46,406 nucleotides of DNA, from assembly GCA_017427385.1 (NCBI GenBank), contig JAFRSW010000007.1:1-46406 (forward strand), given 5' to 3'. A program made the translations under genes and the position numbers. The notes under the pieces were generated by a model. That model was not told the DNA's origin. It ran no database searches and saw nothing but the letters and a program-made list of their open reading frames with translations. Source of the stretch: Bacteroidales bacterium. GTDB lineage: Bacteria > Bacteroidota > Bacteroidia > Bacteroidales > UBA932. Below, in pieces: positions 1 through 46,406 of the stretch. Numbering within the stretch: position 1 is the stretch's first letter; each line of letters begins with the position of its first letter.

Positions 1-5
1 ATCTG

Positions 6-908
6 TCAACTGTTTTTTCTGATAGCGAGGATGTTATCGACGTCTTCGCGGATGAAATATACGAAATTTCCGCGTTTAATCCGAGGAACCTTGTGTTCTT
101 TAAAGACACAGTAGAGGTGATTGCGGGAAAGTCCGTATTTATCAGTGATTTCCGCCATCGTGTAATAGAGGTCTTTCTCCACGTTAAGACCCCTCGCTTC
201 ATCCCAGTGGGTCTTGGAGATATAGGTGATGTTGTTCTTCTTCATTTTGGGAATCTTATGCTCCCGGATGAAGTCGCTGATGGACTCAGTACGCATTCCA
301 GTAGCAGTGCGGACCTCGTCGAAGGTGTACCACTCAGTGACGTGCGTATAGTCCTGATTGGAGAACAAGCGATGCATCACGTCCCGGTCATAGAAGCCGA
401 GGGTCCCAATCATGTGGGTCTTGATTCCGCGCTTCTTGAGCACGGAATAGAACCAGCTATAGGTGACATCGTACTTTTCCATTACCTGTTCTCTTGTCAT
501 CCATTTGCCCAGATCGTCGCCAGGTCCCTGGATGGGGTTGCTTACATTGTAGTCTTCTGCTCGTTTGGCGGCCACTTTCTCCAAGTCTTCACGGGCAATG
601 CGGACGGTCCGGAGCGAGAAGCGTTTCAGAGGGATGTCGTTCTCCTTGATAATCTTGTACAAGGTGTTCCGCGACATCTGGAGGAGTCGGGCGGCATCTG
701 CAATGGTGAGGAAGTTTTTGTCGAGCAGGGCGAGACGTTCTCGCTCCCGGACATCATCCCCAAGATTCTGAAGCCGTTCATCGCGCAGCTTGTGCTTTTT
801 GCTCAAGTTTGCGCATCTGGGGGAGCAGTAGCGAGTGACTGCGAAGTGGGATTCGAACTGGCATCCGCACTGCTCACAAACTTTGAGGTAGAGTCTCTGC
901 GTGTCCAT
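6..908 (-). CDS. Zinc-finger protein with four tandem excisionase-type HTH domains
   Basis: A 300-residue probable DNA-binding protein; no exact family member recognised. Residues 11-32 hold a zinc-finger-like C-x2-C-x13-C-x3-C pattern (C11, C14, C28, C32). Four HTH_17/MerR-like modules follow at about 65-111, 136-182, 193-238 and 248-294. Each has a [F/W/Y]-[L/M/Y]-T start, an S/T-x-x-x-[L/F/I]-Y-like recognition helix and a basic 'wing' ending before an acidic D-V/D-L helix. Single HTH_17 domains are typical of excisionases and small mobile-element regulators; four in series is unusual. No signal peptide or membrane segment. It lies downstream of mnmE on the same strand but has its own promoter and a 275-nt gap with repeat arrays, which suggests separate and possibly autogenous control. 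ATG at 908 is the only start that keeps the first cysteines. Function beyond DNA binding is inference. Confidence 0.85.
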   Translation of the reverse strand: MDTQRLYLKVCEQCGCQFESHFAVTRYCSPRCANLSKKHKLRDERLQNLGDDVRERERLALLDKNFLTIADAARLLQMSRNTLYKIIKENDIPLKRFSLRTVRIAREDLEKVAAKRAEDYNVSNPIQGPGDDLGKWMTREQVMEKYDVTYSWFYSVLKKRGIKTHMIGTLGFYDRDVMHRLFSNQDYTHVTEWYTFDEVRTATGMRTESISDFIREHKIPKMKKNNITYISKTHWDEARGLNVEKDLYYTMAEITDKYGLSRNHLYCVFKEHKVPRIKRGNFVYFIREDVDNILAIRKNS

Positions 909-951
909 AGGGGTACTTGCGCAGCATAGTCTACTTTCTGCCGGTTTTCAA

Positions 952-990
952 TGTTCAACGATGTTCAAGGTTGTTCAACGTTGTTCAATC
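952..990. repeat. Four tandem 10-bp repeats (TGTTCAAnnn) in the HTH gene leader
   Basis: TGTTCAA occurs at 952, 962, 972 and 982, exactly 10 bp apart, with variable trinucleotides CGA, GGT, CGT and TC. All copies therefore sit on one face of the helix. The array lies between the predicted promoter (1041-1073) and the start codon (908) of the four-HTH protein. Candidate operator; the link to that protein is inferred from matching copy number and position. Confidence 0.8.
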
Positions 991-1031
991 CAACGAAGAG
1001 TTGCGCTTGAAGGTCGGTGACCAAGAACCCT

Positions 1032-1052
1032 TTTGTACCGCAAAGGTACAAA
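1032..1052. promoter_or_regulatory. Inverted repeat over the -7 box of the HTH gene
   Basis: Perfect 8-bp arms TTTGTACC (1032-1039) and GGTACAAA (1045-1052) are separated by GCAAA. The palindrome covers the predicted -7 box and start point of the minus-strand promoter, a place where a bound dimer would block transcription. Candidate operator; the binding protein is not known. Confidence 0.6.
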
Positions 1053-1073
1053 TAAGGTACAAATACCGACAAA
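1041..1073 (-). promoter_or_regulatory. Bacteroidota-type promoter of the HTH gene
   Basis: On the minus strand TTTG (complement of 1070-1073) is followed after 21 bp by TACCTTTG (complement of 1041-1048), a full match to the TTTG/TAnnTTTG consensus. The start point would be near 1036, giving a leader of about 128 nt that contains the four TGTTCAA repeats. Confidence 0.7.
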
Positions 1074-1075
1074 TA
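1044..1075. repeat. Tandem AGGTACAAATA repeats in the promoter spacer
   Basis: AGGTACAAATA is present twice head to tail (1044-1054 and 1055-1065), and a degenerate third unit ACCGACAAATA follows at 1065-1075. The period is close to one helical turn. The units overlap the -7 box, the spacer and the -33 box, so this looks like a multi-site operator rather than random AT-rich DNA. Confidence 0.65.
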
Positions 1076-1183
1076 AGTTAAGAAATGCATCGAAATTTAA
1101 CTGTTACACATAAAACCTCTGGACCTGTAACGAGGTGAGTGTCAGTTAGATTCCGATAGTTTCCGTAATTTATTGATAATCAA

Positions 1184-2542
1184 TTACTTCCCGATGCAGA
1201 ACTTACTGAAGATGCTTCCCAGGACTTCGTCGGGGGCGATTTCACCGAAAATGGAGCCCAATTCGCGGATGGCGGAACGGAGGTCTTCGGCAACGAGGTC
1301 GGTGGGGATGCGGGCATCGAGGCCGGAGCGGACTGCGGCGAGGTCGGCGCGGGCACGCGACAGGGCTTCGTAATGGCGGAGGTTGGTGACCAGGGTTGCG
1401 TCCTCGGAAAGGCTGGTTGCAGAGTAGCTTTCTAAGATTCTGGAGCGCAAGTCTTCCAGGCCTTCGCCGGTTTTGGCGGATATCCTCAAATCGCATGCAG
1501 GGAAGCCGGCCTGATCTTCAGCCACCAGGTCCGCCTTGTTAAACAGCATAATCAAAGTTTGTGCAGGGGAGAGATGCTCCTTGATCAGCGCAGCGGCCTT
1601 TCCTGCTTCTTCTGGCGAAGCAGAACCATCCAGGACGCCAAGCACAAGTTCGGCCTTATGCAAGCTCTGCAGGGAGCGTTCTATGCCTATCTTTTCAATA
1701 GTATCCGAAGCTTCGCGGATGCCGGCAGTGTCGATGAAACGAAACTGCACGCCACCCAGAGTCAGGACTTCTTCCACAGTATCACGGGTTGTTCCGGGAA
1801 TGTCGGACACTATGGCGCGATCCTCGCCGAGAAGGGCGTTCAGCAGGGTGCTCTTGCCGGAATTCACCGCACCTACGATTGCAACCGGCACACCGCTCTT
1901 GATGGCATTACCGGCGCGGAAGGAATCACAGAGACGCTGAACGTGGGCGCTTGTTTCGTCCAAAAGCGAGCGCAGCCTGCTTCTGTCAGCAAACTCCACT
2001 TCTTCCTCGCTGAAATCCAACTCCAGTTCCATAAGGGATGCCAGCTTAACCAGCTGGTCCCTAAGTACTTTCAATTCCGATGAATACTTCCCCCTGAGCT
2101 GATTGAAGGCAACCCTGTGGGCAGCCTCTGAACCGGCGGAAATGACATCCGCAACCGCCTCTGCCTGAGCAAGATCCATCTTGCCATTCACGAAAGCACG
2201 ACGGGTAAACTCTCCGGGCTCCGCACTGCGGGCGCCAGCGGCGATAAGCAATTCAAGAATGCGCGATACGATGTAACCCGATGCGTGGCAGCTTATCTCC
2301 ACGGAATCCTCCCCGGTATATGAATAGGGAGCACGGAAGATGCTCACCAGCACGTCGTCCACATCCGCTATGCTGCCGAACCTCAGGGTGTATCCCTCCG
2401 AAGACACGGCGGTGCCCGTGCGTAAACGCACCACGGCGTCCGCAATCTTCAGGGCATCCGGGCCGCTTATGCGGATAATGGAAATTGCACCGGTTCCCAC
2501 AGAGGTTGCCGGTGCACAAATCGTATCGTCGAACTTGAACAT
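1184..2542 (-). CDS. mnmE: tRNA uridine-5-carboxymethylaminomethyl modification GTPase MnmE
   Basis: MnmE works with MnmG to place the (carboxymethyl)aminomethyl group on U34 of certain tRNAs, using GTP, a folate one-carbon donor and FAD. The 452-residue length is normal. Seen here: N-terminal folate-binding domain (about 1-118), helical domain, inserted G domain with P-loop GAVNSGKS at 224-231 and switch motif DIPGTTRD at 247-254, NKAD base-recognition motif, and the diagnostic C-terminal C-I-G-K whose cysteine is catalytic. It begins 3 bp after the rho stop codon, so it is the second gene of a rho-mnmE operon. ATG at 2542 gives the canonical MFKFDDTICAPAT start. The 3' end of this gene is a known island integration site in Enterobacteria, but no integrase is visible here. 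Confidence 0.97.
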   Translation of the reverse strand: MFKFDDTICAPATSVGTGAISIIRISGPDALKIADAVVRLRTGTAVSSEGYTLRFGSIADVDDVLVSIFRAPYSYTGEDSVEISCHASGYIVSRILELLIAAGARSAEPGEFTRRAFVNGKMDLAQAEAVADVISAGSEAAHRVAFNQLRGKYSSELKVLRDQLVKLASLMELELDFSEEEVEFADRSRLRSLLDETSAHVQRLCDSFRAGNAIKSGVPVAIVGAVNSGKSTLLNALLGEDRAIVSDIPGTTRDTVEEVLTLGGVQFRFIDTAGIREASDTIEKIGIERSLQSLHKAELVLGVLDGSASPEEAGKAAALIKEHLSPAQTLIMLFNKADLVAEDQAGFPACDLRISAKTGEGLEDLRSRILESYSATSLSEDATLVTNLRHYEALSRARADLAAVRSGLDARIPTDLVAEDLRSAIRELGSIFGEIAPDEVLGSIFSKFCIGK

Positions 2543-2545
2543 GCG

Positions 2546-4222
2546 CTAGTAGGTGTCGTAGTACTTGGCCTCGCGCGGCGTGACCTTGTTCATATTGTCC
2601 AGCAGGTCGTCGTTGCTCTTGTACTCGTCCATCAGCTGGAGCATGAAGTTCATTGCCTCGAGAGGATTCATCTCTGCGAGAAGCTTGCGGAGAATCCAGA
2701 TGCGCTGGGCCTTTTCCTTGGGGAGAAGGAGATCGTCCCGGCGGGTGCCGGAGAGGATCACGTTGACCGCAGGGAAGATGCGGCGGTTGCTGAGGTTCCT
2801 GTCCAGCTGGAGCTCCATGTTGCCGGTGCCCTTGAATTCCTCGAAGATGACGTCGTCCATCTTGGAGCCGGTTTCGGTGAGAGCCGTGGCCAGGATGGTG
2901 AGGGATCCGCCGCCTTCTATGTTACGGGCTGCGCCGAAGAAGCGCTTGGGCTTCTGGAGGGCGTTGGCGTCCACGCCGCCGGTCAGAACCTTGCCGGATG
3001 CGGGCTGAACCGTATTATATGCACGCGCAAGACGCGTGATAGAGTCGAGGAGAATGACCACGTCGTGGCCGCATTCAACGAGCCTGCGTGCCTTTTCCAA
3101 CACCATGTTGGCAACCTTGACGTGACGCTCGGCGGGTTCGTCGAAGGTGGATGCAACCACCTCGGCCTTTACGCTTCGCTGCATGTCGGTGACCTCTTCG
3201 GGGCGCTCGTCGATAAGAAGCACGATTTCGTAAACCTCGGGATGGTTGTCTGCGATTGCATTGGCTATGCTCTTGAGCAGCATGGTCTTACCGGTCTTCG
3301 GCTGGGCGACGATGAGGCCGCGCTGGCCCTTTCCTATTGGGGAGAAGAGATCTACGATACGGCAGGACACGTCGTTCATGTGGCCATGGCCGAGAAGGTT
3401 GAATTTCTTGTCCGGGAAAAGGGGAGTGAGGAAGTCGAAGGGAACACGGTCCCTGATGAACTGGGGCGAGCGGCCGTTCACGTACTTGACGCGCACGAGA
3501 GGGAAGTATTTGTCGCCTTCGCGCGGAGGACGTATCTCACCGGTGACGGTGTCGCCGTTCTTAAGGCCGTTCTGCTTGATCTGCTGCTGGGCCACGTAGA
3601 TATCGTCGGGGGAGTTCAGATAGTTGTAGTCGGAGGAGCGGAGGAAGCCGTAGCCGTCGGGCATGACCTCCAACACGCCGGTAGCCTCCACGGTGCCCTC
3701 ATATTCAGGGGCTTTGGGTTTGGGGGGCTGCTGGGGCTGGGGTGCCTTATGAGACTGTGGCTTCAGGAAATCGGCACGAGCCTGGTCCAGATTCTCCTTG
3801 GCAAGTTCGCGGGCCTGATCCTTGAGCTTCTCGTCGGCCGTCTTCTCGGCCTTCTCCTCCTTTACGGGCTCTGCAGGCTTCTCTGCTGGCGCAGGGACGG
3901 CTTCGGCCTGGGCGGCCTTGGGCTTGCGGCCTCGCTTCTTGGGTGCGGGCTTCTCTGCAGGAACCTCGGCTGTTTCCGCCTTGGGCTCAGGCTTGGGAGC
4001 CTCAGCTTTCTTCTCTGCAGTTTCCTTGCGGGGACGGCCTCTTTTTACCGCCGGCTTTTCTTTATCTGGCTTGTGCGATGCTTCCGTGGCTTGCGCATCC
4101 AGAATGGCGAAAGCCAGGTCTGCATCTTCAAGATTCTTGATCTTTTTGATGTTAAACTGATTTGCAATGGACTCGAGCTGCTCTCTACTCATCTTATTGA
4201 GCTCGAAAAGTGTGTGTGGCAT
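2546..4222 (-). CDS. rho: Transcription termination factor Rho with long disordered insertion
   Basis: Hexameric RNA-dependent ATPase that ends transcription. N-terminal Rho-N helices ([20 protein letters not shown]) are separated from the RNA-binding cold-shock domain ([20 protein letters not shown]) by roughly 130 residues rich in Lys, Pro, Ala and Glu, with two AT-hook-like clusters, KRGRPRK and KKRGRKPK. The ATPase core has the P-loop AQPKTGKT, the Walker B run [10 protein letters not shown] and the R-loop region. Start chosen at 4222 because an upstream in-frame ATG (4276) falls inside the -7 box (4274-4281) and cannot be transcribed from that promoter. Rho of gut Bacteroides also has a long insertion, reported to drive phase separation; that this one does the same is inference. 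Co-transcribed with mnmE. Confidence 0.97.
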
Positions 4223-4273
4223 ATGTGAAAGTTTAATAAAGCTTCCCGGAGGGGGCATGCTTTGTTTGATATG

Positions 4274-4305
4274 CAAAGATAAACAATAAAAAGGATAACT
4301 GCAAA
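4274..4305 (-). promoter_or_regulatory. rho promoter
   Basis: Minus-strand TTTG (complement of 4302-4305), a 20-bp spacer and TATCTTTG (complement of 4274-4281). The start point would be near 4270, giving a leader of about 47 nt before the ATG at 4222. The -33 element is in the loop of the lptD terminator. Confidence 0.75.
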
Positions 4306-4319
4306 AAAATCAGTTATCC
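4286..4319 (-). terminator. Intrinsic terminator of lptD
   Basis: Perfect 9-bp stem: GGATAACTG (4293-4301) and CAGTTATCC (4311-4319) around a 9-nt A/T loop, followed on the minus strand by TTTTTATTG. The proximal arm includes the last lptD codons and its stop codon (4310-4312). The U-tract is between the -33 and -7 boxes of rho. Confidence 0.8.
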
Positions 4320-7048
4320 CAGAAGCTGCTGCTCTTCTTGAAGCGAAGCAGGTCTGCAAGGGCCGCTGCATTGGCCTGGATAAGGAAGCTGTAGGACTGC
4401 CAGGTGCCGGTAGGAACCCAGGAAACCGAGATGTTGAAACAGTGCAGGTCGTAAGTCGCACTCATCTGCGTCGTGGTAATCTTCTTGGCCTGTATATCAT
4501 AACCCGAAGACACATTTATGTTCATCTTGGGAGTCAGACGCAGATTACCGCTGAAACGGACGGTCTGGGTAATGTTCTTCTTGACCTCCAGCATCTTGGC
4601 GGTATTGTTGTAAGACCATGTCTGGTTGCAGCTGAAAGTGTAGCTGAAGTTGGCGGACCAGGGAACATTCGGATTGGTATAGTACAGCCAACCGCCGGGG
4701 ATGTATTCTCCCGTGTATGGATGTGTATATATCCTCTTGTAATAATCTGCGGGGCTGCTGTTGTTTCCTCCTCCGCCACCGCCTGCTTCCTTGCTTCCAT
4801 CATTGCCTTTCAAGGCTCCCTTGCCGGAAATTGAATAGGAGAGGGAAGCGGAAGCATTAGTGAAACGGGCGAGTCCCTGCTTCATGTTGATAGCCCATTC
4901 GTTGTACTTGCGGCCTTTCTGATCCACTGCATAAGGATCGAAATTGGCGCTTGCACTCACACTTACCTTCCCGAACAGGGAGGTGGACATCGACATGCTT
5001 ATCGTGTTGAGTTTCAACGAGTCTGCAAGGAAATTATAGCCGGAGCGTATGCTCAGCTGGTCTATCAGCTTGACCTTCTTGGACCCCGTGCCCGTAGTAT
5101 CGGCCAGGTCCCGCATCTTCGCCTCCAGGTTGTTTCCGACAGAGAATGATGCAGTAGCGGACTTGCCGCTTCCGGGCACGCCGTACAGCTGGCCGCTGTA
5201 GATGTTGTACTGATGGGTCTGGACCTCATTGTTCTTATCGACATACGTAAGGGTGCGATAGCCATTGGCATAAGTTGCCAGATCCGGGCTGAAGGACATG
5301 GAAAGCGAGGGAGAAACCACATGCCTGATGGCCTGCACACGATGGAACTTGCCGAAATTGTACATTCCATACAGCCGGGTGCTCGCGGAAAGCGATCCGG
5401 AATAAGTCTGAGTTATGCCAAGATGCGAGAAGGCATCGCTCATCTTCGTCTTGATCGTCTGCGTTTCTTCGTCGTAATACGCATCGTTAGTCCGGAAGAA
5501 CCAGTTCTGCCCATAGCTCACGGAAGGGGATACGTTTATGTACTTGAAAACGCTGAAACTCGGAAGGCCGATGCTGAAATTATGCGTCATCCCGTTCTGG
5601 AACCTGTCGAAGAAGCCATCTTCCATGAACTCGGAGGCCTTGAATCCGATTTTGTTCTGCAGAGTAGTATTGTAGGACAAAGAGAACTTTTCGTAGAACT
5701 TTTCTTTTCCCACACGGTGCTTGCGCTTGAAAGGATAGAAGGTCGCTATCGAGAAGGTCAGGTTAGGCAGGGTGAAAGAATAGGAACTGTCCCTGGAGTT
5801 CTGGGAATGCAGCGCATTGAGCGACAGGGTAGCCTTGCCTCCGAAACTCTTGGAGAAGGATATGGAAGATGAAGCCTGGTTCTGCAATGCCTCATTGACC
5901 GACCTGGAATTATACCTGCTGTTGCCAGGGCTGGAGAAGTTGACGGATGCGCTGAAACTGGTGCCGGGGCGTGCTTTCGAATCCTGGGCATGGCTCCAAC
6001 GCACACCAAAGTTGGTGCTCTGCATGTAGTCGGCACTGCCTTTTTCTCCCGTGCGGTCGTCAGAATAGGTTAGTGAGAAAGTGCCGTTAAACTTGTAGTT
6101 TACCTTGTAACGGGAATTGATATCCACGGCCCAGGAACCCAGAGTAAAATAGTCTCCGGTGGCGGACAGGTCCAGATAATCACCAAAGACGAAATACATT
6201 CCAAGGTCTCTCATGTAAAAACCTCGGGCGGTCTCTTCGCCGAAAGTGGGGAACAGAATACCTGTAGCCCTCTTGGGGCGTTTTGGCACGAAACCGAACG
6301 GGAGCACCAGGGGATAGACCTTTACGTCTTCGAGCACGAGATATGCAGGGCCGAAAACGATCTTCTGGCTAGGCTCCGTCACAACTTTTGCAGCAGTCAG
6401 TTGAAGATAGTAGTGAGGCTCATCGTGGTCGCAGACAGTGTATTTACCATTGGTGATGTTGATGGATTTGTCCGGCATCATCTTGATGTTCTTGCCATGC
6501 AGGATGCCGTCATCCTCGGTGGTCACCATGTTCTTGATCTTTGCCTTGCGCGTGTTGAAATTGTAGCGCAATTCCTCCATATTGTAGGTTTTCGGCCCCT
6601 CCATCATTACCGGCCGCCCCTTCCATTCCGCTGTGAGTGAATCATATACGCCATAGGCATGCACTGTTCCGGTGCTCACATCATAGTCCATGCGCTCTGC
6701 GGTCAGCTGCATATTCTGGTAGGTAACCTTTACATCTCCATAATAGTGGATCAGGCGCTGGCCATTTGAAAAATCTTCTATTACGGAGTCTCTGGCGGCA
6801 GAGAATGCCGGAGCCTGGAGGGATGAACTCTTCATCAGCGCTGCAGAGTCGACGCGGAAGAGGGAGTCGGCTATGCGGATGGAATCCCGGCGTGCAAGTT
6901 CGAGAGAATCCGGCAGAACAACCTTTTTTTCTGCAATCTGGGAAGAGAATGCCTGTTCCCTGCCGCGTCTGGCGCGCTGGGCATCCATATCGTGGGCAGC
7001 GGCAATGAAAAGTATTGCCGTTAGAAACAGGTATTTAATTTTCCTCAA
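4310..7048 (-). CDS. lptD: LptD/OstA-like outer-membrane LPS assembly protein
   Basis: Predicted 912-residue outer-membrane translocon that inserts lipopolysaccharide into the outer leaflet. Seen: signal peptide KIKYLFLTAILFIAAAHDMDA; an OstA/LptA-like jellyroll (YYGDVKVTYQNMQLTAERMD onward); the conserved C-D-H-D-E-P-H-Y-Y stretch; then a long run of amphipathic strands ending in an aromatic/hydrophobic C-terminus. A Gly-rich low-complexity segment (KEAGGGGGGNNSSP) sits late in the barrel. The start is set at TTG 7048 (TTG 7054 is possible) because the signal peptide begins there and no ATG is near; the open frame continues upstream to 7630 only as the antisense of the amidase gene. Longer than the E. 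coli protein (about 780) but in the range for Bacteroidota. Transcribed alone and closed by its own terminator. Confidence 0.88.
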   Translation of the reverse strand: MRKIKYLFLTAILFIAAAHDMDAQRARRGREQAFSSQIAEKKVVLPDSLELARRDSIRIADSLFRVDSAALMKSSSLQAPAFSAARDSVIEDFSNGQRLIHYYGDVKVTYQNMQLTAERMDYDVSTGTVHAYGVYDSLTAEWKGRPVMMEGPKTYNMEELRYNFNTRKAKIKNMVTTEDDGILHGKNIKMMPDKSINITNGKYTVCDHDEPHYYLQLTAAKVVTEPSQKIVFGPAYLVLEDVKVYPLVLPFGFVPKRPKRATGILFPTFGEETARGFYMRDLGMYFVFGDYLDLSATGDYFTLGSWAVDINSRYKVNYKFNGTFSLTYSDDRTGEKGSADYMQSTNFGVRWSHAQDSKARPGTSFSASVNFSSPGNSRYNSRSVNEALQNQASSSISFSKSFGGKATLSLNALHSQNSRDSSYSFTLPNLTFSIATFYPFKRKHRVGKEKFYEKFSLSYNTTLQNKIGFKASEFMEDGFFDRFQNGMTHNFSIGLPSFSVFKYINVSPSVSYGQNWFFRTNDAYYDEETQTIKTKMSDAFSHLGITQTYSGSLSASTRLYGMYNFGKFHRVQAIRHVVSPSLSMSFSPDLATYANGYRTLTYVDKNNEVQTHQYNIYSGQLYGVPGSGKSATASFSVGNNLEAKMRDLADTTGTGSKKVKLIDQLSIRSGYNFLADSLKLNTISMSMSTSLFGKVSVSASANFDPYAVDQKGRKYNEWAINMKQGLARFTNASASLSYSISGKGALKGNDGSKEAGGGGGGNNSSPADYYKRIYTHPYTGEYIPGGWLYYTNPNVPWSANFSYTFSCNQTWSYNNTAKMLEVKKNITQTVRFSGNLRLTPKMNINVSSGYDIQAKKITTTQMSATYDLHCFNISVSWVPTGTWQSYSFLIQANAAALADLLRFKKSSSFWDN

Positions 7049-7062
7049 TTGCAATTTTTTCC

Positions 7063-7070
7063 TAAATTTG
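7063..7070 (+). promoter_or_regulatory. -7 box of the amidase promoter
   Basis: TAAATTTG matches TAnnTTTG. No good TTTG lies 19-21 bp upstream. Transcription would start near 7074, so the in-frame TTG at 7049 would be upstream of the transcript and CTG 7097 becomes the likely start of the amidase. Confidence 0.5.
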
Positions 7071-7077
7071 CAAAATA

Positions 7078-7110
7078 CAAAAATAAGATTTTTTTTCTGA
7101 AACACGCAAT
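7078..7110 (-). promoter_or_regulatory. lptD promoter
   Basis: Minus-strand TATTTTTG (complement of 7078-7085) preceded at 21 bp by ATTG (complement of 7107-7110). The start point would be near 7074, practically the same base pairs as the oppositely directed amidase start, so the two promoters face each other and overlap. Confidence 0.55.
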
Positions 7111-8215
7111 CTGCATATTCCTTTCTTTGATTCTGGGGCTTATTCCGCTCCGGGCAGAAAGCATCAAACTCCGTACCGTAGTTATAGATGCCGGGCACGG
7201 AGGAAAAGATGCAGGCGCGGTAAGTAAAGATAAGAAGACCTACGAAAAGACTTTCACCCTTTCCATCGCCAGTCTTCTTTCCAAAAAAATCAAAGAAGAG
7301 TATCCGGACGTAAAGGTCGTAATGACCCGCAGCACCGATAAATTCGTGGAACTGCGCGACCGTGCGGCCATCGCAAACAAGGCCGGGGGACAGCTCTTCA
7401 TCTCCATCCACATCAATTCTGCATGGTCGACTTCCCCCAACGGCTATTCCGTGCACATCCTCGGGCAGTCCTCCGACAAGAACCGGGACCTGTTTGCGTA
7501 TAACATGGATGTGGTGAAAAGGGAGAACTCCGTTATCTTGCTGGAAGACAACTATTCCACCAAGTATCAGGGCTTCGATCCGTCGGATGAACAGTCCTAT
7601 ATCTTCATGTCCCTGATGCAGAATGCCCACCTGGAGCAGAGCCTCCTGGCGGCATCCGTCATATCCGAAAAGCTGAAGGGAGGCCCCATCAAGGCCGACC
7701 GGGGCATATGGCAGAATCCGTTCTACGTGCTCTGGAAGACGGCCATGCCTGCCGTTCTGGTGGAACTGGGATTCATCTCGAATGCTACGGATCTGGCCAT
7801 ATTGAAGAAGGATGTCAACAGGGAAGAACTTGCCAAGAGGCTGTTCGAAGCATTCAAGGAATACAAGACTATCTACGACGGCAGTCTGGAAATCGATAAA
7901 GACGAATCAGCGGCAAAAACCAATGCGCCCGCCAGTCCGGTCCCTGCTGCTGAACCGGCCAAGGAGAACACCCCGGTTGCGGCGGTTCGCTACGGCACCC
8001 AGATATTCGCAGCAAGCCGGCTTCTCGATACTTCGGATCCGGCCTTCATGGGCTATGTTCCGGTGGTTGTGAACATCGGCTCTCTCAATAAATATATAAT
8101 AGGTGTTTCCGAGTCGGAAGAAGAGGCGAGAAAAGCAAACATTTCCATCAAAGATAAGTACCCCGGTTCTTTCATGGTGAAACTCACATCCGATGGCGTA
8201 ACACGCTTTAAATAA
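7097..8215 (+). CDS. N-acetylmuramoyl-L-alanine amidase with SPOR-like C-terminus
   Basis: Zinc amidase (Amidase_3, AmiC-like) that cuts the MurNAc-L-Ala bond of peptidoglycan, normally in daughter-cell separation. Seen: signal peptide KHAICIFLSLILGLIPLRA; Zn/catalytic motifs DAGHGGKDAGA, an E in the following helix region, SIHINS and VLVELGFISN; a Pro/Ala linker (about residues 275-300); and a C-terminal domain of about 75 residues ending VTRFK that resembles a SPOR peptidoglycan-binding fold. No ATG precedes the signal peptide; CTG at 7097 fits both signal and promoter, with TTG at 7049 as the alternative. About 372 residues. Divergent from lptD with almost no spacing. A septal role is inferred from the family. 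Confidence 0.9.
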   Translation: MKHAICIFLSLILGLIPLRAESIKLRTVVIDAGHGGKDAGAVSKDKKTYEKTFTLSIASLLSKKIKEEYPDVKVVMTRSTDKFVELRDRAAIANKAGGQLFISIHINSAWSTSPNGYSVHILGQSSDKNRDLFAYNMDVVKRENSVILLEDNYSTKYQGFDPSDEQSYIFMSLMQNAHLEQSLLAASVISEKLKGGPIKADRGIWQNPFYVLWKTAMPAVLVELGFISNATDLAILKKDVNREELAKRLFEAFKEYKTIYDGSLEIDKDESAAKTNAPASPVPAAEPAKENTPVAAVRYGTQIFAASRLLDTSDPAFMGYVPVVVNIGSLNKYIIGVSESEEEARKANISIKDKYPGSFMVKLTSDGVTRFK

Positions 8216-8248
8216 GGGGTTAAGCAATTTAGAAAAATTAAAAAATAA

Positions 8249-8280
8249 AACGTCCACACAGGGCGTTCATATCATTTTTG
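8249..8280 (+). terminator. Possible terminator after the amidase gene
   Basis: Stem AACGTCC (8249-8255) and GGGCGTT (8261-8267) with one G-U pair and a 5-nt loop, followed after a few bases by ATTTTTG. The T-run is not directly next to the stem, so termination strength is uncertain. Confidence 0.35.
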
Positions 8281-8376
8281 GTTAGTTGTAAAGTATTGAT
8301 AATAAGCGAGTTATATCAATTCGGAAACGTGTCTATATTTCCTTGTATATAAGTCATTAAAAATTAATATGCAATA

Positions 8377-8408
8377 GTTAAAAAAAAAATTTTTGACTTT
8401 TTTTTAAC
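8377..8408. repeat. Inverted repeat in the dnaA upstream region
   Basis: Arms GTTAAAAAAAA (8377-8387) and TTTTTTTTAAC (8398-8408) are perfect complements, spacer 10 nt, ending 22 bp before dnaA. The rest of the 215-bp gap (8216-8430) is AT-rich; I see no TTATCCACA-type DnaA boxes and only an imperfect -7 candidate (CATTTTTG, 8409-8416). Confidence 0.5.
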
Positions 8409-8430
8409 CATTTTTGCACAGTAAAAATCT

Positions 8431-9849
8431 ATGGAAAATATAGGGAATCATATAGACCGTTGGAACAACTGTCTGCAGATCATCTCGCAGATAGTTGAAC
8501 CCCAGCATTTCGAGACCTGGTTCAAGAAAATCAGGCCGGTTTCCCTTATAGATTCCACGCTGACCGTAGAGGTCCCGTCAGATTTTTTCCGCGAATATCT
8601 TGAAGAGTCTTATCTCGATGTTATCAAGAAAACTCTCAAGAGGGTAATAGGTGCCGATGCAAGGCTCAACTACCTGATCCGCCCGGTTAGCAATCAGCAG
8701 GCGATGCGCCTGCCCGAAGGCCCCGGCAACCCGCCTGTCAACAGGTCAGTCAATATCAGCAGTTACCAGCCTTCCGGCAATCCCGGACCGTTCGTGTATC
8801 CAGGTCTCCAGAAGATCCAGATAGATCCCAGGCTCCTGCCGGTCTACAATTTCGAGAATCTCGTTTCGGGAGACTGCAACAAACTTGCTATTTCCGCCGG
8901 GTCCGACATCGCCCGCAATCCGGGCAAGACCCCTTTCAATCCGCTGTTCATTTTCGGTGGCCCCGGCCTGGGCAAGACCCATGTGGCAAACGCCATCGGC
9001 CTTGCCATCAAAGAGAAGTATCCGGATCTTGTGGTGCTTTATGTAACCGGCAACGAGTTCAAGACCCAATACATGGATGCCGTGTATGTGCGCAACAAGC
9101 TCACCGATTTCCTTGCCTTCTATATGAAAATAGATGTCCTCATCATCGACGACATCCAGGATCTCGTGGGGCAGGGCAACCAGACGGCGTTCTTCAACGT
9201 CTTCAACCATCTGCACCAGAACTCCAAGCAACTCATCCTCACATCCGACCGTTCTCCCGCAGAACTCCAGAATTTCGAGGACAGGCTGCTTTCCAGGTTC
9301 AAATGGGGGCTTTCGGTCGAACTGACGCATCCCGACTATGAAACCCGCCTTGCAATGCTCAAGGCCCGTGCTTTCAGGGAAGGAATGAACATAGGAGAAG
9401 ACGTGCTTCAGTATCTGGCTTCCAACATCCAGACAAATTTCCGCGAACTGGAAGGAGCTCTCATTTCCGTGGCTGCCTACTCAGCCCTCTCAAAGGAAGA
9501 GAACTCCATCGAGCTTGCTTCGAGGGTGACCCGGAAGATCGTAGGCGAAGACACCAGCAACATCACCATCGACAAGGTGCAGAAGGCTGTATGCGACTAC
9601 TTCAACATCACCCGCGATGCTCTTCTTTCCATGTCGCGCAAGCGCCAGATAGTGCAGGCACGCCAGATATCCATGTACTTGTGCAGGAACCTTATAACCA
9701 ATTGCTCGCTGTCTACCATCGGTGCCGAGAGCGGAGGCAAAGATCATGCGACGGTCCTCCACGCCTGCGCGACGGTCACAGACCTTATGGCAACCGACAA
9801 GTTCTTTAAGAAGTATGTGAGCGACCTGGAAAAAATCTTACACGTATGA
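8431..9849 (+). CDS. dnaA: Chromosomal replication initiator protein DnaA
   Basis: AAA+ ATPase that binds DnaA boxes and opens the origin. The 472 residues show domain I (ISQIVEPQHFETWFKKIRP), a Pro/Gly-rich domain II (about 95-140), the AAA+ core with P-loop GGPGLGKT at 176-183, Walker B VLIIDDIQ, the sensor region TSDRSP and arginine-containing box VII (RLLSRFKWG), and the domain IV DNA-binding signature near the C-terminus (AESGGKDHATVLHACATV). Length and motifs are normal. Its stop overlaps the next start (ATGA, 9846-9849), so pepD is translationally coupled. dnaN is not next to it. No oriC can be assigned in the window. Confidence 0.98.
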   Translation: MENIGNHIDRWNNCLQIISQIVEPQHFETWFKKIRPVSLIDSTLTVEVPSDFFREYLEESYLDVIKKTLKRVIGADARLNYLIRPVSNQQAMRLPEGPGNPPVNRSVNISSYQPSGNPGPFVYPGLQKIQIDPRLLPVYNFENLVSGDCNKLAISAGSDIARNPGKTPFNPLFIFGGPGLGKTHVANAIGLAIKEKYPDLVVLYVTGNEFKTQYMDAVYVRNKLTDFLAFYMKIDVLIIDDIQDLVGQGNQTAFFNVFNHLHQNSKQLILTSDRSPAELQNFEDRLLSRFKWGLSVELTHPDYETRLAMLKARAFREGMNIGEDVLQYLASNIQTNFRELEGALISVAAYSALSKEENSIELASRVTRKIVGEDTSNITIDKVQKAVCDYFNITRDALLSMSRKRQIVQARQISMYLCRNLITNCSLSTIGAESGGKDHATVLHACATVTDLMATDKFFKKYVSDLEKILHV

Positions 9850-11270
9850 CATCCGAATCGGTTTTAGACATTTTCAAGCGGATAACACGCATCCCGCGCG
9901 AATCCGGAAAAGAAGCTCCCATGACGGAGTTTCTTTGCGCTTGGGCGGAAGAGCATTCCCTGGAATACAAGAAGGATGCTATCGGCAATGTGCTGATTAT
10001 CAAACCGGCATCTCCAGGTAAGGAGAATGTGCCGGCCATCGTGCTCCAGGCCCACCAGGACATGGTTTGCGAGAAGAATGCAGGTTTCGATTTCGACTTC
10101 GGCAAGGATCCCATCCCATATGAGATCGAGGATGGCTGGATGATAGCTAAGAATACCACACTCGGTGCCGACGACGGCATCGGCGTGGCAGCATGTCTTG
10201 CTCTCATGGAGAGTGATACTCCCTGCGGACGCATCGAGAGCCTCTTCACCATCTCCGAAGAAACCGGAATGGACGGAGCCAACGCCCTTGAGGAGGGCTT
10301 CTTCACCGGCAAAACCCTCATCAACCTCGATTCCGAAGATGAAGGCCAGCTGTTCATAGGCTGCGCCGGTGGGGAGCATACAGATGCATATTTCCACTAT
10401 TCCACGGAAAGGATCAAGATGGGCACCAAGGCCATCGAGCTCACGGTCGACGGAGGAATAGGCGGCCATAGCGGGGACGACATCAACAAGCACCGCGCTA
10501 ATACAGTCAAGATTCTTTCCGATTTCCTGGCCGGAGAACCGGCTTCCGGATTCCAGCTGGTCAGCCTGGTCGGAGGAGGGAAGTCCAACGCCATCGCACG
10601 CGAGTGCAAGGCGGTTATCGCCACTAAGGATATAGTTGGAATCTCCGGCCGTTTCGGCGCCTACGGCAACAAGGTTAAGGCAGAATATGCCGAAACCGAA
10701 CCCGGGCTGGACTTCTCCGTGAATGAGGTCCGGGCCGGCCATAAGGCCATCGATGCCAAGACCACCGCTTTCCTTCTTTCCGCGCTCGCGAAATGCCCTC
10801 ACGGCATGATAAAGATGAGCCCGGACATCGAGGGGCTCGTGCAGACATCCACCAATCTGGCTGCAGTAAGCATGCCCGAGAAGGGTATTATTAAAGTAGC
10901 AACCAGCCAGCGCAGCAGCGTGGTTGCCGAGTTGGATGAATTGGTGGAGCAAGTGGCCGACATCTTCCGTGAGGCGGGCGCCGATGTAGACTGCTACAGC
11001 AAGTATCCAGGGTGGAACCCCAACCTTAAATCCCACATCCTGCAGCAGAGCGTGAGGTCGTACCGTAAGCTTTTCAGCCAGGAACCGCTTGTACTGGCGA
11101 TTCACGCCGGCCTGGAATGCGGGCTCTTCCTCGAGAAATTCCCGGATCTGGACATGATATCCTTCGGTCCTACTCTCCGCGGGGTGCATGCTCCCGGAGA
11201 GAAGCTTGAACTGGCCTCGATGGACAAATTCGTTAAACTTCTGGACGACGTGGTATGCAACTTCAAATAG
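9846..11270 (+). CDS. pepD: Aminoacyl-histidine dipeptidase (PepD, M20 family)
   Basis: Cytosolic di-zinc dipeptidase (Xaa-His dipeptidase, M20). Metal and catalytic motifs are present in order: QAHQDMVCE (His ligand and catalytic Asp), TTLGADDGIG (bridging Asp), SEETGMDGA (catalytic Glu and ligand Glu), LDSEDEG and, near the end, HAGLECGLF. The 474-residue length is typical. The start overlaps the end of dnaA by 4 nt and the end overlaps rpe by 16 nt, so the three genes form a tightly coupled unit. Peptide use as a nitrogen and carbon source fits a Bacteroidota gut or animal lifestyle, but nothing here shows a link to replication. Confidence 0.93.
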   Translation: MTSESVLDIFKRITRIPRESGKEAPMTEFLCAWAEEHSLEYKKDAIGNVLIIKPASPGKENVPAIVLQAHQDMVCEKNAGFDFDFGKDPIPYEIEDGWMIAKNTTLGADDGIGVAACLALMESDTPCGRIESLFTISEETGMDGANALEEGFFTGKTLINLDSEDEGQLFIGCAGGEHTDAYFHYSTERIKMGTKAIELTVDGGIGGHSGDDINKHRANTVKILSDFLAGEPASGFQLVSLVGGGKSNAIARECKAVIATKDIVGISGRFGAYGNKVKAEYAETEPGLDFSVNEVRAGHKAIDAKTTAFLLSALAKCPHGMIKMSPDIEGLVQTSTNLAAVSMPEKGIIKVATSQRSSVVAELDELVEQVADIFREAGADVDCYSKYPGWNPNLKSHILQQSVRSYRKLFSQEPLVLAIHAGLECGLFLEKFPDLDMISFGPTLRGVHAPGEKLELASMDKFVKLLDDVVCNFK

Positions 11271-11917
11271 CCCCTTCAATCCTGTCCGCAGATTTTTCCG
11301 CGCTTGGGAAAGACATAGAAATGCTTAACGGCTGCGCCGATCTTATCCATCTGGACGTCATGGACGGCACATTCGTGCCTAATATCTCATTTGGTTTTCC
11401 GGTCATAGAAGCCGTGAGCAAAATTGCAACCATCCCCATGGACGCACACCTCATGGTGGTGCATCCGGAAAGATGGGTTGGGCGCTGCGCGGAGCTTGGC
11501 GTGAAGATGATGAGCTTCCACCAGGAGGCCGCCGGAGACGAAACAGGAGCCATCCTGGCCGATATTCGTGCCCATGGAATGAAGGCAGGCCTCGTGATCA
11601 ATCCTGATATCCCGGTAGAGAATCTCTTCCCTTACATCGGGCAGGCGGACTACTTCCTGATAATGTCTGTTTTCGCCGGCTTCGGCGGACAGAAATTCAT
11701 ACCGGAAAGCCTGGATAAGATCAAAGCACTCAAGAAAGAATTGGGCAGCAGGGGAAACGATGCGCCCATCGAGGTGGATGGGGGAGTGAATGCAGAGAAT
11801 GCACAACTTCTGAAAAATACCGGAGCCAGCATTCTGGTAGCCGGGAGTTCAGTCTTCAACGCTGTTGATCCTGCAGAAGCAATCGCTACGCTTCGAGGTG
11901 GAACACGTGATTGTTGA
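11255..11917 (+). CDS. rpe: Ribulose-phosphate 3-epimerase
   Basis: Interconverts D-ribulose 5-phosphate and D-xylulose 5-phosphate in the pentose phosphate pathway. A 220-residue TIM barrel: N-terminal IAPSILSADFSALG, metal/catalytic LDVMDGTFVPNISFG, DAHLMV, SVFAGFGGQKF phosphate loop and EVDGGVN with the catalytic Asp. The ATG at 11255 lies 16 nt before the pepD stop, and this start is required for the QIAPSILSADF beginning. Its last 32 bp overlap the 3' end of the convergent birA gene. Confidence 0.96.
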   Translation: MQLQIAPSILSADFSALGKDIEMLNGCADLIHLDVMDGTFVPNISFGFPVIEAVSKIATIPMDAHLMVVHPERWVGRCAELGVKMMSFHQEAAGDETGAILADIRAHGMKAGLVINPDIPVENLFPYIGQADYFLIMSVFAGFGGQKFIPESLDKIKALKKELGSRGNDAPIEVDGGVNAENAQLLKNTGASILVAGSSVFNAVDPAEAIATLRGGTRDC

Positions 11918-12521
11918 ACTCCATTTCCAACTCGTTATAGCCGTCGGGGACGCTCAACTGGGCAACCCGGCGGCAAATAATTTTATAGAGACGGAGCAGG
12001 GTGGCCTCAAGGTCGTAACGGCGCCCTGTAAGCATGTGAAGCGAAATTGGGTTGGGAAGGGACGGATCGAAACTGGCCTGATTCAGGTTAATCCCGATTC
12101 CCACTATGCTGCTGCCAACATTGTGGCCATCCAGGATATTCTCGATAAGCATTCCGCAGATTTTACGGTCTCCCACCCAAATGTCGTTCGGCCACTTGAT
12201 GCGGGACTCTATCCCTTCCTCCGTCAGGAAATCCCGGATTGAGAGTGTAGCGACATACGTGATGCGCAGAGCATCGGCAACGGCAAGAGCCGGAATGCCG
12301 TCCTGCCCGAAACGTATCAGGAGGCTGAATGTGAGGTTCTCGTCCTTGGGGGAAATCCATGTATGCGTGCCCTGACCACGGCCTGCGGTCTGAAACCGCG
12401 CTGCTATAACTGACAAATTGGCAAGACCCTCCAGCCCCCTGCGTATGTCGGAATTCGTGGAATCAGTGGTGTCCAGCCATTGTATTGGAAAAGAATCGTA
12501 TGATTTCTTCGTTTTTGTCAT
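11886..12521 (-). CDS. birA: Biotin--[acetyl-CoA-carboxylase] ligase, monofunctional
   Basis: Activates biotin with ATP and attaches it to the acceptor lysine of biotin carboxyl carrier proteins. Seen: DTTDSTNSDIRRG start region, biotin/AMP loop GRGQGTHTW, catalytic-Lys region IKWPNDIWVGDRKICGML, and GIGINLNQ. About 211 residues, and no N-terminal winged-helix, so it is a class I ligase without repressor function. Start set at ATG 12521: an upstream in-frame ATG (12659) would run through the ftsH 5' end and the promoter. Faces ftsH at its 5' end and overlaps rpe by 32 bp at its 3' end. The C-terminal domain is short. Confidence 0.93.
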   Translation of the reverse strand: MTKTKKSYDSFPIQWLDTTDSTNSDIRRGLEGLANLSVIAARFQTAGRGQGTHTWISPKDENLTFSLLIRFGQDGIPALAVADALRITYVATLSIRDFLTEEGIESRIKWPNDIWVGDRKICGMLIENILDGHNVGSSIVGIGINLNQASFDPSLPNPISLHMLTGRRYDLEATLLRLYKIICRRVAQLSVPDGYNELEMEFNNHVFHLEA

Positions 12522-12529
12522 TATATTTG
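12522..12529 (+). promoter_or_regulatory. -7 box of ftsH-cdsA-psd
   Basis: TATATTTG, a full match to TAnnTTTG, with no clear -33 TTTG. The start point near 12533 gives a leader of about 32 nt before the ATG at 12565. It faces the birA -7 box 12 bp away. Confidence 0.5.
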
Positions 12530-12541
12530 TATGATTAAGCG

Positions 12542-12549
12542 CAAAGTTA
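12542..12549 (-). promoter_or_regulatory. -7 box of birA
   Basis: Minus-strand TAACTTTG (complement of 12542-12549). The start point near 12538 gives a leader of about 17 nt to ATG 12521. The birA and ftsH start points are only a few bases apart, so the two promoters cannot be occupied together. Confidence 0.5.
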
Positions 12550-12564
12550 CAATTAATATAGCAA

Positions 12565-14496
12565 ATGGCAGATAAAAAGAATAAGAAGAAAGTAATCCGC
12601 TTCAATTTTTCTTGGATATACTTCATCCTCATACTTGCTATCGGATATCTATTGTTCAATAACAGCGGTCCCGGACCTCAGAAGGTCGAATGGGCCGGTG
12701 TGAAGCAGATGATCCTAGATGGAGACGTGAAGGAGATTCACTTCGTACGTAATGACTACAAGGGGAATGTGACAATCAAGCCCGAAGCGCTCGGCAAGTA
12801 TTCCGAACTCTTCCCCGGCGGGCAGGTTCCTTCCAAATCTCCTCATTTTACCTTCCTCGTATCCGACAAGTTCGACGCGGAAGTGGAATTCGAGACCTTG
12901 AATTCCGAACTCCAGATATCCCAGCCCGAAGCGAATCCGGTAAAGATTATCATGGAGAACGACTCCAAGATGTGGCGCAACATGCTGGATTGGCTCCTTT
13001 GGCCTATCCTTCTGATAGTCATGTGGATATGGATGTTCCGCGGCATGGGTAACGCTATGGGCGGAAAGGGCCAAGGTGGCCCCGGAGGCGGTATTTTCAA
13101 CGTCGGCCGCTCCACTGGAAAGCTTGCGGACAAGAATACGGTCAACGTCACCTTCAAGGATGTCGCAGGCCTCTACGGAGCCAAGGAGGAGGTCATGGAA
13201 ATAGTGGACTTCCTGAAGAATCCCCAGAAGTATACTGCCCTCGGCGGAAAGATTCCTAAGGGTGCGCTCCTGGTAGGCCCTCCCGGAACCGGCAAGACAT
13301 TGCTTGCAAAGGCCGTAGCAGGCGAGGCCAACGTTCCCTTCTTCTCCATCAGCGGTTCAGACTTTGTGGAGATGTTCGTAGGCGTGGGTGCGAGCCGCGT
13401 ACGCGACCTTTTCGCCCAGGCCAAGGAAAAGGCTCCCTGCATAGTGTTCATCGACGAAATAGACGCCGTAGGACGCGCCAGGGGCAAGAATGTCGGCTGG
13501 TCTTCCAACGACGAAAGGGAAAATACCCTGAATCAGCTTCTCACGGAGATGGACGGATTCGGCACCAACAGCGGTGTCATCGTGCTTGCTGCCACCAACC
13601 GTGCAGACATCCTGGACAAGGCCCTGATGCGTGCCGGCCGTTTCGACCGACAGATCCACGTCGAGCTCCCCGAACTGAAGGAGCGCCAGGAGATCTTCCA
13701 GGTGCACCTGCGCGGGCTCAAGCTTGCCAACGACTTCGACATGGAGTTCATGGCCAAGCATACGCCCGGGTTCTCCGGCGCCGACATTGCCAACGTTTGC
13801 AACGAGGCGGCCCTGACGGCAGCCCGCAAGAACAAGAAGGCCATAGAGAAGCAGGACTTCCTCGACGCCGTCGACAGGATAGTGGGCGGCCTCGAGCGCA
13901 AGAACTCCACCATCATGACACCCGCCGAAAAACGCACTACAGCCTATCACGAGGCCGGTCATGCGGTGGTCGGATGGCTCCTTCCATATGCCGATCCGGT
14001 GTTCAAGGTGAGCCTAATCCCCAGAGGACAGGCCCTTGGCCTTACATGGAGCCTTCCCAGCGAAAGGAAGATACTCCCCAAGTCCTGGATGATGGACGAG
14101 ATGTGCACCCTGATAGGTGGCCGCGTGGCCGAGGAAATCATAAATGGTGAACCGGCATCCGGAGCGCTGAACGATCTCGAGAGGCTCACTAACATAGCCT
14201 ACAGCATGGTTCAGTTCTACGGCATGAGCGACAAGGTGGGCCAGCTTTCCTTCTACGACTCCACCGGCGCCCGCGGATACGAGATGGTCAAGCCTTACTC
14301 CGAGAAGACCGCCGAACTTATGGACAGTGAGGTGAAGGCTCTGGTCGGAGAGGTTCACAAACGCACTCTGAAGATACTCACAGACCACCGTGAGGCATTC
14401 GAAAAGGTTGCCGAGATGCTTCTGGACAAGGAAGTCATCTTCGCTGAAGATATAGAGGCCATACTCGGGCCGAAGGTTAAAGCGGAGGAAGCATAA
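12565..14496 (+). CDS. ftsH: ATP-dependent zinc metalloprotease FtsH
   Basis: Membrane-anchored AAA+ protease that degrades membrane and regulatory proteins. 643 residues: basic N-terminus, first membrane helix (about 14-32), periplasmic domain, second membrane helix (about 140-157), Gly-rich linker, AAA+ core with P-loop GPPGTGKT at about 238-245, Walker [12 protein letters not shown], second-region-of-homology [20 protein letters not shown], and zinc site HEAGH at 462-466. All key residues are intact. First gene of an operon: its TAA overlaps the next ATG by 1 nt (TAATG). The pairing of ftsH with phospholipid genes fits the E. coli role of FtsH in lipid/LPS balance, but a regulatory link here is inference. 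Confidence 0.98.
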
Positions 14497-15179
14497 TGAA
14501 ACCTTTTGCCGTCAGAACCATTTCCGGAACAGTCTTCGTGGCAGTCATGCTCACGGGGCTGCTGGTTAATGCGCGTCTGTTTGGCTTGCTGACATCCATT
14601 ATGGCGTTCGGGATGCTTTATGAGTACATCATCATGCCCCGGAAGGCCGGCTGGAAGGTCACCGGATGGAATGCCGCTGCATACTATACCGTAGGCACGG
14701 TTTACATCATCGGTGCCATGGTCGTACTCAATTTCCTGGCTTTCAGCAGCGGCACATTTTCAGGCATCCTGCCTCTGTGCTTCTTCCTCCTGATATGGAG
14801 CTCTGATGTGGGCGCATATTGCGTTGGAAGCACACTTGGAAAACGTTTCTGTAGCCGCAAGATGGCTCCGACCATATCTCCCAACAAGACATGGACGGGG
14901 TTTTGGGGCGGACTGATTTTCTGCATCGCGGCCGCGGCCATCATGAAAGCCTGCGGCATGCTGGAATTCCCTCTGGTCCATTGCCTTGCATTCGCAGTCC
15001 TGGTGGGCTGTGTCGGGATGCTCGGGGATCTCCTTGAATCCGCCTGGAAACGATTCTTTGGCGTAAAGGATTCCGGCAATGTCATTCCCGGGCACGGGGG
15101 CATGCTGGACCGTTTCGACAGCTCCCTGGCCGCCATTCCGGTCGGGACTCTTTATCTCTTGATATTTAATCTGATATGA
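14496..15179 (+). CDS. cdsA: Phosphatidate cytidylyltransferase
   Basis: Makes CDP-diacylglycerol from CTP and phosphatidic acid, the branch point for phosphatidylethanolamine and acidic phospholipids. 227 residues, shorter than the E. coli enzyme (about 285), with about six hydrophobic helices. Motifs: SPNKTWTGFWGG and the CDS signature SAWKRFFGVKDSGNVIPGHG followed by GGMLDRFDS. Starts 1 nt inside the ftsH stop and overlaps psd by 4 nt (ATGA), so it is coupled on both sides. Confidence 0.95.
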   Translation: MKPFAVRTISGTVFVAVMLTGLLVNARLFGLLTSIMAFGMLYEYIIMPRKAGWKVTGWNAAAYYTVGTVYIIGAMVVLNFLAFSSGTFSGILPLCFFLLIWSSDVGAYCVGSTLGKRFCSRKMAPTISPNKTWTGFWGGLIFCIAAAAIMKACGMLEFPLVHCLAFAVLVGCVGMLGDLLESAWKRFFGVKDSGNVIPGHGGMLDRFDSSLAAIPVGTLYLLIFNLI

Positions 15180-15841
15180 GTTTGCCGAAGTTAGACAAGA
15201 ACTCCTACGGAACCCTGGCGGTTGTTTTCATGATCGCAGCCGTGTTCATCTTCGTGATGAACAGGTTTGTTGATGTCGCATGGCTGAGATGGACGCTGAT
15301 AGTCCTGGCATGGCTGTTCTGCATCTGGCAGCTGTTCTTCTTCCGCGTTCCGGACAGGACAGCGGCCGGTAGCGATACCATAGTGAGCTCGGCCGCAGAC
15401 GGAAAGGTGGTGATCATAGACGAAGTCTTTGAAGATGAGTACCTTAAACGAGACTGCAAGAGGGTGTCCGTCTATATGGACTTCTTCGACGTGCATGCCA
15501 ATTTCTGGCCTGTTACAGGAGAGGTTACATATTACTGTTATCATCCTGGAAAGCATTTCCTGGCCTTCAAGCCCAAGGCATCCGAAGAGAATGAGCACAC
15601 CAGCACCTGCATACGCACTGCATCCGGCACGGAAGTGCTCTTCAAGCAGCACGCAGGCACCTTTGCACGCAGGATAGTGAATTACGCGAAACCTGGCCTC
15701 AAGGTCAAGGCAGGGGAGCAGTGCGGAATCATAAAGTTCGGATCGAGGATGGATATCTTCCTTCCCCTGGATGCAAATATAAAAGTCAGTCTGGGAGACC
15801 TTACGAAGGCCTGCGAGACGGTTATTGCTCAGATTCGATAA
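15176..15841 (+). CDS. psd: Phosphatidylserine decarboxylase (short type)
   Basis: Converts phosphatidylserine to phosphatidylethanolamine with a pyruvoyl cofactor formed by self-cleavage. 221 residues, the compact form; N-terminal membrane hairpin (about 13-60), central FFDVHANFWPVTGEV motif, and the cleavage region IKFGSRMDIFLP where Ser of G-S becomes the pyruvoyl group. It follows cdsA with a 4-nt overlap; pssA is not in the window. Its 3' end overlaps the convergent ispG by 20 bp. Confidence 0.94.
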   Translation: MSLPKLDKNSYGTLAVVFMIAAVFIFVMNRFVDVAWLRWTLIVLAWLFCIWQLFFFRVPDRTAAGSDTIVSSAADGKVVIIDEVFEDEYLKRDCKRVSVYMDFFDVHANFWPVTGEVTYYCYHPGKHFLAFKPKASEENEHTSTCIRTASGTEVLFKQHAGTFARRIVNYAKPGLKVKAGEQCGIIKFGSRMDIFLPLDANIKVSLGDLTKACETVIAQIR

Positions 15842-17078
15842 GCTCCAGGAGTCTGTCCGGAGCTTCATCTTCAGGAATGTGCCTCAGGACGGGCACATTC
15901 TTTTTATATATACTGACCTTGCCGTTCCCTTCTCCAACGTATCCCCAGTCGGCGTCAGCCATCTCGCCAGGGCCGTTCACGATGCAGCCCATCACAGCGA
16001 TTACCATACCCTTCAGATGGGACGTGCGTGCCTTGACCTTCTCGAAGGCGTCCTGAAGGTTGTACATGGTGCGTCCGCAGCCCGGGCAGGCTATGTATTC
16101 GGGCTTATAGAACCTGCGGCGGGACGCCTGCAGGATTTCGTCGGCCAGATATGCATCGAACTCCGCTCCAAGACCGGTATCGAGCTTTATATCGTCTTTC
16201 CTGTGCATAAGGAGGGACGGGCCGAAGTCGCATGCGGCATCCAGAATTACGCGTTCCCGTCCCTGGGGCATGCTTATGGACTTTCCGCCGTACCTTTCTG
16301 CCAAATATCTTGCTACAGGAATCTCGGCCAGAGGGTCTTCGGTAAGGGAAACGCGGACAGTATTGCCTATGCCCTGTTCCAGAAGGGTAGCAATGCCAAC
16401 GCAGGATTTGATGCGGCCGCTGTCGCCGTTACCGGCCTCGGTTACCCCGAGGTGCATGGGGAAGACCACCCCGGATTCCTGCATCATCTTATAGAGCAGC
16501 TGGTAAGCCTCCACCATCACTATCGTGTTGCTGGACTTCAGGGACACCACAACCTGGTAGAAATCGTTCTCTACACACATCTGCAGCCATTCCATCGCGG
16601 CCTTTGCCATGGCCAGGGGAGTGTTGCCGTAAAGATCGGTGATGTATTTGCCCAGAGACCCGTGATTGAGGCCAATGCGGATCGCCGTGCCGTATTCCTT
16701 ACACACTGCTATCAGCTCGGCGAAACGGGCCTTTGCCGTCTCGTGGTCCGGATGGAAATTGCCGGGATTGATACGCACCTTCTCGACGGTTTTCGCAACT
16801 GCTATGGCTGTTTCCGAAGAGAAATGGATGTCTGCCACGAGGGGAGTCAGGATGCCTTCAGAACGCAGCCTGTCCTTAATTTCGGCAATGCACGGGACGT
16901 CTTTCATTCCCGGCACCGTAATGCGGATAAGTTCCGCTCCGGCAGCGCTCATAGCCCTGCACTGGGCTACAGTGGCATCTATATCGTATGTGTGGGTATT
17001 GCACATCGTCTGAACGACGATATGCCCCGGTTCTCCTATTATCAGGTCTTTACCGATCCTTACTTTCAATGTCTCCAT
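15822..17078 (-). CDS. ispG: 4-hydroxy-3-methylbut-2-enyl diphosphate synthase IspG (shortened form)
   Basis: [4Fe-4S] enzyme of the MEP isoprenoid pathway, reducing MEcPP to HMBPP. Seen: N-terminal TIM barrel (TMCNTHTYDIDATVAQ, VADIHFSS, KVRINPGNF, RIGLNHGSLG, VTEAGNGDSG, RVSLTEDPLAEIPVA) and C-terminal cluster domain (IACPGCGRTMYNLQ, MGCIVNGPGEMADADWGYVG). The sequence style is that of the Bacteroidota/plant large form, which usually carries an extra A* domain and exceeds 600 residues; here the part between RVSLTEDP and CPGC is only about 85 residues and the protein is 418. All cluster cysteines remain. ATG 17078 lies 29 nt inside the preceding gene. Last gene of a seven-gene minus operon. 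Confidence 0.95.
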   Translation of the reverse strand: METLKVRIGKDLIIGEPGHIVVQTMCNTHTYDIDATVAQCRAMSAAGAELIRITVPGMKDVPCIAEIKDRLRSEGILTPLVADIHFSSETAIAVAKTVEKVRINPGNFHPDHETAKARFAELIAVCKEYGTAIRIGLNHGSLGKYITDLYGNTPLAMAKAAMEWLQMCVENDFYQVVVSLKSSNTIVMVEAYQLLYKMMQESGVVFPMHLGVTEAGNGDSGRIKSCVGIATLLEQGIGNTVRVSLTEDPLAEIPVARYLAERYGGKSISMPQGRERVILDAACDFGPSLLMHRKDDIKLDTGLGAEFDAYLADEILQASRRRFYKPEYIACPGCGRTMYNLQDAFEKVKARTSHLKGMVIAVMGCIVNGPGEMADADWGYVGEGNGKVSIYKKNVPVLRHIPEDEAPDRLLELIESEQ

Positions 17079-17940
17079 GATCGAGTTCCCATCCGTTGAT
17101 GACTATATCCTTTGCCTGGCGCTTCAAATCCTTCGACGTGCGTCCGGTCCGTTTTGTCAGCTGGAAATAAACGCCGAACGTCACATTTACATCCAGAGGG
17201 TAGGCGAACCGGTAGTAATACTGGTTGTATTTGCTCGGGGAAGAATCCGGAGTGTACAGGCTGGACCAGGAATAACGCAGCAGGGCATTGAAATGGAATT
17301 CCCAGGGGCTGAATATGAAACCTATGCCGGCGCCTCCCTGAAGGCCATATTCCGGCTGACGGTCCGTCTCCTTGAAAGCGTTTTCAAGGCCGGCGGTCAC
17401 GTTGGGCCCGGAGCGGGTGATAGTGCGCCTGTATCCTCCGTACAGACCGGCATTGGCCATGATCTTGAAGTGCAGGGCATCGTAGTGGAAATGTGCCAGG
17501 AATGGCACTTCTATCACATCCATAACGGCCTCGGTAGCCCCTTCTATAGTGTATATGGTGCCGGTATCCTTATTCTCCTTGAAACTGTAGCCTTCGTGGC
17601 CGTAGGCAATGCCCACCTGATAACCGAAGAAAGGCATATATCCGAACATCTTCAGATAGTGGGTGTAATTCAGGGAGACGTAAAAGGGATTGAACAACCA
17701 TTCCTGCTTGACGGGCGGATTGAACTGCTGCTGGGACCAGGTCACGCCGCAATTGATACCAAGCAAGTCGTAGTCGTTGATGTCGGCATAGGTCTCAACC
17801 GTAACGGTAGTATCCTGAATGTAACGGATGTCGCCGGAACCAAGTTGGGCTCCCTCTACGGCAAAGGTCCCCGGCTCCTGGGCAAGGATGCCAAGAGAGG
17901 ATACCAGAAGCACGATTATGAGCAAAGCCTTTTTCATCAT
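17050..17940 (-). CDS. Outer-membrane beta-barrel protein, function unknown
   Basis: 296 residues with signal peptide MMKKALLIIVLLVSSLGILA and then alternating amphipathic strands typical of small barrel proteins (outer-membrane beta-barrel family). The last about 25 residues after KRTGRTSKDLKRQAKD are charged and do not end in the usual aromatic residue, so the tail may be periplasmic. Coupled to the Ig-domain lipoprotein upstream by a 4-nt overlap and to ispG downstream by 29 nt. No specific function can be read from sequence; the fixed pairing with the lipoprotein suggests that they act together. Confidence 0.8.
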   Translation of the reverse strand: MMKKALLIIVLLVSSLGILAQEPGTFAVEGAQLGSGDIRYIQDTTVTVETYADINDYDLLGINCGVTWSQQQFNPPVKQEWLFNPFYVSLNYTHYLKMFGYMPFFGYQVGIAYGHEGYSFKENKDTGTIYTIEGATEAVMDVIEVPFLAHFHYDALHFKIMANAGLYGGYRRTITRSGPNVTAGLENAFKETDRQPEYGLQGGAGIGFIFSPWEFHFNALLRYSWSSLYTPDSSPSKYNQYYYRFAYPLDVNVTFGVYFQLTKRTGRTSKDLKRQAKDIVINGWELDHGDIESKDR

Positions 17941-19727
17941 TCTTTGAACAGTTCTGCAAGATCTATTGTCTGCTCCAGTTCGGCAGACTTCAAAACATCC
18001 AGATATTCACTGTCACCGAACTTGACGAAACGCACGGGCTCGGGCTGACGGTGCTGGAGGAGGTCCCCGGTGTCGACAATGGAATTATCGTTGCCGTCGT
18101 CCGATACGCGGATGGAATATTTTCCGGCCTTGAGATAGGGGAAAGTCAGGACACAGTCCTTGTCGATGATGTAGGAGCGTATGACCTTCGAGCGTTTCTC
18201 GTCCAGAAGGTCTACGATAAACTTCCTGTCGACACCTGTCATTTCTGCATTGAGGATACTGAGAGACTCATCGGTGGGCAGGGAAACCTTGACCTCAGTG
18301 CTGTCGCACCAATATCCGTAAATATCCCTGAAAGTACGGTGGGGGACTTTGAGGAAGTACTCGAATCCGGGCTGGAACTTGACTTTGGGACGGATGATGT
18401 AGCGGCGCAGATTCAGGGAATCCATCTCCACGGAAATCTCGCCTTTGAATTCCTTCTGCTTGGGATTCACGTAACGGAACCTGAGGGAATCGAAGTTCTC
18501 GTAGATAATAGGATACTTGAATTCCATCACAAAACCCTCCTGTTCCACATTCTCCGGCTCTGCCTTGAGCGTGTAGACACAGATCGTATCTTCGTGCTTC
18601 AGGTTACGGCGACGGCTCTTGGAATAGTTCTTCTTCACTTCGGGAGCCATCACCAGCTTGATGTGTTCAAGTTCGGGCTTCATGATTCCCAATGAGTCAG
18701 TCTTCCTGTAATTGACGAACAGATGTATGGTATCTGGTGCCGGGCGCCTGTCGTTCAGCCAGAGCTCCAGGCTGTCCTGCTGGATGTTGAACTGGGAGAT
18801 CACCCTGTCTGCAGGATATCCTCCGAACCAGAGGGAATCGATCCAGGCATCAGGTGCCATGAACGTTATATATGCAGAGCGGGGCGAAGTGCGCACCTTG
18901 TTGACTATGTACTGCTTGCTGGGATGCTCCCTGAATACCTTAAGCTCGTACTGACTGCGGCGTTCCTGGCAGCCCAGGGTATCGGTCATGTCGTATTTAA
19001 GAAGCTCGGGAAGCGTGTCGATCACCTTCCATTCCGGCCTTATGAGTGAGTCTATGAATGCTACGCGATCGACTTCGGGGTTGTAGATATTGTCTCCGCC
19101 GGCATCCTTGATCGCATACAGCCTGTAAAGGGTATCCTGAATGAAAGGCAGCACAAAGTAGCCCCAGTCATCAGTCTTTCCGGCCGCATAGGGACGTTTC
19201 AGGAATATGGCAGAGTCGGAATGATCCTTATACAACATCACCGTGGCGCCCTTAATGGGAGACAATGTGTTGCAGTCCAGCACCGTGCCGGTAATGAACA
19301 TGGAATCTATCTGAGTGCCCGTGGTGAAGACATATGTGAAGCCCGGGAACAGGTTGCCCTCATTATTGTCCGCTATGGCGGAGTTTAGGTTGAGCGTATA
19401 GGTCGTATTCGGCTCCAGAGCGCTCTCGAACGTGATTTCAAGCTTCTTGCCCACAATCCTGGACTTAGGTTTCTTCTCGAGAGGAGGGGAGAGGAAGATG
19501 TCCGTCGCCGTTTTGATCACAACATATTCGTTGAACTCGAAAAGTATCTTTCCCTTTTCCAGGGGGAAGGATGTAACCCCGGGCAGGGGCTTGATATCCA
19601 CGATGTAGGGAGGGATAGTATCCTTGTCTCCGCCGGACGGTGCCTGGGTGGTGTTGGCACATGACGGCATGAACACCGGTGTCAACAGTGCCAGAAGGGC
19701 TATTATGAGGGGGATGTACTTCTTCAT
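17937..19727 (-). CDS. Lipoprotein with bacterial Ig-like (Big_5/SbsA-type) domain
   Basis: 596 residues. A lipoprotein signal (hydrophobic run then MPSC, lipidated Cys23) is followed by TIPPYIVDIKPLPGVTSFPL and strands typical of a Big_5 domain up to the Y-T-F-T-T-G-like edge at about 130 (YVFTTG). A carboxypeptidase-regulatory-like segment (SPIKGATVMLYKD) and further beta-rich modules follow. Such proteins are common in Bacteroidota and mostly uncharacterised. Starts 1 nt inside the relA/spoT stop and overlaps the barrel gene by 4 nt. The location suggests an envelope function, perhaps scaffolding for the neighbouring barrel (inference). Confidence 0.85.
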   Translation of the reverse strand: MKKYIPLIIALLALLTPVFMPSCANTTQAPSGGDKDTIPPYIVDIKPLPGVTSFPLEKGKILFEFNEYVVIKTATDIFLSPPLEKKPKSRIVGKKLEITFESALEPNTTYTLNLNSAIADNNEGNLFPGFTYVFTTGTQIDSMFITGTVLDCNTLSPIKGATVMLYKDHSDSAIFLKRPYAAGKTDDWGYFVLPFIQDTLYRLYAIKDAGGDNIYNPEVDRVAFIDSLIRPEWKVIDTLPELLKYDMTDTLGCQERRSQYELKVFREHPSKQYIVNKVRTSPRSAYITFMAPDAWIDSLWFGGYPADRVISQFNIQQDSLELWLNDRRPAPDTIHLFVNYRKTDSLGIMKPELEHIKLVMAPEVKKNYSKSRRRNLKHEDTICVYTLKAEPENVEQEGFVMEFKYPIIYENFDSLRFRYVNPKQKEFKGEISVEMDSLNLRRYIIRPKVKFQPGFEYFLKVPHRTFRDIYGYWCDSTEVKVSLPTDESLSILNAEMTGVDRKFIVDLLDEKRSKVIRSYIIDKDCVLTFPYLKAGKYSIRVSDDGNDNSIVDTGDLLQHRQPEPVRFVKFGDSEYLDVLKSAELEQTIDLAELFKE

Positions 19728-21886
19728 TACATATCCGTTCTAACTACATCCTGCACGCCGTCGATCTTCCTGAGGCCCTGGATCATGGCTTCAAGGTTGT
19801 TCTTGTCGTGAACCAGCATGTCTATATATCCGTCCATTATGCCGTCTTTTCCGCTCAGGTGTATCTCCCGGATGTTGATTTCCATCGTAAGGGATACAAA
19901 CTGGCTGATCTTATTTAGGATTCCCATCTTGTCGAAGCCGTGGAGCGACAGCCGCACAGGGAATTCCTCGAAGCCGGAATCGAAACCTTCCACCACAACG
20001 AAACGGGAACTGCCATATTCGAGAGCTAGTTTCTCCACTTCCGGACAGGACTTCTTGTGTACAATCACCGTGCCGTCCTCGGCCCTGAATCCTATAACGG
20101 GATCGCCGGGAATGGGATTACAGCAAGGGGATATCACATATCCGCCATGGACGGAAGAAGGCCTTGCACCGGCAAAGGTCTCGCGGAACACCTCTGGCCC
20201 CAGCAATCCAAGGGCGACGCGGAAGTAAAGCTCGGAAGCATCGTTCAGCATCGTATGGCGGAGCATCTTCTTGAGATTCTCCTTGCTGCGCTCGACTCCC
20301 ATGACCGAAAGCCTTTCCGCATATATGTCCTTGCCCTTCTCGATGAGGGGACGGCGGCTCTTGCGGAAATACTCGATAACGAGGTTGCGCGCATGCCTGG
20401 TCTGAAGGAACTGCAGCCATTCCACTTTCGGATGACCGCTTTCCGCGGTTATTATCTCCACCTGGTCGCCGGCCTTGAGCACCTGCGAGAGGGGAGCGAG
20501 CTTCATGTTCACCTTGGCTGCTATGGCCTGGTTGCCGATGTGGGTGTGGATGTTGTATGCGAAATCCAGCACGGTGGAGCCGTACTGTATTGTGCGCTGC
20601 TCTCCCTTTGGCGTGAATACCACTATATCGGTGGTAATCATGTCTTTGTGTATGATGTCCAGGAGCTCCAGGGCGTTCACGTCGGAACTCACCAGTATCT
20701 CCTGCACCTTCGCCAGCCACTTGTCCATCTCGCTGTCCATCTCGGAGATATAGCCGTTGTTTTTATAGGACCAGTGGGCGGCGATACCCTTTTCGGCAAT
20801 GTCATCCATCCTCTTGGACCTTATCTGCACTTCCACCCAGAAGCCGGAACGGCTCATAAGAGTGCAGTGCAGGGCCTCGTATCCGTTACTCTTGGGGGAG
20901 GTTATCCAGTCCCGGAAGCGGCTCTGCTGGGATGTGTAGAGGCCTATCAGTATGGAATAAATTAGGTATGCCTGCCTGCGTTCGGCCTCCGGATTGGCGG
21001 ACTGGTCGAACACGATGCGGACGGCATACAGGTCGTATATCTGCTCGAAGGGGACGTTCTTCGTGCGCATCTTGAACCATATGGAATAAGGGGTCTTGAT
21101 GCGTTTCTTGATGTTGAAGGAGAGGTCTGCCTGCCTGAGGGCGGCCTCGATGGGCTGGATGAACCCGTCGATCTCAGAATCGCGCTCCGCAACGTTCTGG
21201 CTGATGCGTTCGGATATCTCCCTGTAGGCATCCGGTTCCTTGAACCTGAGCCAGATGTTCTCCATCTCCGATTTCACCCCATAGAGGCCGAGCCTGTGGG
21301 CGAGGGGGATGAAGATGAACATGGTCTCGGAGAGAATCTTGTCCCTCTTGTGCTCGGGCATGAACTCTATGGTGCGGCAGTTGTGCAGTCGGTCGGCAAG
21401 TTTGATGAGCACAACGCGGACATCGTCGTTGAGCGTGAGCAGGATCCTTTTAAGGTTCTCTGCCTCAATGCTTTCCGTCGATGATATGGGGCCACGCTTG
21501 CGGTCTTCGTTATCCAGCACGGTCTTGATCTTGGTGAGACCGTCCACCAGCAGGGCGATATCGTCCCCGAAGAGGTTACGGATATCGTCGATGGTATAGC
21601 TGGTATCCTCCACAACGTCGTGCAACAGTGCGGCGGATATGGACTTATAGCCGAGCCCTATCTCATCTATTACTATCTCCGCGACCTGTATGGGATGAAG
21701 CATGTAGGGCTCGCCGGAACGGCGACGAACGTTCCTGTGAGCCTGATTAGCAAAGTCGAAAGCCTTTTTCACCGTGGACAGTTCTTCTTCATCCCGGCAA
21801 CGCTGGGCCGCGGAAATGAAGAGCTTCTCCCATTCCTTGCGGATGAGATTATAGTCCTTGATGGTGAATTTCGATACGCTGCTCAT
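19727..21886 (-). CDS. Bifunctional (p)ppGpp synthetase/hydrolase (RelA/SpoT)
   Basis: 719-residue long RSH enzyme. The HD hydrolase domain is intact (H50 region QAHRN, LLHDVVEDT with HD at 89-90), the synthetase domain has RIKTPYSIWFKM, SPKSNGYEALHCTL and the VEVQIRSKRMDDIAEKG region, followed by TGS (DIVVFTPKGE), a conserved-cysteine region (SPCCNPIPGDPVIGF) and a C-terminal ACT domain (about 650-719). Both activities therefore look functional, which fits a single bifunctional Rel-type enzyme. Overlaps brkB/yihY by 4 nt and the lipoprotein gene by 1 nt in the pfk-to-ispG operon. Confidence 0.96.
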   Translation of the reverse strand: MSSVSKFTIKDYNLIRKEWEKLFISAAQRCRDEEELSTVKKAFDFANQAHRNVRRRSGEPYMLHPIQVAEIVIDEIGLGYKSISAALLHDVVEDTSYTIDDIRNLFGDDIALLVDGLTKIKTVLDNEDRKRGPISSTESIEAENLKRILLTLNDDVRVVLIKLADRLHNCRTIEFMPEHKRDKILSETMFIFIPLAHRLGLYGVKSEMENIWLRFKEPDAYREISERISQNVAERDSEIDGFIQPIEAALRQADLSFNIKKRIKTPYSIWFKMRTKNVPFEQIYDLYAVRIVFDQSANPEAERRQAYLIYSILIGLYTSQQSRFRDWITSPKSNGYEALHCTLMSRSGFWVEVQIRSKRMDDIAEKGIAAHWSYKNNGYISEMDSEMDKWLAKVQEILVSSDVNALELLDIIHKDMITTDIVVFTPKGEQRTIQYGSTVLDFAYNIHTHIGNQAIAAKVNMKLAPLSQVLKAGDQVEIITAESGHPKVEWLQFLQTRHARNLVIEYFRKSRRPLIEKGKDIYAERLSVMGVERSKENLKKMLRHTMLNDASELYFRVALGLLGPEVFRETFAGARPSSVHGGYVISPCCNPIPGDPVIGFRAEDGTVIVHKKSCPEVEKLALEYGSSRFVVVEGFDSGFEEFPVRLSLHGFDKMGILNKISQFVSLTMEINIREIHLSGKDGIMDGYIDMLVHDKNNLEAMIQGLRKIDGVQDVVRTDM

Positions 21887-22842
21887 CTCTTAAGAAGTTT
21901 ATACTCGTCGAGTTTATAATCGTCAACATGCTGCAGGGCATAGGTCAGCTGAGCGCCGTACATGACTATCTGGAAACTGTAGTTCAGCCAGATGAGGAAG
22001 AGAGGAATGGCCGCGATAACTCCATACACGGCATTCAGACGGCTCACGAACATCTGGGTCTCGAGATACAGATACTGGAATGCGCAGAAAACAATTGAGA
22101 TGAATAACGCAGAAAACAGTGCATATCTGTATTTCACTATGCAGGCGGGGATATACTTGTATGCAGCGGACAGCGTGAACACCACAACGGCATAGAACAA
22201 CAGCCAGCCAACGAAACGGGAAAGCCGCTCCGCATTCAGGCCGATAAGCGAAACCGCATTTGAATAAAGGGCTATGCCATAGCAGAAGATGATCACGATA
22301 AACGGAATCAGGAGCAGCAGGCCGATATAGAAGCCGAAACGCTTGTAGGTCTTGCGGGGGATCTTGCGAATTCCCCATACGTTGTTGAACACCCTTTCCG
22401 TCTGGAACATGAGCCATATGATGGTCCACATGAACAGGAGCGCGGAAACTATACCCACGGGGCCGGACTGAGCCGCAGCGATTATGTTGTCCGCTTTCTC
22501 GATCGCAATGCTCACAAGATCCAGATTGTTGGGGAGGACCTTTGTGAGAAGCATCTCCAGTTTGTCCGCGATCTGCAAGCCGTTGGAAACGAAGAAGATG
22601 AAAGCGGTGAGCGGAATGACGGCAAGTGTGACGAAATAGCTGAGAGCCACACACTGGAATCCCATGCGATGCTCGGCAAAGGAATCGAATGTGATACGTA
22701 CGAGCTTTATGAAGCGTACAAGATTTCTCCAGGCTCCGGTGGCGAAGTCTGTCTCCATCCCCCAGATCTTGTCTGTAAAGAGTTCCTTTATGTCTTTCCA
22801 GGTTACTTTCCTGTCGGTCAACTCATACTTTCTCATCTTCAA
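21883..22842 (-). CDS. YihY/BrkB family inner-membrane protein
   Basis: 319 residues with six hydrophobic segments and the family pattern (FFVSNGLQ, WLMFQTERVFNNVWGI, LIWLNYSFQIVMYGAQLTYA). The family was once named ribonuclease BN by mistake; its real role is unsettled and a transport or envelope function is assumed. Coupled by 4-nt overlaps to ligA upstream and relA/spoT downstream. Cytoplasmic N- and C-termini are charged. Confidence 0.92.
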   Translation of the reverse strand: MKMRKYELTDRKVTWKDIKELFTDKIWGMETDFATGAWRNLVRFIKLVRITFDSFAEHRMGFQCVALSYFVTLAVIPLTAFIFFVSNGLQIADKLEMLLTKVLPNNLDLVSIAIEKADNIIAAAQSGPVGIVSALLFMWTIIWLMFQTERVFNNVWGIRKIPRKTYKRFGFYIGLLLLIPFIVIIFCYGIALYSNAVSLIGLNAERLSRFVGWLLFYAVVVFTLSAAYKYIPACIVKYRYALFSALFISIVFCAFQYLYLETQMFVSRLNAVYGVIAAIPLFLIWLNYSFQIVMYGAQLTYALQHVDDYKLDEYKLLKR

Positions 22843-24890
22843 AAAAGACTTAACTGTTCAACCTTGTCTTCTGCGGAGGGGGCAGGGGAGCCTCCTTCCG
22901 GAATCATCGCGAAGAAAGCCGCCTCATCGACGATGGGCACGCCCAGTTCTTCGCATTTCTTGATTTTCTCCGGGCCGGGTTTTTCGCCGGCAAGCAGGAA
23001 AGCGGTCTTGCCGCTGATGCTGCCGGAATTCTTTCCGCCGTTGGCTTCTATCAGGGCTTTCATATCGTCCCGGGAGATGCTGAATGTGCCGGATATGACT
23101 ATGGTCTTACCGGCAAGGGCATCGGATGCCACGGCAGCGGAACTCTCCACGCCAAAACGCAGGCCATGTGCCTTAAGCCTCTGTATCTCAATCAGATGGC
23201 GCTCATCCCGGAAGTAGTCGAATATGCTCTTGGCGCACACATCCCCGACATCCGGAACCTCTTTAAGCTGTTCTTCGGTAGCGGATGCAAGTGTGTCGAT
23301 GTCCCCGAAATGCCTGGCCACGGTCTTGGCTGTGGTTTCGCCCACATAGCGAATGCCGAGGGCGAACAGGACGCGCTCGAATGGAACGTCCCGGGATTTA
23401 TCCAGGCTGGCACGGAAGCGGAGGGCGGATTTCTCCCTCCATCCTTCCAGGCTGCTTAGCTGATGAAGCGTGAGGTCATAAAAATCTGCCGGAGTGCGTA
23501 CCAGGCCCAGACTGAACATCTGGTCGATGGTAGCTTCCCCGGCTAGGATATCCATGGCCTTACGACCGCTGAAATGCAGCAGTTCGCCCTTTATCTGCAT
23601 GGGGCAGCCGTCGCTGTTGGGGCAGAACCATTTGGCCTCGTCCTCCTGACGCACCAGGGGAGTGCCGCAGTCCGGGCAGGTCTTGGGGAACTCCGGCATC
23701 GCAGCGCCCGGGCGGCGTTTGGAGAGCTCGACAGCGGTAATCTTCGGGATAATCTCCCCGCCCTTCTCAACATAGACATAATCGCCCTCGTGGATATCCA
23801 GGGCACGGATCTGGTCTTCGTTGACCAGGGTGGCGCGCTTGACCATGGTGCCGGAAAGCAGCACGGGTTCGAGATTGGCCACGGGGGTGATCGCACCGGT
23901 GCGGCCTACCTGGTAATCTATGGAAAGGATGGGGGTGAGGGCCTGCTCGGCCTTGAACTTGTATGCTACCGCCCACCTGGGGGACTTGGCGGTGTATCCC
24001 AGCTCGCGCTGATAGGCCATCTCGTTTATCTTGATGACAACGCCGTCGGTAGCATAAGGAAGGCTCTTGCGGGCCACGTCCCAGTGGTCGATGAAGGCCT
24101 TTATCTCGTCTATGTTCCTGCAGATGCGGCGGTCGTCCGAGACCGGGAGGCCCCAGGATGCCGCTGCACGGAGCGCCTGGTCGTGGGATTCGAAGTCCAG
24201 GCTCTGGGCAGGGATATGATAGAGGGTACACCACAGGCCGCGCCTGGCCACTTCTTCCGGATTCAGCAGCTTGAGCGACCCGGATGCCGCATTGCGGGGA
24301 TTGGCGAAAGGCTGCTCCTCATCCAGCACTCGGAGCTCGTTGAGTTTGTCGAATGCGCTGTATGGCATAAGCACCTCGCCGCGTATCTCAAACTCCTCGG
24401 GATAGTCCCCATGGAGCTGATGGGGGATGTTGGAGATGCGTTTGGCGTTCTCCGTCACATCATCCCCGACCACACCATCGCCGCGCGTGAGCGCCTGCAC
24501 AAGGCGTCCGTGCCTGTAGGTGAGGCAGATGGCGGTGCCGTCGAACTTGAGTTCGCAGCAGTAGGTGAAGGCCGTGCCGAGGGCCTTGTCGGCCCGTGCG
24601 GAGAATTCTTCTACCTCCGCGATAGAATAGGTATTGCCGAGGGACAGCATGGGATAGCGGTGGGGCCGCTGCACGAACTCACGCACCAGGTCGCTGCCGA
24701 CGTGTTGCGTAGGGGAGTCGGTGGAGGCGAATTCAGGAAAATCCGCCTCCAGAGCCTCCAGTTCATGCTCCAGGGAATCGTACTCAAAATCGGAAATCCT
24801 GGGGGAATTCTCGACATAATACAGCCGGCGGTTCTCCTCCAGGATCTTCCTAAGTTCCAGGATCCTGCTATGTGCTGCCTCGCGGTCCAT
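22839..24890 (-). CDS. ligA: NAD-dependent DNA ligase LigA
   Basis: Seals nicks in replication and repair, using NAD+. 683 residues with all domains: Ia (about 1-65), adenylation domain with active-site Lys115 in ELKFDG, OB-fold (YQVGRTGAITPVANLEPV), four-Cys zinc finger (CPDCGTP, FCPNSDGCPMQ), helix-hairpin-helix region and C-terminal BRCT (AGKTIVISGTFSISRDDM). Ends in a short Glu/Leu-rich tail VEQLSLF. It begins 6 bp after the pfk stop. Confidence 0.98.
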   Translation of the reverse strand: MDREAAHSRILELRKILEENRRLYYVENSPRISDFEYDSLEHELEALEADFPEFASTDSPTQHVGSDLVREFVQRPHRYPMLSLGNTYSIAEVEEFSARADKALGTAFTYCCELKFDGTAICLTYRHGRLVQALTRGDGVVGDDVTENAKRISNIPHQLHGDYPEEFEIRGEVLMPYSAFDKLNELRVLDEEQPFANPRNAASGSLKLLNPEEVARRGLWCTLYHIPAQSLDFESHDQALRAAASWGLPVSDDRRICRNIDEIKAFIDHWDVARKSLPYATDGVVIKINEMAYQRELGYTAKSPRWAVAYKFKAEQALTPILSIDYQVGRTGAITPVANLEPVLLSGTMVKRATLVNEDQIRALDIHEGDYVYVEKGGEIIPKITAVELSKRRPGAAMPEFPKTCPDCGTPLVRQEDEAKWFCPNSDGCPMQIKGELLHFSGRKAMDILAGEATIDQMFSLGLVRTPADFYDLTLHQLSSLEGWREKSALRFRASLDKSRDVPFERVLFALGIRYVGETTAKTVARHFGDIDTLASATEEQLKEVPDVGDVCAKSIFDYFRDERHLIEIQRLKAHGLRFGVESSAAVASDALAGKTIVISGTFSISRDDMKALIEANGGKNSGSISGKTAFLLAGEKPGPEKIKKCEELGVPIVDEAAFFAMIPEGGSPAPSAEDKVEQLSLF

Positions 24891-24896
24891 TATGGC

Positions 24897-26126
24897 TTAC
24901 CAGCCGAGGATCTTCCTGAAGTCGTATTCCTCGGGATTGGGGACATACTTCTTCGCAGCCTCGTAATCGGCAGGGGTGATATAATGGCAGATATGCGCGA
25001 AATAGTTCTGGGCGGTGCCTCCGTCGATGTTCACACGGCGCGGAGGAATCTTGCCCTCGGCATTCTGCAGGTCTTTCAGGTAGAGAGGATGGGCCTCGCC
25101 TTCGGCATCCACATAAACCATGCATCCGGTCTCGCCCTTGGCGAAGAGCTCGTAGGCTCCCATGGCAAGCTCGGTGCAATAAGTGAGGTCGTATCCGATA
25201 GGATCCTGGCAGCGGACGTCGTAGCCGATTTCCACGGGACGGGTCTTGATCTTGAGGCCTATCTTCTTGAATTCCTTGTCGAGGATGTCGTTGAAGAGGA
25301 CGGCCTTGCTGATCTTGCCGAGCTCGGGGTGCCCGTGCTCATCGTAGGTCATGGTGACGCCGGCATTCTTGATTTCCTGGGGATCGAGGTCGTGGAACAC
25401 GCCTTCAGCGACCACCACGGTGCCGTAGGGGATTCCGAGGAGCTTGCGCTTGAGGATGGCGGAGATTGCCAGCTTGACTATCTTGTCGAGGTTGATAGCC
25501 GTCTTGTTGAACATCTCGGGGATGATGGTCATGGGGCAGTGGGTGGCCTCGCCGATGCCGAGTGCAAGATGGCCGGCGCTGCGGCCCATTGCGCTGATCA
25601 GCAGCCAGTTGCCGGAGGTGCGGGCATCTTCGTACACGGTGCGTGCGAGGTGCGCGCCTTCATCCTTCGCGGAGTTGAATCCGAAAGTAGGGGCATTGCC
25701 GGGCAGGGGAAGATCGTTGTCGATCGTCTTGGGCACGTGTATGTTGTGGATAGGGTACTGCTTGGCTTCGAGGAACTTGGCGATACGGTTCGCGGTGGAT
25801 GCGGTATCGTCGCCGCCGACGGTCACGAGGAGTTTGATGTTGTTGTCCTTGAAAAGACCGAGGTTGAAGTTCTTTTCGAAATCCTCGTCCGTGGGTTTGA
25901 AACGGCTCATCTGCAGATAGGAACCGCCACGGTTGAAGTATGCGTCAGCCTTGAAGAAGTCGATGTCTTCGGTGCGGGGAGCCTTGCTGAAAAGGCCGGA
26001 ATAACCGCCGTGAAGGCCGATTACACGATAACCGTTGGAGAGGAAAGTCTTTGCCACAGAGCAAACGACGGTGTTCATGCCCGGAGCAGGGCCGCCGCCA
26101 CAAAGGATGATTATTGAATCTTTCAT
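24897..26126 (-). CDS. 6-phosphofructokinase, probably pyrophosphate-dependent
   Basis: Phosphorylates fructose 6-phosphate in glycolysis. 409 residues: phosphoryl-donor loop LCGGGPAPGMNTVV, VTVGGDDTASTANRI, substrate motif PKTIDNDLPLPG, and GRSAGHLALG. In this family an Asp after GGD (GGDDT) in place of the Gly of ATP-type enzymes (GGDGS) marks pyrophosphate use; this protein has the Asp. First gene of the long minus-strand operon, followed at 6 bp by ligA. Family assignment is firm; the phosphate donor is inferred from that residue. Confidence 0.9.
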   Translation of the reverse strand: MKDSIIILCGGGPAPGMNTVVCSVAKTFLSNGYRVIGLHGGYSGLFSKAPRTEDIDFFKADAYFNRGGSYLQMSRFKPTDEDFEKNFNLGLFKDNNIKLLVTVGGDDTASTANRIAKFLEAKQYPIHNIHVPKTIDNDLPLPGNAPTFGFNSAKDEGAHLARTVYEDARTSGNWLLISAMGRSAGHLALGIGEATHCPMTIIPEMFNKTAINLDKIVKLAISAILKRKLLGIPYGTVVVAEGVFHDLDPQEIKNAGVTMTYDEHGHPELGKISKAVLFNDILDKEFKKIGLKIKTRPVEIGYDVRCQDPIGYDLTYCTELAMGAYELFAKGETGCMVYVDAEGEAHPLYLKDLQNAEGKIPPRRVNIDGGTAQNYFAHICHYITPADYEAAKKYVPNPEEYDFRKILGW

Positions 26127-26165
26127 AATGATGTAAAAGTGTATTTCCTACTAATTAAACGTACG

Positions 26166-26173
26166 CAAAGTTA
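26166..26173 (-). promoter_or_regulatory. -7 box of the pfk-ligA-relA/spoT-ispG operon
   Basis: Minus-strand TAACTTTG (complement of 26166-26173); no strong -33. The start point near 26162 gives a leader of about 36 nt. This is the only evident promoter for a 10-kb, seven-gene operon. Confidence 0.5.
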
Positions 26174-26205
26174 AGAAAAAACAAGGAAACGGCATACACT
26201 TTTCT

Positions 26206-26213
26206 TATCTTTG
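26206..26213 (+). promoter_or_regulatory. -7 box of the propeller-like gene
   Basis: TATCTTTG ends 8 nt before the ATG at 26222, so the mRNA would have a leader of only a few nucleotides. Confidence 0.5.
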
Positions 26214-26221
26214 CAAAAGAT

Positions 26222-27091
26222 ATGAAAAAGACAAGCATTCTCCTGGTTCTGATTCTGCTGGCCGCATGGCCTGCGAACGCACAGTTTTTCAAGGAAAAAT
26301 TCCAGGGTATTCCCGAAAGCAAGGCTCCCGGTTCAAGGCAGGGAGGATTGTCGATGGACGGCTGCATCTTCCAGTTCATGGACGGGGCACCGGCCATAGA
26401 CGTGTTTTCCATCAAGGACGGCAAATACATCCAGCGCATCCCTCTGGAAGGCCACAAGACCTGGCATTGCAACAATGCCTGCGTTTCGGATATATATCTT
26501 GTCAAGGGAGACAGGCTTCCTCTGGTTTACGTAAGCCAGGAGAACAAGAACGAGCATTGCATATGCGCGTTCAGGATATCCGGAAAGAAAGGGGAATACA
26601 GCGCCGAACTTGTTCAGAAGATTATCCTTCCGGAACCCGCTGTAATGGGCGTTTGGTATCCCAACCTCGTGCTGGACAATGAGAAAGGGGAATTCTACGT
26701 CACAGGCTACAGCCGCGAGAGCTGGAACGATGCCCGCTTCGGGAATGGCCTCCAGCTGCTCCGCTTCAAGCTTCCTGCCGCCGGATACGGCGAAGTGAGC
26801 ATTTCGGCATCAGACATACTTGCACGCCGCAATTATGCCTTCCGCCTGGCCACACAGGGAGCCGTCATCAGGGACGGAAAGATGTATCAGGTTTACGGCA
26901 TGGCTGGGGATTCAGCTATAGTCTGCTACGACCTTGAAACCGGGCGCGAACTGTGGTGCATGGACCTGCTGTCCGCAGGCATCCCCAACGAACCGGAGTC
27001 CCTTTTCTTTGTGGGTAAAGAGCTCTACTGCGTGGATGTCAAGGGCTTTGTGTACGCATCCCAGGGCTTCAAGGAAACCTTCACCCGCTGA
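26222..27091 (+). CDS. Secreted beta-propeller-like protein, function unknown
   Basis: 289 residues with a clear Sec signal (MKKTSILLVLILLAAWPANA). The mature part alternates short strands with turns, with blade-like repeats such as FSIKDGKYIQRIPLEG, YDLETGRELWCMDL and VDVKGFVYAS, resembling the 6-bladed propeller proteins frequent in Bacteroidota. No catalytic residues recognised. Monocistronic. The last 67 bp overlap the convergent GH13 gene, so about 22 codons are read on both strands. Confidence 0.75.
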   Translation: MKKTSILLVLILLAAWPANAQFFKEKFQGIPESKAPGSRQGGLSMDGCIFQFMDGAPAIDVFSIKDGKYIQRIPLEGHKTWHCNNACVSDIYLVKGDRLPLVYVSQENKNEHCICAFRISGKKGEYSAELVQKIILPEPAVMGVWYPNLVLDNEKGEFYVTGYSRESWNDARFGNGLQLLRFKLPAAGYGEVSISASDILARRNYAFRLATQGAVIRDGKMYQVYGMAGDSAIVCYDLETGRELWCMDLLSAGIPNEPESLFFVGKELYCVDVKGFVYASQGFKETFTR

Positions 27092-28350
27092 GGTAGCCAG
27101 CCCAGTTCCTTTTTCTGCCGGAGATCTTCCGGAATGTTGATCTGCATTTCCGTGCTCTCGCCCGAGAAATTGCAGACCACGAGCACGGCCTCAGCCTTAC
27201 GTTTGCGGGGGAGGCGCTTATAACGGAGGAAGGCGAAATGCTTCTCAGGATCGAAGCCAAGAAGGACTGAATTGCACCAGCAGAGATCGTAATTGAAACC
27301 CTCGGAAAACACGGGGGAGACCAGGTTACCGAACAGCTCCCGATACCTGCATAAAAGATTCATCTCGTCCTGCGTAAGTCCCTTTCCTGTATGTATATAG
27401 GAATACAGACTCTTCAGTGGTTCAGGATGGGTCCAATTGAAAATGGAGGTCCTTCCTTCGGCCCCTTCCGAAGCATCGGTTCCCACCTCCTGGCCGGCAT
27501 AAATCATATAGGATGAGCCGTTGAAAAGGGCCCCAGCGGCAAGGGCCGGGAAGGCCTTTCCGGCATCACCTGCAAACCACGGAGAAGCGAAGCGCTGCTC
27601 ATCGTGATTCTCCAGGAAATTGAGCATGTTCGGCTGAAGTTCCTGCAGGAACTGCCAGTTGCGGGTAATGTTGCGGGCGGATGCTCCGTTGCAGATGATT
27701 GCGCGCAGGTTGTCGTACAGTCCGGACTTGTCGTAGAGGAGGTCGAAGCCAAGTTCCTTGATGTATTTCCTGTAGTTGGACTTGTCGTAGACCTCGCCTA
27801 TGAAAATCAGTTCGGGATAATCCTTTTTCACCTTGGCTATCAGCCACTTGAAGAATTCCGGAGGCACCATCTCCACCATGTCGCAGCGAAGTCCGTCTAT
27901 GCCGGTGGCAGCCCAGAAGAGGACAATCTCCAGCATCTTCTTCCGTGTGTCCGGATGGGAATAATCCACCTTGCGGGTGTCCGTCCAGTCGTAGTCGCAC
28001 CAATCGCATTTGGGAAGATCTTTGCAATCGGGGGAGACGTGGTTGGGAATGTAGTCTATGATTACCTTAAGCCCCGCATTGTGGGTGCGTGCGACGAGTT
28101 TCCTAAACTCCACCATCCTGCGTTCCGGCACATCGGCCAGGTAAGGGTTCACATCGTGGTAGTCTTCGATGGAATAGGGGGAGCCGGGATCGCCTTTCAC
28201 ATAAGGGCGGCCGCTTGCGTGACGGATTACGCCCGTGTACCATACTGCACTGACATTCAGCGATTTAAGATAACTGAACGTCTTGGAGTCCCAATCCGAA
28301 AACTTGCCCTTGCCCCAGAATCTGGGCAGCACCTGATATATTACTTCCAT
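27025..28350 (-). CDS. GH13 alpha-amylase family protein, cytoplasmic
   Basis: 441-residue glycoside hydrolase family 13 enzyme acting on alpha-glucans. Motifs: region I DYIPNHV (99-105), nucleophile D157 in GLRCDMVEM, acid/base E186 in FIGEVYD, and transition-state Asp D250 in LENHDEQR. A small C-terminal beta domain follows. No signal peptide, so it likely acts on intracellular glycogen or imported maltodextrins. Its ATG lies 10 nt inside the trmH end (operon). The last residues after LKPWDAY (TKPLTSTQ) look like an extension past the usual end and create the long overlap with the propeller gene. Confidence 0.9.
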   Translation of the reverse strand: MEVIYQVLPRFWGKGKFSDWDSKTFSYLKSLNVSAVWYTGVIRHASGRPYVKGDPGSPYSIEDYHDVNPYLADVPERRMVEFRKLVARTHNAGLKVIIDYIPNHVSPDCKDLPKCDWCDYDWTDTRKVDYSHPDTRKKMLEIVLFWAATGIDGLRCDMVEMVPPEFFKWLIAKVKKDYPELIFIGEVYDKSNYRKYIKELGFDLLYDKSGLYDNLRAIICNGASARNITRNWQFLQELQPNMLNFLENHDEQRFASPWFAGDAGKAFPALAAGALFNGSSYMIYAGQEVGTDASEGAEGRTSIFNWTHPEPLKSLYSYIHTGKGLTQDEMNLLCRYRELFGNLVSPVFSEGFNYDLCWCNSVLLGFDPEKHFAFLRYKRLPRKRKAEAVLVVCNFSGESTEMQINIPEDLRQKKELGWLPQRVKVSLKPWDAYTKPLTSTQ

Positions 28351-29042
28351 CTCCTGAATTCAGAAACCACTATGGCCGCCGCAACGGAAACGTTCAGCGA
28401 CTCGGCGCCCCCTCCGAACGAGGGTATGGTCAGCCTCCTGCTGCAGGCGGAGGAAACAGCTTCGCTTATGCCGTTGGCCTCGTTTCCCATCACTATAAGG
28501 CCCTCGGCAGGAAGATCTGCCTTGTAGATATTCTCGCCATTAAGGAAGGTGCCGAGCACTTCGAGGCCGGCGGCGCGGAACTCTGCGCATTTGGCTGCTA
28601 TATCGCAGTATATCAGCTTCTTACGAAAGATGGCGCCCATCGACGCCTGCACCACTTTAGGGTTATATATCTCCACGCTGTCGGGGGATGCGAAGATGCA
28701 ATCCACCCCGAACCAGTCGGCCAGGCGGAGTATGGTTCCCATGTTGCCCGGATCCCTCACCGAATCAAGCGCCAGGCACAGGCCGGAGGCCGGATGAGAG
28801 GCAGGGGCAGGCATGCGCACCACAGCCAGCACGGGGGAGGGGCTGCTGCATGCACTGATGCGCTCCATGATCGCTTCTCCGACCTCATCCCTGCGGACTG
28901 TCATCACTATCTCCAGGCCGGAGTCTTTGGCCTCGGCGACCATTTTTTCTCCTTCCACCGTGAAGAGCCCCAACTCATCCCGGAATTTCTTTTCGCGTAG
29001 GGAACGGATAAGCTTGATATCCTTGTTGCTCAGTGTTTCCAT
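28341..29042 (-). CDS. TrmH/SpoU family RNA 2'-O-methyltransferase
   Basis: SAM-dependent trefoil-knot methyltransferase of tRNA or rRNA ribose. N-terminal substrate-binding part (LIRSLREKKFRDELGLFTVEG) and SpoU domain with DSVRDPGNMGTILRLADWFG, VMGNEANGIS and the knot IPSFGGGAESLNVSVAAAIV. Two adjacent ATGs (29045, 29042); 29042 is preferred because the -7 box ends at 29048 and the start point would be near 29044. The exact target nucleotide cannot be told from sequence. First gene of an operon with GH13; divergent to tamL with a gap under 40 bp. Confidence 0.92.
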   Translation of the reverse strand: METLSNKDIKLIRSLREKKFRDELGLFTVEGEKMVAEAKDSGLEIVMTVRRDEVGEAIMERISACSSPSPVLAVVRMPAPASHPASGLCLALDSVRDPGNMGTILRLADWFGVDCIFASPDSVEIYNPKVVQASMGAIFRKKLIYCDIAAKCAEFRAAGLEVLGTFLNGENIYKADLPAEGLIVMGNEANGISEAVSSACSRRLTIPSFGGGAESLNVSVAAAIVVSEFRRWK

Positions 29043-29047
29043 CAATG

Positions 29048-29055
29048 CAAAAATA
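29048..29055 (-). promoter_or_regulatory. -7 box of trmH-GH13
   Basis: Minus-strand TATTTTTG (complement of 29048-29055) ends 5 nt from the preferred ATG, implying a leaderless transcript. Back to back with the tamL -7 box. Confidence 0.45.
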
Positions 29056-29067
29056 GCAAATAATTGT

Positions 29068-29075
29068 TATATTTG
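29068..29075 (+). promoter_or_regulatory. -7 box of tamL
   Basis: TATATTTG ends 6 nt before the ATG at 29082, implying a nearly leaderless transcript. No -33 TTTG at the expected distance. Confidence 0.5.
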
Positions 29076-29081
29076 TAAGAT

Positions 29082-31247
29082 ATGAAGCGAATCCTCATAC
29101 TGTCTGCGCTGTGTGTGCTGCTCTTTTCCTGCAGCACCACCCGGGTACTCGAAGACGGGCAGTACAAGCTTGAAGGCAATGAGGTCACAATCATAGACGA
29201 TCCGCTTTTCAACACAAGCGAGGTAAGCAACTACATCCGGCAGAACGAAAGCAGCGGCGGAATCCTTGGTTTCAATCCGCTTTTATACGTGTACAACTGG
29301 TCCCGGAAGGACGGTCTCTTTCACAAGATAGGCACGGCTCCCATTGTATATGACGAGGCATCTGTAGGTACGTCCATCACCAACATCACCAACCGGCTGC
29401 ACTATCTCGGCTACTACAACTGCAAGGTGGACAGCATAACGGTGCGCGGATACAAGACCATCAAGGTGAATTACCTGGTCACGCTGGGAGAAAGATACAA
29501 GATAGAGGATATCCAATTCGAAGTCCCTGAATATGAGCCGTTTGCGGCCGACTTCCAGGCCGATACTGCAACCGTCACTTCGCTTCTTAAAGGGAACTGG
29601 CTGTCGGAGCAGCTCCTGGAAGGGGAGACGGTGCGCTCGGCCAGCCGCATGAGGAATCTGGGCTATTATTCCCTGAGCAAGAACAATTATTCTTTCGAAG
29701 CGGATACCCTTGGCGGCCATACCCTCCTCAAATATAAGGTAAACGAATTCGAGCGCAGCCAGACATCCGCGAGCGCATTGCCGCTTAACAAATACACCAT
29801 AGGCAAAGTATCCATCAGCCTGCCGAAAGATCTCAAATTCAGGGAATCCGTCCTGAAGGGCCTGAATACTGTCAAGCCCGGGGATGTTTACAGCGAAAGT
29901 GCGGTTGCGGCCACTTACAGCAGGCTTTCCGCCATCAAGGTGTTCAGCGGAGTATCTGTCGAGATGACCCAGGCGGACAGCAGCACGGTAGACTGCAGCA
30001 TCAACCTTTCCCGTTCTCCCGTTCAGGGTTTCAAGGTGAACCTCGAAGGCTCCAGCAACTCTTCCGGGCTGATGGGAATATCTCCCCAGGTAAGCTATTT
30101 CCATAAGAACTTTTTCCATGGGGGAGAGTGGCTCAATCTTGGCTTCAACGGAGATTTCCAGTTCAAACTGGACGACGACACCAAGGCAATAGAATATGGT
30201 ATATCCGCAGGTATGAGTTTCCCCCGTTTCCTGGGTCTGCCATACAGACTGTTCCGCCGTTCTACCGTTCCGAGAACGGAAATCAACCTCGCATTCAACC
30301 ATCAGAACAGGCCTGAGTATACACGAAATCTGGTGTCTGTGAAATACGGCTATTCGGGTATCACTAAGCATAATGTAAGCTACCAGCTGTTCCCCCTCCA
30401 GGTCAATTTCGTCAAGCTCTATGGCCTGGATGCAGCCTTCAGCAAGACCCTGTCCAACAATCCCTACATGAGGTATTCCTATCAGGACCATTTGGATGCC
30501 GGCGTAGGTGCATTGCTTTACTACAACTCCAGCACCGAGATCGTGCCCACCGGGGATTATTATTTCCACAGGCTTAGCATGGATGTCTCCGGCAATGTGC
30601 TGAGCCTCTTCAAGAAGTTCATGAGCGTCAATTCAGACGGCTCCTATTGCATAGGCGGTTCACCTTTCGCCCAGTACGTAAGAGCCGAGTATTCAGTGGG
30701 ACGCACATGGCGTGCAGACGAGTCCAATGCTATAGCTACCAGATTCCTGATTGGAGCCGGCTACGCCTACGGCAACTCATCCGCCCTGCCTTTTGAAAAG
30801 CAGTTCTATGCCGGAGGTGCGAGCAGCATGCGAGGTTGGCAGGCCAGGGCCCTGGGTCCGGGATTCTCTGCTGGCGACGATGCCTTCATAATCCCCAGCC
30901 AGACCGGTGACATCAAACTGGAGATGAGCCTCGAATACCGCTTCAAACTGTTCTGGAAGCTGGAAGGAGCCCTGTTCACAGATGTAGGTAACGTCTGGAA
31001 CCTCAAGTATGAAAATACCGCTGAAGGCCGTCTGGGGGCATTCCGTCTGAACGATTTCTACAACAGCCTGGCCGCAGACTGGGGCACTGGATTGCGCGTC
31101 AATCTGAATTTCATCCTTCTCCGTGTAGATTTCGGCATGAAGGTGTTAGATCCGTCCAGGGATGAGGGTTCACGTGTAATCGGCCCTCGAGGCTGGCTCA
31201 AGGGGGCTAACAATGCATTCCATTTCGGAATTGGTTATCCGTTCTGA
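29082..31247 (+). CDS. tamL: BamA/TamA superfamily outer-membrane lipoprotein (TamL type)
   Basis: 721 residues. Lipoprotein signal with lipidated Cys17 (VLLFSC), POTRA-like domains (ITNRLHYLGYYNCKVDSITV; SASRMRNLGYYSLSKNNYSF; AVAATYSRLSAIKVFSGVSV) and a C-terminal 16-strand Omp85 barrel with the typical motif GGASSMRGWQARALGPG and a final aromatic residue (IGYPF). Lipidated TamA-like proteins (TamL) are a Bacteroidota feature and work with a TamB-like partner in envelope biogenesis; no tamB gene is in the window. Its stop directly abuts the rarA stop on the other strand. Confidence 0.9.
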   Translation: MKRILILSALCVLLFSCSTTRVLEDGQYKLEGNEVTIIDDPLFNTSEVSNYIRQNESSGGILGFNPLLYVYNWSRKDGLFHKIGTAPIVYDEASVGTSITNITNRLHYLGYYNCKVDSITVRGYKTIKVNYLVTLGERYKIEDIQFEVPEYEPFAADFQADTATVTSLLKGNWLSEQLLEGETVRSASRMRNLGYYSLSKNNYSFEADTLGGHTLLKYKVNEFERSQTSASALPLNKYTIGKVSISLPKDLKFRESVLKGLNTVKPGDVYSESAVAATYSRLSAIKVFSGVSVEMTQADSSTVDCSINLSRSPVQGFKVNLEGSSNSSGLMGISPQVSYFHKNFFHGGEWLNLGFNGDFQFKLDDDTKAIEYGISAGMSFPRFLGLPYRLFRRSTVPRTEINLAFNHQNRPEYTRNLVSVKYGYSGITKHNVSYQLFPLQVNFVKLYGLDAAFSKTLSNNPYMRYSYQDHLDAGVGALLYYNSSTEIVPTGDYYFHRLSMDVSGNVLSLFKKFMSVNSDGSYCIGGSPFAQYVRAEYSVGRTWRADESNAIATRFLIGAGYAYGNSSALPFEKQFYAGGASSMRGWQARALGPGFSAGDDAFIIPSQTGDIKLEMSLEYRFKLFWKLEGALFTDVGNVWNLKYENTAEGRLGAFRLNDFYNSLAADWGTGLRVNLNFILLRVDFGMKVLDPSRDEGSRVIGPRGWLKGANNAFHFGIGYPF

Positions 31248-32537
31248 TTATTTAGAATAGTATTTCGGCCAGCAGGCCTGGAGGTATGCCTTGAGGGCAT
31301 CCTCATGCTTGTTAGGTGCCGGATGATAGAAAACTCTTCCTTCCAGGCCGGCAGGCATGAATTCCTGGTCCACGAAGTGCCCCGGATAATCGTGGGCGTA
31401 CTTGTATCCGTCCGAATAGCCCAGATCGGCCATAAGCTTGGTGGGCGCGTTGCGCAGATGCAGGGGCACCGCGCGTGTCTTGTCTTCCCTGGCCACCTGC
31501 AGGGCCTCCTCCAGCGCCATGTAAGAGGCATTGCTCTTGGGAGATGACGCCAGATACACAGTACACTCGGCAAGGGGAATCCGCGCCTCCGGCATACCTA
31601 TCTGATTCACTACCTGGAAGGTAGCGTTGGCGAGCAGCAAGGCGTTGGGATTGGCAAGGCCCACATCTTCCGAAGCGCTCAAGCAGAGCCTGCGGGCTAT
31701 GAAGAGGGGATCCTCGCCTCCGTCCAGCATGCGGGCCAGATAGTATATGGCAGCATTGGGATCCGAGCCGCGAATGCTCTTGATGAAGGCGGAAATGATG
31801 TCGTAGTGCATCTCTCCGTCCTTGTCGTATATGGCAACATTCTCATTCAGACATTCGGTAACCGCCTTGTTGTCTATCACCACCTTCTTCTTTCCGGCCT
31901 GGGAATCGACAACGAGTTCCAGTATATTCAGGAGCTTGCGGCCGTCTCCGCCGGACTGGCGGAAAAGGGCGTCGGTTTCCTTAATCTCTATCTTACGTTC
32001 TTTGAGAAGTTCATCCGTGGCCAGGGCCCTGTCCAGAAGTATCTGCAGGTCAGCCACTTCCAGGCTCTTTAGCACATACACCTGGCAGCGGGACAGAAGG
32101 GGAGTGATGACCTCGAAAGAGGGGTTCTCTGTAGTGGCGCCCATCAGCACCACGGTGCCGGCCTCCACGGCCCCGAGAAGGGCATCCTGCTGGGCCTTGT
32201 TGAAACGGTGTATCTCGTCGATGAACAGCACCGGTGCGGCATTCTGTGCGAAGATTCCTCCAGCCTTGGCAGCGTCTATGACTTCCCTCACTTCCTTGAC
32301 GCCGGCACTCACCGCGCTCAGGGTAAAGAATTCTCTTTTACATGTATCGGCGATGATGCGGGCAAGGGTGGTTTTTCCAACACCCGGAGGCCCCCAGAGT
32401 ATGAAAGAGCTCAGGTTGCCGCTCTCTATCATGTTCCTCAGGATGCAGCCTTTGCCCACAAGGTGCTTCTGCCCCACATAATCGTCGAGAGAATGGGGAC
32501 GGAGGCGTTCGGGGAGGGGAGGAAGAAGGCCGTTCAT
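31248..32537 (-). CDS. rarA: Replication-associated recombination protein RarA/MgsA
   Basis: AAA+ ATPase related to clamp loaders, acting at stalled forks. 429 residues: start PLPERLRPHSLDDYVGQKHL, P-loop GPPGVGKT at 49-56, Walker B VLFIDEIHRFNKAQQDALL, sensor motif GATTENPSFEV, and the MgsA C-terminal tetramerisation domain (KSIRGSDPNAAIYYLARML, ALEEALQVARED). Coupled to the GNAT gene by a 1-nt overlap at 32537. Confidence 0.96.
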   Translation of the reverse strand: MNGLLPPLPERLRPHSLDDYVGQKHLVGKGCILRNMIESGNLSSFILWGPPGVGKTTLARIIADTCKREFFTLSAVSAGVKEVREVIDAAKAGGIFAQNAAPVLFIDEIHRFNKAQQDALLGAVEAGTVVLMGATTENPSFEVITPLLSRCQVYVLKSLEVADLQILLDRALATDELLKERKIEIKETDALFRQSGGDGRKLLNILELVVDSQAGKKKVVIDNKAVTECLNENVAIYDKDGEMHYDIISAFIKSIRGSDPNAAIYYLARMLDGGEDPLFIARRLCLSASEDVGLANPNALLLANATFQVVNQIGMPEARIPLAECTVYLASSPKSNASYMALEEALQVAREDKTRAVPLHLRNAPTKLMADLGYSDGYKYAHDYPGHFVDQEFMPAGLEGRVFYHPAPNKHEDALKAYLQACWPKYYSK

Positions 32538-33676
32538 TACTTGATCTCCTTTTTATAAGAACGGCGGCGCTTGTGCTGTATGCGTTCGAACGCGCCGAAA
32601 TGATTGCGGATGCTGTGATTGTCTTCCAGCTCGGCATTGGATTCCGCCCACTTTACGCCCAGCTTCCGGTATTTCTGCACCATGTCGCAGACCACCAGGG
32701 CGGTCACGCCGGTATTGCGGACATCGGAGCGGGCACCCATCAGGAGCAGCTCAGCTCCCTCGCTGTGCTTGATGAAGAGGGACTTCAGAAGATGCCACCA
32801 TCCAAAGGGGAAAATGCGCCCGCGGGACTTGATGAGGGCATCGGCAAGCGAGGGCATGGTGATGCCGAACGCCACGATTTCGCCTTTCTCATTCTCAACG
32901 GATGTCAGATACCGGAGGTCGAGGATCTTCAGGTAGAAACCTATATACTTGTCTGCAAGGTTATCGGGCAGCATCGTATACTCGTAAAGATCCTTGTAGG
33001 TATCCGTGATGACGGCGAAGAGCTTGGTAGCATAATTCTCTTCACGTATCAGTTTCCTGGTAACCGGACGGACACGGAAGTTGTTCCTCTCGGCCACTAT
33101 CTTCGAAACTCGGACAAACTTGTCCGGCAACTGGTCGGGGACGAAAATCCTGTATTCCAGCCAGTCTGCATCCTTTTCGAAGCCCAGGGCCTCGATCTGT
33201 TTCACATAATAGGGATGATTATAAATGAGAGGCATGGTGCTCTGCTGGTCGAAACCCTCTACCAGCATGCCTTCAGGATCGAAATCCGTATATCCGAGGG
33301 GGCCGACTATGTGGGTCATGCCGTGGGCCTTGCCGAACTCCTCGACCTTTGCTATCAACGCTGCGAAAACCTCGGCGTCGTCGATGGCATCGAACCAGCC
33401 GAAACGCACCTCGTCGTGCTTCCAATGCTCGTTTGCCCAGCGGTTTATAATCGCCGCGACGCGTCCGACCGGCTCTCCGTCCCTGTAGGCCATATAGAGC
33501 TCCTGCTCACAGAAATCAGAGGCAGGATTGGTGGCGGGATTTAGGGTGCCCATCTCGTCGAAAACGAGGTTGGGCACGTAGTATGGGTTATTTTTGTAAA
33601 GTTTTTCCGGATAAAGGACGAACTTGCGCAGTTCGCGCCTGTTTGCCGGATTGACGGTCTTTATCTCAATGCTCAT
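32537..33676 (-). CDS. GNAT-superfamily acyltransferase, substrate unknown
   Basis: 379 residues, cytoplasmic. GNAT-like strands are visible near the N-terminus (YRDGEPVGRVAAIINRW) and a C-terminal CoA-site-like part (DMVQKYRKLGVKWAESNAELEDNHSIRNHFGAF). The middle has conserved-looking HIVGPLGYTDFDPEGMLVEGFD. Such long GNAT proteins are widespread in Bacteroidota; some long GNAT-type enzymes N-acylate lipid bases, so an N-acyltransferase of a sphingoid or sulfonolipid base is possible but unproven. Has its own promoter (33705-33735) and precedes rarA with a 1-nt overlap. Confidence 0.8.
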   Translation of the reverse strand: MSIEIKTVNPANRRELRKFVLYPEKLYKNNPYYVPNLVFDEMGTLNPATNPASDFCEQELYMAYRDGEPVGRVAAIINRWANEHWKHDEVRFGWFDAIDDAEVFAALIAKVEEFGKAHGMTHIVGPLGYTDFDPEGMLVEGFDQQSTMPLIYNHPYYVKQIEALGFEKDADWLEYRIFVPDQLPDKFVRVSKIVAERNNFRVRPVTRKLIREENYATKLFAVITDTYKDLYEYTMLPDNLADKYIGFYLKILDLRYLTSVENEKGEIVAFGITMPSLADALIKSRGRIFPFGWWHLLKSLFIKHSEGAELLLMGARSDVRNTGVTALVVCDMVQKYRKLGVKWAESNAELEDNHSIRNHFGAFERIQHKRRRSYKKEIK

Positions 33677-33704
33677 TTCAGGTTTGGTTCAATACACAAT
33701 ACTG

Positions 33705-33735
33705 CGAATTTATATTTTTTTGAAAATAAATCAAA
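33705..33735 (-). promoter_or_regulatory. Promoter of GNAT-rarA
   Basis: Minus-strand TTTG (complement of 33732-33735), 19-bp spacer, TAAATTCG (complement of 33705-33712), one mismatch to TAnnTTTG. Leader of about 25 nt. Confidence 0.5.
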
Positions 33736-33753
33736 GAATAATTCTTAACTTCG
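33719..33753 (+). promoter_or_regulatory. Possible promoter of the small envelope gene pair
   Basis: TTTG (33719-33722), a 23-bp spacer and TAACTTCG (33746-33753), one mismatch in the -7 box and a slightly long spacer. Overlaps the divergent GNAT promoter. Confidence 0.35.
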
Positions 33754-33773
33754 TGAATAAAACCGAACCTGCC

Positions 33774-34304
33774 GTGAAAGCCCGGATTGGCATTTTTCTC
33801 TTCATCACCCTGCTGGCAATGCAGCCCAAAGCATTTGCCGGAGGGTTGTCCGCCGGCATATTCAATTCCTACAAAGGTTTCGGCATAAGCATAGATTACG
33901 CAGCCACCCAGGATATCTACAACTCATATAACCTTTATGCGGATGTTTACGGAATGTACAATGGAAAGAGCCGTAATGCCGGCATAAAGCTGGCCTATCT
34001 GCATTATAACAAGCTTGCCACCATCGATGCCAAATACGCCCGCTACGACCTCTATCTCGGGCCTGGGGCAAGCACCGGATATGTGCTGGACCATGGCGCC
34101 GACAAACGCGGCATCATGCTTACGGCAAACCTTGGTTTAGCCTTCAGGGCATGTTTCAAGATGAATCTGGACCTTGAGGCAGGCATGTGCGCGGAACTGG
34201 GTTTCATTTCCGGAGAATCGGAAGGAAAAACAAGGATAAAAATGTATCAGAACGGCCTCATGCAGGCCCTCATACCAACGCTCAAGATAATGTATAACTT
34301 CTGA
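33774..34304 (+). CDS. Small outer-membrane/secreted beta-rich protein, unknown
   Basis: About 176 residues from GTG 33774 (VKARIGIFLFITLLAMQPKAFAGG signal peptide); GTG 33753 is an alternative, while the frame upstream of that runs into the GNAT 5' end and the promoter. The mature part is a set of short amphipathic strands (LYADVYGMYNG, GIKLAYLHYNKL, YARYDLYLGPG, GIMLTANLGLAF) ending in IMYNF, as in an eight-stranded barrel. No known family recognised. Its TGA overlaps the ATG of the next gene (TGATG), so the two are coupled. Confidence 0.7.
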   Translation: MKARIGIFLFITLLAMQPKAFAGGLSAGIFNSYKGFGISIDYAATQDIYNSYNLYADVYGMYNGKSRNAGIKLAYLHYNKLATIDAKYARYDLYLGPGASTGYVLDHGADKRGIMLTANLGLAFRACFKMNLDLEAGMCAELGFISGESEGKTRIKMYQNGLMQALIPTLKIMYNF

Positions 34305-34915
34305 TGAAACGGCTGCCCGTCATATTCCTCGTACTGTTCTTCAGCCTGCCGGCCCTTTCCGGCGGAGGGGATTTCCTGAGTCGTCTTCATCCGGGGCTCG
34401 AATGGGGGATGTCGCTCACGCCGACATCGTTCCATCACTACAACTATCTCGACGAGTCGATAGGTTTCAGGATCAACGACGAAGGCTGGGACTATCATAC
34501 CAAACTGAATGCCTTCGTCCTGGGTTCGCTTTCTTTCGGTGTCACCCGGACCTTCAGCGTGGGCATACTTTCCGGCTGGCAGGGAGTGGAGAGAAGCGTC
34601 AGGATCATACCGCTGATTACGAGGCTTTCCTTCTTTACGTCCGGTTCGGACGACGACGGCATCTTCGTATATACCGACCTGGGCATCGCCCTGAACCATT
34701 TCGCCAAGAAAACCAATTTTTCCCAGATTGGGGGAGGATACCGTCTGATGCTCACCCCCGGATACTCCTTGAACATCCGGATCAGCAGCCGTATCGTTTA
34801 CGACCGTCCGGACGTGTGGGACCCTATCGAAGAGGATTATATTTCAGAGCGCAATATCAAGCGTAACGACGCCTGGTACTGCGCTCTGAATATCGGATTG
34901 TCCCTGGAATTCTAG
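34304..34915 (+). CDS. Small outer-membrane/secreted beta-rich protein, unknown
   Basis: 203 residues with signal peptide MKRLPVIFLVLFFSLPALS. Mature strands such as SLSFGVTRTFSVGILSGW, RLSFFTSG, YTDLGIALNHF and a C-terminal LNIGLSLEF fit a small outer-membrane barrel with a terminal Phe. Coupled to the preceding, similar-sized barrel-like gene by 1 nt, so the two may form one complex or be divergent duplicates. Convergent with the PLP enzyme; the stop codons of both are carried by one CTAG (34912-34915). Confidence 0.72.
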   Translation: MKRLPVIFLVLFFSLPALSGGGDFLSRLHPGLEWGMSLTPTSFHHYNYLDESIGFRINDEGWDYHTKLNAFVLGSLSFGVTRTFSVGILSGWQGVERSVRIIPLITRLSFFTSGSDDDGIFVYTDLGIALNHFAKKTNFSQIGGGYRLMLTPGYSLNIRISSRIVYDRPDVWDPIEEDYISERNIKRNDAWYCALNIGLSLEF

Positions 34916-36195
34916 AACAGGGCGTTAACCTTTGCAATTATCTCATCTGCAGGCAGTTCCGGGCTCAGCACGAGCTCCGGTTCGAGAAGATGGAAGCCCT
35001 TTGCCATGGCTGCCAGCGAACCGCCACCGGTGATGTTGAGCATAACCACATCTTCTTTCTTGACCTGTCCTTCACTGACTGCGGTGGAAAGTGCATGTAC
35101 GGCACATGCAGGGGCGGGGAAGATGTCGTATCCCTCGAGATTACGGAACTGAAGTATCCAGTAGATGATGTCGTCGTTGCTTGCGAGGAAGGAATCTCCG
35201 CGACTGTCGACGAGGGCATCATACAGGCCTCCTGCGATGCTATACGGAGGTTTGCGGTTGCTCAGCACCTTTGCGAGTATGCTTTCGGCCTGACGGCGCC
35301 CAACTTCGGGCTCGAGAGCCGCCAGTTCCCGTTTCCTGGCCTGCCATGAGTCATGCAGGAGGGTGAAAGGCCTGTTCTGGGCTACGAATATCTTCATCTT
35401 TGTGCTGCCGAACCTTCCGTCTTCGATAAGTCGGAGATTGTTCTCCCAGGCCGCGATGGCGCCGGTGCCGGAGCCTACAGCCTGGAAATAGGCGTCAGGA
35501 ATGCATCCTATGGCCTCTACGGCCGATAGAAGGGTTGTACCCATACCATCGCGTCTGGCGACGTTCTTGGCCCCTCCTTCGGCGAAATAGCGGGGATCCT
35601 GGCAGATTTTCTCGCCGAGGGCGATGGCATCGTAGTAGTCCGAGCCGGCAGGGGAGGCGACCAGCTTGACGCAGGGATTCAGCTTGTGCTGGAACCACAG
35701 GTCGTGACGGTTGTCGAAGGGGACGCAGATGACGATGGGAATATCGTTGTCTGAGCATACCTGTGCGAAGGCGCGTGCGGTGTTGCCTGCGGACTGCACC
35801 ACAAGCGTGCGCTTCTCTTTCTTGTCCATGCGGGCGCACACGCTGAAAGCTTCCGTCTCCTTGAATGAACAGGTCTGGAACTTGGCCCCTATCTTGGGAT
35901 TGTATCCCGAGAAAGTGATATACAGATTATCCAGGCCGAGGAACTTGCCGAGGCCCTTGCTGTGATAGGTGACAGGGGCGCAGGAATGGCGCAGAGTGCG
36001 CTGGATGGGCATCCATTCGGCATAACGATACAGGCCCTTGAGATCGTCGCGCGGGGTGAACTTCTTGTTCTCGTAGACAGCCCTTACAAGTGAAGGGGAG
36101 GGTGCCTCGGGATCTGCAAGCATCCATCCGCGGTCCTCAAAGATACGGCCGGTGCCGACATTCATAAGTTTATACTTTGTGCCTTGGAATCTCAT
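34912..36195 (-). CDS. Threonine-synthase-family PLP enzyme, probable cysteate synthase
   Basis: 427-residue fold-type II PLP enzyme. PLP-lysine region GAKFQTCSFKETEAF, substrate-side SAGNTARAF, and the phosphate loop GSGTGAIAAWE are visible. The N-terminus (YKLMNVGTGRIFEDRGWMLADPE) differs from the YSTR-type start of ordinary Bacteroidota threonine synthase and resembles the cysteate synthases, which turn O-phosphoserine and sulfite into cysteate, the precursor of sulfonolipids in some Bacteroidota (and of coenzyme M in methanogens). I favour cysteate synthase; threonine synthase is the alternative. It ends the operon pectinesterase-rlmD-antiporter and starts 12 bp after the antiporter stop. 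Confidence 0.8.
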   Translation of the reverse strand: MRFQGTKYKLMNVGTGRIFEDRGWMLADPEAPSPSLVRAVYENKKFTPRDDLKGLYRYAEWMPIQRTLRHSCAPVTYHSKGLGKFLGLDNLYITFSGYNPKIGAKFQTCSFKETEAFSVCARMDKKEKRTLVVQSAGNTARAFAQVCSDNDIPIVICVPFDNRHDLWFQHKLNPCVKLVASPAGSDYYDAIALGEKICQDPRYFAEGGAKNVARRDGMGTTLLSAVEAIGCIPDAYFQAVGSGTGAIAAWENNLRLIEDGRFGSTKMKIFVAQNRPFTLLHDSWQARKRELAALEPEVGRRQAESILAKVLSNRKPPYSIAGGLYDALVDSRGDSFLASNDDIIYWILQFRNLEGYDIFPAPACAVHALSTAVSEGQVKKEDVVMLNITGGGSLAAMAKGFHLLEPELVLSPELPADEIIAKVNALF

Positions 36196-36207
36196 GGCAG
36201 GTCAGGT

Positions 36208-37137
36208 TTACAGTGTAATGAAGAGTTTTGTGATATATGCTGCGAAGAGCAACAGCAGGAGTGTTGCATCGAAGCGGTCGAGTATATTCTTCTTTCCGGT
36301 GTAGATTCCAGTCCAGACGAGGATAATGCTGAGCAGGAGTGCGGCATAGTCGTACATATCCACTCTGGCGAAGCTTGTAGGGGAGATGATTGCCGAAATA
36401 CCGAGAATGAGGAAAAGGTTGAATACATTTGAACCGAGGATGTTGCCCAGGGCCATCTGGCTGCGTTTCTTTGCCAGTGCCACTATGCTCGTCACGAATT
36501 CCGGGAGGGATGTGCCCATGGCAAGCACGGTGATGGCGATGAACTTGTCGCTCACACCTATCATGCGGGCAATATTCTCTGCTGAATGGACGAAGAGCCG
36601 GCCGCCCAGGATAAGGCAGACCAGACCGCCGACAATCAACGCAATGGCATAGAACAGGGGGAAATCCTTAGAGGGGGTCTCTTCTTCCTGCTGGGCATCG
36701 GTGCGGAAACTGTAGATGATGTAAAGGATGAAAAGAGCCACCAGCACTATGCCTTCCACCCTGCTGAGACCGCCATATTTACCCATGAAAACCACGATGA
36801 AAGTGGCCAGGATGGTGATGGGAATATCGCGGAACTTGTTCTGGCGCGTGATGGCGACCGGCACTATCATGGCCGAGACGGCCAGTATCAGGCTGGTGTT
36901 GAATATGTTGGAACCAATGATATTGCCGACGGCAATGTCGGAGTTCCGGGCCAGGGCTCCGGTGACGCTTACCACCAGTTCCGGCAGCGAAGTGCCGAAA
37001 CCTACTATCACCAGGCCTATTACGAATTCACTTATGCCCGTCCTGCGGGCTACGGAAGAAGCGCCGTCGACCAGCACATTAGCCCCGCAAATCACCATTG
37101 CGAGGCCCAGAAGCAGGGTTATTATCTGTAGAAACAT
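36208..37137 (-). CDS. Calcium/sodium antiporter (CaCA family, YrbG-like)
   Basis: 309-residue inner-membrane cation exchanger of about ten helices built as two inverted halves. Each half has the alpha-repeat signature: GFGTSLPELVVS (GTSLPE at 48-53) with NIIGSNIFN, and AMGTSLPEFVTS with NILGSNVFN. A short cytoplasmic loop rich in Glu/Gln (TDAQQEEETPSK) separates the halves. 9 bp after rlmD. Confidence 0.95.
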   Translation of the reverse strand: MFLQIITLLLGLAMVICGANVLVDGASSVARRTGISEFVIGLVIVGFGTSLPELVVSVTGALARNSDIAVGNIIGSNIFNTSLILAVSAMIVPVAITRQNKFRDIPITILATFIVVFMGKYGGLSRVEGIVLVALFILYIIYSFRTDAQQEEETPSKDFPLFYAIALIVGGLVCLILGGRLFVHSAENIARMIGVSDKFIAITVLAMGTSLPEFVTSIVALAKKRSQMALGNILGSNVFNLFLILGISAIISPTSFARVDMYDYAALLLSIILVWTGIYTGKKNILDRFDATLLLLLFAAYITKLFITL

Positions 37138-37146
37138 CGTGTAAAG

Positions 37147-38556
37147 TTACTTCTTTATTTGCAATTTACAAACATTCTCGACATGCTGCGTATGCGGGAA
37201 CATGTCAACCGGCTGAACAGCAATTATTTCATATTTTTCCGCCATCATGGCGAGGTCCCTGGCCTGTGAGGCAGGGTTGCAACTCACGTAGACTATGCGC
37301 CCGGGAGCAGAGTCCATGATAACCTTGACCACGTCCGGATGCATGCCTGCCCGCGGGGGATCGACTATCATCACGTCCGGGCGGCCGTTTGCCGCTATGA
37401 ATCCGGGCGTCAGCACATCCTTCATGTCTCCAGCGAAGAAAGTGCAGTTGTCTATCCCGTTGGCCCTGGCATTGATGCGCGCATCTTCTATGGCTTCCGG
37501 CACGTATTCAATGCCTATCACCTTCGACGACTTGCGGCTCACGAACTGGGCGATGGTTCCGGTGCCGGTATAGAGGTCGTAGACGACCTCATCTCCCTGA
37601 AGGTCAGCGAATTCGCGGGCGACCTTGTAGAGATTGTAGGCCTGGAGGGTATTTGTCTGGTAGAAGGATTTCGGGCCTATCTTGAAGCGCAGGCCTTCCA
37701 TCTCTTCGTATATGGCTTCATCTCCTTTATAGAGTATGCACTTCTGGTCGGAGATACTGTCGTTCAACTTGGCGTTGATGATGTAGTAGAGGGATGTTAT
37801 CTGGGGGAATTCGGCCGCCAGGGCATCCAGGAAGGCCTTCCTGCCACGGAAATCACTCGCAAAGCACACTATGACCATGGTCGCCCCGCTTTCCGTGGTG
37901 CGGACGAAAACGGTGCGGAATACGCCTCTGTTTTCCCTTATGTTATAGAAGGGTATTCCGTGCTCCAGAGCGTACTTCTTTGCAAACAGGCGTATTGCGT
38001 TGGAAGGCTCCGGCTGTAGGAAGCATTCATCCAGGTCCAGAACCTTGTCGAAGAACTTGCCAACATGGAAGCCAAGCCCGCAGCGCTGGGCGTCGGTAAG
38101 GCCTTCAGGATCCTCTTCCGGGAGTATCCACCTGCGGTCGGAGGCGGTGAATTCCAGCTTGTTACGATAGAAAACCGTGCGTTCCGAGGGCAGGGTAGGG
38201 AGGATTTCCGGCACATCCAGATGCCCTATACGCACCAGCTGGTCGTATACCTGCTGACGCTTGGCCTCGAGTTGCAGCGGATAGGGGAGAGGCTGCCATT
38301 TGCATCCTCCGCAAACCCCGAAATGCCTGCAGAAGGGCTCCAGACGGTCTTTCGAAGGCTGTTTGATGGCCAGGATGCTGCCTTCCAGATAGTTTTTCTT
38401 CTTTTTGAATATACGGATGTCCACCACGTCGCCAGGCACAGCGAAAGGCACAAAAACCACCTGCCCGTCCGGGCTGTGGGCTATTGCTTTCCCTTCAGCT
38501 GCAACCGCCTCTATCATGATGTCTTCCAGAACGATATCTACTTTCTTCCTTGACAT
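37147..38556 (-). CDS. rlmD: 23S rRNA (uracil-5-)-methyltransferase RlmD/RumA type
   Basis: SAM-dependent enzyme forming 5-methyluridine in 23S rRNA. 469 residues: N-terminal TRAM domain (about 10-62), [4Fe-4S] site C76, C82, C85 in CRHFGVCGGCKW plus a later Cys near 167 (CGLGFHVG), SAM motif DLYTGTGTIAQF, DPPRAGMHPDVV and the catalytic Cys region IVYVSCNPASQARDL. RumA paralogues with different target uridines exist, so the exact position is not certain. Lies 6 bp after the pectinesterase gene. Confidence 0.93.
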   Translation of the reverse strand: MSRKKVDIVLEDIMIEAVAAEGKAIAHSPDGQVVFVPFAVPGDVVDIRIFKKKKNYLEGSILAIKQPSKDRLEPFCRHFGVCGGCKWQPLPYPLQLEAKRQQVYDQLVRIGHLDVPEILPTLPSERTVFYRNKLEFTASDRRWILPEEDPEGLTDAQRCGLGFHVGKFFDKVLDLDECFLQPEPSNAIRLFAKKYALEHGIPFYNIRENRGVFRTVFVRTTESGATMVIVCFASDFRGRKAFLDALAAEFPQITSLYYIINAKLNDSISDQKCILYKGDEAIYEEMEGLRFKIGPKSFYQTNTLQAYNLYKVAREFADLQGDEVVYDLYTGTGTIAQFVSRKSSKVIGIEYVPEAIEDARINARANGIDNCTFFAGDMKDVLTPGFIAANGRPDVMIVDPPRAGMHPDVVKVIMDSAPGRIVYVSCNPASQARDLAMMAEKYEIIAVQPVDMFPHTQHVENVCKLQIKK

Positions 38557-38562
38557 ATGCTT

Positions 38563-40053
38563 TTACCAGCCTAAAACCGATTCTTTTGACGAGAATGCCT
38601 TGGCCTCGTCTGCGGTCAGATACTTTCCTTTGCTGTTGTGCCCAGTGAGCGCTGCGCCCGATGCATCCTTGCTGCCATACTCCTTCCATCCGGATGTTGC
38701 AGTAGGGGAGGCCGGGTTAGGGGAGGGATTCGTGTACCAGCCTGCAGATGCTATCACAGGGGACATATAGCAGTTTATGAAAGTTACATTATCGTATACT
38801 TCACTCTGGCCGGCAGAACGTGCCAGATACATGCTTCCGTCTTTCACCCCGGATTTTGCCGTCAGGCGGCAGTTAAGGAACACGAATCCCTTGTCCGAGG
38901 CGTTCTGCACGCGTGCCTGCACTATGTATCCGGCCGCAGCCGCACGTATCTCACAGTCTTCGAACAGGCAGGCCTTGGGATATCCCCAGATAAAATCGCA
39001 ATGGCCTTCTATGAGGCTGTTGTGCACCCATACGCTGCCTTTGCAGAGGAAGGTGTCCTGCAGGGAATGCAGGGCGCAGTTCCCGATGGTCATCTTGTAG
39101 CCGCTGTTGAAGTATATGACCTCCGCCTGGCCTTTCTCGCTTCCGAAAGTGTTGCGCAGGGTGAGGTTCTCCAGCACCAGATTATCGCAACTTTCGACAA
39201 GTATGACTCCACGGCCTCCGGAAGCGTTGATCTTTGCGCCTATTGTGGGCTTGGCAGTAGTGCTTCCACCGCTGCCTGTCTCGTAACTCTCATTATTGGC
39301 GTAGGATATGATACAACTTGGCTTGTCCTCGCCGCGAAGAGTCAGGTTGTTCTTGTCCCGGATGAAGGGCGTTTCGTTGTAAATGCCTGATGCAATGGTG
39401 ATTACGACTGCGGCATCTTTGCCGAGCGTGCCGGCGTAGCTGATCGCTCCCTGAATGGTGCAGAAATCCGCAGTTCCCTTATAATTGACCTTAAGTTCGG
39501 ATGAAGATGCCGGTTTTGTCTTGGTTTTGAAGGTAAAATCGCCCTTGGAGATGCCTGGGTGGCCTTTTATCACGTCTTTATCCATGGTCAGATAATATTC
39601 TTTATCAAAGTCCAGGACACTATTGTGAAGCTTGATTTCAAGGGCTTTTTCCTTTATACGTAAAGGAGTGTAATGTATTATGCGCCAACGATTTCCGCTT
39701 TTAATTGCATCCATGGTGCTGGTGAAAAGCGTCGCATTGGTAATCTGAGCAGAAGGTATCATCTGGCCATCGTCTTCGCGTATGGTGACGCCGGAAAGGT
39801 CGGCAAGGTTGATCTCGTCAACAAGCTTATCGGAGGAATCGTAAACGCGTATGGATCCGGAAGAGCCGAGTACGGGAGAGGCCTCGAGACCGATAATTAT
39901 GGGAGCATCAATGCACTGGCCGGGATTCTCGGGAACGACAGGAGTCTGAGGATCGTCAGGGACTTCGGGATTGTCCGGAGAATCGGAACCGCCGGAGCTG
40001 CATGAAAATGCCAGAAGGATTATGGGGAGCAACAGAATCTGAAATCGTTTCAT
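38563..40053 (-). CDS. Pectinesterase-family lipoprotein with N-terminal Ig-like part
   Basis: 496 residues from ATG 40053, where the lipoprotein signal starts (lipidated Cys18, LLAFSC); an upstream ATG at 40071 only adds MLIFAI. After a Pro-rich linker comes an Ig-like region (about 50-180) and a right-handed beta-helix of the pectin methylesterase family: ASGIYNE, SLQDTF (D333), GHCDFIWG (D353) and YLARSAGQSEVY (R412). Catalytic Asp/Asp/Arg and the Gln are kept, but the usual LGRPW is changed to LARSA. It is an outer-membrane or surface lipoprotein probably acting on pectin; no SusC/D pair or other pectin genes are near. Confidence 0.9.
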   Translation of the reverse strand: MKRFQILLLPIILLAFSCSSGGSDSPDNPEVPDDPQTPVVPENPGQCIDAPIIIGLEASPVLGSSGSIRVYDSSDKLVDEINLADLSGVTIREDDGQMIPSAQITNATLFTSTMDAIKSGNRWRIIHYTPLRIKEKALEIKLHNSVLDFDKEYYLTMDKDVIKGHPGISKGDFTFKTKTKPASSSELKVNYKGTADFCTIQGAISYAGTLGKDAAVVITIASGIYNETPFIRDKNNLTLRGEDKPSCIISYANNESYETGSGGSTTAKPTIGAKINASGGRGVILVESCDNLVLENLTLRNTFGSEKGQAEVIYFNSGYKMTIGNCALHSLQDTFLCKGSVWVHNSLIEGHCDFIWGYPKACLFEDCEIRAAAAGYIVQARVQNASDKGFVFLNCRLTAKSGVKDGSMYLARSAGQSEVYDNVTFINCYMSPVIASAGWYTNPSPNPASPTATSGWKEYGSKDASGAALTGHNSKGKYLTADEAKAFSSKESVLGW

Positions 40054-40054
40054 A

Positions 40055-40086
40055 ATTGCGAATATAAGCATTTTTTGCTACTTTTG
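40055..40086 (+). promoter_or_regulatory. mscS promoter
   Basis: ATTG (40055-40058), 20-bp spacer, TACTTTTG (40079-40086, full match). Leader of about 67 nt before ATG 40157. Overlaps the start of the divergent pectinesterase gene. Confidence 0.55.
40059..40066 (-). promoter_or_regulatory. -7-like box of the pectinesterase operon
   Basis: Minus-strand TATATTCG (complement of 40059-40066), one mismatch to TAnnTTTG, ending 5 nt before ATG 40053; would give a leaderless mRNA. Confidence 0.3.
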
Positions 40087-40156
40087 TATAGATGATCACT
40101 TTTGTTACACAATTTATATTATGTTAAGTTGTAGATACTAATCAATCCCCTATACT

Positions 40157-41086
40157 ATGTTATTACCTGTTTTACAAGCCGAAGCCGCTGCCGTCGAAAA
40201 ATTCACGGCCGACTCCATCCAGGCCAAGACTGCCGAAACTTTGGAGGTAATCAAGAACACCGACACTAACGTCCTTCTAGAGAATCTCGGTCAGCAGGCC
40301 CTCCATTTCGGGCTCAAGGTGCTCGCAGCGCTCGCGATCTACATTATCGGCGCATGGATCATCAAGAAAATCATCAAACTCTTAGCTAAAGGACTTGAAC
40401 GCAAGAAATCAGATGCTGCACTGGCATCGTTCGTTAAGAGCCTTGTTTCAATCGCACTTTGGGTTCTTCTGATTATAATGACCATCGGAGCCCTGGGCGT
40501 CAACACCACTTCCCTGGCCGCCCTTCTGGCTGCCGGAGGCATGGCCATAGGCATGGCCCTGAGCGGCACCGTCCAGAACTTCGCAGGCGGCATCATGCTA
40601 CTGGTCTTCAAGCCCATCAAAGCCGGAGATTTCATTGAAGCTCAAGGCTTTATAGGCACGGTGAGCGAAATCAGCATCACCAGTACCAAGCTCATAACCC
40701 TCGACAACAGAGTGGTTTTCATCCCCAACGGAGCTCTCTCAAGCGGCACCATCAACAACTTCTCTGTCAATGACTTACGTCGTGTAGACATCAACGTGAA
40801 CATAGCCTACGGCAACGACATCGACAAGGCGAAGGAAACCGCCCTGGAGATCATCAAGTCCAACCCCAGCGTGCTGGACTCCTCTACCCCGGGCGCAGCG
40901 GATCCTTTCGTGGCCCTGCTCAACTTCAAGGAAAGCACCATCGAACTGGTTACCCGCACATGGGTTAAGGCAGCGGACTATTGGCCCGTATACTTCTGGA
41001 TAAACGAAAACCTGTATGCCCAACTTCCCAAGAAAGGCATCAATTTCAGTTTCCCTCAGTTGAACGTGAACCTGAAAAACAGCTAG
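40157..41086 (+). CDS. Small-conductance mechanosensitive channel (MscS family)
   Basis: 309 residues. Three membrane helices; the pore helix TM3 is [20 protein letters not shown] with the Gly/Ala knobs typical of MscS, followed by [20 protein letters not shown] and the beta domain ([35 protein letters not shown]). It opens on osmotic downshock. An N-terminal periplasmic segment of about 45 residues precedes TM1. Ends convergent with folE, both stops lying in one CTAG (41083-41086). Confidence 0.94.
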
Positions 41087-41676
41087 TTCTTCCCTATCAG
41101 GCTGAGAAACTCGCTGCGAGTGCGGGAAGAAGCCAGAAATACACCGGAAAAAGCCGACGTCGTGGTAACGGCGTTGGTTTTTTCTACTCCCCTCATGCTC
41201 ATGCAGGTGTGCATAGCCTCAATGACTACGGCGACGCCAAGAGGATTAAGGGCGTCCTGTATGCAGTCCCGGATCTGCTCGGTAAGCCTTTCCTGCACCT
41301 GCAAGCGCCTGGCATAGCATTCCACTACCCTGGCTATCTTGCTGAGACCGGTAATCTTTCCGTCAGGGATATATGCCACGTGAGCCTTGCCAATGAAGGG
41401 CATCATGTGATGCTCACAGAGTGAATAAAGTTCGATATCCTTCACCACAACCATGTGCTTGTAATCCTCCTCGAAAAGTGCCGATTTAATGATTTCAGCG
41501 CCATCTTCCTCGTATCCCCTGGTAAGGAACTGGAGCGCCTTTGCAACCCTCTCAGGGGTCTTCAGAAGCCCCTCACGGGTATCATCCTCCCCTATCAGGG
41601 AAAGAATTGCCTTGACGTGCTCAGCAAGCGTCTCGGTGGTTTCCGGATCGTATTGTTCTATCCTCTTGTATGACAT
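41083..41676 (-). CDS. folE: GTP cyclohydrolase I
   Basis: First enzyme of folate (and pterin/queuosine precursor) synthesis, converting GTP to dihydroneopterin triphosphate. About 197 residues: Zn ligands in [11 protein letters not shown] and a later Cys in [12 protein letters not shown], substrate motifs [18 protein letters not shown] and QERLTEQI. Start at ATG 41676 ([10 protein letters not shown]); an upstream in-frame ATG at 41724 lies inside the neighbouring terminator and promoter. The -7 box ends 4 nt before this ATG. Also supplies GTP-derived precursor for queuosine, for which queA is in the window. Confidence 0.96.
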
Positions 41677-41680
41677 GGTG

Positions 41681-41688
41681 CAAATATA
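41681..41688 (-). promoter_or_regulatory. -7 box of folE
   Basis: Minus-strand TATATTTG (complement of 41681-41688), ending 4 nt before ATG 41676, so the mRNA is predicted leaderless. The -33 position falls inside the terminator of the upstream lipoprotein gene. Confidence 0.5.
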
Positions 41689-41721
41689 CAAAAAAAGGCA
41701 GACACCGGAGCGCCTGCCTTT
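41689..41721 (-). terminator. Intrinsic terminator of the lipocalin-like lipoprotein gene
   Basis: Stem AAAGGCAG (41694-41701) and CTGCCTTT (41714-41721), 12-nt loop, followed on the minus strand by a T-run (complement of 41690-41696). It lies 17 bp beyond the stop at 41739 and directly before the folE -7 box. Confidence 0.8.
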
Positions 41722-41738
41722 CAATCTTCCAAGAAGGA

Positions 41739-42698
41739 TTAGTCCTTCTGCACAAGGGTAAGTTCAACAGTGCTGGTGTACTTGTCGCCACCGTTCTCAA
41801 TGACACCGTTCACATTGAATAAGCAGTAGTCCACACCGTCGACCTTCTGGAAATCAATGGAACCCTCGGCCTTGGCATTGAAGATGTAGTTGCCTTCGCC
41901 CTTGAGTTCGTACTGGAACTTCTTGCCGCCCAGGGTGTAAGGGCCGGTGAAAGGATCAGCCTTCGAGAAATTGATGAGGAAAGTACCATTCTGTGTAAAG
42001 TTGATATCCTTGACACCATAATCGGCAAGATTGACATTGGGAACATTAACATCGTTCTCCTTGAGGAGTTCGTCAATCTTGGTAAGTTCGAAAGTGCCAT
42101 TGTTAGGATTGTCGATCTTTATACCTACACCGTCCTTGCCAAGCTTGCCGCCCTTGACGGAAACCACAACACGGTTCACAGCCCATTTACGGCAAAGATT
42201 GCCTTCGGTGCTGCCTTCCTGAGGAGCGGGGCTGTTGTCAACAGTCTGAGCAGTAACAGTCTGGGTTTCAGAAGAACCGCCGGAAGCGCTGGTCAGGGTA
42301 ACCTCGACAGACTTGGTCTTGGCATCAACCTTTACCTTACCAAAGCCTGCTACCTCATATTCACCGGTAGCCTCGTTGAATACATAGGCCTTGATTTCGA
42401 TAATCTCGTCGCCTGCTGATGCTTTGGTCGAGACAATCTTCTTGGTGATGATGGCATATCCACCTTCGGTGAATTCGATGTCCTTAACAACAGTCTTGGT
42501 GTTGGCATCCTGGGAAATGACGACCTGATCAGCCTCCGAAGAGGTGTTGAATTCAACCTTGATGGCCGCTTCTGCAAGCGCCGGGGCCTCGAAAGTAGCT
42601 TCTTCTACCTTGGGGCCATTGTCTTCCTTACGGCAGGAGACAAGTGCCATAGTGCCGAATGCGGCAGCTACGAGCAAAATCTTGGAAATAGTTTTCAT
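41739..42698 (-). CDS. Lipoprotein with Ig-like and lipocalin-like parts, unknown
   Basis: 319 residues. Lipoprotein signal with lipidated Cys22 (ALVSC), an Ig-like/adhesin-style N-terminal half (about 30-145), a Ser/Gly/Thr linker ([20 protein letters not shown]), and a C-terminal half beginning [12 protein letters not shown] with 8-10 strands like small lipocalin-type domains of Bacteroidota. No catalytic motif. Follows the barrel gene after 28 bp, probably co-transcribed, and is closed by an intrinsic terminator. Confidence 0.75.
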
Positions 42699-42726
42699 TT
42701 TTATAAAGTGTTGATTATCAATTCAA

Positions 42727-43746
42727 TTAGAAAAGCCTGATTGTCAAACCAAGGCGGATGACGGGCATGAATCCCTTAAGATACGGTAAGTCTCCGGCAG
42801 CAGCCTTGTCGAGGAGGTCTTCGAAGGAAGCAATCTTATCTTTATGATCGATAAGGCCGGATGTGAACACCTGGGGCTGACCATCGTAATTGTAACCTAC
42901 GACTTCGAAACCATTGGTTTGCTGCACGCCCAGGTCGAGATTGAGGTTCAGCCAACTCTTGATGCTTGCAACGCGTCCCCAGCCTATACCATAATACATG
43001 CGGAATTTCTCCTGCTTATCTTTCATGTCGAGGTGAAGTACACCCTCTTTATCTGTGCTGATGCGGATCTTGTTGTTTGCCGCATCGTCGTTAAGCTCTA
43101 TGAAGAGACTTGAAGGATCCTGACCGGGGAAGGCCTGTTCGAGCTGCTTGCTCAGGTCTGCGCTGACGGAAAGGATCTTCGGATCCAGAATGCCGCCGAT
43201 GCCGATGGTGATGTGGAATCCGCCCTTCTTGGAGAGATAGAGATCCGCCATGACATTGAGGTTTTTGGTAAGGTCTCCCTTGAGAGTTATGTCTTTAAGG
43301 GACACTTGCTTGCCGCTGATATTGTACGTTCCGAGATCAGGAATGGTATACTGTAGAGGATAGACCTGATCAGGCACACCTATCGAATAATTACCGCGAA
43401 GCTGGAGATGGCCGCCGAGGGGAATACCAACGGTTGCGCTGAGACCATCCATGATGCCGACAGATGCGCCGATTCCAAGATGATTGCAGAAGCCATAGTA
43501 CTTTTCTTTCTTTACCTTAGGCTCCTTTACTTCCTTTACCTTGGGCTCTTTGACCTTCTTTTCTTTCTTGGCCTTTTTGGCTTCGACAACGGGTTCTTCG
43601 GCAGCAGGTTCAACCGGGTCTACGACCACGGTTTCGGGTGCGAGAATGAGAGGAGGATTCTGGGGAACGTCGAATTCCTGAGCAGAAAGACTCGCCGGAA
43701 CAAGCGCCAGCGAAGCAGCAAAAACTGCGAATGAAAGCTTCTTCAT
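42727..43746 (-). CDS. Outer-membrane beta-barrel protein with charged Lys/Glu/Pro linker
   Basis: 339 residues. Signal peptide MKKLSFAVFAASLALVPASLSA, an acidic/Pro-rich stretch (VVVDPVEPAAEEPVVE), a highly basic repeat (about 55-82, with KEPKVK twice), then barrel strands from GFCNHLGIGASVGIMDGL to the C-terminal IRLGLTIRLF with terminal Phe. The linker would lie in the periplasm and could bind peptidoglycan or acidic polymers (inference). No known family. Has its own promoter and precedes the lipocalin-like lipoprotein gene. Confidence 0.75.
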   Translation of the reverse strand: MKKLSFAVFAASLALVPASLSAQEFDVPQNPPLILAPETVVVDPVEPAAEEPVVEAKKAKKEKKVKEPKVKEVKEPKVKKEKYYGFCNHLGIGASVGIMDGLSATVGIPLGGHLQLRGNYSIGVPDQVYPLQYTIPDLGTYNISGKQVSLKDITLKGDLTKNLNVMADLYLSKKGGFHITIGIGGILDPKILSVSADLSKQLEQAFPGQDPSSLFIELNDDAANNKIRISTDKEGVLHLDMKDKQEKFRMYYGIGWGRVASIKSWLNLNLDLGVQQTNGFEVVGYNYDGQPQVFTSGLIDHKDKIASFEDLLDKAAAGDLPYLKGFMPVIRLGLTIRLF

Positions 43747-43760
43747 ATTGTAAACAATAA

Positions 43761-43791
43761 AACTTTGTCGTATTTAACAAGTTACAAAGTT
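43761..43791. promoter_or_regulatory. Inverted repeat over the barrel gene promoter
   Basis: Arms AACTTTGT (43761-43768) and ACAAAGTT (43784-43791), spacer 15 bp; the right arm coincides with the -7 box. Candidate operator. Confidence 0.4.
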
Positions 43792-43818
43792 ATAAAAAAG
43801 ATGCAAAAAAGCAACAAA
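43785..43818 (-). promoter_or_regulatory. Promoter of the charged-linker barrel gene
   Basis: Minus-strand TTTG (complement of 43815-43818), 22-bp spacer, TAACTTTG (complement of 43785-43792). Leader of about 35 nt to ATG 43746. No clear terminator of the preceding plsC-like gene is seen in this gap. Confidence 0.5.
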
Positions 43819-43829
43819 ACGTGGCATCG

Positions 43830-44969
43830 CTACGCTTCTTTTTCCTTGGCAACCACAGGATTACCGTAAATGTGCCAGAAAATGTCCCGGAGTTCGTTCT
43901 TGTCCAGTTTTTTCTCCGCACGGGAAAGTTTGTGCTCCGTGTATTCGCGGAATTTCTTCAAATCTTCCGGAGTGTACTTGTCCGAATACTTGTCCCCTCC
44001 TGTCATCAGGTCGTAACCCATATAGTTGGTTTTCCAGAGTTTGTAGCCGGAGATTATCCGCTCGTCCAGGATACGTCGGATGGCCTGGTAGCGGTCGTTC
44101 TTCTCGTACCAGGACGAATGTGTGATTTCCTTGTCTGTAAGCGGCGCTCCGACCGAGAGGTGTATCCCGCCCTTCCACTGCCGGATGCCGGTCAGGATGC
44201 TGTGCATATCCTCATCTTCCTTCTTATGATACTCCCCTGTGGTCTGTTTGATGAGGATCTCGCGGGCCTTGCGGTAGTCGCAGGGTTCATATTCATAGGA
44301 GATGGACATGGGCACGATGTTGAGTTCCTTGAAGTTGGACTTGAAGTCTCCGGTGCCGCTCATGTCGAACATCTTCAGGAGCCCCTGCTCGGTAACGTCC
44401 AGGCCGTTCTTGGTGCGCCCTTCGCGCTGCGCGACCCACACGGAACTCCTGCCGGAGGTGATCTCGGAACGGATGAACCTGGAAAGGATCTGCGAAGACA
44501 GGTACACTTCCCTGGCGGAAATGCCACGGATGACTGTGATCATACGGTTTGAGCGGAGAAGGGTCTCCACCACCCCGTTTGCCAGCAGGTTGCTGCCGAC
44601 GCATATTTCGGTGAGGGGCACATTGTTCAGCATCAGCATCCACTGCGTGAGCGCAGGATCCAAAACAATGTCCCTGTGATTGGAGACGGCCAGGAACTTC
44701 CCGTTTATCTTGCGCAGGTTCTCTACCCCCTCGTATGTAAATCCGGAAGAGGAGCGGCCCACAACGACGTTGACGGCTTTCGAGACGATGGAGTACTGGA
44801 AGTCGTCTACACCCTTGATGTCCATCAGCATTTTCTTGAGTGTGCCGATGGGGAATTCAGGGAAAATGTACTTGCTGATCACCGGAACGGCGGGATGGCG
44901 TGCAAGTTTCTGCAGGGCGGCGACCGCCTCTGCGTCGTTGTATGGCTGTATGTTTTCGAGGTCTTCCAT
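43830..44969 (-). CDS. PlsC-like glycerolipid acyltransferase
   Basis: 379 residues. The acyltransferase motif NHRDIVLD (His-x4-Asp), the second block with RGISAREVYLSS, and SVWVAQREGRTKNG (third motif) are seen. An N-terminal part (about 1-75) and a C-terminal tail rich in Lys/Glu extend beyond simple LPA acyltransferases. Likely acylates lysophosphatidate or a related lipid at the inner membrane, but no membrane helix is obvious. 2 bp after queA on the minus strand (operon). Confidence 0.85.
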   Translation of the reverse strand: MEDLENIQPYNDAEAVAALQKLARHPAVPVISKYIFPEFPIGTLKKMLMDIKGVDDFQYSIVSKAVNVVVGRSSSGFTYEGVENLRKINGKFLAVSNHRDIVLDPALTQWMLMLNNVPLTEICVGSNLLANGVVETLLRSNRMITVIRGISAREVYLSSQILSRFIRSEITSGRSSVWVAQREGRTKNGLDVTEQGLLKMFDMSGTGDFKSNFKELNIVPMSISYEYEPCDYRKAREILIKQTTGEYHKKEDEDMHSILTGIRQWKGGIHLSVGAPLTDKEITHSSWYEKNDRYQAIRRILDERIISGYKLWKTNYMGYDLMTGGDKYSDKYTPEDLKKFREYTEHKLSRAEKKLDKNELRDIFWHIYGNPVVAKEKEA

Positions 44970-44971
44970 GG

Positions 44972-46180
44972 TTAATCGCGTCTAAACAATAAAGAACTGT
45001 CGCCATAGCTCAGGAACCTGAACCCATGGGACAAGGCAAAGTTATAAATAGTTTTCCAATCTCCGCCCACAAAGGCGGAAATCAGAAGGATGAGGGTGCT
45101 TTCCGGCTGATGGAAGTTGGTTACCATCATGTCGACGATGCGGAACCTGAAGCCGGGAACTATGATGATGCGGGTGCCGAGCCTCAGCTCGGACAGACCG
45201 TGCGCTTCCAGATAAGAAATGATAGCATCCAGGGCCTCGCCGGTGCTATATGGGTATTCTCTCTCGTAAGGGACCCACTGGCCGATGTCTTCCGGCTCAC
45301 CTTTTTCGATTATGGATACGCCGGCATAGTAGAGGGATTCAAGGGTGCGGACGGATGTGGTGCCCACGGCTATGCAGGGCCGGCCTCCGGCGCGGAGCTT
45401 CTTGAGGAGATCCAGGCTGATGGAGAAGGGCTCCCTGTGCATGGGATGCTCGGCTACGCGAGAGCTTTTGACGGGCAGGAAAGTGCCAGCGCCAACGTGC
45501 AGACAAACATTTTGAGTGTCAATGGATTTATCCCGGATATTCTCAAGTACTGCTTCAGTAAAATGAAGGCCTGCAGTCGGGGCTGCTACAGAGCCCCTGA
45601 TATGGGCATAGAGAGTCTGGTAGCGCTCCAGATCTATGGCCTCGGTTTCCCTGTTGAGATACGGGGGAATGGGCACCTGGCCGCACTCCTCGAGCACTCT
45701 GGAGAAGGGTTCTCCCCCAACCCAACGGAATTCAACCACTCCTGTCTGACCGTCACGGGAGACAAGCGACGCGGTAAGATGCATGGCTGCGAGGGAAGAG
45801 CCTGCAGGACAGTCATAAGTAAGGATATCGTCCTTCCAGCGCTTTGAATTGCCGATTACGCATTTCCAACTGCATTTTTCGGTTGAGGCAAAGCTGGTAT
45901 TGTACTCGGCAGGCTGCACAGGTTCCAGGCAGAATATCTCAATATGGGCACCTGTATCACGCCTGAAGTGCATCCTGGCAGGTACAACACGCGTATCATT
46001 GAATATCATGAGTGCGCCTGCAGGCAGGAAATCGGGCAGGGATCTGAATACATGTTCGCTCGGAATACCGTCTTTATAGACAAGTAATTTCGATGCATCC
46101 CGCTGAGGAAGAGGGTATTTTGCTATCCTTTCATCGGTGAGAGGATAATTATAATCTTCAATTCTGATATCAGGTATCAT
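44972..46180 (-). CDS. queA: S-adenosylmethionine:tRNA ribosyltransferase-isomerase QueA
   Basis: Makes epoxyqueuosine on tRNA by transferring the ribosyl part of SAM to preQ1 at the wobble position. 402 residues: YPLTDERIAKYPLPQRDASKLL start, FNDTRVVPARM, APTAGLHFTE, HVGAGTFLPVK, MHREPFSI, VGTTSVRTLES, and C-terminal TNFHQPESTLILLISAFVG. Length is longer than the E. coli enzyme (356), with an insertion in the first third. ATG 46180 lies 4 nt from the -7 box, so the mRNA is probably leaderless. First gene of queA-plsC. Confidence 0.97.
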   Translation of the reverse strand: MIPDIRIEDYNYPLTDERIAKYPLPQRDASKLLVYKDGIPSEHVFRSLPDFLPAGALMIFNDTRVVPARMHFRRDTGAHIEIFCLEPVQPAEYNTSFASTEKCSWKCVIGNSKRWKDDILTYDCPAGSSLAAMHLTASLVSRDGQTGVVEFRWVGGEPFSRVLEECGQVPIPPYLNRETEAIDLERYQTLYAHIRGSVAAPTAGLHFTEAVLENIRDKSIDTQNVCLHVGAGTFLPVKSSRVAEHPMHREPFSISLDLLKKLRAGGRPCIAVGTTSVRTLESLYYAGVSIIEKGEPEDIGQWVPYEREYPYSTGEALDAIISYLEAHGLSELRLGTRIIIVPGFRFRIVDMMVTNFHQPESTLILLISAFVGGDWKTIYNFALSHGFRFLSYGDSSLLFRRD

Positions 46181-46184
46181 ATTG

Positions 46185-46216
46185 CAAAGTTAATCATTTA
46201 TTTCCGTCTTTGCGAA
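46185..46216 (-). promoter_or_regulatory. queA promoter
   Basis: Minus-strand TTCG (complement of 46213-46216; one mismatch), 20-bp spacer, TAACTTTG (complement of 46185-46192, full match). Confidence 0.6.
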
Positions 46217-46250
46217 ACGGTCATTTTGCTGCCCGAAATACTGCATGAAA

Positions 46251-46296
46251 TGTTTACAAAATTTAACTCGGGCGTTAAATTATTAGTGTTTACAAA
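46251..46296. repeat. Direct repeats flanking an inverted repeat upstream of queA
   Basis: TGTTTACAAA occurs at 46251-46260 and 46287-46296, 36 bp apart. Between them is an inverted repeat, AATTTAAC (46260-46267) and GTTAAATT (46274-46281) with a 6-nt GC-rich spacer. A looser TTTTTTACAAAA follows after 46298. Candidate operator for a gene outside the window or for queA. No gene is seen between 46181 and 46406. Confidence 0.5.
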
Positions 46297-46333
46297 TGTT
46301 TTTTACAAAAATACAGCAGGTTGACGTGTAAGG

Positions 46334-46352
46334 ATATAAGAATTTCTTATAT
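46334..46352. repeat. 19-bp palindrome near the window end
   Basis: ATATAAGAA and TTCTTATAT around one central T. AT-rich, in non-coding DNA; possible operator or weak hairpin. Confidence 0.4.
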
Positions 46353-46406
46353 AGGTTGTAGCTTATAGTTAAATGGTTGTAAATCAGATATATAATATAT
46401 GTTATA

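Follow-up and report, generated by a model that had tools for sequence, protein, structure and literature searches.

Apl of phage 186, RdfS of ICEMlSymR7A and Pukovnik Xis, recombination directionality factors (RDFs) of the HTH type, are small proteins with one HTH each. In phage immunity regions, the repressor and its operators are exchanged together. Previously, Apl has been described as both an excisionase and a repressor, with sites that are direct repeats one helix turn (10 to 11 bp) apart (available text of PMC7498355). RdfS places one molecule on every 10 bp, and four molecules on 40 bp, with no apparent consensus (excerpts of PMC11963761). BldC of Streptomyces, a 68-residue MerR-like HTH protein, sits on direct repeats in head-to-tail order; whiI has two of them and smeA four (excerpts of PMC5859096). 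Tn4555 is a mobilizable element of Bacteroides, and TnpA is its reported targeting protein. Furthermore, in the available text of PMC5704250, deletion of tnpA renders the insertion of Tn4555, which otherwise has a preferred locus, essentially random, and the islands SGI1 and MGIVchHai6 integrate in the 3′ end of trmE (= mnmE).

The present study concerns one end of a 46,406-nucleotide stretch of DNA from a Bacteroidales bacterium, analysed as a whole and called the window here. Its features are the following.

6 to 908, minus strand: open reading frame of 300 aa (ATG at 908) for a Tn4555 TnpA-like protein with a putative zinc finger (ZnF) and four HTH modules, the element's first gene
813 to 878, minus strand: N-terminal four-cysteine cluster C11-C14-C28-C32, a putative zinc finger by sequence
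573 to 716, minus strand: HTH1 (aa 65-112), the module that tracks the array sequence (iterated module profile, Mantel tests)
363 to 503, minus strand: HTH2 (aa 136-182; iterated module profile)
192 to 335, minus strand: HTH3 (aa 192-239; iterated module profile)
27 to 167, minus strand: HTH4 (aa 248-294; iterated module profile)
949 to 988, minus strand: phased array of four 10-bp units, TTGAACAACG TTGAACAACC TTGAACATCG TTGAACATTG (pattern search, array score)
1032 to 1063, minus strand: second motif, two TTTGTACC copies spaced by 11 bp and one more in inverted orientation, candidate integrase arm sites overlapping the promoter-like stretch
1184 to 1198, minus strand: putative crossover region and left att site, the last mnmE codons (CIGK stop), from the comparison of loci L032 to L038
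1184 to 2542, minus strand: mnmE, tRNA modification GTPase (TrmE_N, MnmE_helical), the host target gene

The cysteines of the window protein are spaced CxxC-x13-CxxxC, and all four are invariant in the 16 rows of alignment A2 and the 32 rows of alignment A5. Pfam HTH_17 by itself marks three stretches in the protein, and the iterated module profile marks four modules. The protein scores 87.7 bits against HTH_17 (cut-off 27), so an excisionase-type HTH domain is present, and 46.1 against TIGR01764 (excise; cut-off 28.8); phrog_66, ‘excisionase and transcriptional regulator’, matches as well. The original prediction of a zinc finger followed by four HTH modules is thus borne out in sequence, as a Cys4 cluster with four HTH_17-like modules. 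The top solved structure for HTH1, retrieved with the A2 (ZnF-HTH1) profile, was 4j2n (Gp37, E 2e-10), which is Pukovnik Xis (excerpts of PMC11963761). A structure search with the window's single sequence returned no relevant structure, and an AlphaFold model run without an alignment had a pTM of 0.25. By sequence, HTH1 belongs to the same fold family as Apl, RdfS and Pukovnik Xis. In contrast to these, the present family carries, fused to this HTH, a Cys4 cluster and as many as four further modules, and its specificity appears to be exchanged as a cassette.

Tn4555 TnpA is a full-length homologue of the window protein (26%, 80 of 308 aligned columns, E 7e-31). A family copy bears the same protein id, WP_004292844.1, as the TnpA named in the available text of PMC13183296. 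A close copy (L151) has the Cys4 cluster and four modules of the window protein, and in Tn4555 the integrase gene comes next, as in L032, the window's 99%-identical relative. Copies on plasmids that carry the annotation Tn4555 TnpA are members of the family too. By sequence and gene order, the window protein can be assigned to the Tn4555 TnpA family. The leaders of Tn4555-type tnpA genes (L178 and L180, 200 bp before 3483) have two sets of four phased units separated by 39 bp, where the window has one; of these units, 4 and 3 pass the array score in L178 and 4 and 4 in L180. Tn4555 is also reported to prefer another locus (PMC5704250, in excerpt), and the excerpts of PMC5704250 and PMC13183296 do not mention an exchangeable cassette. 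The window array resembles the direct repeats of Apl 10 to 11 bp apart (PMC7498355, in excerpt), unlike the sites of RdfS, which have no apparent consensus (PMC11963761, in excerpt). BldC, unlike the window protein, is a stand-alone transcription regulator with 9-bp sites and, in the excerpted text of PMC5859096, no link to an integrase. SGI1 and MGIVchHai6 are gammaproteobacterial islands that share the target site with the window element.

The heptamer TGTTCAA occurs on the plus strand at 952, 962, 972 and 982 (TTGAACA units at 952 to 988 on the gene's strand). The array spans −80 to −41 relative to the ATG, with 40 bp between the two. Its score is 17.3, whereas 1000 dinucleotide shuffles of the same leader average 1.6 and reach 7.5 at most. 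The exactly four copies at exact 10-bp spacing originally noted are confirmed. The pattern TTGAAC(N4)TTGAAC(N4)TTGAAC, with two mismatches at most, was found at one locus per genome, this one, in 8 of 8 genomes, each time as two matches that overlap. Reversed, this three-unit pattern served as control and had no match in the 8 genomes searched. All seven close relatives (L032 to L038) keep four units, TTGAACA being unaltered in L032, L033, L034 and L036, changed by one base in L035 and L038 and by two in L037; the bases flanking the array diverge in the leaders of L035, L037 and L038. In the direction of transcription, the end of mnmE is followed by the promoter-like stretch with the TTTGTACC motif, the array and the ATG. 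The stretch at 1032 to 1063 is called promoter-like after TTTG / TAnnTTTG, which we take to be the Bacteroidales-type consensus, and we infer from the sequence that the region before the ATG is a leader with a predicted promoter. In two other elements, a counterpart of the TTTGTACC motif is present at both element ends. In L036, a 48-bp segment of the leader that includes some of the promoter-like motif is tandemly duplicated (columns 90-137 of alignment A1).

A ZnF plus HTH1 profile search had matches in 75 of the 393 genomes of the order. Among 117 loci examined, 116 matched the profile, and four without the Cys4 pattern (L013, L022, L028, L167) were dropped. The 112 Cys4-HTH genes and the window gave 113 leaders, reduced to 99 by removing exact duplicates and to 80 by removing near-duplicates; L110, whose leader is too short, was left out. 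A period-10 array (score above 6) was detected in 68 of the 80 non-redundant leaders and in 1 of 400 shuffled leaders, and arrays with periods of 8, 9, 11, 12 and 13 in 3, 0, 7, 0 and 0 of the 80. Mean self-identity over the last 110 bp of the leaders was 0.39, 0.355 and 0.328 at lags 10, 20 and 30, and 0.25 to 0.30 elsewhere. Phased repeats upstream of homologues were what the original prediction staked itself on, and they do stand before most of them. Chance repeats were rejected on these counts and on the presence of the three-unit pattern, but not of its reversed control, in the genomes searched. The repeat sequence varies by subfamily (TTGAACA, TTGACGTG, TTTACATA, TGGCACAA, GGTACGTG, GAGACA). 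The 12 leaders below the threshold belong to nine two-module, one three-module and two four-module proteins. A weaker 10-bp phasing lies beside the crossover site (window 1125 to 1190 and 50 other loci), with a lag-10 identity of 0.397 and 0.28 to 0.35 at other lags; the leader region from −250 to −140 likewise peaks at lag 10 (0.364). The phasing near the crossover might be a site for the constant modules HTH2-4; judged by eye, its strength had no relation to module number.

Sequence on the mnmE side varies among L032 to L038 up to about TGCATCGGAAAGTA, and beyond it the element side is alike, which is the signature of site-specific insertion. All of these relatives, whose assemblies are titled Bacteroidales or Bacteroidia, share the gene, either in full or truncated where a contig stops; the MnmE C-terminus lies upstream of it in 6 of 7, and the same end is visible in L038. 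In L032, a tyrosine integrase with Arm-DNA-bind_5 comes next after the gene; the window begins, at its left edge, with base 1 of contig C6 in its assembly. The window gene, just downstream of mnmE, is therefore the first one of a gut-bacterial integrative element that the contig end truncates. Beyond the L032 integrase lie a 510-aa open reading frame that matches no Pfam model, a pair of HTH_17 genes and a gene for a BT4734-like protein; the two small HTH_17 genes are alternative RDF candidates. ORFs of 371 to 385 aa occupy the integrase position in L033, L034 and L035; downstream integrases were recognised by Pfam in L032, by annotation in three plasmid records and by motif only elsewhere. 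The window's own assembly yielded only two distant integrases (33% identity) in the search for the element's integrase, and a DNA search of the assembly for it, run without a positive control, was empty. For the right end of window-type elements, stretches of 3 to 26 kb on five contigs gave no convincing second att core. The element downstream of L032 (L080/L081, G038:C2) carries a BREX-like set, with strong matches to the BrxP, BrxC, PglZ and BrxL models.

Across the family, mnmE is the gene directly upstream in 76 of the 104 loci whose sequence reaches far enough (duplicates counted). In 15 of the 28 non-mnmE loci (L023, L104, L115, L129, L142, L145, L147, L152, L155, L158, L160 to L163 and L168), the upstream ORF ends in DFEEVK, marking a second target; in L023, the one tested, it is Hsp70 (DnaK-like) by Pfam. 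Fourteen of these 15 have two modules, and a clear 10-bp array is missing in 7 of their 13 scored leaders. A scan for tRNA genes as targets in 27 of the 28 non-mnmE loci (L104, the same gene as L023, was left out) found a single tRNA; it is in L124 and does not precede the gene.

The array is probably read by HTH1 only, the first of the protein's reading domains, as judged from sequence covariation. In 24 four-module loci, array distance correlated with HTH1 distance at r = 0.606 (Mantel), and at 0.59 to 0.62 with HTH2, 3 or 4 controlled. Corresponding values for HTH2, 3 and 4 with HTH1 controlled were −0.223, −0.049 and −0.057, none significant; uncontrolled, they were 0.13 to 0.18 (HTH3 0.18, p 0.013; HTH4 0.14, p 0.039). 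The correlation with HTH1 was 0.724 (n = 15) after removal of nine swap-group loci, 0.614 in two-module loci (n = 12) and 0.556 in one-module loci (n = 15), and HTH2 retained r 0.20 with the array in the two-module set (p 0.07). The Cys4 segment added nothing significant with HTH1 controlled (r = 0.089, p = 0.10, 25 loci). The permutations in these Mantel tests ignore shared ancestry; L017 was excluded from both the Mantel tests and the pair comparisons, and L024 likewise from the correlations with HTH1 to HTH4 given above. In 58 loci, with the first 120 residues standing for HTH1 and the window given the L003 integrase, the array correlated with ZnF-HTH1 at 0.417 given the integrase N-terminus, and with the integrase at r = 0.141 (p 0.002) given ZnF-HTH1. 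The view that array and protein belong together thus holds, the array sequence following the protein far more than the integrase. Pairs of loci were compared where both had at least two modules, an array score above 6 and the same module number. Array similarity was 0.40 in the 21 pairs with HTH1 below 60% and the rest above 75% identical, which draw on few loci repeatedly (all-pairs mean 0.43), and 0.89 (minimum 0.79) in the 14 pairs with HTH1 at least 75% identical. Exceptions are L128/L164, just outside the cut (HTH1 49%, rest 74%), with an array similarity of 0.69, and the swap-group pair L140/L150, with 0.67 at HTH1 62%.

In L103, L125, L150 and L140, the integrases are 91 to 98% identical (297 to 372 residues) and HTH2-4 82 to 100%, against 36 to 49% in the N-terminal segment and 29 to 62% in HTH1. 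The same holds for L117, L136 and L146, with 96 to 97% in the integrase (333 to 337 residues) and 86 to 100% in HTH2-4, against 48 to 54% in the N-terminal segment and 26 to 42% in HTH1. DNA identity within these swap groups, in 60-bp windows, is mostly 78 to 100% from the crossover to about −100 (dropping earlier, near −140, in L117/L136 and L103/L125), 35 to 70% across the array and ZnF-HTH1. Starting at about +375 to +455 and continuing through the integrase, most windows exceed 77%. The replaced block is about 470 bp long. Similar cassettes, of three types, recur on the two backbones: TTTTAC in L125 and L146 (HTH1 74%, array similarity 0.84), TTGACTATGG in L103 and L117 (67%, 0.84) and GGTACG in L150 and L136 (66%; the L136 repeats compared by eye). 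The array and ZnF-HTH1 thus appear, from these sequences, to be exchanged together as one cassette across relatives. As in phage immunity regions, binding specificity and operators would be replaced jointly, in a single block, while the rest of the element is conserved; in contrast to those regions, the block covers the N-terminal third of the protein only. This exchangeable HTH1-array cassette is the new point of our study, the pairing of array and protein having been proposed already, and a literature search over titles and the starts of abstracts found no description of this array or cassette.

The original prediction had each module read one repeat, so that one protein molecule would span the array. 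Exactly 4 repeats in 16 of the 26 four-module members with arrays, the window among them, speak for such a code, as does the coverage of about 10 bp per module by proteins of the HTH1 fold (excerpts of PMC11963761). One-module proteins, however, have an array in 15 of 15 cases, with 4 to 7 repeats; the corresponding figures are 12 of 21 (3 to 6 repeats) for two modules, 6 of 7 (5 each) for three, 26 of 28 for four (4 repeats in 16, 3 in three, 5 in five, 6 in one, 8 in one) and 3 of 3 (3 to 4) for five. This count covers complete genes, with 6 of the 80 left out as incomplete or interrupted and L017 barely above the score cut; the method returns at least two repeats, so that a single repeat cannot come out, and counts are uncertain by about one where adjacent counts score alike. 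Repeats equal modules in 16 of 62 complete genes with an array, all 16 of them four-module, so the proposed agreement between the two numbers among homologues failed; the numbers are anticorrelated (Spearman −0.59). A 4:4 match is thus characteristic of proteins with four modules and no general rule. Furthermore, arrays differ between proteins whose HTH2-4 are 82 to 100% identical, HTH2-4 have no significant residual covariation with the array, and the window repeats are identical over 7 bp though its modules differ. One module per repeat was therefore rejected, HTH1 alone covarying significantly with the others controlled and the counts agreeing so seldom, and we consider it very unlikely. 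It is also improbable, if slightly less so, that HTH1 docks specifically and the same molecule's HTH2-4 lie on adjoining repeats without reading bases. This would account for the preferred 4:4 count with specificity still tracking HTH1, but three of the repeats then need not share sequence, yet the array units change together with HTH1, and one-module proteins carry 4 to 7 repeats.

The array could instead be an arm-type site bound by the integrase, such as other tyrosine recombinases have in their att sites, since the L032 integrase has Arm-DNA-bind_5, the array lies within the left att arm and a small residual correlation (r = 0.141) links it to the integrase N-terminus. Near-identical integrase N-termini (distance 0.00 to 0.04), however, go with different arrays. 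In two stretches with tandem elements behind mnmE (G338:C1, 728000-774500, and G245:C8, 91500-118000), it is TTTCTACC that occurs twice in the left arm of the first element and once at its right end, 49 to 50 bp before the next crossover. This motif is short and has, on the same strand, three further copies in the 46.5-kb G338 stretch and none further in G245, so its placement is supportive and not proof. In G338 the array pattern is present only at the two left ends; the strict pattern has no match anywhere in G245, which is thus uninformative on array placement. With different arrays beside near-identical integrase N-termini, and TTTCTACC at the element ends instead, the arm-site reading was rejected and appears highly improbable. 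An autoregulatory operator without any role in recombination would agree with the position of the array, after the promoter-like motif and before the ATG, and with its extension to the start codon in L020, L025 and L027. We nevertheless hold this rather unlikely, as Tn4555 TnpA, the closest relative that has been characterised, affects integration (PMC5704250, in excerpt), and Apl and RdfS act at att sites and promoters alike (excerpts of PMC7498355 and PMC11963761).

Our preferred reading, which we regard as reasonably probable on the sequence comparisons, is that the array is a cooperative operator and att-arm site read by HTH1 of several molecules, and that array and ZnF-HTH1 form an exchangeable cassette. 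HTH1 of several molecules would fill the array cooperatively, head to tail, one per 10-bp turn, in the way of single-module proteins with this fold such as Apl and BldC. Occupancy would hold down the element's own operon (gene and integrase) from just after the promoter and would also fold the left att arm between the crossover site and the integrase gene. HTH2-4 would not read array bases but travel with the integrase, as likelier partners of the integrase or of fixed att or target DNA. Autogenous control of this kind fits the array position and, by analogy, the known RDF-type regulators. Against an HTH1 filament stands the preference of four-module members for 4 repeats (16 of 26), which a multi-molecule filament as such does not predict.

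Since array and ZnF-HTH1 are exchangeable, elements with the same integrase and target would differ in the array they answer to. The cassette may, in a proposal we put at slightly under even chances, be a self-recognition unit, one half of the protein addressing the element's own att arm and the other the integrase and target. With the halves separate, several elements could stack at one site without answering to one another's arrays, ignoring one another in the manner of phage heteroimmunity. The stacked pairs of G338 and G245 have HTH1 modules 35% and 33% identical, and their arrays differ. In 14 of 15 same-genome pairs, from 8 of 9 genomes with multiple matches (G374, whose second match is partial, was left out), HTH1 identity is 0.19 to 0.71; L169 and L170 in G292 have identical HTH1, which speaks against strict incompatibility.

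The 80 leaders, with proteins of one to five modules, constitute a natural series in which evolution has already run the domain swap. An array-reading HTH1 separable from the rest of the protein would make it possible to test directly how HTH proteins encoded by such elements steer tyrosine integrases. Furthermore, the arrays and their readers could serve to type these elements and to predict which of them can share one insertion site.
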